Origin: a virus | Direction: 5' to 3' (one strand) | Virus record (IMG/VR): IMGVR_UViG_3300008117_000319 | Location: 1 to 38,571 of that record | Length of the DNA stretch: 38,571 bases | Shown here: in pieces, positions 1 through 38,571 of the stretch | Position numbering within the stretch: position 1 is the stretch's first letter | Layout of the letters: each line of letters begins with the position of its first letter | Program-made: the position numbers and the translations under genes | Notes under the pieces: model-generated | The model's database searches: none | Seen by the model: the letters and a program-made list of their open reading frames with translations, nothing else | Told to the model about the DNA's origin: nothing

Positions 1-1722
1 TTTGCGGCAGCGGATGGGGAGTTCAATGATATTTCCGATGACATTTTCGACAACCTCGATGCTCTGTCTGACGCCATTGACAACATGGATGAAGGCGGCG
101 AGGGCGAGGGCACGGGCGAAGGGTATGGTGAATATTCCAGCGATACTCCAGGTAGTGGCAAGACGCTGCAGGATGTTATAGACCAGCTTCGCGCCGCAGG
201 TAAGGATAATGCTGCCGACAAGCTGGAACGCATGTCCAAGAGCAATGCCTATCGTAGGATGATGACGGAATGGGCTGAGAATCAGGAAATGGGATCCATC
301 ACTGACGAGGCTCTTGAGGCTAATCAGGAAAAGCTCATTGATGAGGATGCCTATCCTAATACATATATTTTCTGGCCTGAATTGAATCACAAGGATTATG
401 TAATCCCTGCCCGTGTGGTGCATCAGCAGATGCGGTCTGAATACAAGCCGGAATATTTGGCGAAGGAGAATGACCTATACAACACCTTCATGAGCACCAA
501 TCGTAATTACATTAAGTATTTGGTTAAGGAGTTTGAGCTAAAGCGAAATGCCAAGCAGTTCGCCAAGGCGCGTGTTAGCAAGACGGGTAAGCTGAACACG
601 GAAAAACTTTGGCGCTATCAGATTTCAGAGGATCTGTTCCTACAGTCAACCGAAATTCCCAATGGGAAGAATCATGGAATGCTTATGGTTATTGATTTGT
701 CAAGTTCCATGACTGAAAACATGGCAGGTACCATTGAGCAAATCATTAATCTTTCCATGTTTTGCCGAAAGGTGAATATCCCCTTCGATGTGTATGGGTT
801 CATTGACACCTCAGCTGAAAAGGATTTCATGTTGTCGGGTATTACACGCTCTGAGAGCAAGCATCCAATTTTCGGTACGATGTATCGCACATGTCCTAAC
901 GACAATCGTGACCGATCCATTCAAATTAACAATGTTGATTTTCGCTTGAAGCAGTTGCTCCATTATAACATGGGTGCTGCAGAATTTAACGTGTCGGTGA
1001 AAAATCTTCTTCTCTTGGCTAACGCCTATAAGCGTTCGGCAAACTATTACTATTATTCTTCAAGCTCCCACCATGTCCCCCCTTCGATGCATTTGGGTGG
1101 GACTCCATTGAACGACGCTGTTTTGGTTCTTCGCTCGCTTGCTGAGGAATTCAAGAAAAACACCCGTGTGGAAATTCTAAACACGGTACTGCTTACTGAC
1201 GGTGAAGCATCATATGGATTGGCGTTCAAGGATGGTGAGCAGATGGGTAACGCCGGTGGAATGTACCGGGGTCGGATTGTGATTGAGGATCGCAAGACAA
1301 AGAAGCAGGTCATGGTGTCGAAGTGTGGTAACATCACGTTGGCACTTCTTGAAATGTATCGGCAGCATACAGGTTCGCGGGTGGTGGGTTTCTATCTGAT
1401 GTCAGGTCGCAACTATCGCAGTCAGGTGATGGGAACCTTGACGCGAAATAATCCTGAATTCAATCAGGAAGTGTTCGATAAGCAGTATGCCGATGAATTC
1501 GCAAAGTACAAGTATTTCGGTATGAAGCTCGCCGGGTATGATGTATACTACATGGTGCCAGGTGATGAACTAGAAGTTGAAGATGTGGATATGGATACAG
1601 TCCTCAAGAGCTACAAGGATGGCTCAAAGAAGGGGTCTCTGCTCAAGGCATTTAAGAAAATGCAAAATACGAAAATGATTTCGCGTGTATTCTTAAATAG
1701 GTTCATTGAACAGATGGCGTAA
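1..1722 (+). CDS. CobT-like protein with C-terminal VWA domain (5' partial)
   Basis: The frame is open from base 1, so the start lies off the left edge; 573 residues are visible. An acidic Gly/Glu-rich stretch (near residues 28-40 of the fragment) precedes a C-terminal von Willebrand A domain. Its metal-site (MIDAS) residues are visible: DLSSS from D232, the Thr of GGTPLND at T368 and the Asp of LLTDGEA at D400. An acidic linker plus VWA domain is the layout of CobT, which with the AAA+ ring CobS serves the CobN cobaltochelatase of aerobic B12 synthesis. The next gene is a CobS-like AAA+ protein, which supports the pairing. Phage members could instead be a generic MoxR/VWA-type remodelling pair, since no CobN is present here. 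VWA fold: very sure. CobT role: moderate. Confidence 0.8.
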   Translation, partial: FAAADGEFNDISDDIFDNLDALSDAIDNMDEGGEGEGTGEGYGEYSSDTPGSGKTLQDVIDQLRAAGKDNAADKLERMSKSNAYRRMMTEWAENQEMGSITDEALEANQEKLIDEDAYPNTYIFWPELNHKDYVIPARVVHQQMRSEYKPEYLAKENDLYNTFMSTNRNYIKYLVKEFELKRNAKQFAKARVSKTGKLNTEKLWRYQISEDLFLQSTEIPNGKNHGMLMVIDLSSSMTENMAGTIEQIINLSMFCRKVNIPFDVYGFIDTSAEKDFMLSGITRSESKHPIFGTMYRTCPNDNRDRSIQINNVDFRLKQLLHYNMGAAEFNVSVKNLLLLANAYKRSANYYYYSSSSHHVPPSMHLGGTPLNDAVLVLRSLAEEFKKNTRVEILNTVLLTDGEASYGLAFKDGEQMGNAGGMYRGRIVIEDRKTKKQVMVSKCGNITLALLEMYRQHTGSRVVGFYLMSGRNYRSQVMGTLTRNNPEFNQEVFDKQYADEFAKYKYFGMKLAGYDVYYMVPGDELEVEDVDMDTVLKSYKDGSKKGSLLKAFKKMQNTKMISRVFLNRFIEQMA

Positions 1723-1729
1723 TACTGTG

Positions 1730-1774
1730 AAGCCCTACGTAAGTTGTTGAAAAATAAGCACTTACGTAGGGCTT
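1730..1774 (+). terminator. 15-bp perfect inverted repeat (terminator-like hairpin) overlapping the next -35 box
   Basis: Arms 1730-1744 and 1760-1774 are perfectly complementary (AAGCCCTACGTAAGT and its complement) around a 15-nt loop. It starts 7 bases after the stop codon of the VWA gene, so it can end that transcript. No T-tract follows; the last two bases of the right arm are the first two bases of TTGACA. It could equally be an operator. Confidence 0.6.
1739..1765 (+). repeat. 27-bp promoter-upstream element, copy 1
   Basis: GTAAGTTGTTG, then four A/T bases, then ATAAGCACTTAC. The same element occurs at 14786-14812 and 33639-33665, each time 7-8 bp before a TTGACA box. Here it forms the core of a longer perfect inverted repeat. 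Confidence 0.75.
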
Positions 1775-1801
1775 GACAGACGAGAGAAATGGTGTTATAT
1801 T
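1773..1801 (+). promoter_or_regulatory. Early sigma70-like promoter for the cobS-like gene
   Basis: TTGACA (1773-1778), 17-bp spacer, TATATT (1796-1801). The predicted transcript starts near 1808, about 45 bases before the chosen ATG at 1854. Confidence 0.75.
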
Positions 1802-1853
1802 TATAGTATAATCTGAGATGTACACTTCATCATTCAAGCACACAGGAGTAAAC

Positions 1854-2984
1854 ATGACCCGACTCATTGATGCCCTTCGCGCTACTGGTAAGACCGAGTT
1901 TTCTCGTCCTGATGTTCTCACGGTCGCCCGTGAGGTGGGTGAAAGTCCCAATGTGTTTTTGAATGACCCAGCATACAAGGTTCGGCGCGGCGTCTATGCC
2001 ATCACGCCTACAAGCACTTCAAATTATACGCCTATTCAGGCAGAGGCACCTATTGTGAGTAATGCATCTACAATGTATCTATCGCAGCCGAAGCTCAAGA
2101 TTGAGGTGGACAACCTTGTACCAAACAAGGATAGCACCTATGTACCTTTCGGGTTTCATAAGGATCTCATGACCATCCTCGCCTCCAAGCAATTCTATCC
2201 CGTGTTCATTACAGGATTGTCTGGTAATGGTAAGACCACCATGGTGGAGCAGGTGTGTGCCGCATTGAAGCGTGAGTGTATCCGTGTCAACGTCACCATT
2301 GAAACTGACGAGGATGACCTCATTGGAGGCAATACTCTTGTGGATGGCAACGTGGTGTATCGTGAAGGTCCCGTGACCATTGGGATGAAGCGCGGCGCTG
2401 TGGTCATTCTGGACGAGAGCGACCGCGGCAGTAACAAGCTGATGTGCCTACAGGCAATCCTTGAAGGAAAGCCGTATTTCAATAAAAAGACGGGCGAGAT
2501 TATTCACCCTGCCCCAGGTTTCAATATCGTGGCAACGGGTAACACCAAGGGTCAGGGTTCTGACGATGGTAAGTACATGTCCGCACAGATTCTGGACGAT
2601 GCACTCCTCGAGCGTTTCGCTGTGACCATCGAACAGGAGTATCCTAACTCCCGGGTGGAGAAGAAGATTATCATGAAGAAGATGGAGCGTGTGGAAAAGG
2701 TGGATGAGGATTTTGCCGACAAGCTGGTGGCATGGGCAGAAATCATTCGTAAGACGTTCATGGAGGGTGCTGTGGATGAACTCATCTCCACGCGGCGTCT
2801 GGAGCATATCGTGAACGCCTACGCTATGTTTGGTGACCGTCTCAAGGCAATCAATCTCTGTATTGCTCGATTCAATTCTGAGACCAAGGCGAGCTTTCTC
2901 GACCTCTATACAAAGGTGGATGCAGGTGTCACGATGACCCCAGCCGAACAGGCTGAGGGGTATCCCGATGACATTCCCTTCTAA
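1854..2984 (+). CDS. cobS: CobS-like AAA+ ATPase (MoxR/CobS type)
   Basis: A 376-residue AAA+ ATPase. Walker A is GLSGNGKTT (121-129), Walker B is VVILDESDR (183-191), the sensor-1 Asn lies in ATGNT, and an arginine-finger-like LLERF follows. CobS rings use ATP to help CobN insert cobalt into the corrin ring. CobS homologues are known auxiliary genes of T4-like marine phages. The start at 1854 is chosen because AGGAG (1844-1848) sits 5 bases upstream; an in-frame ATG at 1818 would lie only about 10 bases from the predicted transcript start. The CobT-like VWA protein lies upstream, and a B12-dependent RNR is encoded about 25 kb downstream. The fold is certain; the cobaltochelatase role is inferred. 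Confidence 0.87.
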   Translation: MTRLIDALRATGKTEFSRPDVLTVAREVGESPNVFLNDPAYKVRRGVYAITPTSTSNYTPIQAEAPIVSNASTMYLSQPKLKIEVDNLVPNKDSTYVPFGFHKDLMTILASKQFYPVFITGLSGNGKTTMVEQVCAALKRECIRVNVTIETDEDDLIGGNTLVDGNVVYREGPVTIGMKRGAVVILDESDRGSNKLMCLQAILEGKPYFNKKTGEIIHPAPGFNIVATGNTKGQGSDDGKYMSAQILDDALLERFAVTIEQEYPNSRVEKKIIMKKMERVEKVDEDFADKLVAWAEIIRKTFMEGAVDELISTRRLEHIVNAYAMFGDRLKAINLCIARFNSETKASFLDLYTKVDAGVTMTPAEQAEGYPDDIPF

Positions 2985-2994
2985 TAGGTGATAT

Positions 2995-3606
2995 ATGGAA
3001 AACCCAATGGTGAATTATTCTAAAATCATCGCTGAAACAAATAGTAAAATGTATAATGTTCGGGATGAATATAAGAATAATAGTGTTGAAGAAAACATTG
3101 CCATTTGCAATAAGGAACACTTGAAGTTCTCGGTGGGGTGTATTAACATTACAGGAGAACTCAACATTGGGATGATGATTCGGTCAGCGTGTCTATTGGG
3201 TGCAGAGAATTTCTATATCTTTGGGCGTAATAAGTTTGACAGACGCAGCACAGTTGGTGCTGAGAATTATATTAACATCGTTCAATATAGTTATGACGAC
3301 CCGATACACGCCGACGCCGAAATCAATGAACGATTGGAATATATGTTGAAGTGGAACACTGTGGTGTTGTGTGAACAGGGCGGCGATGAAATTGGATCAC
3401 GAAAAATGGCGTTGAAATATTCGGAAGAAATAATAAATCCGTTGTTCGTATTCGGTTCAGAGAGTCATGGTATTCCTCCGCTAATAACTACTAATGAACA
3501 CTTTTATAAAGTGAGTATTCCTCAACGTGGAGTCCTTCGTTCGTTTAACGTGAGTGCTGCCATGAATATCATTGTGTGGGATTACATCAAGGAGATGCAT
3601 CTATGA
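2995..3606 (+). CDS. SPOUT-family (TrmH/SpoU) RNA 2'-O-ribose methyltransferase
   Basis: 203 residues with the three TrmH-family motifs: N-x-G-x3-R (NIGMMIRSACLLGA) in motif 1, VFGSESHGIP in motif 2, and SIPQRG followed by SFNVSAAMNI in motif 3, which form the AdoMet-binding knot. These enzymes methylate ribose 2'-O in tRNA or rRNA. It follows the cobS-like gene by 10 bases and overlaps the next small gene by ATGA, so it belongs to the same operon. The substrate is unknown; host tRNA, phage tRNA (a cluster lies at 37198-38310) and rRNA are all possible. Confidence 0.85.
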   Translation: MENPMVNYSKIIAETNSKMYNVRDEYKNNSVEENIAICNKEHLKFSVGCINITGELNIGMMIRSACLLGAENFYIFGRNKFDRRSTVGAENYINIVQYSYDDPIHADAEINERLEYMLKWNTVVLCEQGGDEIGSRKMALKYSEEIINPLFVFGSESHGIPPLITTNEHFYKVSIPQRGVLRSFNVSAAMNIIVWDYIKEMHL

Positions 3607-3758
3607 TTACCGCTATCAAATTCTGGATTGCAAAAGTCCTGGCTGACATGATTATGTTCGTGGCAATTTTTGGTGTGCTTTTTCTATTTTATGCTATTAT
3701 GATGGCGTGGGTTAAATGGGACGTTTATCGGATACGGAAAACTTTGAAGAAACTATGA
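3603..3758 (+). CDS. Small membrane protein, 51 aa
   Basis: 51 residues with one long hydrophobic stretch (about residues 11-35) and a basic C-terminus ending RKTLKKL, predicting a single-span inner-membrane protein with a cytoplasmic basic tail. The start ATG overlaps the methyltransferase stop (ATGA), and GGAG lies about 10 bases upstream. It overlaps the following membrane-protein gene in the same way. No family is recognised; a role in host-membrane takeover or superinfection exclusion would be a guess. Confidence 0.6.
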   Translation: MITAIKFWIAKVLADMIMFVAIFGVLFLFYAIMMAWVKWDVYRIRKTLKKL

Positions 3759-4027
3759 AATTGACAAAACTTAAAGAAGCGGGTGTACTATTTTTAATTC
3801 AGCTCTTGAATTATTCCATATGGTGTATTAACTTTCGTGCAGTTGCCGATACACATTATCATACCGCAGCAGCCAGTGATTTTATGCTCGCGTCTATACA
3901 ATTTTTTGTGATTCGAAAAATTGCTCAGGGTCAAGATAAGTGGCATCAATGGTTAGGATATGCCTTGGGTAGTGTGGGTGGTAGTTACTTAGGTATTTGG
4001 ATTTCTGCAACATTCTTTAATGGTTAA
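3755..4027 (+). CDS. Small membrane protein, 90 aa
   Basis: 90 residues with two or three hydrophobic segments (about 10-26, 42-52 and 68-87; the last is Gly/Ser-rich with GSVGGSYLG). The start at 3755 overlaps the upstream stop codon (ATGA) and fits translational coupling better than the longer in-frame form from 3716. It probably acts at the membrane with its 51-residue neighbour. I do not recognise the family. Confidence 0.6.
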   Translation: MKLTKLKEAGVLFLIQLLNYSIWCINFRAVADTHYHTAAASDFMLASIQFFVIRKIAQGQDKWHQWLGYALGSVGGSYLGIWISATFFNG

Positions 4028-4028
4028 T

Positions 4029-4196
4029 ATGAACTTGACAAAGGACGAACTACTTGTTATGTTAAAGAAGGCCTATTTACGAGGCATTTGGGAACATACA
4101 AACCAAAAAGTAATATCGCGTATTAATATGAAGGATCCACACCGGATGTTAAATATTCCGGATTCTGTTGTTGAAGATTTAATTGAGGAGAAATAA
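4029..4196 (+). CDS. Hypothetical protein, 55 aa
   Basis: A 55-residue ORF that starts one base after the previous stop and ends two bases before the next ATG, filling the gap exactly. It is hydrophilic with mixed charge (starts MNLTKDELLVMLKKAY, ends with an acidic EDLIEEK). The tight spacing and same-strand context support a real gene. No family is recognised. Confidence 0.5.
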   Translation: MNLTKDELLVMLKKAYLRGIWEHTNQKVISRINMKDPHRMLNIPDSVVEDLIEEK

Positions 4197-4198
4197 TT

Positions 4199-4561
4199 AT
4201 GGCTAAGGCAGCATCACCGAGGTATCCCACGTTTGTTGTGTATGAAGGATATGACAGGGCTCTTGCTCTAGAGTCAGTGGGAAAGGGTTGGGCATCACTC
4301 ATCAATGAAGTATTTGATTTCATTGAACAGCAAAAGATTACGAACATTCGTATCATCCAAGTGAAGGAGAAGTGGGGCGGACTTCGCATCTACACCGACC
4401 TGATTCATGATGTTTTGGATGAAAAAATTCGTGACGCTGAACGGCGTAGCTTTACAATTTGTGAAGTCTCAGGTGCACCGGGCAAGCTCCGTAACTGCAA
4501 TGGATGGTATCGCACGTTGTCTGATGCTGAAGGTGGACAATATCCTGTGGTACAGGCATAA
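4199..4561 (+). CDS. Conserved phage protein, 120 aa
   Basis: 120 residues including VKEKWGGLRIY and a C-terminal CEVSGAPGKLRN followed by GWYRTLSD. I recognise this as a family of small phage and bacterial proteins whose relatives often carry a CxxCG-PG zinc-knuckle-like motif. Here the second Cys is replaced (CEVSG), so metal binding is probably lost. The stop overlaps the next ATG (TAATG). Function unknown. Confidence 0.6.
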   Translation: MAKAASPRYPTFVVYEGYDRALALESVGKGWASLINEVFDFIEQQKITNIRIIQVKEKWGGLRIYTDLIHDVLDEKIRDAERRSFTICEVSGAPGKLRNCNGWYRTLSDAEGGQYPVVQA

Positions 4562-4893
4562 TGCAGACAACCATTCCCGCTACAAAAATATCAGGAACGG
4601 TGAAGATGCTCAATTATCGCTATTCTGAGGATAGAATCCTTCAGGAAATTCAGGCGTACATTAATAAGACCTATACCCAACATTATTCACGAAACAAGTT
4701 TCAAGCATCTGAATTCATTTTTGATAATGGTCACGGTGTTGGGTTTACTGTAGGTAACATCATGAAGTATGCTCAACGATATGGAAAAAAGAATGGACAT
4801 AATCGTGATGACATCTTGAAAATCATTCACTACGCTATTATGTTACTATACGTACATGACACTTACATTGAGGAGAAACAACATGAAGATTAG
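4561..4893 (+). CDS. DUF3310-like small phage protein
   Basis: 110 residues. The central part resembles DUF3310: QHYSRNKFQASEFI, then GFTVGNIMKYAQRYGKK and DILKIIHYAIMLL, matching the family pattern of HY, GN-x2-KY-x2-R-x2-K and K-x2-HY. Such proteins are frequent in phage DNA-metabolism regions, with no firm function. The start may be the ATG at 4606 (MLNYRYSED), which has AGGAA 8 bases upstream; 4561 has only coupling to the previous stop. It overlaps the clamp gene by 11 bases. Confidence 0.65.
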   Translation: MQTTIPATKISGTVKMLNYRYSEDRILQEIQAYINKTYTQHYSRNKFQASEFIFDNGHGVGFTVGNIMKYAQRYGKKNGHNRDDILKIIHYAIMLLYVHDTYIEEKQHED

Positions 4894-5563
4894 TTCCAAG
4901 ACGGTATCACTGCTACAGAGTTTCGCACAGATTAGTCCTAACCTTCTAGTGAAGGCGGGTAATAAGTTGGCAACTCGTAATGCAGTAAATAGTATTCAGG
5001 CACGGGCTGTTGTCGAGGAAACGTTTCCTCAGCAGTTCGCTATTTACGATTTGACACAGCTTCTAACACTTCTTTCAATGTCACAGACACCAGACATTGA
5101 GTTTCATGAGAAGCATCTGGTCATTCAACATGGTGATGGGCGTAATCATTCATTCAAGTTTGCAGATGAGAGTCTTGTAGCAGCTCCGTCTGATAATCCT
5201 CCGCAGCTTGAACACTTGTACTCCTTTAAGCTCACGGCATCTGACATTAACATGATTGTCAAGACGGCTTCGGTTGTATCTGCCACAATGATGAACATCG
5301 TATCAAAGAATGGTAAGGTGACATTGTTTGTGAATGATCCGAAGAATTCTACATCACATTCATTCACGCAACCTTTGGGTGACAGTGATGTGTCGTTTGA
5401 TGTCAAGATGGCAATTGATACATTCAAGATTGTTCCTGGTGAGTATAAGGTGCATGTATCACACGCCATCGCCAAGGCAGGTAAGGTATTGGTATTTTTC
5501 TTTGAATCTACAACTTCTGAACTAACATATTTGATTGCAGCCGACACTACATCAAAGGTGTAA
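4883..5563 (+). CDS. 45: Sliding clamp, DNA polymerase processivity factor (gp45)
   Basis: 226 residues, the usual length of T4-type gp45. The protein forms a trimeric ring that tethers DNA polymerase and, in T4, also activates late transcription. It is recognised by overall pattern (N-terminal MKISSKTVSLLQSFAQI, a hydrophobic core and C-terminal strands) and by its place immediately before gene 44. The start at 4883 has GAGGAG at 4870-4875; an upstream in-frame start at 4856 lies inside the previous gene and has no such site. Because the window has T4-type late promoters, the same dual role in late transcription is likely. Confidence 0.87.
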   Translation: MKISSKTVSLLQSFAQISPNLLVKAGNKLATRNAVNSIQARAVVEETFPQQFAIYDLTQLLTLLSMSQTPDIEFHEKHLVIQHGDGRNHSFKFADESLVAAPSDNPPQLEHLYSFKLTASDINMIVKTASVVSATMMNIVSKNGKVTLFVNDPKNSTSHSFTQPLGDSDVSFDVKMAIDTFKIVPGEYKVHVSHAIAKAGKVLVFFFESTTSELTYLIAADTTSKV

Positions 5564-5569
5564 TATATT

Positions 5570-6511
5570 ATGGAAGCAAATCGTGAGCAGTTTCTTTGGG
5601 TTGAAAAGTATCGTCCGCGGAAAATTTCTGATTGTATTCTTCCGCAGACATTGAAGAACACGTTCCAAGAGTTTGTGGATAAGGATAATATTCCTAACAT
5701 GCTCTTGGCGGGTACAGCAGGGACAGGTAAGACCACGATAGCCCGGGCTTTGTGTGAAGAATTAGGATGTGAGTATATTATTATCAACGGATCTGAGGAA
5801 TCAGGTATTGATGTACTCAGAACCAAGATTAAAGATTTTGCCAGTACAGTTTCTTTGGCTGGTAAAACAAAGGTCGTGATTCTTGATGAGGCAGATTATT
5901 TAAATCCTAATTCCACACAACCCGCACTTCGTGGTTTCATTGAGGAGTTTAGTAAGAATTGTCGGTTCATTTTCACTTGTAATTACAAAAATAGAATTAT
6001 TCCTCCACTACACAGTAGAACCACCGTGGTGGATTTCAAACTCTCAAAGGATGATAAGCCTGCCATGGCGGCGAAATTCTTTAAGAGAGTATCAGACATC
6101 TTGAAGGAAGAACAAGTCACGTTTGATCCGAAAGCTGTTGCTGAGGTGTTAAATAAGCACTTCCCTGATTATCGGCGTGTATTAAATGAGTTGCAACGAT
6201 ATGCCTCATCGGGTAATATTGATGCAGGTATTCTCACGAACATCAGTGATGCAAACATGAAGGAACTTCTCACGGCTCTCCGTGAAAAGGATTTCAAGAA
6301 GATGCGCGGTTGGGTTGTGAACAACATGGACAACGATCCGAACATGCTCTTTCGAAAGTTGTATGATACGTTACTCACTGAGGTGGTTCAAGTTCCTCAG
6401 TTGGTATTGCTATTGGCTGATTATCAATACAAGGCGGCGTTCGTTGCCGATGCTGAAATTAATCTAGTAGCATGTCTGACAGAAATCATGGCAGCATGTG
6501 AGATGAAGTAA
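5570..6511 (+). CDS. 44: Clamp loader large subunit (gp44)
   Basis: A 313-residue AAA+ clamp-loader ATPase. Walker A is GTAGTGKTT (48-56), Walker B is VVILDEAD (102-109), sensor 1 is in FTCNY, and the SRT of LHSRTTV stands in place of the usual SRC arginine finger. The N-terminal WVEKYRP is typical of the RFC/gp44 family. With gp62 it opens gp45 and loads it on primer-template DNA. It starts six bases after the clamp gene. Unusually, a nuclease gene separates it from gene 62. Confidence 0.93.
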   Translation: MEANREQFLWVEKYRPRKISDCILPQTLKNTFQEFVDKDNIPNMLLAGTAGTGKTTIARALCEELGCEYIIINGSEESGIDVLRTKIKDFASTVSLAGKTKVVILDEADYLNPNSTQPALRGFIEEFSKNCRFIFTCNYKNRIIPPLHSRTTVVDFKLSKDDKPAMAAKFFKRVSDILKEEQVTFDPKAVAEVLNKHFPDYRRVLNELQRYASSGNIDAGILTNISDANMKELLTALREKDFKKMRGWVVNNMDNDPNMLFRKLYDTLLTEVVQVPQLVLLLADYQYKAAFVADAEINLVACLTEIMAACEMK

Positions 6512-6523
6512 TAGGAGAATACT

Positions 6524-7015
6524 ATGAATCTTATTCCCAGTTCTTATTCGACATTTGTGACTGACCATGAAAAAGGACAAATCACACAACTAATGGCTAA
6601 GACATATTTCATTTATCGAGGTTGGGAGACATCAACTCCTGAGAATCCATCCTCTCCATATGATTTATTGATTCGTCATCCCCGAACAGGAAAGTCTTTA
6701 CTGGTACAAGTAAAGTCATTAACTAGTAAAAATAGAAGTGTTGAAACATATGCTAAAGGAAATGGTAGGGACAAGGGCTCAAAAAGAAAAAAGACAGATT
6801 ATGCCAAATGTGGTATTGATTTTCTTCTTGGGGTTGATGTTGACACTTCAAATGTCTATCTGTATCCGTTAGATTTCTATCGGGGAAAGAGTACTATCAA
6901 TGTAGATAAAAATCCTTCGTTTGATGTTGAATTCATCACAGAACGAGGATATAGAAACTTTAAGATGCACGAAGAAATTTCCACATTAGACCTACTGGCA
7001 CATGATAAATCTTGA
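6524..7015 (+). CDS. PD-(D/E)XK-fold nuclease inserted between genes 44 and 62
   Basis: 163 residues. The N-terminal half reads HEKGQITQLMAKTYFIYRGW, then SSPYDLLI, then SLLVQVKS. This is the layout of small PD-(D/E)XK nucleases: an acidic helix, D of YDLL, and QVK as the (D/E/Q)xK signature. Relatives include Holliday-junction resolvase-like and group-I-type homing enzymes. The C-terminal half (SKRKKTDYAKCGIDFLLGVD) matches the YKxxxxDxxxxxD-like tail of that group. It lies between clamp-loader subunits that are adjacent in T4, which suggests a free-standing homing or DNA-repair nuclease acquired there. AGGAG-type ribosome site precedes it. Confidence 0.65.
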   Translation: MNLIPSSYSTFVTDHEKGQITQLMAKTYFIYRGWETSTPENPSSPYDLLIRHPRTGKSLLVQVKSLTSKNRSVETYAKGNGRDKGSKRKKTDYAKCGIDFLLGVDVDTSNVYLYPLDFYRGKSTINVDKNPSFDVEFITERGYRNFKMHEEISTLDLLAHDKS

Positions 7016-7451
7016 TGGCGAAGAAATCGTAGAAGAAAAAATTGAGGAATATAAAACTCCGAAAATTAGTCCTTTCGATTTTGTGAATGCCATTCATTAC
7101 TCTAAGGATGCACTCATTGTGGATGAGTGGAGTGAGAAGCAGTATAATCCCTATCTTGTAAACAAGAGTTTAAGTTTCGGGGCAGACACAGTAATTGCTG
7201 CCAATGAAATGAATAGTCGTCCCCATCTGGAGAAACGCCTCCAGTTTGATTTTCTTATAAATATAGTGAGACCTCGAAAGAGATTCAACAAGTGGTTGAA
7301 GGCTGAAAAAGTCGAAGATATTGATGTGGTTAAACAGTATTATAAATACAATACTGAGAAAGCATTTCAGGCTCTTGCTCTTTTAACGCCAGAACAAATT
7401 CTCACAATTAAAGAAAAATTGAACACAGGTGGATTGACAAATGGCGCATGA
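7002..7451 (+). CDS. 62: Clamp loader small subunit (gp62)
   Basis: 149 residues, shorter than T4 gp62 (about 187) but like other T4-superfamily versions: SPFDFVNAIHYSKDALI, then NKSLSF, then RPRKRFNKW. The protein completes the clamp loader with four gp44 subunits. The assignment rests on these motifs and on its place immediately upstream of regA and near 44-45. It overlaps the nuclease gene by 14 bases and regA by 11. A TATAAATA octamer at 7256-7263 inside the gene could be a late promoter for regA but may be chance. Confidence 0.82.
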   Translation: MINLDGEEIVEEKIEEYKTPKISPFDFVNAIHYSKDALIVDEWSEKQYNPYLVNKSLSFGADTVIAANEMNSRPHLEKRLQFDFLINIVRPRKRFNKWLKAEKVEDIDVVKQYYKYNTEKAFQALALLTPEQILTIKEKLNTGGLTNGA

Positions 7452-7860
7452 TTTAATAAATATACCCGCAATTCCTGGGTATGAACCATTAGAAGTTAAA
7501 TTGGTGAATCCGGATGACTTCTTGAAGGTTCGTGAAACATTAACACGTATTGGTGTTGCCTCACGAAAGGATCAAACACTATACCAAAGCTGTCACATCT
7601 TACATAAGCAAGGCAGATATTTCATTGTTCACTTTAAGGAACTTTTTGCCCTTGACGGTAAGCATGCTGATTTATCAGATAACGATTTACACAGACGTAA
7701 TACAGTTGCTCATCTTCTTGAAGATTGGGGATTGGTTGACATTGTGAACCCAGACCTATGTGAAGATACCGCACCGTTATCACAAATCAAAGTACTTGCA
7801 TTTGGTGAAAAGAACAATTGGAATTTAGTAGCAAAATATAATATTGGAAAAAAGAAATAA
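7441..7860 (+). CDS. regA: RegA translational repressor
   Basis: 139 residues with the RegA signature blocks ETLTRIGVASRKDQTLYQSC, HILHKQGRYFIVHFKE and RRNTVAHLLEDWGLV. RegA binds ribosome-binding sites of many early phage mRNAs and blocks their translation. Order 45-44-62-regA is as in T4. It probably dampens its own operon and other early genes. The ATG at 7441 overlaps the end of gene 62; the residues before EPLEVKL form a short N-terminal extension compared with T4. Confidence 0.92.
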   Translation: MAHDLINIPAIPGYEPLEVKLVNPDDFLKVRETLTRIGVASRKDQTLYQSCHILHKQGRYFIVHFKELFALDGKHADLSDNDLHRRNTVAHLLEDWGLVDIVNPDLCEDTAPLSQIKVLAFGEKNNWNLVAKYNIGKKK

Positions 7861-7863
7861 GAC

Positions 7864-7946
7864 TTGACTGTAGGGGTGTTAGGAGTTAACTTAACCTTAG
7901 ATACGCCGAAAGGGTATCACTAACACATTCGCTCAAAGGAGGAATT
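7864..7946 (+). promoter_or_regulatory. hsp20 leader: weak promoter, GAAA-loop hairpin and strong ribosome site
   Basis: TTGACT (7864-7869) is followed after 17 bp by a poor -10 (TAACTT, 7887-7892). A small hairpin at 7900-7918 pairs GATAC with GTATC and CC with GG around a GAAA tetraloop, with one bulged G. AAAGGAGG (7936-7943) precedes the ATG. The hairpin could stabilise the mRNA; it does not cover the ribosome site. Confidence 0.4.
7867..7885 (+). repeat. Left arm of an inverted repeat flanking the hsp20 gene
   Basis: ACTGTAGGGGTGTTAGGAG. It matches the reverse complement of 8386-8404 at 18 of 19 positions. It lies in the leader just upstream of hsp20 and overlaps a weak TTGACT box (7864-7869). 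Confidence 0.75.
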
Positions 7947-8375
7947 ATGACACGTACCTTTACTTTTAACTCTGCTTCTCTTAATACACCATGGGCTATT
8001 GGCTTTGATAGTCTATGGGACCGTTTTCATACCATTGAATCGGTTAATAGTGCAAGCAATTATCCCCCATACAACATCGTTAAGCATGATGCTGAGCATT
8101 GGAGCATCGAACTTGCCGTGGCAGGTTTCAAGCGGAATGAACTTGATGTTGAATTGGCTGAGGGAGTTCTTACCATTTCAGCAAAGACAGAAACTTCAGA
8201 AACCGAAGTGGAATATGTCCATCGCGGTTTGGCAAAGCGTGCGTTCACTCGCAAGTGGACACTCGCTGATGATGTAGTTGTTCGTGATGCGTCACTTGTT
8301 GATGGTGTTCTCACCATTGATTTGGAACGCATCGTCCCCGAGGATAAGAAGCCTCGGAAGATTGACATTTTGTAA
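7947..8375 (+). CDS. hsp20: Small heat-shock protein (Hsp20/alpha-crystallin family)
   Basis: 142 residues. The alpha-crystallin domain spans about residues 33-140: NIVKHDAEHWSIELAVAGF, then LTISAKTE, then RKWTLADDVVVRDASLVDGV and LTIDLERIVPE. The C-terminus carries the short PRKIDI motif (I-x-I type) used for oligomer contacts. The family holds unfolding proteins in a refoldable state. Hsp20 genes are common in T4-like cyanophages and relatives and may protect phage proteins or assist assembly. It is monocistronic-looking, with a very strong ribosome site and flanking inverted repeats. Confidence 0.92.
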   Translation: MTRTFTFNSASLNTPWAIGFDSLWDRFHTIESVNSASNYPPYNIVKHDAEHWSIELAVAGFKRNELDVELAEGVLTISAKTETSETEVEYVHRGLAKRAFTRKWTLADDVVVRDASLVDGVLTIDLERIVPEDKKPRKIDIL

Positions 8376-8385
8376 TTAAATAATC

Positions 8386-8404
8386 CTCCTAACACCCTTA
8401 CAGT
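8386..8404 (+). repeat. Right arm of the inverted repeat flanking hsp20
   Basis: CTCCTAACACCCTTACAGT, complement of 7867-7885 with one mismatch, between the hsp20 stop codon and the next ATG. Confidence 0.75.
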
Positions 8405-8414
8405 TGAGTTTATA

Positions 8415-8711
8415 ATGATTAAATGCATCAAGTTAGTTACAGGCGAAGATTTGATTGGTGACGTTGAAGTACAAGGTGATTCACTCACCATCGAAACACC
8501 ATGTGCGGTTGTGCTCATCCCAACCCAAGAACATCAATACTCTGTTGGTCTTGCACCATTTCTTCCGTTTGCTGCCTCCAAGAAGTTTTCATATTCCCGT
8601 GAACATGTTGTGCTGGTATATGAAGCAGCCGACCAATTGAAGAATGAATACAATAGGATTACAGGCAAGGGTATTGTTCTTCCTGAACGCCCAAAGTTAG
8701 AACTAGTCTAA
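8415..8711 (+). CDS. Conserved T4-superfamily protein upstream of gene 43, 98 aa
   Basis: 98 residues beginning MIKCIKLVTGEDLIGDVE, with a conserved-looking PCAVVLIPTQ and a C-terminal NEYNRITGKGIVLPE. Similar short beta-rich proteins occur next to the polymerase gene in T4-like cyanophages; the LVTGEDLIGDV opening recalls small Sm-like barrels, but that is only a pattern impression. Function unknown. It is followed by a terminator-like hairpin and a new promoter. Confidence 0.65.
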   Translation: MIKCIKLVTGEDLIGDVEVQGDSLTIETPCAVVLIPTQEHQYSVGLAPFLPFAASKKFSYSREHVVLVYEAADQLKNEYNRITGKGIVLPERPKLELV

Positions 8712-8717
8712 CACATT

Positions 8718-8743
8718 GAAACCTCTCGGAGACGGGAGGTTTC
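8718..8743 (+). terminator. Terminator-like hairpin with GAGA tetraloop
   Basis: GAAACCTC (8718-8725) pairs with GAGGTTTC (8736-8743). The stem continues by T-G, C-G and G-C to a GAGA tetraloop, giving 11 pairs. No T-tract follows. It separates the small gene from the gene 43 promoter. Confidence 0.65.
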
Positions 8744-8751
8744 CTGCCTAC

Positions 8752-8779
8752 TTGACAAAGTGTGGCATCATGTTATATT
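8752..8779 (+). promoter_or_regulatory. Early promoter for the gene 43 operon
   Basis: TTGACA (8752-8757), 16-bp spacer, TATATT (8774-8779), 43 bases before the polymerase ATG. GGGAGAGG lies just before the start. Confidence 0.75.
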
Positions 8780-8821
8780 TCATACATATCTTAAAAACAT
8801 TCAAGACCCGGGAGAGGTTGA

Positions 8822-11332
8822 ATGAAGAATTTCTACACGAACGTATTACAATATGGTAATAGAATTCTTGTCCGTGAAATTAAAAACGGCAAGCGTGACA
8901 ACCACAAGGTGGAATTCCGCCCCACGATGTTCATTAAGGCGCAGACTGAAACAAAACATAAAAGTTTGTTTGGTGATAATCTAGAGCCTATTCAATTTGG
9001 TGACATCAACGAAGCAAAAGAATTCATGAAGAAATATAAGGAAGTAGAAAACTTCCCCATCTTCGGTAACACTTCTTTTGCCTATCAGTACATCACAGAG
9101 AAATATCCTACTGAGGTTGATTATGATATTAGTCAGCTCACCATCTTCTCACTCGACATTGAGACAGCCTCAGAGAATGGCTTTCCGAGTATTGACAATC
9201 CCATCGAGGAAGTCTTGCTCATCACAGTACAAGATAACAACACAAAGAAGATTACAACCTTTGGCGCAAAAAAGTTTGACATTGAAAACATCAAGCATAT
9301 TTCCAATAAGAACAATTTCGAATATGTGAAGTGTCGTGATGAAGCAGATTTGCTCAGCACATTTCTTCGTTTCTGGCAAGCCACAACTCCTGATGTTGTG
9401 ACAGGGTGGAACACACAGCTATTCGATATGCCTTATCTTCTGGTTCGTATCAAGAGAGTTTTGGGTGAAGATAAAATTAAGGATTTGTCGCCATGGCGTA
9501 TTGTTAATGAACGATACATCACGATGAATGGTCGTGAATTTCTCACGGCTGATATTTTTGGTGTGAGTAGCTTAGATTATTTGGACTTGTATAAGAAGTT
9601 TACATACTCGGCACAAGAAAGTTATAAGCTCGATTATATCGCACAGCAGGAATTGGGAAGAAAGAAACTAGAAACGGAATATGAAACATTCAAGGATCAT
9701 TATACAAATGATTGGCAATCGTTTGTGGAATATAACGTTGTTGACGTAGAACTGGTTGACGCCTTAGAAGATAAGATGAAGTTGATTGAATTGGTTATCA
9801 CGATGGCATATGATGCCAAGTGTAACTTCAATGACATCTTCTCGGCGGTGCGAACCTGGGATTGTATTCTTCACAATCATTTGTGGGCAAAGAATATTAT
9901 TGTTCATCAAAAGGAACATCACGAAGGTAGAACAATTGCCGGTGCCTATGTGAAAGAACCCGTGCCGGGTAAGTATGATTGGGTTGTGAGCTTCGACGCG
10001 GCATCACTATATCCTAGCATCATCATGCAGTATAACATGAGTCCTGAAACAATGGTAACGGGTGCATCACTAGACATCACACCTGAAAAACTTTTGGCAG
10101 GACATACGGAACACGTTGGTCAGCTCCATGACAAGAATGTGGCAATGGCAGCAAATGGCTATTGTTATACACAAACACATCAAGGATTATTCCCAGAAAT
10201 TGTCGAAAAGATTTTCAGTGAACGTGTGTTCTACAAGAAGAAGATGATTGAGGCACAGAAGGAATATGAAAAGACAAAGGATGTTGAACAGGTAAAATTG
10301 ATTTCCAAATATAACAACATTCAAATGGCTCGTAAGATTCAGTTGAATAGTTTATATGGTGCCTGGGCAAATCAATACTTTCGTTTCTATGATGATAGAA
10401 TTGCCGAAGGTATCACGTTGACAGGACAATACATCATTCAACATATTGGTCGAGCATTGAATGATTATCTGAACAAGACATGCGGAACGACTAATGTGGA
10501 GTATACTTTCTATTCCGATACTGATAGTTGTTACATCACATTGGATAAGTTGGTTGAACAACATTTCTCACAGTTGGATAAGAACAAGATTGTGGATGTG
10601 ATTGACAAGTTTTGTAAGGATAAAATTAGTAAGGTGTTATCTCGCGCCTGTGAAGAAATCATGGATGTGACACATGGATACGTGTCGAAGATGGAGTTCA
10701 AACGTGAGGTGATTGCTGATAAGGCAATCTGGGTGGCAAAGAAGCGTTATGCCTTGAACGTCTATGATAGTGAAGGTGTTCGATACAAGGAACCCAAGCT
10801 GAAGGTGCAGGGGCTTGAAATTGTTCGTAGTTCAACCCCTGGGAGTGTCCGTGAATATCTTCGAAACACAGTGAAGATGGCACTGACAAAAACACAAGAT
10901 GAGATTCAAGAGTATATTGCTGACCTTGAACAGAAATTCATGCAGATGACGCCTGAGGAGATTGCATTTCCGCGAAGTGCCAACAATCTCTCCAAGTATC
11001 ATTCACAGGCAACCATATATCAGAAGGCGACACCTATGCATGTTCGAGGTGCACTGTTATACAATCATCACATTAAGTTGAAGAAGTTAGAAAGAAAGTA
11101 TGAGCTAATTAAAGAAGGTGATAAAATCAAGTATTTGTATTTGAAGGAACCCAATCCCATCAAGGAAAACAGCATTGCATTTGTGACATCGTTACCAAAA
11201 GAACTTGACATACATAAGTATGTTGATTATAATACAATGTTCGAAAAGAGTTTTCTAGAACCTATGCGAACCATTCTTGATTGTATGGGTTGGTCAACAC
11301 GAAAAATTGCCACACTAGATGATTTATTCTAA
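8822..11332 (+). CDS. 43: Family B DNA polymerase with proofreading exonuclease (gp43)
   Basis: 836 residues (T4: 898). Exonuclease motifs: ExoI DIE (D112, E114), ExoII in GWNTQLFDMPYL and ExoIII in YNVVDVELVD. Polymerase motifs: A in SFDAASLYPS (D392), B in KIQLNSLYG (K505) and C in SDTDS (D566, D568). All catalytic residues are present and there is no intein or split. It replicates the phage genome tethered to gp45. It heads an operon with uvsX ten bases downstream. Confidence 0.97.
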   Translation: MKNFYTNVLQYGNRILVREIKNGKRDNHKVEFRPTMFIKAQTETKHKSLFGDNLEPIQFGDINEAKEFMKKYKEVENFPIFGNTSFAYQYITEKYPTEVDYDISQLTIFSLDIETASENGFPSIDNPIEEVLLITVQDNNTKKITTFGAKKFDIENIKHISNKNNFEYVKCRDEADLLSTFLRFWQATTPDVVTGWNTQLFDMPYLLVRIKRVLGEDKIKDLSPWRIVNERYITMNGREFLTADIFGVSSLDYLDLYKKFTYSAQESYKLDYIAQQELGRKKLETEYETFKDHYTNDWQSFVEYNVVDVELVDALEDKMKLIELVITMAYDAKCNFNDIFSAVRTWDCILHNHLWAKNIIVHQKEHHEGRTIAGAYVKEPVPGKYDWVVSFDAASLYPSIIMQYNMSPETMVTGASLDITPEKLLAGHTEHVGQLHDKNVAMAANGYCYTQTHQGLFPEIVEKIFSERVFYKKKMIEAQKEYEKTKDVEQVKLISKYNNIQMARKIQLNSLYGAWANQYFRFYDDRIAEGITLTGQYIIQHIGRALNDYLNKTCGTTNVEYTFYSDTDSCYITLDKLVEQHFSQLDKNKIVDVIDKFCKDKISKVLSRACEEIMDVTHGYVSKMEFKREVIADKAIWVAKKRYALNVYDSEGVRYKEPKLKVQGLEIVRSSTPGSVREYLRNTVKMALTKTQDEIQEYIADLEQKFMQMTPEEIAFPRSANNLSKYHSQATIYQKATPMHVRGALLYNHHIKLKKLERKYELIKEGDKIKYLYLKEPNPIKENSIAFVTSLPKELDIHKYVDYNTMFEKSFLEPMRTILDCMGWSTRKIATLDDLF

Positions 11333-11341
11333 GGAGATGCT

Positions 11342-12391
11342 ATGTCATTAATTAACAAGTTACGAAAAAATTCCACAATTCGTGAAACAGAAATCCTAAC
11401 TGAAAGTAAATTCTTTTCAGCAAAGGACATGATTCAAACCCCTGTCCCGATGATTAATGTTGCTCTATCGGGTCGTCTTGATGGTGGTCTTACGCCTGGT
11501 TTAACAGTGTTCGCAGGTCCCTCTAAACACTTTAAGACAGCGTTCGCCATGCTTCTTGCGAAGTCATATTTGGAAAAATATGAGGATGCAGCCATTCTGT
11601 TCTATGATTCAGAGTTTGGCGCACCCGCGGGATACTTCAAGAGCTTCGGTATTGATACCGACCGCGTGATCCACACACCGATTACCGATATTGAGCAACT
11701 CAAACATGATATGATGTCACAGATTAACAACATTGAACGTGGTGAGCATGTCATCATCATTGTTGATTCTGTTGGTAACTTGGCATCAAAGAAAGAAGTT
11801 GAAGATGCACTGGAAGGAAAGAGTGTGGCAGACATGACCAGAGCCAAGCAGCTCAAGAGTCTGTTCCGCATGTGTACACCCCACTTAACCATCAAGGACA
11901 TTCCCATGGTGGTTGTGAATCACACATACAAGGAAATTGGTATGTTCCCGAAGGACATTGTATCAGGCGGTACAGGCATCTATTACTCAGCCGATAACAT
12001 CTTCATCATTGGTCGTCAGCAAGAGAAGGATGCTGATGGTCTCACGGGATACAACTTCATCATCAATGTTGAGAAGTCTCGCTTTGTTCGTGAAAAGAGT
12101 AAGATTCCTGTTGAGGTATCATTTGAAGGGGGTATTAGCACATGGTCAGGATTATTGGATGTGGCACTTGAATCTGGACATGTCGTGAAGCCCGCAAATG
12201 GTTGGTATCAAAAGAAGGGAGAAGAAAAGAAGCATCGCTTAAATGACACATACACCCGGGAATTCTGGATGTCTATTCTTTCGGATAGCACGTTCAGAGA
12301 TTGGATTAAAACACATTATGCCATTTCCAACTCGTCCCTAGTGGCAGAATTTACTGATGAACTCATTCAAGAGGAATATGACAATGCCTAA
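11342..12391 (+). CDS. uvsX: RecA-like recombinase UvsX
   Basis: 349 residues. Walker A is GPSKHFKT (59-66), the form typical of UvsX. A DSEFGAP motif and the Walker B strand VIIIVDSVGNL follow, and VVNHTYKEIG resembles the UvsX L2 region. UvsX catalyses strand exchange for recombination-dependent replication and repair. It lies in the gene 43-uvsX-41 run with AAGGAG before the ATG. Confidence 0.95.
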   Translation: MSLINKLRKNSTIRETEILTESKFFSAKDMIQTPVPMINVALSGRLDGGLTPGLTVFAGPSKHFKTAFAMLLAKSYLEKYEDAAILFYDSEFGAPAGYFKSFGIDTDRVIHTPITDIEQLKHDMMSQINNIERGEHVIIIVDSVGNLASKKEVEDALEGKSVADMTRAKQLKSLFRMCTPHLTIKDIPMVVVNHTYKEIGMFPKDIVSGGTGIYYSADNIFIIGRQQEKDADGLTGYNFIINVEKSRFVREKSKIPVEVSFEGGISTWSGLLDVALESGHVVKPANGWYQKKGEEKKHRLNDTYTREFWMSILSDSTFRDWIKTHYAISNSSLVAEFTDELIQEEYDNA

Positions 12392-12722
12392 TTTTATTGT
12401 CCAGAAAAACGAAAAGTTTAAAGAAAGTAATACCGCAGAATTTTATATTGAAATTGATGAAGGCACCTTCCAGGGATTGTCATTTGTGTTTGGTCCTGTT
12501 GAATTTTTAGGTGAAGATGAAGAAGGAAATGGTCGTGTTAAGTTTGATTATCACTTGTTAGAAACTCCTGAGTTTGTTATCTTAGAAGAACATCGTGAGC
12601 AGATTGAAACTGAAATTGGTTTAGTTTTACACAAGATTCTTGAAGATATGGCTAAAAACACTGACGGGGAGCAAACAGATGAAATTGGAACAGGTGATAC
12701 TGAACAATCTACTGAAGGATGA
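12384..12722 (+). CDS. Small acidic protein between uvsX and 41 (gene 40 position), 112 aa
   Basis: 112 residues, beginning MPNFIVQKNEKFKE, with a FEFLGEDEEG-like acidic middle (VEFLGEDEEGNGRV) and an acidic, low-complexity tail. It overlaps uvsX at the start and gene 41 by 44 bases at the end. In T4 this slot holds gene 40, linked to head-vertex assembly, but I see no clear sequence match, so only position supports that name. The start at 12384 has GAGG about 10 bases upstream. Confidence 0.55.
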   Translation: MPNFIVQKNEKFKESNTAEFYIEIDEGTFQGLSFVFGPVEFLGEDEEGNGRVKFDYHLLETPEFVILEEHREQIETEIGLVLHKILEDMAKNTDGEQTDEIGTGDTEQSTEG

Positions 12723-14073
12723 AACATATCTTCGTAAAGTTATTCCTTTTTTAAAGGATGAGTATTTCATAGATGCAACTGAAAAGAAGGTGTTTCAAAC
12801 GATTAATTCTTTTGTGGGGGAGTATAACGCTTCCCCCACAATTGAAGCCGTACACATCTCATTACAGAATGACAAAACAATTCGTGAAGATGAGTATGAG
12901 AGAATTGTAGAACTTGTCAATTCATTTCAAAGTGATGCTGAGAAGAATAAAGAATGGTTATTGAATGAGACCGAAACGTTTTGTAAGGACAAGGCGGTGT
13001 ATAACGCCATTGTTCAATCCATTCAAATCATTGATGGTAAGAATGATAAACTGACATCTGATGCCATTCCTGAAATTCTCAAGGATGCCTTAGCCATTAG
13101 TTTTGATAATAGTGTGGGACATGATTATCTTGATGATAGTGAAACTCGGTATGATTTCTATCATCGTGTGGAAGAAAAGATTCCTTTCGACTTGGATTTT
13201 TTCAACAAGATTACAAAGGGTGGATTGTCCAATAAGACATTGAACATTGCACTGGCAGGTACAGGCGTAGGTAAGAGTTTGTTCATGTGTCACGTTGCAG
13301 CAGGCGCCTTGAGTCAAGGGAAAAATGTTCTGTACATCACGATGGAAATGGCGGAAGAAAAGATTGCAGAACGTATTGACGCCAATTTGATGAATGTCAC
13401 AATGGATGATTTGAAGAATCTTCCGAAGCAAATGTTTGATGACAGAATTAGTCGTATCAAAAACAAGACGGAAGGAAAACTCATCATTAAAGAATATCCT
13501 ACAGCTTCAGCACATGCAGGACATTTTCGAGCATTGTTGAATGAGTTGAGTTTAAAGAAGGATTTCCGTCCGGATTTGATTTTCATTGATTACTTGAACA
13601 TTTGTGCTAGTAGTCGTTTCAAAATGTCTGGGAGCGTGAACAGTTACATTTACATCAAGGGTATTGCAGAAGAACTTCGTGGATTGGCTGTGGAATTCAA
13701 TGTACCTATCGTATCAGCAACTCAAACAACACGAACGGGATATTCCAATAGTGATGTGGAATTGACTGACACATCAGAATCATTTGGATTGCCGGCAACA
13801 GCCGACTTCATGTTCGCCTTGATTTCCACAGAAGATTTGCAGAAGTTGGATCAAATCATGATAAAACAATTGAAGAACAGATATGCCGATCCTAATCATC
13901 ATAAGCGATTTGTGATTGGCGTTGACCGCGCTAAAATGAAGTTGTTCGATTTGGACATGTCAGCACAAAAAATGGTTTTGAAAAATGACACACCCTCATC
14001 AAGTCAGGAGTCAAAGCCTAATTTTGTCACATCGAAAACGTTCTCACGAAACTTTGAAAGTATTAAAATATAA
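12679..14073 (+). CDS. 41: Replicative DnaB-like helicase (gp41)
   Basis: 464 residues. The C-terminal RecA-like domain carries Walker A GTGVGKS (194-200), the Walker B strand LIFIDYLN (D304), and SATQTTR as the H3-like motif. The N-terminal half is helical, as in gp41/DnaB. The helicase unwinds DNA 5'-3' on the lagging strand and works with primase gp61. The start at 12679 has GGGGAG about 8 bases upstream; a longer frame from 12640 lacks a site. The stop codon lies within a late promoter. Confidence 0.93.
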   Translation: MKLEQVILNNLLKDETYLRKVIPFLKDEYFIDATEKKVFQTINSFVGEYNASPTIEAVHISLQNDKTIREDEYERIVELVNSFQSDAEKNKEWLLNETETFCKDKAVYNAIVQSIQIIDGKNDKLTSDAIPEILKDALAISFDNSVGHDYLDDSETRYDFYHRVEEKIPFDLDFFNKITKGGLSNKTLNIALAGTGVGKSLFMCHVAAGALSQGKNVLYITMEMAEEKIAERIDANLMNVTMDDLKNLPKQMFDDRISRIKNKTEGKLIIKEYPTASAHAGHFRALLNELSLKKDFRPDLIFIDYLNICASSRFKMSGSVNSYIYIKGIAEELRGLAVEFNVPIVSATQTTRTGYSNSDVELTDTSESFGLPATADFMFALISTEDLQKLDQIMIKQLKNRYADPNHHKRFVIGVDRAKMKLFDLDMSAQKMVLKNDTPSSSQESKPNFVTSKTFSRNFESIKI

Positions 14074-14076
14074 ATA
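14069..14076 (+). promoter_or_regulatory. T4-type late promoter octamer TATAAATA
   Basis: TATAAATAG overlaps the stop of gene 41, 30 bases before the ATG of the HExxH protein. T4 late promoters are read by the phage sigma factor gp55 with gp33 and gp45. A similar AGTGGTGTCTT stretch follows here and in the 16461 promoter (AGTAGTGTCTT). Confidence 0.65.
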
Positions 14077-14105
14077 GAGAGTGGTGTCTTAACCCAGGGG
14101 GAATT

Positions 14106-14789
14106 ATGTATCTGGCTAGTAAGCTACACAAAGAAATAAATACTCATTTTTCACCCGATGAGATTATTGGTAGTGAGCTGACGTATGCGCAGATAAGTAG
14201 AAGAATGAATAAAATTCTTCGCCCTCTGGGTGCCAAAGGAAAAGTGGTTCGAGATGACAATTTAAAGAGTAAGTCTAACTCCCGTCAATACTATTCCTTT
14301 TCGGGGTACTATGACACAGAGGCGACAGGTATTCCCATTGTGATTAATGTTCACTTTGCGTCGAATAGAAAAACCTTTTCGTTTACTCGGGCGCGGTACA
14401 ATGGATTCATGTTCATGTTGTCACAGATTATTCAACATGAATTCATCCATAAAAGTCAATATGAGTTTCGTCCAGAACACTCGGAACGTTTAGTGAAGGT
14501 GTATCACTCAGATAAGTTGTCGAAAAAGCGGTTAAAGCAAATAGAATATTTAAGTTCATGGTGTGAGATTGAGGCATATGCCCATGACATCGCCATGGAA
14601 ATTAATCAATATTATCCAACGTCGAATCCGTCAACCATTTTGAAGCATATTGATGGACATAGAAAATTGTATAGTTACAAGTTCTATAAAGATGCCTTCA
14701 AGGGAACAGACTGGGATAGACTGAAAAAATCATTAATGCGGAAAATCTGGCGTTGGCTCCCCTCAGCACAGGGGTTTCAAGCCGTGTAA
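14106..14789 (+). CDS. Putative zinc metallopeptidase (HExxH) of unknown role
   Basis: 227 residues with HEFIH (H111, E112, H115), the zinc-binding and catalytic motif of many metallopeptidases, within a helix-like stretch SQIIQHEFIHKSQYEF. A candidate third ligand lies in SSWCEIEAYAHD (E154/E156 or H160). The N-terminus is basic and polar, with no signal peptide. It is preceded by a T4-type late promoter and a GGGGGAATT ribosome site. It may act in head maturation, host modification or lysis. The motif is clear; the function is not known. Confidence 0.55.
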   Translation: MYLASKLHKEINTHFSPDEIIGSELTYAQISRRMNKILRPLGAKGKVVRDDNLKSKSNSRQYYSFSGYYDTEATGIPIVINVHFASNRKTFSFTRARYNGFMFMLSQIIQHEFIHKSQYEFRPEHSERLVKVYHSDKLSKKRLKQIEYLSSWCEIEAYAHDIAMEINQYYPTSNPSTILKHIDGHRKLYSYKFYKDAFKGTDWDRLKKSLMRKIWRWLPSAQGFQAV

Positions 14790-14812
14790 GTTGTTGTAAA
14801 ATAAGCACTTAG
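14786..14812 (+). repeat. 27-bp promoter-upstream element, copy 2
   Basis: GTAAGTTGTTG, TAAA, ATAAGCACTTAG. It starts inside the last codons of the HExxH gene and ends 8 bp before TTGACA. The flanks also form a broken stem: TCAAGCC (14777-14783) pairs with GGCTTGA including the -35 box. Confidence 0.75.
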
Positions 14813-14820
14813 CGGAGGGC

Positions 14821-14849
14821 TTGACAAATCCCCCAAATGGTGTTATATT
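14821..14849 (+). promoter_or_regulatory. Early sigma70-like promoter
   Basis: TTGACA (14821-14826), 17-bp spacer, TATATT (14844-14849), about 40 bases before a small ORF. Confidence 0.75.
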
Positions 14850-14889
14850 TAAAGAGTAACACATTCAAAACTAAACCGAGGGTTCGACA

Positions 14890-15066
14890 ATGACGCAAAA
14901 TGTGCAGGACCCTGAGGATGAGGCGGTTACAGTAACCGGACGATTCTGGGCAGAAGTGGATTTAGATGAGCAAGAATATCTAGACCGGCTGGCCAGTTTC
15001 GGAGAAGGATACTATGACTTTTCCACATTATCAGGAGAAGGAAGTGGTGAAATGAGTTTAGCATAG
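14890..15066 (+). CDS. Small acidic hypothetical protein, 58 aa
   Basis: A 58-residue ORF between two strong promoters, starting MTQNVQDPEDEAVTV and ending GEGSGEMSLA. It is very acidic, a common trait of early phage inhibitor proteins and DNA mimics, though 58 residues give no family signal. CGAGGG lies 10-15 bases upstream of the ATG. It fills the space between its promoter and the next one exactly. Confidence 0.5.
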   Translation: MTQNVQDPEDEAVTVTGRFWAEVDLDEQEYLDRLASFGEGYYDFSTLSGEGSGEMSLA

Positions 15067-15068
15067 GC

Positions 15069-15097
15069 TTGACAAACGGTACTACTTGTAGTATATT
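15069..15097 (+). promoter_or_regulatory. Early sigma70-like promoter
   Basis: TTGACA (15069-15074), 17-bp spacer, TATATT (15092-15097). It drives the 107-residue basic protein. It lacks the 27-bp upstream element. Confidence 0.75.
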
Positions 15098-15140
15098 TAA
15101 GTTGTAGGTGAAAACTCTAACTTTCTCAGGAGGCTACATT

Positions 15141-15464
15141 ATGCGTAATTCAGACAAGGTCAACTTCGTTGGTTTCTCTACTGGTGGCAAGGGCTGCAAC
15201 GGCACGAAGGTTCGCTTCGCGGTCGAGAAGGTTCGTCGCAGTAAGGTGCTTCAGAAGATTGGCGCAACTAACATCATTTGGCATGCTCTTCCCGAGGCGA
15301 TGACGAAGGCGGATGCTGTCAACTATCTTCAGAATCAGACCACTTCGCTCAGCCTCGACCAGGTACAGCAGGAGGCGGTGGCGCGTGCCACCAATCGTCT
15401 GATCCCTAAGACCAAGACGGCGCCTGCGCCTAAGGCGGCTTCGAAGGCGAAGCGTAGCAAGTAA
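15141..15464 (+). CDS. Small basic protein, 107 aa
   Basis: 107 residues with a Lys/Ala/Pro-rich basic tail (TKTAPAPKAASKAKRSK) and a folded-looking N-terminal part rich in Gly and Lys (VGFSTGGKGCNGTKVRFAV). The basic tail suggests nucleic-acid binding. The start at 15141 has CAGGAGG (15127-15133); a GTG at 15108 lies too close to the -10. Codon use is GC-richer than in its neighbours, hinting at high expression or recent acquisition. No family recognised. Confidence 0.55.
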   Translation: MRNSDKVNFVGFSTGGKGCNGTKVRFAVEKVRRSKVLQKIGATNIIWHALPEAMTKADAVNYLQNQTTSLSLDQVQQEAVARATNRLIPKTKTAPAPKAASKAKRSK

Positions 15465-15478
15465 AGTATAAAAAGGTT

Positions 15479-15504
15479 TACGGTTATCCTAATTGAAAAC
15501 CGTA
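15479..15504 (+). terminator. Terminator-like hairpin
   Basis: TACGGTT (15479-15485) pairs with AACCGTA (15498-15504); the right arm is followed by TTTCATTATAT. It lies 14 bases after the stop of the basic protein. Confidence 0.5.
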
Positions 15505-15516
15505 TTTCATTATATG

Positions 15517-15547
15517 ATTGTTAGATGCACCGCCACAATCTAACAAT
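15517..15547 (+). promoter_or_regulatory. 10-bp perfect inverted repeat upstream of the HTH gene
   Basis: ATTGTTAGAT (15517-15526) and ATCTAACAAT (15538-15547) around an 11-nt loop, just before TTGACT (15550-15555). No good -10 follows at the right distance. It could be an operator or mRNA hairpin for the winged-helix gene 31 bases downstream. Confidence 0.45.
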
Positions 15548-15578
15548 TCTTGACTTGTGTGGCAATAGGAGATTTACC

Positions 15579-15821
15579 ATGACTCAGAATGAACGTCTTA
15601 TCCAGTATCTTTCAACCGGTCGTACCCTCACCGCAGCTCAGGCTCGTAGCCGTTTCGGCGTCCGTAACCTTCGTGCTCGCGTGAACGACCTTCGTAACGA
15701 TGGCTTCTGCGTGTACACCAATCGCAACAGCAACGGTGTCACCTATCGCATGGGAACCCCATCCCGCGCCATCGTCGCCGCAGCCTATAACAAGGCTGGC
15801 AGCGCTCTCTTTTCCCGCTAA
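15579..15821 (+). CDS. Small winged-helix/HTH protein, 80 aa
   Basis: 80 residues: NERLIQYLSTGRTLTAAQAR, then FGVRNLRARVNDLR as a recognition-helix region, then a wing-like CVYTNRNSNGVTYRMG. This is the small helix-turn-helix family (like Pfam HTH_39) seen in many phages and bacteria. It probably binds DNA or nucleic acid as a regulator. The start at 15579 follows TAGGAG; the longer frame from 15525 would begin inside the upstream hairpin. GC-rich codons resemble those of the preceding basic protein. Confidence 0.7.
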   Translation: MTQNERLIQYLSTGRTLTAAQARSRFGVRNLRARVNDLRNDGFCVYTNRNSNGVTYRMGTPSRAIVAAAYNKAGSALFSR

Positions 15822-15834
15822 GGAAAAGTAGAAC

Positions 15835-16167
15835 ATGGACACGGTGAAGAGCATTATGGGTAATTGGTATCACATTCCTACGGCAATGGCCTTTACATAC
15901 ATGATGCTCTCACCGGCCAAGTTCTTTAAACAGGTGGACACTGTGGTTCTACAAGAACCCGATAAAGATGATGTTATTGACTGCCCCTCAGAAATTATTT
16001 GTCAAGGAGATTCTATGGAAGACATTCTGCGCGACGAACGGGTATTGAACAACATCAACATGATGATTTCTAACGCTACAAATCCTGATGTAAAACAACT
16101 TTGGGAAGTGAAGAAGGCGGAGTTTGAACGGGCACTACGTTGGAAGCGTCAGACCCGATATAACTAA
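15835..16167 (+). CDS. Hypothetical protein with strong internal start, 110 aa
   Basis: 110 residues starting MDTVKSIMGNWYHIPTAMAF, preceded by AGGAAA. A second in-frame ATG at 16015 has AAGGAG 5 bases upstream, a better ribosome site than the first; it would yield a 50-residue charged protein (MEDILRDERVLNNINMM). Either a shorter product is the real one or both are made. No family recognised. Confidence 0.5.
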   Translation: MDTVKSIMGNWYHIPTAMAFTYMMLSPAKFFKQVDTVVLQEPDKDDVIDCPSEIICQGDSMEDILRDERVLNNINMMISNATNPDVKQLWEVKKAEFERALRWKRQTRYN

Positions 16168-16171
16168 AAAT

Positions 16172-16459
16172 ATGATTAAGAAAAATCTAGACTTCGTGAA
16201 GTCTGTCGGCGAAAGTATGGCGAATGAATATTCCATTAATTGGGAAAGTTGGACAGAAGAAGAAACGAAGCGAATTGAAAAAGAAGCAAACATTTCCATG
16301 AAGTTTTATGAAAAGCTGTTCAGAGAATTCAATATAGATAACGAAGAACATACCGTTGAAATGTTTGAAGATATACTTGAAAATCTTGTATCAGGATATG
16401 TTTTACTATCCATTATCAATAGAAAAAAGGCGGTAGATGAGCTATTGTCTAGTGTGTGA
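16172..16459 (+). CDS. Hypothetical helical protein, 95 aa
   Basis: 95 residues, charged and probably all-helical: MIKKNLDFVKSVGESMANEY, then EEETKRIEKEANISMKFYEKL. The ATG at 16172 follows the previous stop by four bases and has no clear ribosome site, so coupling is likely. A longer frame from a TTG at 16124 overlaps the previous gene and is less likely. The stop lies in the inverted repeat that holds the next late promoter. Function unknown. Confidence 0.5.
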   Translation: MIKKNLDFVKSVGESMANEYSINWESWTEEETKRIEKEANISMKFYEKLFREFNIDNEEHTVEMFEDILENLVSGYVLLSIINRKKAVDELLSSV

Positions 16460-16486
16460 GTATAAATAGTAGTGTCTTTATACTCA
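16457..16486 (+). promoter_or_regulatory. Late promoter TATAAATA embedded in a 10-bp perfect inverted repeat
   Basis: TATAAATAG starts at 16461. Arms TGAGTATAAA (16457-16466) and TTTATACTCA (16477-16486) are perfect complements around 10 nt. The left arm begins at the stop codon of the previous gene. It could serve as terminator and late promoter at once. The next gene starts at 16503. Confidence 0.6.
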
Positions 16487-16502
16487 GAGATGGTTGAAAC
16501 TT

Positions 16503-18287
16503 ATGGTTAGTAAACAAAATAAGCATTTAGAACACCTCGAAGATGATATCATCAACTTAGGTTATAAAGGCGCCCAACAATCCATAGCGTTTGTTGAGGC
16601 GCTTTTGCAGCTGTTTCAGGGAGCTGCCAATACAGGGGTTAACGTCACAGTGAAATGGGACGGAGCCCCTGCTGTTGTTGCGGGACGAGACCCAGAAACA
16701 GGCTTATTTTTCGTTGCTACAAAACACGGTGCCTTTGCCAAAACACCCAAACTCTGCTTCTCAGAAGCCATGGTGGACATGTATCATGAAGGGGGTTTGG
16801 CAGACACGTTGAAAACATGTTTCCGAGAACTACAACCCTTGAACATGAAAGATGTTCTACAAGGGGATGTCATGTTTACGCCCGCCACAAAAAAGATGCA
16901 GGTCATTGACGGTGAAGAATACATCACATTCAAGCCTAACACCATTGTGTATGCTATACCCACCCAGGATCCTTTGTCTGAAAAGATACGAAATAGCAAT
17001 CTTGGAATTGTCTTTCATACTAAATATTTAGGTACGGGACCGGTAAATACTTTATCTGCCTCGTTTGGTGTTGACACAAGCCGGCTAAAATCTAGAACCG
17101 CCTGGATTGAGGATGCGACATACAAGGACTTGTCCGGAAAAATGACGCTGACGGCACAGGAAACTCGTACGGTTAGTACAAAATTAGCCTCCGCCAAAAC
17201 CAACGCCATAGCAGTACGAAAATTTCTTGACGAACTCTCAACACAAAACACCGACCTCACGGTTGGTTACATGTTTAAGATATTCGTTAATCGTTTGGTT
17301 CGCGCCAACACCCCTATAACACGGAAAAGTCTTTCTGGGTTAGAACCTTTTGTTATCAGTAGAATTACTGAAAAAGAAGCAGGGGTGAAAACAAGTGCAG
17401 CAAAAATGCGTTATGCGGGATTACGTAAAGAGATTCAGGAATATTTACGGGTGAATAGTTCAAATCTTCGAACTATGTTTTCATTATACGAAGATTTATT
17501 GATGATGAAAAATATTCTTGTTAAGAAGTTGAATGGAGCACAAGGCATTCCTACGTTTATTGAAACAGAGAAAGGATTTAAGGTGACAGATCCTGAAGGA
17601 TATGTTGCCATTGATAAAAAAGGAAATGCTGTAAAGTTAGTGAATAGAATGGAGTTTTCAGCAGCAAATTTCAATGCAGTAAAAGATTGGACAGGACCTG
17701 CTCCTGTTGCTCCTGAATTGAATACGCCATTGAAAACTATGGTGTTTGCTTTTGGAAGAATGAATCCTCCAACTATAGGTCATGAAAAACTTATAAAGAA
17801 AGTATTGGAGACGGCACGAACAGAAAAAGGTGAGTATGTCATCGTGCTTTCAAAAACTCAGAAATCACCTAAGGATCCGTTGGACCCAGAAACAAAATTG
17901 AAGTTTGCGAAAAAGATGTTTCCTCGTGTCAATCTTGAATTGGCAACTCAACAAATGCCCACAATGTTTGGGTGGTTGAAAAAGTTTTACGAAGAACAAT
18001 ATGATAAAGTTATCATGATAGGTGGGTCTGATAGAGTGCGGGAATATCAAGAACTCCTTAATAAGTATAATGGAAAAGCTGACCAATATACCTTTAAAGT
18101 TCTTGAAGTAATATCCGCCGGCGAACGTGACCCTGATGCTGATGGAGCATCAGGTATGTCGGCAAGTAAAATGCGTGAGTATGCTAAAAATGATGACTTT
18201 AAAAATTTCAAGCGAGGGCTTCCATCAACGTTACGTGAAGCCGAAGCAAAACAACTCATGGACGCCGTACAGGCAGGTATGGAATAA
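16503..18287 (+). CDS. DUF6267-type fusion: ligase-fold nucleotidyltransferase domain plus NMNAT-like adenylyltransferase domain
   Basis: 594 residues. The N-terminal part carries KWDGAP (K51-W-D-G54), which matches motif I (KxDG) of covalent nucleotidyltransferases (DNA/RNA ligases), then LQGDVMFTP and ITFKPNTIVYAI, plausible counterparts of motifs III and IV. The C-terminal part has GRMNPPTIGH (418-427), the phosphate-binding motif of NMNAT/cytidylyltransferase folds, and SGMSASKMR (550-558), the ISxSxxR-like signature. Related proteins are widespread but uncharacterised in T4-like phages (I recall them as DUF6267). A late promoter precedes it and the next virion gene overlaps it by one base (TAATG). 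It may act in RNA or NAD metabolism. Both motif sets are clear; activity is unproven. The start is the ATG at 16503. Confidence 0.75.
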   Translation: MVSKQNKHLEHLEDDIINLGYKGAQQSIAFVEALLQLFQGAANTGVNVTVKWDGAPAVVAGRDPETGLFFVATKHGAFAKTPKLCFSEAMVDMYHEGGLADTLKTCFRELQPLNMKDVLQGDVMFTPATKKMQVIDGEEYITFKPNTIVYAIPTQDPLSEKIRNSNLGIVFHTKYLGTGPVNTLSASFGVDTSRLKSRTAWIEDATYKDLSGKMTLTAQETRTVSTKLASAKTNAIAVRKFLDELSTQNTDLTVGYMFKIFVNRLVRANTPITRKSLSGLEPFVISRITEKEAGVKTSAAKMRYAGLRKEIQEYLRVNSSNLRTMFSLYEDLLMMKNILVKKLNGAQGIPTFIETEKGFKVTDPEGYVAIDKKGNAVKLVNRMEFSAANFNAVKDWTGPAPVAPELNTPLKTMVFAFGRMNPPTIGHEKLIKKVLETARTEKGEYVIVLSKTQKSPKDPLDPETKLKFAKKMFPRVNLELATQQMPTMFGWLKKFYEEQYDKVIMIGGSDRVREYQELLNKYNGKADQYTFKVLEVISAGERDPDADGASGMSASKMREYAKNDDFKNFKRGLPSTLREAEAKQLMDAVQAGME

Positions 18288-19681
18288 TGGCACAATATAT
18301 TAAGCCGCAAGATGTACAAGATGGAGAACAACGCTATGAAGTTGTCATGCTTGCAGCAGGCAAGGATGGTAGTGTGGTTGAAGCCACGAATCCCTTACCT
18401 GTTACAGGCGGTTATGGCAATAACAATTCATTACTAGTATCTCTGGGCGGCACAAACCTCGATGCGTTTGGTCGCCTTCGTATCTCTGAACCACATACAC
18501 TTGCTGATTATAGTCATACCTACGGAGAAGAAGTTGAACTCTTAACTGCATCAAGTGGATCAGGAACAAAAACTCTCCGAGCCAATGAAGCATCAGTTCG
18601 TTTAACTGTGGGCACAGGCGATGGTGATTTCGTAGTGCATCAAAGTAGAATGCATCATCACTACATGCCAGGAAAAAGTCAATTGGCATTGATGAGTTTC
18701 ATGTTCGGTAACGCCCGAGCCAATACAGTAAAGCGTGTGGGATTATTCGGAGAAGAAGATGGCGTATATTTTCAACAAGCTGGTAATGGCACTTTACAAT
18801 TTGTGAAGCGCACAAGTATTAGCGGATCTGTGGTTGATGAAACACCCATCAATCAAGCAAACTGGAACGTAGATAAGTGTGACGGAACAGGCGCATCAGG
18901 ATTTGATTTAGAAATCACTGCTACTCAACTGTTTTTCTGTGATTATCAATGGCTAGGTGTGGGACGTTTGCGTGTAGGATTTGTGCATAACGGCGAGTTC
19001 ATTGTGGCTCATGAATTCACACATAGTAATACCTTATCTACTGTATATTGGAGAAATCCTAACCTTCCCATTCGTTGTGAAATTCGTAACATCGGTACAG
19101 CTGTTGGAACTGCCTTCATGGATCAAGTGTGTTCCACAGTGATGTCAGAAGGGGGATACATTGAATCGGGTGTGAATTTCAGTAATTATGCGGAAAACAT
19201 TCTCCTATCAAAAGGATCTCCTGCCGCGGCAAAATGTTTAATGGCTATTCGCTTAACTGACACCTATCAATCCCTACCTAACAGAAGTGTTGTTCGCTTA
19301 ACAGATATGAATATATTGTCTGATGGTGCATCCATTGTGTTTGAATTATGGCGCCTCCCCGGAGATGCCAACATCACGGGCGGTAGTTGGGTGGCGGCTA
19401 ACAGCTCCTCTGTAGTAGAATACAACATCACGGCAGGCACTAGCTTCAATACTACAGGTGGTGAATTGTTTGCAAGTGGATTCGTTGCTGCCAACAAGCC
19501 ATCAGGAAAACAATCCTCTGGTGGCAATAGTATTGCCGATCCCATCAAGGCAAAACGTGCCTATATCAGTCAAAACATCACATCTACTGAAAGTAACATT
19601 TTTGCTTTAGTTGCCAGAAACTTAAGCACTACTGCTGATACCAATGCCTTTGCATCAATGCAATGGCGCGAAACTCGTTAA
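18287..19681 (+). CDS. Phage structural (virion) protein, 464 aa
   Basis: 464 residues, rich in Gly, Ser, Thr and Asn. It contains DAFGRLRISEPHTLADYSH and HHYMPGKSQLALMSF, which I recognise from virion proteins of many marine phages (FGRLRVSEP... PGKSQ). The C-terminal half is beta-rich. It is probably a fibre, baseplate-associated or capsid decoration protein. It overlaps the preceding fusion gene by one base and precedes the endolysin, which fits late expression. The exact virion role is unknown. Confidence 0.7.
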   Translation: MAQYIKPQDVQDGEQRYEVVMLAAGKDGSVVEATNPLPVTGGYGNNNSLLVSLGGTNLDAFGRLRISEPHTLADYSHTYGEEVELLTASSGSGTKTLRANEASVRLTVGTGDGDFVVHQSRMHHHYMPGKSQLALMSFMFGNARANTVKRVGLFGEEDGVYFQQAGNGTLQFVKRTSISGSVVDETPINQANWNVDKCDGTGASGFDLEITATQLFFCDYQWLGVGRLRVGFVHNGEFIVAHEFTHSNTLSTVYWRNPNLPIRCEIRNIGTAVGTAFMDQVCSTVMSEGGYIESGVNFSNYAENILLSKGSPAAAKCLMAIRLTDTYQSLPNRSVVRLTDMNILSDGASIVFELWRLPGDANITGGSWVAANSSSVVEYNITAGTSFNTTGGELFASGFVAANKPSGKQSSGGNSIADPIKAKRAYISQNITSTESNIFALVARNLSTTADTNAFASMQWRETR

Positions 19682-19700
19682 CTCTAACCGGAACAAATAA

Positions 19701-20300
19701 ATGGATATTCAAAAGCTCAAGGGACATGTTCCCGATACTGTAATCGCACAAATTCCAGAAGTCATGGAAAAGTTTCAAATCAATACCCCACTTCGTTTAT
19801 GCCACTTCTTGTCACAATGTGGACATGAATCAGGCAACTTCAAGGCAGTCAATGAAAATTTGAACTATGGCGCCAAGGGATTGTTGGGATTGTTCAAGAA
19901 GTATTTCCCAACCGAAGCCAAGGCATTGGAATACGAACGTAAGCCTGAAAAGATTGCCAATCTTATTTACGGCGGTCGTATGGGTAATGGTCCAGAAGCC
20001 TCAGGTGAAGGATACAAGTATCGTGGTCGTGGCTACATTCAATTGACAGGTAAGGATAACTATGGTGCCTTTGATAAGGTGGTACCAGAAAACATTCTTG
20101 AAACACCTGATTTGGTTGCCACCAAGTATCCCCTTCTTTCAGCCGCTTGGTTCTGGAACTCACGTGGATTGAATGCCTTGTCAGACAAGGGTGCCACAGA
20201 TGCCGATGTCACAGCCATCACAAAGAAAGTAAACGGTGGTACTATTGGCTTGGCAGATAGAATCAAGCACTTCAAAGAATTCTACGCTTTGTTGAAGTAA
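19701..20300 (+). CDS. Endolysin, glycoside hydrolase family 19
   Basis: 199 residues, a single GH19 (chitinase/lysozyme-like) domain. The catalytic acids are likely E43 in CGHESGNF and E103 in SGEGYKYRGRGYIQLTG. The closing part SAAWFWNSRGLN and TKKVNGGTIGL are typical of phage GH19 lysins. It cleaves peptidoglycan glycan strands at lysis. There is no signal peptide, so it needs a holin. The next gene encodes a membrane coiled-coil protein that may be part of the lysis set. Confidence 0.92.
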   Translation: MDIQKLKGHVPDTVIAQIPEVMEKFQINTPLRLCHFLSQCGHESGNFKAVNENLNYGAKGLLGLFKKYFPTEAKALEYERKPEKIANLIYGGRMGNGPEASGEGYKYRGRGYIQLTGKDNYGAFDKVVPENILETPDLVATKYPLLSAAWFWNSRGLNALSDKGATDADVTAITKKVNGGTIGLADRIKHFKEFYALLK

Positions 20301-20326
20301 TAAATAATTAAAAAGAGGACCTTTCC

Positions 20327-20953
20327 ATGTTGACAAAGAATTTAAAATATATGATTGCAATATCCATATCATTATGGGTCATCTTTGTCTACATGGATGG
20401 TCGTAGTAAAGATAAAATGCAGGAGTATATTGATAACTACAAGATATTCCAAGCACAAGCAGATTCAGCAGTAAAGTTTGCTGATAGTTTGAAAACACAA
20501 ATCATCATTGAAGAAACTGAAGCAAAACTTGCACAAGACAAAGCCAGTGAATATGCCCAAGATGTACTAGAATTACGAAACACAACGTCTATATTACAAA
20601 GTAGACGAGCTGCTTTATTGAAAGAAACCGAAATGCCGCAGACTGTCACGGATTCTTTATCGCACATGACATCAATCATCTCGCTTCAAGATTCAATCAT
20701 TGAACAACAAGAAAATACAATAGATACACAAGATGCACAAATTGGACAATTAAACAAAGCTCTACAAAATAAAGACAACGCAATATTCTTACTTACAACG
20801 TCCCGTGACAGTCTGCAAAAGGTTGTATTAAACATTCCCCCAGCACCGAAAAATCCCAACAAGATGTTTGGCATTCCTTTACCCAGTAGAAAGGTAATGG
20901 CCGTTACAGGATTTATAGCAGGTGCCATAACTACTTCGGTACTACTAAAATGA
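20327..20953 (+). CDS. Membrane-anchored coiled-coil protein, i-spanin/holin candidate
   Basis: 208 residues. A hydrophobic segment at about residues 8-24 (MIAISISLWVIFVYM) is followed by a long Gln/Asp/Ser-rich coiled coil (about 28-165), then a Pro-rich PPAPKNPNK and a second hydrophobic segment at the C-terminus (VTGFIAGAITTSVLL). The N-anchor plus coiled coil, directly after the endolysin, fits an inner-membrane spanin. The C-terminal hydrophobic end is unusual for spanins, so a tail or baseplate role is also possible. Confidence 0.55.
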   Translation: MLTKNLKYMIAISISLWVIFVYMDGRSKDKMQEYIDNYKIFQAQADSAVKFADSLKTQIIIEETEAKLAQDKASEYAQDVLELRNTTSILQSRRAALLKETEMPQTVTDSLSHMTSIISLQDSIIEQQENTIDTQDAQIGQLNKALQNKDNAIFLLTTSRDSLQKVVLNIPPAPKNPNKMFGIPLPSRKVMAVTGFIAGAITTSVLLK

Positions 20954-21177
20954 AAAAAATGAAAAATCCCTGTTGGAAAGGATATCAATCAATTGGTACA
21001 AAAATGAAGAACGGCAAAGAAGTTCCTAACTGCGTTCCCATTAAAGAACAAGTCGAAGAAAAAATTTCGCTATTAACGTTTAAAGATTTCTTGGCATGGG
21101 TGAAAGACTCATACAAGAATAATCCTGAGCCTAAGATTGATGATGCACACAGAACTAATCCCATGGGTACCGCATGA
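20950..21177 (+). CDS. Small protein with CWKGYQ...NCVP motif, 75 aa
   Basis: 75 residues. The N-terminus NPCWKGYQSIGTKMKNGK and PNCVP form a motif I know from many T4-like marine phage proteins of unknown function. A LLTFKDFL stretch (about 41-48) resembles the T4 capsid-targeting core. It overlaps both neighbours by four bases (ATGA). It may be a packaged head protein. Confidence 0.6.
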   Translation: MKKMKNPCWKGYQSIGTKMKNGKEVPNCVPIKEQVEEKISLLTFKDFLAWVKDSYKNNPEPKIDDAHRTNPMGTA

Positions 21178-21791
21178 AAAATGAATGGGGCACTCCGGAG
21201 CTAACACGCAAGTGGCTCAAACAAACACCCGGTCAACATCCCAAGAAAACAAAAACCTTTAAGGAATTTGTTGAAATTGAGATGTGTGACACACTTGCCC
21301 CATATATGGATAATGAAATTGATTTATCCGATCCCTCTGATGATGAATTGTTACAAGAGTTAGAAGTCATGTATGATGAGATGTCAGAAGAAGAATGGGA
21401 AGACCTACTTCAAGATTATGAAATGGATGAAGAAGTATTGATGGAAAAGGGGTTGACACCCATGGGCAGAATTAAAAAACGCTTCTCTGCCATACGTTCT
21501 CGTCATAAAAGAAATCTATATAAGAACATGGCATTGAATCGTTCCGCCTCACCGCAACGTATTCAACAACGTGCAAAGTTGGCAGCGCGTAGAATGATGT
21601 ATAAGAGAATTCTACGTAATCGTCCCAGAACATCATTGTCTCCTGCAGAAAAATCTCGTATTGAAACATTGATGAAGCGCGTACCATTTCAGGCATTCAT
21701 TGCGCGTCAAACTATCCGCTTACGCCCTAACTTACGAAAGATAGAAATGAAGCGCATTGCTAACAGAAGAACACGAAAAAGAAAAAAATAA
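21174..21791 (+). CDS. Acidic-basic protein, putative internal head protein, 205 aa
   Basis: 205 residues in three parts: a basic N-terminus with TFKEFVEIE (about 30-38), an acidic middle (DLSDPSDDELLQELEVMYDE), and a very basic C-terminal half ending RIANRRTRKRKK, with SASPQRIQQRAKLAARR in the middle. TFKEFVEIE resembles the T4 capsid-targeting and prohead-protease site (cleavage after L/I/V-x-E). A basic domain packaged with DNA would fit. Similar Arg/Lys-rich proteins occur in T4-like cyanophages. Function unproven. Confidence 0.5.
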   Translation: MKNEWGTPELTRKWLKQTPGQHPKKTKTFKEFVEIEMCDTLAPYMDNEIDLSDPSDDELLQELEVMYDEMSEEEWEDLLQDYEMDEEVLMEKGLTPMGRIKKRFSAIRSRHKRNLYKNMALNRSASPQRIQQRAKLAARRMMYKRILRNRPRTSLSPAEKSRIETLMKRVPFQAFIARQTIRLRPNLRKIEMKRIANRRTRKRKK

Positions 21792-21807
21792 ACTATAGGA
21801 ACAAGAC

Positions 21808-22113
21808 ATGCTATCATTCAGAGAATTCATCACAGAAGCCGCTCCTGCCTGGCAACGAAAAGAAGGTAAAAGTGCGTCAGGCGGATTAAATAGAAAAGGC
21901 ATTGCATCATATCGCCGTGAAAATCCCGGCAGTAAGTTGTCTATGGCTGTAACCACAAAACCCTCCAAATTGAAGGCGGGAAGTAAAGCAGCCAAACGGA
22001 GAAAGAGTTTCTGTGCCAGAATGGGCGGAATGAAGAAAAGATTAACTTCAGCCAAGACGGCCAGAGACCCAAATTCTCGTATCAACAAAGCACTTCGTAA
22101 ATGGAATTGCTAA
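21808..22113 (+). CDS. Small basic DUF6321-type protein, 101 aa
   Basis: 101 residues. MLSFREFITEAAP at the N-terminus looks like a T4 capsid-targeting sequence with a prohead protease site (ITE before A). The rest is basic: SGGLNRKGIASYRREN, then TTKPSKLKAGSKAAKRRK and SFCARMGGMKKR, which I recall as the DUF6321 family of phages. It probably binds DNA and may be packaged in the head. AGGAAC precedes the start. Confidence 0.65.
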   Translation: MLSFREFITEAAPAWQRKEGKSASGGLNRKGIASYRRENPGSKLSMAVTTKPSKLKAGSKAAKRRKSFCARMGGMKKRLTSAKTARDPNSRINKALRKWNC

Positions 22114-22117
22114 TTCA

Positions 22118-22125
22118 TATAAATA
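22118..22125 (+). promoter_or_regulatory. T4-type late promoter octamer TATAAATA
   Basis: TATAAATAG, 27 bases before the ATG at 22152; AGGAAG (22141-22146) provides the ribosome site. Confidence 0.65.
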
Positions 22126-22151
22126 GTCATATAATTTTTTAGGAAGTGCAT

Positions 22152-22736
22152 ATGCAAACATTAGAACGTGAAAATCTTGGGGAGAACTTCGATTTATCCA
22201 AATTGGAACTTCTTGTTCGATTGGGATTGATGCCGTTACAAACACTCCCCATTTTACGTAGAGCATTATATAGAATTCAAAGTGGTACAATGTTAACTCC
22301 TGATGACCGTATGGTTATTGCAACACTTCTAAATAAGTTAATGAGTATGTCTTTTGATGATTCTGCAATATTTCAACGAATGCGTACCATAGTCACCCAA
22401 ACACGGAACCCTGCCATGGAATCAATAGTTACTGAAAAAAGTGATGAAACGTTAAAGCGTATGCCAGAAGGAATGTTATCCACCTTGGCTACCAATGTAA
22501 AGAGTAAAGAACGCGCAGGGGGTAAACTCTCTCCTGAAGATAAGCGCGTGGCAAGTCGTGCCAAAGCTGAACTTCGCCGCCGTCGTGATAATGCAAAAGG
22601 TATGAGAGAAAGCTACGAAAATGCATTTCTTTCAACCATGAAGGAATACGGCATCACGAATATTGCAGATTTGCCAAAAGAAAATGTAAAAGAATTTTTC
22701 AATAAAGTCGAACACCTCTATAATTCAGGAGAATAA
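22152..22736 (+). CDS. Conserved phage protein, 194 aa
   Basis: 194 residues, mostly helical: LELLVRLGLMPLQTLPILRR, then VATLLNKLMSMSFDD-like central helices, then a basic KSKERAGGKLSPEDKRVASR and KAELRRRRDNAKGM. Short proteins with this layout occur next to fibre genes of T4-like marine phages. ATG 22152 is preferred to the GTG at 22146, which lies in the ribosome site. A basic region suggests nucleic-acid or capsid contact; function unknown. Confidence 0.55.
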   Translation: MQTLERENLGENFDLSKLELLVRLGLMPLQTLPILRRALYRIQSGTMLTPDDRMVIATLLNKLMSMSFDDSAIFQRMRTIVTQTRNPAMESIVTEKSDETLKRMPEGMLSTLATNVKSKERAGGKLSPEDKRVASRAKAELRRRRDNAKGMRESYENAFLSTMKEYGITNIADLPKENVKEFFNKVEHLYNSGE

Positions 22737-22739
22737 CAT

Positions 22740-23090
22740 ATGTCAGGCTGGGGTAAAGCAGACGATAAAACATCGTCAGGTACAATAACATTAACAGCAC
22801 CTACCATCACATTCAACGGCGCTACTGCTCATGCCGCTGGTGTCATCACATCAAATAGTCATCCGTTTCAAACAGGCGATGCCGTAGTATATTCAAACGG
22901 TGGCGGCACATCAATTGTAGGACTCACATCAGGTTCAACATATTATGTTGTGAATCTTTCAACAAACACACTAGGATTAGCTGCAACTGAAGCAAACGCA
23001 TTGCTCGGCAGCATTCTTGCCACAACTGACGGACAGGTTCTTCAACAGGATTCACAACTGAAGCAGCACCAGGCGACTTCATTCGTGTAG
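22740..23090 (+). pseudogene. Fibre-like structural protein, 5' part ending in a frameshift
   Basis: 116 residues as read, but only the first 98 look genuine. MSGWGKADDKTSSGTITLT opens the protein. The module VVYSNGGGTSIVGLTSGSTYYVV is repeated in the downstream ORF (VVYNNGGGTSATGLTSGTTYYV), so the two belong together. Near 23031-23036 the frame must slip by -1: LATTDG joins TGSSTGFTTEAAPGDF in the other frame. No X-XXY-YYZ slippery heptamer is visible, so a lost base (real or a sequencing error) is likeliest. Combined length would be about 490 residues. Confidence 0.7.
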
Positions 23091-23101
23091 GAGACCAAGA
23101 A

Positions 23102-24211
23102 ATGATTATCATTTCTATTGCTTCTGATACATCATGCCAAGTCATCAATGCCAATCCACAAGTGGTGTTGTCAGCATTCAGCGGCGAAGGATACACTTTA
23201 AGTGAAAAGCCAACATCATTACCAAGTGATCCAAGCATCTTATCAACCGAAGTGTTCGGTGTTAATGCCACTGAAATTGGTGCAGGCGGCGACAATGTAG
23301 TTTCTGTTGCTGTAGTAAATGGTGGCACATTATATGTGGAAGCTCCTGCCGTATCATTCACAGGCGGTGGCGGTTCATCAGCAGCAGCTACAGCGACTAT
23401 CTCAGGCGGTGCAGTAACCTCTATTGCAGTCACAAACACAGGTTCATCATACGAAACAGTTCCTACTGTAGTTATTCCTAAGGCTCGGGTAACCATCCCA
23501 ACTTTAGGTGTAACAACATCAACTGACACCATCGCCTATACAAGTCACGGTCTTACAGCAGGAAGTGTTGTTGTATACAACAACGGTGGTGGTACTTCTG
23601 CAACAGGTCTTACTTCTGGTACAACATACTATGTTGCCACTGCTGGTTTAACAGCCAATGCCTTCAAGGTGAAGGCAGCAACCACAACAGGCACTTTGGC
23701 AGCAACTGTTGCTGTTTCAGGAACAGGTGGTCAATTCACTTGCGGTAACTCAACACTTGCTTCAGGCGACCGTGTCACCATCACTGGTACACTAGGTGGT
23801 ACTGCAACCATCACAGGTTATGCCACAGGAACTGTATACAAGGTGTCAGCCGTTACTGGTTCATCACCTAACGTAACAGGCTTCACACTAACAACTGAAG
23901 CTGGTGCAGCTCTTACAACAACTGCTGGTACATTGACAGGTCTAACATACACAGTAGAAACTGTTGTTGACATCTCAGGTACTGGTAACAATGCACAATA
24001 CTTTGAAAAGGTGGCTTCAACAGCTGCAACTGCAACAGCAGCCAAGGGTACAGGTGAAACAGGAACTTCAGCAGCACACACTGGTTGGGTAAAGAGAAAG
24101 GTGGGCGTGGGTCAACATGCAGGACGTATTCAATATGAAGTGCTTGTGGCATTGTCAAAGAATGGTATCACAAGTGATGCTGCTGATGACATCCAATTCC
24201 CAGACGCATAA
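23102..24211 (+). pseudogene. Fibre-like structural protein, 3' part after the frameshift
   Basis: 369 residues from the first ATG, but coding sequence in this frame clearly begins earlier, at about 23033 (TGSSTGFTTEAAPGDFIR, then VGDQEM). It contains a Gly-rich SFTGGGGSSAAATATISGG with TNTGSSYETVPTVVI, a repeat unit common in phage fibres, and further Thr/Gly-rich beta modules. The C-terminus has WVKRKVGVGQHAGRIQYE. Probably a tail-fibre or other virion surface protein. See the 5' part for the frameshift. Confidence 0.75.
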
Positions 24212-24223
24212 TCAGACTAACTC

Positions 24224-24670
24224 ATGGCAGATAGCAAAGTAACAGATTTTAGTGCAGCTACGTCCGTCAATTCGGCGGACGTACTGTACCTTATTCAAGG
24301 AACTGCTGACAAGAAAATTTCAATTTCAACATTATTGGCTAATTTGCCCAATAGTTTAACGAAATTTTCTGGACTGATTGCTTTGGCCTTCAATGGTGCT
24401 CAAACACTTGCAGGATCAGGAACCATTCAAACAACACAAACGTTAACACTTATAAGTAATACTGGAACAACCAGTTCGCTGGGTATCAGTGATGGGCTGT
24501 ATGAAGGACAAATTAAAGTCATCATGTGTACATCAGCATCGGCAAATTCTACTATTACAAGTAACATCAAGGCAACAAGTATCACGTTTAATTCAGCGGG
24601 AGATACAGCACTTCTTGTTTGGTACGGTAGTGATTGGTGGGTGTTGGGCGGCACAGCAACAGTGGTATAA
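24224..24670 (+). CDS. Fibre-like protein, 148 aa
   Basis: 148 residues starting MADSKVTDFSAATSVNSADV, followed by YLIQGTADKKISISTLL. This opening is typical of phage tail-fibre and head-fibre proteins (D-LYLVQ...-ISxxxL). The C-terminal part is beta-rich and ends in LLVWYGSDWWVLGGT, a frequent fibre C-terminal pattern. It follows the broken fibre gene by 12 bases and likely belongs to the same late operon. Confidence 0.7.
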   Translation: MADSKVTDFSAATSVNSADVLYLIQGTADKKISISTLLANLPNSLTKFSGLIALAFNGAQTLAGSGTIQTTQTLTLISNTGTTSSLGISDGLYEGQIKVIMCTSASANSTITSNIKATSITFNSAGDTALLVWYGSDWWVLGGTATVV

Positions 24671-24684
24671 ATGTAAATATTATT

Positions 24685-25056
24685 ATGTTAAATGATGAAA
24701 ATTTTCTATTGTATGCAATAAAACATTATAACAATCCTAGTTGTTCTGGGATGAAAGAATTTCAAGATGATGTGAAACGGTTTAAGTATATTAAACGTTT
24801 GCTACGTAAATATAACAAAACCGGAGAAATCTCAGAAAAGTTAATTCTGAATCACATCATCTTGTTGTACAATGTGTTTGGAAATTTTGTAGTGCCGTCG
24901 CTGTTCTTTAAAATTGAACATGTACATTGGCCTCAAGTTAAAACATTTTTAGTATACTTGAACTACTTGCCGGACAATTATCATATCAATAAACAAATAA
25001 ACGAAGCTGAAGTACCGCTAGACAATTTTCTTATAAATAAATTACGAAAGATATGA
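24685..25056 (+). CDS. Conserved T4-superfamily protein, 123 aa
   Basis: 123 residues starting MLNDENFLLYAIKHYNNP, followed by EFQDDVKRFKYIKRLLRKY and LILNHIILLYNVFG. I recognise this pattern from an uncharacterised but widespread T4-like phage family. It is helical with no membrane span. The ATG at 24685 matches the family start; the longer frame from 24634 overlaps the fibre gene. The stop overlaps the next ATG (ATGA). A TATAAATA octamer at 25032-25039 lies within its end. Confidence 0.7.
   Translation: MLNDENFLLYAIKHYNNPSCSGMKEFQDDVKRFKYIKRLLRKYNKTGEISEKLILNHIILLYNVFGNFVVPSLFFKIEHVHWPQVKTFLVYLNYLPDNYHINKQINEAEVPLDNFLINKLRKI
25032..25039 (+). promoter_or_regulatory. Possible late promoter octamer TATAAATA
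   Basis: Exact octamer, 14 bases before the ATG of the 50-residue gene. It lies inside the previous gene and the leader would be very short, so it may be chance. Confidence 0.3.
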
Positions 25057-25205
25057 AATCATTTAAATTGTTTATCGAAGAATTGACGGGAGTAGCTGTC
25101 AATAATATTGCACATTCTGGGCAAACACAAATTGCCAAGTATGATCCGTTGTTAAAGTTAAAAATGTTTCGTCGTAAACCTAAAAAGACATCAAACAAAA
25201 AATAA
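25053..25205 (+). CDS. Tiny basic protein with capsid-targeting-like N-terminus, 50 aa
   Basis: 50 residues. MKSFKLFIEEL closely resembles the T4 capsid-targeting sequence MKTYQEFIAE, with a prohead protease-type site after IEE. The remainder is basic and ends RRKPKKTSNKK. It overlaps the previous stop (ATGA) and precedes a membrane EF-hand protein. It is probably targeted to the head and cleaved to a small basic peptide. The N-terminal match is good; the role is inferred. Confidence 0.6.
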   Translation: MKSFKLFIEELTGVAVNNIAHSGQTQIAKYDPLLKLKMFRRKPKKTSNKK

Positions 25206-25217
25206 AGGAGAAATATT

Positions 25218-25523
25218 ATGTTTTGGATTATTTTGATAAGTGGTCTTGCACTTGCAACATTCTTTGCGTGGAAAAATACAAAGTCCGCTCCTGTGTCTGG
25301 ATTGAAGTTGAAGATTAAGGATGGCGCTGATAAAGCCATCTCAACTGCCAAAGACATTGCCGATGTTAACAATGACGGCAAAGTTGATTTTGCCGATGCT
25401 GTTGCCGCCGTTAAAAATGTAGAAGCTGAAACAAAGCGTGTTGTGAAAAGTGCCAAGGCACAAGCAGGCAAGGCAAAGAAGAAGTATGGTGGTAAGGTGA
25501 AGAAGCAAAAGCCTGAAGCCTAA
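25218..25523 (+). CDS. Membrane-anchored protein with EF-hand-like loop, 101 aa
   Basis: 101 residues. An N-terminal hydrophobic segment (about 2-18) is followed by a dockerin-type EF-hand loop: D49-x-N51-x-D53-G-K55-V-D57-x2-D60. The rest is Ala/Lys-rich helix, ending in a basic KAGKAKKKYGGKVKK-like tail (KAKKKYGGKVKK). AAGGAGAAATATT precedes the ATG. A calcium-binding, membrane-anchored phage protein near lysis and tail genes is odd; it could be a holin-like or lysis-timing protein. Function unknown. Confidence 0.55.
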   Translation: MFWIILISGLALATFFAWKNTKSAPVSGLKLKIKDGADKAISTAKDIADVNNDGKVDFADAVAAVKNVEAETKRVVKSAKAQAGKAKKKYGGKVKKQKPEA

Positions 25524-25529
25524 TAGGAA

Positions 25530-26018
25530 ATGGATTTAGAAACCAAGGTTGCTCTTTTGGAAAGCGATGTCAACAGAACGACATCGCTTTTTCAAAAAAT
25601 GGATACCGCCATTGAGAAGATGGGGGATGTATCCAACAGTATTGCGCGAATGTTGGCTGTTCATGAAGAACGGTTAAACAAACAGGACGATATAGACGAG
25701 GAGCTTTTCACTTTGGTGGAAAAACGCCGGCAGGAAATTCAAGGTGATATTAAAGAATTACATTCACGCATCACAACTGTTAGCCGTGAATTGTCTGATG
25801 ATATCAATGAAACAGAACAACGATTAATGACTGCCATGACGTATGGAATGGCAGACATCAAGAAGTGCATCACCGAAGAAACCAAAACTAACACAGACCT
25901 AAGCAAAGATTTGGAAAAACGCATAGGTGAATTGGAACGTTGGAAATGGTTGATGATGGGTGGTAGCATCGCCCTAGGTACCTTCGCTCACGAAATTGTC
26001 GCCAGAATAATTAAATAA
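25530..26018 (+). CDS. Coiled-coil protein with C-terminal membrane anchor, 162 aa
   Basis: 162 residues. A long coiled coil (about 1-135, with LTKVALLESDV-like heptads and EERLNKQDDIDEELF) ends in a membrane segment (WKWLMMGGSIALGTFA, about 138-155). This C-tail-anchored layout is common among small phage proteins near lysis genes (XhlA-like). It could be an accessory lysis protein or a tail-linked membrane protein. AGGAA directly abuts the ATG, an unusually tight ribosome site. Confidence 0.55.
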   Translation: MDLETKVALLESDVNRTTSLFQKMDTAIEKMGDVSNSIARMLAVHEERLNKQDDIDEELFTLVEKRRQEIQGDIKELHSRITTVSRELSDDINETEQRLMTAMTYGMADIKKCITEETKTNTDLSKDLEKRIGELERWKWLMMGGSIALGTFAHEIVARIIK

Positions 26019-26024
26019 CACGTA

Positions 26025-26051
26025 TTGACAACCGAGACATTGTGTTATATC
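26025..26051 (+). promoter_or_regulatory. Early-type promoter for the primase-RNR operon
   Basis: TTGACA (26025-26030) and TATATC (26046-26051) with a 15-bp spacer, shorter than in the other promoters. AGGAGG (26061-26066) and the primase ATG follow. Confidence 0.6.
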
Positions 26052-26076
26052 TTTCTGTATAGGAGGATAACGCACA

Positions 26077-27093
26077 ATGTCTTATTTTATTGATACCAAA
26101 TATTTGAACTTGATTGGACATCGGTTACCGTTGTTCAAGAAAAAGAAAACTGATTTGTGGAACTGCCGGTGCATTGTGTGTGGTGATTCTCGCACCAATA
26201 AAAACAAGGCACGGGGTTATTTTTATCGTCAACGAAATGACTTGTACTACAAGTGTCATAATTGTTTGGCAAGCCAACACTTCGGCACATTTCTAAAGAA
26301 TATAGATAGTATACTCTACCAACAGTACGTGTTTGAACGTTATGCTACAGGTGAGAACGGGCCCAAAGCGCATACGAAAGCTGAAGAATTTGTCTATCAA
26401 TATGAAAAGGTGGAGTTTAAACCTAAACCTTTAATAGAAACAGTCGCACAAAAATTATCAGAACTACCTGATGATAACGAGGCGGTCCAGTATTGCTTGA
26501 CGCGCGGCATTCCGCGTAGTAAATTTACCGAGTTGTACTATATCAATTCAGTACGAAAAATACAAGTGATAGCGCCTGAATATACAAGTATCAAGACAGA
26601 AGAACCTCGCTTACTTCTTCCTTTTTATAATGAAGCAGGTGAACTCACAGGTGTAACGATGCGAGCCCTGCGCGGGGAACATCTTCGCTATATAATGATA
26701 AAGCTGAAAGATGATGAACCTTTAATTTTCGGGATGAATAATGTTAACAAAGAAATTCCCATCACAATTGTTGAAGGGCCTATTGATAGCCTGTTTGTTG
26801 ACAATTGTGTGGCGGTTGCTGGTACGGGATTCTCAAAAATTGAATCTTTGGGATTGAACAAAGAACTCATTACAATAGTGTTTGACAATCAACCTAGAAA
26901 TATTGAGGTATGTCGTCTTGTTGAAAAATATATTAACCTTAATTATAAAGTATTCATCTGGCCTTGTGGCATTCCTGAAAAGGATATTAATGACTATGTG
27001 GCAGGCCGAGGTGAAATCCAACAACTTATTCGTGAGAACACCTACCAAGGACTCATGGCCCAACTCAAATTTACAGAATGGAGAAACTGCTAA
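26077..27093 (+). CDS. 61: DNA primase (gp61, DnaG-like)
   Basis: 338 residues. An N-terminal zinc ribbon has C32-x2-C35 and C60-x2-C63 (CIVCGDS and YKCHNC). A TOPRIM-like core follows with IVEGPIDSLF and IVFDNQPRN. It makes RNA primers for the lagging strand with helicase gp41. It overlaps ThyX by one base (TAATG). T4 gp61 is 342 residues, nearly the same length. Confidence 0.93.
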   Translation: MSYFIDTKYLNLIGHRLPLFKKKKTDLWNCRCIVCGDSRTNKNKARGYFYRQRNDLYYKCHNCLASQHFGTFLKNIDSILYQQYVFERYATGENGPKAHTKAEEFVYQYEKVEFKPKPLIETVAQKLSELPDDNEAVQYCLTRGIPRSKFTELYYINSVRKIQVIAPEYTSIKTEEPRLLLPFYNEAGELTGVTMRALRGEHLRYIMIKLKDDEPLIFGMNNVNKEIPITIVEGPIDSLFVDNCVAVAGTGFSKIESLGLNKELITIVFDNQPRNIEVCRLVEKYINLNYKVFIWPCGIPEKDINDYVAGRGEIQQLIRENTYQGLMAQLKFTEWRNC

Positions 27094-27770
27094 TGAACGT
27101 GAGACTCGTATCACACACGATTGCATGTGATGATTTTGATTTTATCGCCACGCCCACTGAGCTTGTGGCGTTTTGCGCCCGAGTGAGTAATCCCAATAAT
27201 CAAAATAACACAGAGTCATCAGAAAAACTCATCAACTATCTCATCAAATATAAGCATTGGAGTCCGTTTGAGATGGTGAACATGACATTGGAAATTGACA
27301 CAACCCGTGATATTGCACGACAAATTCTTCGGCATCGGAGTTTCACATTTCAAGAATTTTCACAGCGATATGCGTCAGTTGATTCGTTGGATATGGAACC
27401 ACAGATTCGTGAGGCACGTTTACAAGATTTAAAGAATCGGCAAAATTCCATTGAAACACAAGATGAAAATTTGCAAATGTTGTGGGAGGCAAGGCAACGT
27501 GCTGTGTGGGAAACAGCCATTGAACAATATCAATGGGCTCTTGATAATGGAATTGCAAAAGAAGTTGCACGCGCTGTCCTGCCTGAAGGTCTTACAAAGT
27601 CACGTATGTATGTGAATGGCACCTTGAGAAGTTGGATTCACTATATAGATATACGTTCTGAGGCGGCAACTCAGAAAGAACACCGTGAGATTGCTGTTGC
27701 CTGTGCCAAGGCAATCGCTGAAATCTTCCCAATGATAAATAACTTTTCACACAATGAGGACGTAAAATGA
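27093..27770 (+). CDS. thyX: Flavin-dependent thymidylate synthase ThyX
   Basis: 225 residues. The ThyX motif RHR-x7-S-x-R is present as R80-H81-R82 with S90-Q91-R92. ThyX uses FAD and methylene-THF to make dTMP from dUMP. The start at 27093 (MNVRLVSHTI) overlaps the primase stop and matches the family start; 27078 would add five residues inside the primase gene. It works with the RNR to supply dNTPs. Confidence 0.95.
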   Translation: MNVRLVSHTIACDDFDFIATPTELVAFCARVSNPNNQNNTESSEKLINYLIKYKHWSPFEMVNMTLEIDTTRDIARQILRHRSFTFQEFSQRYASVDSLDMEPQIREARLQDLKNRQNSIETQDENLQMLWEARQRAVWETAIEQYQWALDNGIAKEVARAVLPEGLTKSRMYVNGTLRSWIHYIDIRSEAATQKEHREIAVACAKAIAEIFPMINNFSHNEDVK

Positions 27771-28156
27771 GAGAGCAAACTGACGTAGGAATTTTCATGG
27801 AAGCATGTGGACAAGAAGTATTACGTCAACCTAGTTTTCTAAATGCAAATCTTCCGCAAGCAGATTTGTATATGGAATTGATCCGGGAAGAATTTGAAGA
27901 ATTAAAAGAAGGATATGAAAATTCTGACATCACCGAAGTGGCAGATGCATGCGGTGATTTAATCTGGGTTATTTTAGGGTTGGCGAATAGTTTAGGAATT
28001 CCAATGCATCAAGTGTGGCATGAAATTTCTGCATCCAATATGAGTAAGACAGTAGAGGGCAAGGTTATCAAGCGCGAAGATGGCAAGATTCTCAAGCCCG
28101 ATACATATTTTCCACCAAACATTCAACGAGCACTAGGACTAACTACAGATGACTAA
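27767..28156 (+). CDS. MazG-like nucleotide pyrophosphohydrolase
   Basis: 129 residues. The MazG-type metal-binding pattern EExxE...E-x2-D is visible: LIREEFEELKEG, then EVADACGDLIWVILGL. The C-terminal part ISASNMSKTVEGK, then DGKILKPDTYFPPN, is typical of the phage and cyanophage branch. Such enzymes hydrolyse (d)NTPs, perhaps non-canonical ones, or lower ppGpp. It overlaps ThyX and the RNR gene by a few bases. Confidence 0.85.
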   Translation: MREQTDVGIFMEACGQEVLRQPSFLNANLPQADLYMELIREEFEELKEGYENSDITEVADACGDLIWVILGLANSLGIPMHQVWHEISASNMSKTVEGKVIKREDGKILKPDTYFPPNIQRALGLTTDD

Positions 28157-30008
28157 GATGGAATTACCTGCAAAGATTTTGTCAGACATTACAACTTTCA
28201 TGAAGTATGCAAAGTTTGACCCAACAAAGAATCGTCGTGAAAACTGGGTTGAATTGGTTGATAGAAATAAGCAAATGCACTTGGAAAAGTTTCCACAGTT
28301 GCAGGCTGAAATTGAAGCTGCCTATAAGTTTGTCTATGACAAGAAGGTGCTCCCTTCAATGCGTTCATTACAATTTGCTGGCAAGCCCATCGCCATTAAT
28401 AACGCACGTTTGTATAATTGCTGTTTCTTACCAATTGACCATGTTGATGCCTTTAGTGAAGTTATGTTCCTATTGCTTTCAGGCACAGGTGTAGGGTATT
28501 CAGTACAGCGTCATCACATTGAAAAGCTCCCAGAAATTAACAAGCCCATTAAGAATCGTCGTTATTTGATTGGTGATAGTATTGAAGGATGGGCGGATGC
28601 CATCAAGGTGCTCATGACAGCATACATGAAGGGAAAGGCCTACCCTGTATTCGACTTCAGTGATATTCGTCCCAAGGGCGCACAACTCATTACATCAGGC
28701 GGCAAGGCACCTGGTCCAGAACCTTTAAAGGATTGCTTACATAATGTTCAGAAAATTCTTGATAGAAAAGAAAACGGCGAAAAACTTTCAACGTTGGAAG
28801 TCCACGATATTCTATGCTACATTGCTGACGCTGTTCTTGCTGGTGGAATTCGTCGTTCCGCTATGATTTCATTGTTCAACATTGATGATGAAGAAATGTT
28901 GACATGTAAGTTTGGTAATTGGTGGGAAACAGCTCCTCAACGTGGTCGCGCCAACAATTCTGCTGTGATTGTTCGCCACATGGTGGAAGAGGAAGTGTTC
29001 ATGGATTTGTGGAAGAAGATTGAAGCATCAGGCTCAGGTGAACCTGGGTTCTTCTTCACGAATGACAAGGATTGGGGCATGAACCCATGTGCAGAAATTT
29101 CTCTCCGTCCATTCCAATTCTGTAACTTAACAACCATTCACGCAGGTGATGTTGAATCACAAAATGATTTAAATGAACGTGCCAAGGCGGCAGCATTCAT
29201 TGGCACATTACAGGCAAGTTATACTGACTTTCACTATTTGAGGGATATATGGAAGAGAACAACAGAGAAGGAAGCCTTGATTGGAGTATCAATGACAGGA
29301 ATTGCTTCTGGCGGAGTCCTGAAGTTAGACCTCAAGGAATCAGCCAATCTGGTGAAGGAAGAGAATCAACGTGTCGCAGCTTTAATTGGTACGAACCCAG
29401 CGGCACGATGCACAACGGTGAAGCCTGAAGGTACATCATCCCTAGTACTAGGCACATCATCTGGCATTCATGCATGGCATAATGAACATTACATTCGCCG
29501 TATTCGTGTGGGCAAGAATGAAAGCATCTACACCTACTTGAACATCAATCACCCTGAACTTGTGAAGGATGAATTCTTCAAGCCCACCATTCAGGCTGTA
29601 ATTGAAGTGCCTCAGAAGGCACCGGCAGGGGCAGTCACACGCCAAGAAAGTGCTCTTGATTTATTGAAGCGCGTATCTAAGGTGTGGAAGGAATGGGTGA
29701 AGCCAGGACATCGTAAGGGATCCAATAAGAATAATGTTTCAACCACTGTAACTATCAAGCCTGATGAATGGCAAGAAGTGGGTGAATGGATGTGGGCAAA
29801 TCGTGATAGTTTCACAGCTCTCTCAGTTCTTCCTCACAGCGACCATACATATATTCAAGCACCCTTTGAAGATATCACACAGGAGCAATACGAAGAAATG
29901 ATTACATCACTACATGCCATTAATTTAGATGATGTTGTTGAATTAGCCGACAGTACTTCATTACAAGGTGAAGTTGCATGTGGCGGCGGCGCATGTGAGG
30001 TTGTATGA
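28149..30008 (+). CDS. nrdJ: Class II (adenosylcobalamin-dependent) ribonucleotide reductase
   Basis: 619 residues, the size of compact monomeric phage enzymes. YNCCF holds the N-terminal active-site Cys. NPCAEISL holds the thiyl-radical Cys C314 and E316, followed by FCNLTTI. PEGTSS fits the phosphate-binding loop. A C-terminal CGGGAC (C611-x4-C616) is the redox shuttle pair. There is no class I beta subunit or glycyl-radical motif nearby, so the cofactor is probably B12. It reduces ribonucleotides to deoxy forms. It overlaps thioredoxin (ATGA), its likely reductant. Confidence 0.9.
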   Translation: MTKMELPAKILSDITTFMKYAKFDPTKNRRENWVELVDRNKQMHLEKFPQLQAEIEAAYKFVYDKKVLPSMRSLQFAGKPIAINNARLYNCCFLPIDHVDAFSEVMFLLLSGTGVGYSVQRHHIEKLPEINKPIKNRRYLIGDSIEGWADAIKVLMTAYMKGKAYPVFDFSDIRPKGAQLITSGGKAPGPEPLKDCLHNVQKILDRKENGEKLSTLEVHDILCYIADAVLAGGIRRSAMISLFNIDDEEMLTCKFGNWWETAPQRGRANNSAVIVRHMVEEEVFMDLWKKIEASGSGEPGFFFTNDKDWGMNPCAEISLRPFQFCNLTTIHAGDVESQNDLNERAKAAAFIGTLQASYTDFHYLRDIWKRTTEKEALIGVSMTGIASGGVLKLDLKESANLVKEENQRVAALIGTNPAARCTTVKPEGTSSLVLGTSSGIHAWHNEHYIRRIRVGKNESIYTYLNINHPELVKDEFFKPTIQAVIEVPQKAPAGAVTRQESALDLLKRVSKVWKEWVKPGHRKGSNKNNVSTTVTIKPDEWQEVGEWMWANRDSFTALSVLPHSDHTYIQAPFEDITQEQYEEMITSLHAINLDDVVELADSTSLQGEVACGGGACEVV

Positions 30009-30274
30009 TTACCGTTAAGAGATTTACAGCACCTTGGTGTGCTCCGTGCAGAATGCTAGCCCCTGTGTTATCGGGGCTAGCAACTGAGTATCCTGATGTT
30101 GTGTTTGAAACTGTAGATGTTGATGCACAACCAGAAGTTGCACAGCAATATGATATTCGTTCCGTACCCACTGTTATCATTTTCAAGAATGATGAAATTG
30201 TTACTAGTATTGTGGGTGCAAACGCAAAACAACAATACGTAGATGCCATTGAAATTGTTAAAGGTGCCGCATGA
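30005..30274 (+). CDS. Thioredoxin-like protein, 89 aa
   Basis: 89 residues with WCAPC (11-15) in place of the classic WCGPC, then a cis-Pro motif SVPTVIIF, as in small thioredoxins. It overlaps the RNR stop by four bases, so it is probably co-translated and reduces the RNR's C-terminal Cys pair. The Gly-to-Ala change in the motif may tune its redox potential. Confidence 0.92.
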   Translation: MITVKRFTAPWCAPCRMLAPVLSGLATEYPDVVFETVDVDAQPEVAQQYDIRSVPTVIIFKNDEIVTSIVGANAKQQYVDAIEIVKGAA

Positions 30275-30948
30275 GTGACGAACCTATTTTTAATGACAAT
30301 GCCGAAGATGTCATTATAGGTAATCAAAACTATCGTGTTCGAAACATTGAAATACGAAAGCGCGGCACTACCACATGGTTCAATAGTTCAGAATTACCCA
30401 TTGTCATTATTAGCCAAACAGGAACCATTACAAATTTAGGTAATACAACAACGACGGGTGTTGTGTCAGGGGCATCAGGTGTGTTCGTTGCAAACATGAC
30501 ATCGGCAAGTGTCATCACAGGTCCCGTTGGTTGTACAACTGTGACAGCAGCAACGTCGGTACAGGCGCCGTTAGGTATCTTTGCGTCATTGGCGGCGCCA
30601 TATAAATTATTCGATATTAAACACCCAGACGCAACAAAAGAACATCAACGATTACGTCACGGTAGTTTAGAAGGTCCTGAATTGGCGGTGTATGTTCGGG
30701 GCAAGACTTCAAGTGATGTCATTGTTCTTCCTGAGTATTGGCAACATTTGGTGAATAAAGAAAGTATCACAGTACATTTAACAGCAACACACCCTGACCA
30801 ATTCTTACACGTACTACAAACCAGTGACACAGAAATTTCAGTTGGGGGAAACAATCATGTATCATATCATTATTACATTGTTGCTGAACGAAAAGATGTG
30901 CCTAAGTTAGAAGTAGAAGTTGATTCACAACACGATTACGGATTTTAA
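30271..30948 (+). CDS. Fibre-like virion protein, 225 aa
   Basis: 225 residues. The middle is Thr/Gly/Ala-rich. The C-terminal domain has KLFDIKHPDATKEHQRLRH, then SLEGPELAVYVRG and PEYWQHLVNKESITVHL, a domain I know from the C-termini of marine-phage fibres (RLRH...EGPE..VYVRG). It overlaps the thioredoxin stop by four bases. A virion gene in a nucleotide-synthesis operon is unusual. Confidence 0.75.
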   Translation: MSDEPIFNDNAEDVIIGNQNYRVRNIEIRKRGTTTWFNSSELPIVIISQTGTITNLGNTTTTGVVSGASGVFVANMTSASVITGPVGCTTVTAATSVQAPLGIFASLAAPYKLFDIKHPDATKEHQRLRHGSLEGPELAVYVRGKTSSDVIVLPEYWQHLVNKESITVHLTATHPDQFLHVLQTSDTEISVGGNNHVSYHYYIVAERKDVPKLEVEVDSQHDYGF

Positions 30949-30950
30949 AA

Positions 30951-31106
30951 ATGCATAAAGTTTTCTGTTGCCTTTCATGCGAGGCGGAATTTTCAATTAA
31001 GCATGACATGGATGATTATCATTACACCATTCAGTTTTGTCCATTCTGTGGTGAAACACTAGATGAAGATGAAACGTTTGAGTTTGATGATGAGGATGAG
31101 GAATGA
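30951..31106 (+). CDS. Small zinc-ribbon protein, 51 aa
   Basis: 51 residues with C-x2-C (CLSC in FCCLSCEAEF) and CPFCG, a zinc ribbon, then an acidic tail EFDDEDEE. Similar tiny zinc-ribbon proteins occur in T4-like cyanophages. The start follows the fibre stop by two bases, and the stop overlaps the glycosyltransferase start (ATGA). It may bind a protein or nucleic acid. Function unknown. Confidence 0.65.
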   Translation: MHKVFCCLSCEAEFSIKHDMDDYHYTIQFCPFCGETLDEDETFEFDDEDEE

Positions 31107-31810
31107 AGAATTTACTCACCATTGTTATCCCCTGTAAAAATGAAGAAAATTATATTGTACCTTTATTAGAAGATTTGTTACAGCAGCATGGCATTGAAGG
31201 TGTTCGTATTATTATTGCAGACGCCGACAGTACCGATGCCACTGTTCCTCTCATCAAAACCTTCAAAGATGAACTCAATGTTGAGATTGTCAAAGGAGGT
31301 CCCGTTTCTGTAGGTAGAAATAACGGAGCAAAATTAGTCACTACACCTTACATCCTTTTCCTAGACGCCGATGTTCGCCTTTTCAATCATCATGCTATTT
31401 CTGATGCTGTCAAATGCATCCACGAAGAAAAATTAGATTTAATAACAGCCAATATTAAAAATTATGGGAAAGATTTAAGAGCATCATTCTTCTTTTGGGG
31501 ATTCAATGTTATCAACAAGATAATGACCAAGAACACGCCATTTGCCATAGGTGCATTCTTCTTGACTCGTCGGAGTAAGTTTGAAGAACTTGAAGGGTTC
31601 CCAAACAAATACGATACATCCGAAGATTATATTCTTAGTAAGAAATATGATGCCAAGAAGTTTAAAATCATTCATCACCATTTTGGTCAAGATGAACGAA
31701 GATTCAAGAAGTTGGGTTACTGGGGTATGTTAAAATACATGGCTGTTAATTTTTGGAATAGAAATAATTTAAAGCATTTCGAAAAAGCAACAGTAAATTA
31801 CTGGGACTAA
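31103..31810 (+). CDS. Family 2 glycosyltransferase
   Basis: 235 residues. A GT-A fold starts TIVIPCKNEENYI, followed by IIIADADSTDAT, GGPVSVGRNNGA and ILFLDADV with the metal-binding D88-x-D90. A short hydrophobic stretch (about 130-145) may help membrane contact. It transfers a sugar from a nucleotide-sugar, probably to a host surface glycan or a phage glycoprotein. One base separates it from the LpxH-like gene, so the two likely act in one pathway. Confidence 0.87.
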   Translation: MKNLLTIVIPCKNEENYIVPLLEDLLQQHGIEGVRIIIADADSTDATVPLIKTFKDELNVEIVKGGPVSVGRNNGAKLVTTPYILFLDADVRLFNHHAISDAVKCIHEEKLDLITANIKNYGKDLRASFFFWGFNVINKIMTKNTPFAIGAFFLTRRSKFEELEGFPNKYDTSEDYILSKKYDAKKFKIIHHHFGQDERRFKKLGYWGMLKYMAVNFWNRNNLKHFEKATVNYWD

Positions 31811-31811
31811 C

Positions 31812-32543
31812 ATGAAACATCATAAGGCAATCATCATTTCTGACGTTCATTTGGGCACCGAAGCCTGTAAAGCCACTGAACTCCTTGAATTTTTAAATCA
31901 GAATCACACTGACATTCTGATTATCAATGGTGACTTTGTGGATGGGTGGGCGCTCGCAAAAGGATACAAGTGGCGAGCAAAACACACTAAGGTGATATCG
32001 AAGATATTAGACATTTCCAGAAAGATACCTGTAGTTTGGATTCGAGGTAATCATGATGAATTTCTACATGAATTCATGCACATGCATCTCGGCAAACTTC
32101 AAGTCGAAGAAAATTACATTCTTGATTTAGGTGAAGGAAAGAGATATTTCATTTTTCATGGTGACATTCTCGACGTATTCGTAGCCAAGTGGAAATGGAT
32201 TGCCAAGTTAGGATCAACAGGATATGAAATTGCACTACGTATTAACACTCTGTATAACAAGTGGCGTGCCTGGCGTAACCTCCCGTACTATTCCATCTCC
32301 AAGGACATTAAGGCAGGTGTGAAGGCAGCAGTGAATTACATCACAGACTTTGAAGTTAGTGCCACAAAACTGGCACGCCAACATAATTGTTCAGGTGTTA
32401 TCTGCGGGCATATTCACGTTCCTGAGAACAGACAAATTGATGGTATTCATTATATAAATTCAGGTGACTGGGTGGAAAACATGACTGCCATCTTGATTGA
32501 TTACGATAATCACATTACAATAAAAGACTTTCAACACCTCTAA
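31812..32543 (+). CDS. Calcineurin-like metallophosphoesterase, LpxH/UDP-diacylglucosamine pyrophosphatase-like
   Basis: 243 residues with all metal-site motifs: SDVHLG (D11, H13), NGDFVDG (D41), RGNHDE (N80, H81, D82), FHGD (H116, D118) and CGHIHVPE near residue 200. The order and spacing match UDP-2,3-diacylglucosamine diphosphatase-like enzymes, which act on lipid A precursors at the membrane. Next to a GT2 enzyme it suggests lipid or surface-sugar remodelling. Substrate not proven. Confidence 0.83.
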   Translation: MKHHKAIIISDVHLGTEACKATELLEFLNQNHTDILIINGDFVDGWALAKGYKWRAKHTKVISKILDISRKIPVVWIRGNHDEFLHEFMHMHLGKLQVEENYILDLGEGKRYFIFHGDILDVFVAKWKWIAKLGSTGYEIALRINTLYNKWRAWRNLPYYSISKDIKAGVKAAVNYITDFEVSATKLARQHNCSGVICGHIHVPENRQIDGIHYINSGDWVENMTAILIDYDNHITIKDFQHL

Positions 32544-32549
32544 TAAATA
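32541..32549 (+). promoter_or_regulatory. Possible late promoter (TAATAAATA)
   Basis: AATAAATAG differs from the octamer in its first base. It overlaps the phosphoesterase stop, 30 bases before the GIY-YIG fragment. Confidence 0.4.
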
Positions 32550-32578
32550 GTATAGTATCTCATGATTGAGGCTAGACT

Positions 32579-32758
32579 ATGTGGTTATATGAAAGTGTTG
32601 AATTCAATGAAGTGCCTGATGATATTATAGGATTTGTCTATCGTATCACTAACCTTAAAACAGGGCGAGAATATATTGGAAAAAAGTTATTCAATCCTGA
32701 AAAATTCTATAACACATGGATCATGTGTAGAATACATCAGAAACATTTAAAGCTATGA
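32579..32758 (+). pseudogene. Truncated GIY-YIG endonuclease-like fragment, 59 aa
   Basis: 59 residues. MWLYESVEFN is followed by GFVYRITNLKTGREYIGKKL, which matches the GIY (here GFVY) and YIG motifs of phage GIY-YIG nucleases that usually run 100 residues or more. After KKL the sequence loses family features (FNPEKFYNTWIMCRIH) and stops. It is probably the stump of a homing-type endonuclease, or a short active remnant. Its stop overlaps the next ATG (ATGA). Confidence 0.55.
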
Positions 32759-33636
32759 TAATCATCACATTACTCTCAGCTCTATTCATTAGTTCAGTTG
32801 CCGCGTGGTTTTCCATTGCGGGGTTGATTGCCATCTTTCCAGGTGCACCCATTGCTGTAGGTATCATGGGATCCGCGTTGGAACTAGGAAAGTTGGTTGC
32901 TGCTTCATGGATATATCGTTTTTGGAGTAAGACAAATATCCTCATGCGAAGTTATTTCATTTCAGCCATTGTTGTGTTAAGTTTCATCACAAGCATTGGT
33001 GTGTTCGGATATCTCACCCGTGCCTATGCTGAAGGCACAGAAGGATTGGATGCCAACTCGGAACAAATTGCTTTGTTGGATGCACAAATTGCCATTGAAC
33101 AAGACAACGTGAGTGTGTCACGCACCACGTTACAACAATTAGACAAAGCAGTTAGTAACTTAAATGATAGTAGTCGGGTTGAACGCGCTATTCAAGTACG
33201 TAATAGTCAACGCCGGGAACGCACAGATTTAAATTCTGTAATTGCCACAAGCAATCAAAAGATTGCTGAGTTGAAGAAGCAGAAAGCAGAATTGAATCTA
33301 GGACAAAGAAAATTGGAAACAGAAGTAGGGCCTATTAAGTATGTGGCACAGTTAGTGTATGGTGCAGATGATACCAGTACTATTGACAAAGCAGTTCGGT
33401 TACTTGTATTGTTGTTAATCTTTGTGTTTGACCCACTGGCAATTCTCATGGTGATTGCTGCTAACATTTCTATGAAGAATAAACCATTAGAAATTACTAA
33501 AACTATTATTCCTCCTACAAAGAATTTTGCAGAAACCATCAAATCTGAATCTGCTATTAACCCCAACAATACCACTAAAATGGATACAGATTGGAATCCA
33601 GGTAGTTGGTTCCGTATAGTAAAGAAGCCTAAATGA
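32755..33636 (+). CDS. Membrane protein with coiled-coil domain, 293 aa
   Basis: 293 residues. Three hydrophobic segments lie at the N-terminus (about 3-28, 35-52 and 66-88) and one at about 210-238. Between them runs a coiled coil (about 100-190, with ERAIQVRNSQRRERTD and QKIAELKKQKAELN). The C-terminal tail is polar. Similar proteins are known in T4-like and pelagic phages, with no defined role. It may be a holin-like or host-membrane remodelling protein. The 27-bp element begins just after its stop. Confidence 0.6.
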   Translation: MIIITLLSALFISSVAAWFSIAGLIAIFPGAPIAVGIMGSALELGKLVAASWIYRFWSKTNILMRSYFISAIVVLSFITSIGVFGYLTRAYAEGTEGLDANSEQIALLDAQIAIEQDNVSVSRTTLQQLDKAVSNLNDSSRVERAIQVRNSQRRERTDLNSVIATSNQKIAELKKQKAELNLGQRKLETEVGPIKYVAQLVYGADDTSTIDKAVRLLVLLLIFVFDPLAILMVIAANISMKNKPLEITKTIIPPTKNFAETIKSESAINPNNTTKMDTDWNPGSWFRIVKKPK

Positions 33637-33638
33637 CG

Positions 33639-33665
33639 GTAAGTTGTTGATTTATAAGCACTTAC
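33639..33665 (+). repeat. 27-bp promoter-upstream element, copy 3
   Basis: GTAAGTTGTTG, ATTT, ATAAGCACTTAC. It begins within a few bases of the membrane-protein stop and ends 7 bp before TTGACA. GTAAGT and ACTTAC at its ends form a short stem. Confidence 0.75.
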
Positions 33666-33672
33666 AAAGGAC

Positions 33673-33701
33673 TTGACAAACTGCCCTCGGTGTGTTATAT
33701 T
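33673..33701 (+). promoter_or_regulatory. Early sigma70-like promoter for the DUF2693-rnh operon
   Basis: TTGACA (33673-33678), 17-bp spacer, TATATT (33696-33701). The ATG at 33729 follows TGGAGGCAGT. Confidence 0.75.
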
Positions 33702-33728
33702 TAAGTATACTCTAAAAATGGAGGCAGT

Positions 33729-33992
33729 ATGAATTATCTTGATCCAGTTGTTCGTGAAGGTGTGAAGAACATTCTTCGTGCTTCAGTGATTGACATTACC
33801 TTCACCAAGGCGGACGGTTCTGAACGGGTGATGAAGTGCACCTTGAATGAGGAGTTTATCCCTGCCCGCGAGGAATCTGAAACTCCAACCTCAGTTCGAA
33901 AGGTTAATCCTGATGTATGTCCGGTATGGGACATGGAAAATCAGGCCTGGCGTTCGTTCCGTTGGGACTCACTTAAAAAGATTGCCATCTAA
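33729..33992 (+). CDS. DUF2693-like small protein, 87 aa
   Basis: 87 residues: ILRASVIDITFTKADGSERV, then MKCTLNEEFIP, then CPVWDMENQAWRSFRWDSL. This is the small SH3-barrel-like phage family (DUF2693) often found in T4-like phages. It probably binds a protein or nucleic acid. It is the first gene after an early promoter with the 27-bp element, so it should be strongly early-expressed. Function unknown. Confidence 0.75.
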   Translation: MNYLDPVVREGVKNILRASVIDITFTKADGSERVMKCTLNEEFIPAREESETPTSVRKVNPDVCPVWDMENQAWRSFRWDSLKKIAI

Positions 33993-33994
33993 TT

Positions 33995-35107
33995 ATGTCG
34001 AAACTTCATTCTGTTCTTCCTCCAGCGTCAGAGGCAGCTTTTCTGGGCGATGAACCCACCTGGTCTGAACTTGTTTCGGAAGAGAAATATAATTCTGAGT
34101 TAAGTAAAGCTTTGAATTGGCACAACTATTGTGCTTCTGATAAAGATTATCAGAAATATATGGAGCAGTGGATCCGTGAGCATCGCTCAAGTTCAGCTAA
34201 GCGAGACATTGAAGCATTTAGGAAACTTTCTTTTGTGAATAAAACCATTTGTGCTCTTGCTCGAATTCACCTCCAGGGATTTCCGTTGAAGTCTAAAGAT
34301 TCACAACATATCCGTAATTACATCATGGAGTTCACCGGCATTTCTGGAAAGAAGGTTACCACCCAAACATCTACTAAAGTTAGGAGTGTTCCTTCAATCC
34401 AAGAACGAATCCGTGCGCAAGTAGCATCCATTCTATCTGACTTAGATGTCCGCGTGGATGATGCCTTTGAAGATAATTTGGCTACGCCCGAGGACATTTC
34501 GGGAGATATTCTGTCACAAAATTTCAAGGGTCCGCAGCTCAAGCTCATTCAGGATTATTTGAATCGCAATTTGATTGAATGGATTCAGGCATATTCTGGT
34601 GACGATGAACAGCTTGCCCAGGGATACAAGTATATCGGAAGGCGTAATCTCAAAAAGATTATTGATACTTTCACTCAGGTCATGGATACCATTTCACAGC
34701 AATCCACACGGATCAAGACGCAGCGTATTCGCAAGAAGAAGCCTGTGGACAAGAAGAAGATGGCAAGCAAGCTTCGCTTCATGAAGGATTTCCCAGAACT
34801 GAACATTCAGAGTTTGAATCCGGTTGATATCATCGGCGCCAATATGATTTGGGTCTATGATACCAAGAAGCGCCGACTTGGATACTATGAGGCAGAATTG
34901 AAGAACAGTTTGTTTGTGAAGGGTACAAAGATTGAGGGATTCAAGGTGACCTGCGAGAAAATTCTACGTAAGCCCGAGGAACAAATTCCCGAAATCATGA
35001 AGCTCCGAAAGAATCAGACGGTCAATTGGTTTGATGGCATTCGTGCAAAGTGTAAGGACATGACTGGACGTACTAATACTAATCTCATTCTGTTGAGGAT
35101 TGACTAA
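33995..35107 (+). CDS. Conserved T4-superfamily protein, 370 aa
   Basis: 370 residues. The N-terminal half has ALNWHNYCASDKDYQKYMEQW. The middle is basic (IRKKKPVDKKKMASKLRFMKD), and the C-terminal half has NPVDIIGANMIWVYDTKKRR, then GTKIEGFKVTCEKILRKPEE. I recognise it as a conserved protein of T4-like marine phages without a known function. The stop overlaps the next ATG. The basic middle suggests contact with nucleic acid. Confidence 0.65.
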   Translation: MSKLHSVLPPASEAAFLGDEPTWSELVSEEKYNSELSKALNWHNYCASDKDYQKYMEQWIREHRSSSAKRDIEAFRKLSFVNKTICALARIHLQGFPLKSKDSQHIRNYIMEFTGISGKKVTTQTSTKVRSVPSIQERIRAQVASILSDLDVRVDDAFEDNLATPEDISGDILSQNFKGPQLKLIQDYLNRNLIEWIQAYSGDDEQLAQGYKYIGRRNLKKIIDTFTQVMDTISQQSTRIKTQRIRKKKPVDKKKMASKLRFMKDFPELNIQSLNPVDIIGANMIWVYDTKKRRLGYYEAELKNSLFVKGTKIEGFKVTCEKILRKPEEQIPEIMKLRKNQTVNWFDGIRAKCKDMTGRTNTNLILLRID

Positions 35108-35367
35108 TGAATACACAATTTGATTTGGAAGATATGTTGATGAAGTGCTGGCATGTGACTGACGATATTGACCTCGTGGCTACAATGGTAGGAAACATGG
35201 ATATCAACGCACGGGATAAGGATCGACTCTTGAACATTCTTATTGGATTGAAGGAGTTGTATAATGCTCGCCATAGTGCAACGTTCGCTGTATTTGAAGA
35301 CCTTGTGGGTCGAGGTGTCTTTACAAAACCCCATTGGGACCAGTCCTCATTCAATCCTCCTGTTTGA
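35107..35367 (+). CDS. Conserved small phage protein, 86 aa
   Basis: 86 residues starting MNTQFDLEDMLMKCWHVTDD, followed by LLNILIGLKELYNARHSATF. This pattern (DLE-x3-CW-x-VxDDID) occurs in small T4-like phage proteins next to larger conserved genes. It is helical and acidic. It overlaps the 370-residue gene by one base. Function unknown. Confidence 0.65.
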   Translation: MNTQFDLEDMLMKCWHVTDDIDLVATMVGNMDINARDKDRLLNILIGLKELYNARHSATFAVFEDLVGRGVFTKPHWDQSSFNPPV

Positions 35368-35370
35368 TTA

Positions 35371-35649
35371 ATGGATAATTTTCATTATCATTTTGGGATA
35401 CATAGTAACATCCCAATGTGTTGTGCACTTTTCTATCAGCGAAAAAAGGATGAGGGGGTTGAACAAATTGGTTTAACCTATCGTCCTGAATTCATGGATC
35501 TTGACAAATATTTGCATATTCGTTATGTTTTATGTGATGACTGTGCTCATCAAGTGCTTTCAGGTAACCACACTGTAGTACGTACATTACATCTTTGCCA
35601 TCGGGATCCCACTCCTGATTGTGAAATATATCTTACAGAGGTAACATGA
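35371..35649 (+). CDS. Cys-rich, possibly zinc-binding protein, 92 aa
   Basis: 92 residues with MCCALF, CDDCAHQ and a later His/Cys region LHLCHRDPTPDC, which may form a zinc site. No ribosome site is obvious. The stop overlaps the rnh start (ATGA). No family recognised with confidence. Confidence 0.6.
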   Translation: MDNFHYHFGIHSNIPMCCALFYQRKKDEGVEQIGLTYRPEFMDLDKYLHIRYVLCDDCAHQVLSGNHTVVRTLHLCHRDPTPDCEIYLTEVT

Positions 35650-36533
35650 TTATTGTAGATTATAGCCAGACGGCAATTAGCACTCTCATGGCAGAGCTTC
35701 GTGGGCGGACTGACGCAGAAATCAGTACGCCACTTATTCGCCATATGATTATTAACGCACTACGCAGCTATAAGCTGAAGTATGGAAAAGAGTTTGGGGA
35801 AATTGTTATTGCCTGTGATAATAAACATTATTGGCGCAAGAAGATGTTCCCATATTACAAGGCAAATAGAAAGAAGGCGCGAGATGATTCTGGTTTCGAC
35901 TGGCATGCCATTTTCGAGGCGTTGAATCAAATCAAGCAGGAACTTGCCGAGCATTTCCCTTATCCTGTTGTTGAGGCGGAAACGGCAGAAGCCGATGACA
36001 TTATTGCATCACTGGTAATTTGGTCACAGGACCATGACCTTGTTCAAGAAGGTCTTGATATGGTCCCGCAACCTGTGTTGATCCTATCAGGCGACCATGA
36101 CTTCACACAGCTTCAACGTTACAAGAACGTGAAGCAGTATAGCCCCATCCACAAGAAGTGGGTGAAGGCGGAAGAAAGCATTGATAAGATTGTCATGGAA
36201 CATATTCTATTGGGTGACAAGGGTGACGGTGTACCTAACTTTCTTTCACCGGACGATGTGTTTGTAAGCGGTGGTCGGCAGAAGCCTATTCGTAAAAAGG
36301 ATTTGGAAGAATGGAAGAAGCTACCCATCTCACATTGGGATGGTACACCCCATGAGGCAAACATTCGTCGTAATGCCAATTTGGTGGACTTGCGAAATAT
36401 CCCAGAGGAGATTGGCCAAACTATTATAAATAACTTCACATCTCAAAAGGATGTTCGGGATAAATCACAATTGCTAAATTATTTTATTGCTCACAAGATG
36501 AAGAATCTCATGGAGCACATCACGGAGTTCTGA
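35646..36533 (+). CDS. rnh: RNase H / 5'-3' flap exonuclease (T4 Rnh family)
   Basis: 295 residues (T4 Rnh: 305). FEN-family motifs are visible: VDYSQT near the N-terminus, IACDNKHYWRKKMFPYYK, then AETAEADDIIASL, LSGDHDFTQL and LLGDKGDGVPNFLS. These Asp clusters bind the two metals. It removes RNA primers and flaps from lagging-strand fragments and completes the replisome gene set. It overlaps the previous gene by ATGA. Confidence 0.93.
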   Translation: MIIVDYSQTAISTLMAELRGRTDAEISTPLIRHMIINALRSYKLKYGKEFGEIVIACDNKHYWRKKMFPYYKANRKKARDDSGFDWHAIFEALNQIKQELAEHFPYPVVEAETAEADDIIASLVIWSQDHDLVQEGLDMVPQPVLILSGDHDFTQLQRYKNVKQYSPIHKKWVKAEESIDKIVMEHILLGDKGDGVPNFLSPDDVFVSGGRQKPIRKKDLEEWKKLPISHWDGTPHEANIRRNANLVDLRNIPEEIGQTIINNFTSQKDVRDKSQLLNYFIAHKMKNLMEHITEF

Positions 36534-36534
36534 T

Positions 36535-37032
36535 ATGAAAGCAACAGCGGTCATGTTGTTAAATGAAAAACTAGATTATATTGCTAAAGGTGAGACACTT
36601 GAAATTCAAGTAAATCGTGCCAGAGAAATTGCACGTTTGGATGTTACATTTGCTCCCTTGATGCGTATGGCAGTTATTGCTGAAGAAAAACTATCAGGGT
36701 TACCTGACGGTATGCCTGATACGTATAAGCCTGAAACAGCCATTCCTGATGGTATTTCCCATACCACAGCACGTCAGGAATTTCGTAGAATAAAAAACTT
36801 TCTACCTAAAGGTTCCATGCAACAAATACCTACACACAAAAGAGAGCTTAGTTGGTTACAAATGCTCGAAGGAATGCACTGGAAAGAAGCCAATGTCATG
36901 GTCCACATTAAGGATCAAACATTACTTCAAGTGTATCCAAACATGCGTGAGGTCTTGACAACCTTAGGTGCAAAGATTAATATCAAAGAAGTAGCACAAG
37001 AAACAAAAAAGAAAAAGCCCAAAAAGACGTAA
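36535..37032 (+). CDS. Conserved T4-superfamily protein (DUF6433-like), 165 aa
   Basis: 165 residues: LLNEKLDYIAKGETLEIQ, then PLMRMAVIAEEKLSGLPDG and YKPETAIPDG, then HKRELSWLQMLEGMHWKEAN, which I recall as the DUF6433 family of T4-like cyanophages. The C-terminus is Lys-rich (ETKKKKPKKT). It starts two bases after rnh. Function unknown; the link with rnh suggests a role in replication. Confidence 0.7.
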   Translation: MKATAVMLLNEKLDYIAKGETLEIQVNRAREIARLDVTFAPLMRMAVIAEEKLSGLPDGMPDTYKPETAIPDGISHTTARQEFRRIKNFLPKGSMQQIPTHKRELSWLQMLEGMHWKEANVMVHIKDQTLLQVYPNMREVLTTLGAKINIKEVAQETKKKKPKKT

Positions 37033-37050
37033 AGTGTAATCTACATCTAC

Positions 37051-37083
37051 GTACCCTGGGGCTTGACAAATGAGTCCCAGGGT
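37051..37083 (+). promoter_or_regulatory. 9-bp inverted repeat enclosing the -35 box
   Basis: TACCCTGGG (37051-37059) and CCCAGGGTA (37075-37083) are perfect complements with a 15-nt loop that contains TTGACA (37062-37067). It could be an operator, or a terminator of the upstream operon that also holds the next promoter. Confidence 0.6.
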
Positions 37084-37091
37084 ATTATATT
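37062..37091 (+). promoter_or_regulatory. Early promoter 1 of the tRNA cluster
   Basis: TTGACA (37062-37067), 18-bp spacer, TATATT (37086-37091). A second promoter lies about 70 bases downstream. Confidence 0.7.
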
Positions 37092-37131
37092 TAAGTATAG
37101 TGAAAAACAACAAAAAGTTTCAAAGTAGGGC

Positions 37132-37160
37132 TTGACAAACGAAGGACACTGTGTTAGATT
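37132..37160 (+). promoter_or_regulatory. Early promoter 2 of the tRNA cluster
   Basis: TTGACA (37132-37137), 17-bp spacer, TAGATT (37155-37160). It is 38 bases before the first tRNA gene. Confidence 0.7.
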
Positions 37161-37197
37161 ACATATGTGTTCGCTAGTTGACAACTACAGTACTTAC

Positions 37198-37269
37198 GCC
37201 GCGTTCGTCTATCGGTTAGGACGCTAGACTTTCACTCTGGTAAGATGGGTTCGATTCCCATACGCGGTA
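37198..37269 (+). tRNA. tRNA-Glu (TTC)
   Basis: Acceptor GCCGCGT pairs with ACGCGGT (with one G-U at the end). The anticodon loop CTTTCAC gives TTC, on stem CTAGA/TCTGG. The T arm ATGGG-TTCGATT-CCCAT is canonical. No CCA is encoded. Confidence 0.92.
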
Positions 37270-37274
37270 CTTCT

Positions 37275-37430
37275 CGTCAACTTTGTAGGGTGATTTGACG
37301 TTAAATGCAGAACTCTACCGCTATTCATATTCGGCGCAGGAATATGGGCTTGGCAACGTCTCGGATGTTGCAAAAGGTTAAGGGGAGCGGGTCTAGACCG
37401 CGCGACATCCTTGGGTATCTGGAACATACC
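37275..37430 (+). ncRNA. Candidate structured non-coding RNA between tRNA-Glu and tRNA-Gln
   Basis: This 180-base gap has no credible gene but several helices: CGTCAA/TTGACG (37275-37300), CATATTC/GAATATG with a 7-nt loop (37326-37346), and GGTAT/ATACC with a 7-nt loop (37414-37430). Between them GCAACGTC (37353-37360) and GCGACATC (37402-37409) can both pair with GATGTTGC (37364-37371), so two exclusive folds are possible. T4 encodes two stable RNAs (C and D) of unknown role inside its tRNA cluster; this is similar by position only. Not a normal tRNA: no T arm is found. Confidence 0.45.
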
Positions 37431-37449
37431 TCAATTGTCACCCCTCTAC

Positions 37450-37520
37450 TGCCCTCTCGTATAATGGCAATACAGTTGACTTTGGATCAACGAATCGTGG
37501 TTCGATTCCATGGAGGGCAA
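37450..37520 (+). tRNA. tRNA-Gln (TTG)
   Basis: Acceptor TGCCCTC pairs with GAGGGCA. The anticodon loop CTTTGGA on stem GTTGA/TCAAC gives TTG. T arm includes GGTTCGATTCC. No CCA is encoded. Confidence 0.92.
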
Positions 37521-37559
37521 TGTAGTACCCGTCAATAAAAAACAAACAAAGGAGATAAT

Positions 37560-37730
37560 ATGCGTAATATGATTTTTGCAGTAGCACTTGTTGGTCTTGC
37601 CGCTTGTGGTAGCAAGGAAGAAACCGCAGTTGATACCACAGTTGCCGCCCCTGCTGATACGGCAGCTGCTGTAACGGTTCCTGACAGTGCAGTAACCAGC
37701 ACACCACTTGACACAGTGGTAGCCAAGTAA
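37560..37730 (+). CDS. Tiny lipoprotein, 56 aa
   Basis: 56 residues. MRNMIFAVALVGLAAC is a type II signal peptide: a basic start, a hydrophobic core and a lipobox LAAC with the lipid-carrying Cys16. The mature part (about 41 residues) is Thr/Val/Ala/Pro/Asp-rich. AAAGGAG lies 5 bases before the ATG, an excellent ribosome site. It sits between tRNA genes. It could be an outer-membrane spanin subunit or a superinfection-exclusion lipoprotein; no family is recognised. Confidence 0.65.
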   Translation: MRNMIFAVALVGLAACGSKEETAVDTTVAAPADTAAAVTVPDSAVTSTPLDTVVAK

Positions 37731-37733
37731 CAA

Positions 37734-37755
37734 AGTAGGTCCTTCGGGACCTACT
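37734..37755 (+). terminator. UUCG-tetraloop hairpin
   Basis: AGTAGGTCC pairs perfectly with GGACCTACT around TTCG, a 9-bp stem. It lies 3 bases after the lipoprotein stop and 3 bases before tRNA-Ala. Lacking a T-tract, it may act as an RNA-processing or stability element rather than a terminator. Confidence 0.7.
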
Positions 37756-37758
37756 CAC

Positions 37759-37831
37759 GGGTCCATAGCTCAGCTGGGAGAGCGTCCGCTTTGCAAGCGA
37801 AAGGTCGTCGGTTCGATCCCGACTGGATCCA
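37759..37831 (+). tRNA. tRNA-Ala (TGC)
   Basis: Acceptor GGGTCCA pairs with TGGATCC (one G-U). The anticodon loop TTTGCAA gives TGC. The anticodon stem TCCGC/GCGAA has one C-A mismatch. D and T arms are canonical (GGTTCGATCCC). Confidence 0.9.
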
Positions 37832-37835
37832 TATT

Positions 37836-37909
37836 GGGTGGTTAGCTCAGTTGGTTAGAGCATCTCGTTTACACCGAGAGGGTCGGGGGTTCGAGTCCCT
37901 CACTACCCA
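37836..37909 (+). tRNA. tRNA-Val (TAC)
   Basis: Acceptor GGGTGGT pairs with ACTACCC. The anticodon loop TTTACAC on stem TCTCG/CGAGA gives TAC. The T arm GGGGGTTCGAGTCCCTC is normal. Four bases separate it from tRNA-Ala. Confidence 0.93.
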
Positions 37910-37923
37910 TAACAAGGAGAAAC

Positions 37924-38139
37924 ATGAATACAGTTACCATACATGCTCATGTAAAGACACTTGACAATTGTATATGGATTGTGCATATTAATGATGTGCG
38001 ACATGAGGCAACCGATGTCATCATCAATTGTAAATCATACACAACAAGAAAATCAGAAAAAGATAAAATAGGTATGTGGAGAATCATATGTCACCCTGAA
38101 CGGGTGTCATGGCAAGACAAAACATGTATTCTTGATTAG
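37924..38139 (+). CDS. Hypothetical protein between tRNA genes, 71 aa
   Basis: 71 residues beginning MNTVTIHAHVKTLDNCIWIV. AAGGAGAAAC precedes the ATG. It is basic in the middle (YTTRKSEKDKIGMW) and ends ILD, one base before the tRNA-Leu gene. No family recognised. It may be a small early protein. Confidence 0.55.
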   Translation: MNTVTIHAHVKTLDNCIWIVHINDVRHEATDVIINCKSYTTRKSEKDKIGMWRIICHPERVSWQDKTCILD

Positions 38140-38222
38140 GCTCTGGTGGCGGAATGGTATACGCGGCGGTCTCAAAAACCGCTTCCCACCCGGGATTGCG
38201 AGTTCGAGTCTCGCCCGGAGCA
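38140..38222 (+). tRNA. tRNA-Leu (CAA)
   Basis: Acceptor GCTCTGG pairs with CCGGAGC. The anticodon loop CTCAAAA on stem GCGGT/ACCGC gives CAA (codon UUG). A long variable arm marks a class II tRNA. Directly follows the upstream stop codon. Confidence 0.92.
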
Positions 38223-38225
38223 TAA

Positions 38226-38310
38226 GGACAGTTGGCAGAGTGGTCTATTGCAGCGGTCTTGAAAACCGCCGTACTGAAAGGTACCGAGAGTTCGAATCCC
38301 TCACTGTCCG
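38226..38310 (+). tRNA. tRNA-Ser (TGA)
   Basis: Acceptor GGACAGT pairs with ACTGTCC. The anticodon loop CTTGAAA on stem GCGGT/ACCGC gives TGA (codon UCA). A variable arm (GTACTGAAAGGTAC) and discriminator G fit tRNA-Ser. Confidence 0.92.
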
Positions 38311-38331
38311 TGACTTTATCATGAGGTACTG

Positions 38332-38571
38332 ATGCCTTATAAAATTACAAATTCTGAAAAGAAGGATGTATCTGATAAAACCTATTGGATGAAAACGCTA
38401 CACAATGGGAAAAAGATATATCTGGAAGATGAAGTATGGTATCGGTGGGGTGAGGTGATTGTTGAAGATGACCCCCGTGAGAATGGTTGGAAAGAAGGTG
38501 AACCATTAGTTGCAGGTGATTTTAACATCACAGACCATAACTTAAATGATGGATGTTGGTCAGATAGGTAT
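38332..38571 (+). CDS. Hypothetical protein, 3' partial
   Basis: An ORF starting MPYKITNSEKKDVSDKTYWM stays open for 80 codons to the right edge, so its end is not seen. GAGG lies 7 bases upstream. The visible part is polar, with several Trp (WYRWGEV, NGWKEGE, GCWSDRY) that suggest a small beta-rich domain. It is the first gene after the tRNA cluster. No family recognised. Confidence 0.55.
   Translation, partial: MPYKITNSEKKDVSDKTYWMKTLHNGKKIYLEDEVWYRWGEVIVEDDPRENGWKEGEPLVAGDFNITDHNLNDGCWSDRY

What the first reader, a model, noticed from the sequence alone, without database searches (positions are those of the whole stretch)
37275..37430. Structured RNA with two exclusive folds inside the tRNA cluster
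The gap between tRNA-Glu and tRNA-Gln holds four to five helices and no convincing protein gene. One strand segment (37364-37371) can pair with either of two near-identical partners (37353-37360 or 37402-37409). T4 has stable RNAs C and D of unknown role in the same setting; this could be an unrelated or a diverged counterpart.
Basis: partly seen in the sequence, partly recalled or inferred. Interest (0 to 1): 0.65.

Follow-up and report, generated by a model that had tools for sequence, protein, structure and literature searches.

The report
Multi-pseudoknot RNA in phage tRNA cluster
Between two tRNA genes of an uncultured T4-like virus sits a ~175-base RNA that folds into linked knots, is conserved in at least 15 versions from related and unrelated virus contigs, and belongs to no catalogued RNA family, so it is a new non-coding phage RNA whose job can now be tested.

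Summary
The gap between tRNA-Glu and tRNA-Gln (37271-37449) does encode a structured RNA. I found 15 distinct versions in IMG/VR contigs. Fourteen abut the 5' end of tRNA-Gln and one has a tRNA-Gly in between. Close relatives without it have the two tRNAs abutting, so it is a clean presence/absence module.

It has two H-type pseudoknots (PK1, PK2), one hairpin (P5), and a 3' domain where helix P6 is knotted through P7/P8/P10/P9. On an alignment not fitted to the structure, 27 of 52 pairs change on both sides (13.6 +/- 2.3 in shuffles; 4-11 when slid). The 'two exclusive folds' are genuine in the window, but only 2 of 14 versions can form both.

The P8 loop carries a self-complementary hexamer in every version (UCUAGA, UCGCGA or UAGCUA; once UCUAGG with wobbles), predicting kissing-loop dimers. 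Nothing matches Rfam, named phages, T4 RNA C/D, pistol or HDV-like ribozymes.

Best reading: a stable RNA cut out of the tRNA precursor by tRNA-processing enzymes that acts in trans, probably as a dimer. Its existence is strongly supported; its function is inferred. It resembles ROOL and GOLLD in setting and style, not in family.

The parts
37271..37449 (+). Whole RNA region: the entire spacer between tRNA-Glu and tRNA-Gln; structured core about 37273-37445
   Evidence: covariance-model match 192 bits; 15 distinct homologs
37275..37300 (+). PK1 helix S1: 37275-37280 with 37295-37300 (CGTCAA/TTGACG); followed by UUAAA (37301-37305)
   Evidence: both-side changes at its two inner pairs; TCYCGTC...GACG(T/A)TAAA conserved in all 15
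37285..37318 (+). PK1 helix S2, pseudoknotted with S1: 37285-37291 with 37312-37318 (GTAGGGT/ACTCTAC)
   Evidence: 5 of 7 pairs with both-side changes; 12 different complementary arm pairs
37319..37336 (+). PK2 helix S3: 37319-37321 with 37334-37336 (CGC/GCG)
   Evidence: 9 different complementary arm pairs; own loops complementary in 14/15 versions, swapped loops in 36% (3 bp with G-U)
37326..37346 (+). PK2 helix S4, pseudoknotted with S3: 37326-37332 with 37340-37346 (CATATTC/GAATATG)
   Evidence: 7 of 7 pairs with both-side changes; 12 different arm pairs, swapped arms pair only 45%
37353..37371 (+).
   Evidence: kept in all 14 versions compared with 8 different arm pairs
37374..37412 (+). 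P6: 37374-37377 with 37409-37412 (AAGG/CCTT), pseudoknotted through P7/P10
   Evidence: invariant in the 9 type I rows; AAGGTT/AACCTT, AAGGTG/CACCTT and, in held-out L296, AAGGAT/ATCCTT
37381..37445 (+). P7: 37381-37385 with 37441-37445 (AGGGG/CCCCT), closes the 3' domain just before tRNA-Gln
   Evidence: two-sided changes; AGGGAGAA/TTCTCCCT in L009, TGGGA/TCCCA in L035
37387..37401 (+). P8 hairpin: 37387-37390 with 37398-37401 (GCGG/CCGC)
   Evidence: two-sided changes at 2 of 4 pairs
37392..37397 (+). Self-complementary loop hexamer TCTAGA in P8, predicted kissing-loop dimer contact
   Evidence: TCTAGA, TCGCGA or TAGCTA in 13 of 14 versions, TCTAGG (self-pairs with G-U) in the other; TCTAGA also in L296
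37404..37439 (+). P10: 37404-37407 with 37436-37439 (GACA/TGTC)
   Evidence: all 4 pairs with both-side changes; 6-bp version in type II; absent in L009
37413..37431 (+). P9 hairpin: 37413-37417 with 37427-37431 (GGGTA/TACCT), loop usually holding GGAA or a close variant
   Evidence: two-sided changes at 2 of 5 pairs, 100% of cells paired
37198..37270 (+). Upstream tRNA-Glu(UUC); its 3' end sets the likely 5' end of the RNA here
37450..37520 (+). Downstream tRNA-Gln(UUG); RNase P cleavage at its 5' end would set the 3' end of the RNA
   Evidence: near-constant downstream neighbour

Best explanation
The spacer encodes a discrete, stable non-coding RNA of about 175-180 nt. It is transcribed with the tRNA cluster and released by ordinary tRNA processing: RNase P at the 5' end of tRNA-Gln and 3'-end trimming of the preceding tRNA (inferred). 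The RNA folds into two H-type pseudoknots, a hairpin and a knotted 3' domain (supported by covariation). It probably pairs with a second copy of itself through the palindromic P8 loop (inferred from a palindrome that changes but stays a palindrome). It then acts in trans as a compact structural or decoy RNA during infection (inferred); it is dispensable and comes and goes between closely related phages (presence/absence shown).
For: Fifteen distinct homologs with essentially the same ten helices. A model built only from type I sequences recovers the divergent type II at E 1e-8 to 1e-10. Covariation far above shuffled and slid controls. A version not used to build the model (L296) fits all ten helices, with compensatory changes in S4, P6 and P7. 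The unit fills the tRNA-tRNA spacer exactly, and L006/L007 show the empty site with the tRNAs abutting. The upstream neighbour varies (tRNA-Glu; tRNA-Met; a 30-aa ORF), so the 5' end is defined by the RNA itself. Self-complementary P8 hexamer in all versions. No conserved reading frame.
Against: No transcript has been seen; I had no expression data for these uncultured phages. Near-constant proximity to tRNA-Gln suggests a cis link. The palindrome is partly explained by extension of the P8 stem in some versions, and UCUAGA and UAGCUA are weaker than retroviral dimer loops (-5.2 and -5.1 against -7.9 to -10.9 kcal/mol as duplexes). Only three independent palindrome states exist. L009 lacks P10 and L227 lacks S3.
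Confidence: 0.55

Rival explanations
1. Cis-acting leader: the RNA remains or folds as part of the tRNA-Gln precursor and controls RNase P cleavage, tRNA stability or read-through into the downstream cluster.
For: Fourteen of 15 versions are immediately 5' of tRNA-Gln and one has tRNA-Gly between, although the upstream neighbour varies. In L110 the stretch 95% identical to the window begins at P6 and ends at the end of tRNA-Gln (37373-37521), so the 3' domain and tRNA-Gln travelled together.
Against: Close relatives keep tRNA-Gln without the RNA (L005-L007). L227 has tRNA-Gly in between. The window and L148 share the RNA (88%) next to clearly different tRNA-Gln sequences. A 5' leader does not obviously need PK1 and PK2 more than 100 nt away.
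Confidence: 0.22
2. Self-cleaving ribozyme, HDV-like in the 3' domain or pistol-like in PK1, or a new class, that trims the neighbouring tRNAs.
For: Helix order of the 3' domain (P6-P7-P8-P6'-P9-P7') is that of HDV-like ribozymes, and HDV-like theta ribozymes sit next to phage tRNAs (PMC10879173). PK1 has a pistol-like order with a shared CGUUAAAU string (own knowledge of pistol).
Against: No Rfam ribozyme match up to E = 5. The pistol model is silent at the RNA in all 15 records, with one chance-level hit elsewhere. The position matching the catalytic C at the start of J4/2 is C, G or A in different versions. P10 is not an HDV helix. The cut site implied by that topology is ~100 nt from the tRNA 3' end, where theta ribozymes cut within 5 nt.
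Confidence: 0.1
3. Diverged counterpart of T4 RNA C or RNA D, or a decayed tRNA/tmRNA.
For: Same kind of place; T4 RNA C/D are RNAs of unknown role from the tRNA region (PMC9697503, PMC3014915).
Against: No model match in T4; no tRNA or tmRNA score for the spacer; RNA C has a T-arm-like 3' hairpin.
Confidence: 0.03
4. Small protein gene or chance structure.
For: ORFs of up to 77 codons overlap the region mechanically.
Against: Open frames change from version to version and lengths differ by non-multiples of three; covariation excludes chance.
Confidence: 0.02

Closest known systems
ROOL and GOLLD RNAs
   Same: Phage or prophage non-coding RNAs near tRNA islands, multi-pseudoknot folds, intermolecular kissing loops, function unknown (PMC12286853)
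   Different: 659 to over 800 nt and forming nanocages; no sequence or Rfam match here; this RNA is ~175 nt
T4 RNA C and RNA D
   Same: Small RNAs made from a T4-type tRNA cluster, role unknown
   Different: No homology; RNA C has a T-arm-like hairpin; they lie at the 3' end of the cluster after tRNA-Arg
Theta (HDV-like) ribozymes of phages
   Same: Next to phage tRNAs; similar order of helices in the 3' domain
   Different: No conserved catalytic C at the required position, an extra helix P10, no cleavage site at a tRNA 3' end, and about 100 nt of further conserved RNA
Pistol ribozyme (RF02679)
   Same: Hairpin whose loop forms a pseudoknot, followed by UUAAA
   Different: No model match; no P2/P3 core identified
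HIV-1 type dimer initiation loop
   Same: Type II P8 loop AA-UAGCUA-A in L035 and L244: 9 nt, six self-complementary, purine flanks
   Different: Not a retroviral genome; type I loops are 6-8 nt; dimerisation untested

Membership tests
ROOL / GOLLD (Rfam) | Match to the family covariance models | tested here: not met
   no Rfam family reaches even E = 5 in the spacer
ROOL / GOLLD (Rfam) | Symmetric RNA-only multimer | not testable with these tools
   only a palindromic loop predicts a dimer
T4 RNA C / RNA D | Sequence/structure homology | tested here: not met
   model silent in T4
T4 RNA C / RNA D | Discrete stable transcript from the tRNA cluster | not testable with these tools
   no expression data
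HDV-like / theta ribozyme | Catalytic C at first position of J4/2 | tested here: not met
   position is C, G or A among versions (arms read on sequences); definition from PMC10879173
HDV-like / theta ribozyme | Cleavage site within 5 nt of a tRNA 3' end | tested here: not met
   P6 starts about 100 nt after tRNA-Glu
HDV-like / theta ribozyme | Nested double pseudoknot order of helices | tested here: inconclusive
   P6/P7/P8/P9 order agrees; no P1.1 seen and P10 is extra
Pistol ribozyme RF02679 | Match to the Rfam model | tested here: not met
   no match at the RNA in any of 15 records
tRNA / tmRNA | Rfam or ARAGORN match | tested here: not met

The most novel reading that the evidence does not exclude
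A new family of small phage RNAs that assemble into RNA-only dimers or higher multimers through kissing loops, a ~175-nt minimal relative in kind (not in descent) of the ROOL/GOLLD assemblies, carried beside tRNA-Gln as an accessory element, for example a decoy against host defence.
Probability: 0.3. Interest if true: 0.85.

Novelty: new variant of a known kind. Interest (0 to 1): 0.66.

Why it matters
Phage tRNA islands hold several structured RNAs of unknown role (T4 RNA C/D, ROOL, GOLLD). This adds an apparently undescribed family, small enough for routine biochemistry and crystallography, with a covariation-supported fold, natural variants, empty-site controls and a sharp testable prediction (dimerisation by a six-base loop). 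That gives a tractable way to ask what non-coding RNAs in phage tRNA clusters do.

Tried and rejected
Rfam at gathering and permissive thresholds: nothing. BLASTN of four versions against 50,697 named phage records: no homolog. Pistol model over 15 records: no hit at the RNA. R1 model over T4, XacN1, KVP40, DLP_6, Syn1, Melnitz, Cr30, phiM12, HTVC008M, Aeh1, nt-1: nothing (the stricter filters used there lose weak matches). One type I PK1 pattern in GTDB genome contigs: 0 hits, so no bacterial carrier seen with that narrow pattern. Many hits of the short patterns were chance coding sequence and were discarded for lack of the rest of the fold. Chance S2-like complements of 6 bp are common in such pattern hits, so no weight is put on a single helix in a single sequence. 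Single-sequence folding energy is not significant. The model's weak matches in L027 and G018 (13.7 and 15.2 bits) look like chance. Two literature searches for a described phage tRNA-cluster RNA of this kind found only ROOL/GOLLD, theta ribozymes and T4 RNA C/D.

Full report
SETTING. The window is part of a 49,346-base virus record. A T4-type gene set (exonuclease at 35646-36533, PHROG 107) leads into a tRNA cluster: Glu, Gln, Ala, Val, Leu, Ser. The spacer between tRNA-Glu and tRNA-Gln is 179 nt, while Ala-Val and Leu-Ser are 3 nt apart.

OBSERVATION. No Rfam family matches at gathering level or up to E = 5. Folding energy of the spacer is unremarkable (z = -1.35), so the case cannot rest on the stability of one sequence.

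HOMOLOGS. Loci of related exonuclease genes and pattern scans yielded 15 distinct versions: window (=L002-L004), L148, L183, L177, L015, L245 (=L205, L251, L273), L110 (=L062), L238, L009 (=L010, L011), L296 (full form of L269), and a divergent type II group L035, L227 (=L257), L244, L259 (=L279), L285. All lie in tRNA clusters on the tRNA strand. tRNA-Gln follows directly in 14 of 15; L227 has tRNA-Gly between (L296 read directly). The upstream neighbour is tRNA-Glu in most. In L148, L177, L259 and L285 the preceding tRNA is tRNA-Met, and in L148, L177 and L296 a 30-aa basic ORF ends just before the RNA. Relatives L006/L007 match the window at 99% up to the end of tRNA-Glu and at 91% from the start of tRNA-Gln with nothing in between: an exact empty site. 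L110 is a mosaic: 95% identical to the window from 37373 (start of P6) to 37521 (end of tRNA-Gln), dissimilar 5' of that.

STRUCTURE. Arms read in each version give: PK1 = S1 knotted with S2; PK2 = S3 knotted with S4; hairpin P5; and a 3' domain with P7 enclosing P8, P10 and P9 while P6 is knotted into it. On the MAFFT alignment A2 of nine type I sequences, not fitted to structure, 87.6% of cells pair (79.2 +/- 0.9 shuffled), 27 pairs have two-sided changes (13.6 +/- 2.3) and the covariation score is 0.337 (0.195 +/- 0.015), with 0 of 500 shuffles reaching any of these; sliding partners gives 4-11 two-sided pairs. Caveat: I proposed the structure by reading these same sequences, and the shuffles ignore relatedness. 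Independent checks: the model R1, holding only the nested helices of type I, finds type II at E 1e-8 to 1e-10. The L296 full sequence, obtained after the model was built, fits all ten helices and shows new compensations (S4 TCTATC/GATAGA, P6 AAGGAT/ATCCTT, P7 AGGGA/TCCCT). S3, the shortest helix, pairs in 14 of 15 versions with its own loop and in 36% with swapped loops, so it is the least certain helix together with P10 in L009.

TWO FOLDS. The hairpin P5 is kept everywhere; the alternative partner is not. I conclude the switch is not a conserved property.

DIMER PREDICTION. The P8 loop contains UCUAGA (type I), UCGCGA (L009) or UAGCUA (type II), all self-complementary; L015 has UCUAGG, self-complementary with wobble pairs. 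In L035 and L244 the loop is AA-UAGCUA-A, the layout of the HIV-1 dimer initiation loop (own knowledge). Given type I, the chance that two further independent hexamers are palindromes is of order 1 in 1000 (own estimate), less striking if part of the loop is an extension of the stem. Duplex energies are modest. I hold dimerisation as likely but unproven.

MECHANISM. Shown: a conserved multi-pseudoknot RNA, exact spacer, accessory distribution. Inferred: excision by RNase P and tRNA 3' processing; dimerisation; action in trans. The main rival is a cis role for tRNA-Gln, favoured by the near-constant neighbour but weakened by relatives that keep tRNA-Gln without the RNA. A ribozyme role fails the definable tests: no conserved catalytic C at J4/2, no cleavage site near a tRNA 3' end, no pistol match (definitions from PMC10879173).

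KNOWN RELATIVES. Named phages searched by BLASTN lack it; the model is silent in 11 complete phages including T4. T4 RNA C/D are RNAs from the tRNA region without known role (PMC9697503, PMC3014915), similar in setting only. ROOL and GOLLD (PMC12286853) are the closest in style: phage, near tRNA islands, pseudoknotted, kissing loops, unknown function.

VERDICT. Structured RNA family: near certain. Apparently undescribed: likely, within the limits of Rfam 15 and open-access papers. Mechanism: moderate confidence.

Noticed in passing
L148:9192-9281; L177:3941-4030 (-); L296:1079-1168: A 30-residue, strongly basic ORF (MPHPKKCGKGRRKVGSKKRRNRWKNRKRNH, 93-100% identical) ends within about 10 nt of the RNA in three versions; no Pfam or PHROG match. 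Possible RNA partner protein.
   Followed up: partly
L266:7320-7390 (-): A PK1-like element alone (CGTCG/CGACG, GCTGGGT/ACCCAGC, GACGTTAAA) sits just 5' of tRNA-Asp in another tRNA-rich viral contig (24 bits to the model, partly from the tRNA); may be a detached module or chance.
   Followed up: partly
L227:5959-6149 (-): Group I intron (Rfam 55.8 bits) in the tRNA cluster of a phage that carries the RNA.
   Followed up: no
L183:1-302 (-): tmRNA (72.9 bits, cut by the locus end) on a viral contig that carries the RNA.
   Followed up: no
L244:2415-2508; L227:6218-6311 (-); L259:4517-4610: Three type II phages share a 94-nt tRNA-like gene scoring weakly as both ends of tmRNA (about 20 bits, below cut-off).
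   Followed up: no
L034:6617-6704: A different 88-nt insert occupies the same Glu-Gln spacer in a related phage, so the site accepts other RNAs or tRNA remnants.
   Followed up: no
window 37560-37730: Small lipoprotein-like ORF (56 aa, LAACGS lipobox) between tRNA-Gln and tRNA-Ala, followed by a GC hairpin (AGGTCCTTCGGGACCT).
   Followed up: no
L110:444-592 against window 37373-37521: Recombination block of the RNA's 3' domain plus tRNA-Gln, with the break at the start of helix P6: the RNA is modular.
   Followed up: yes
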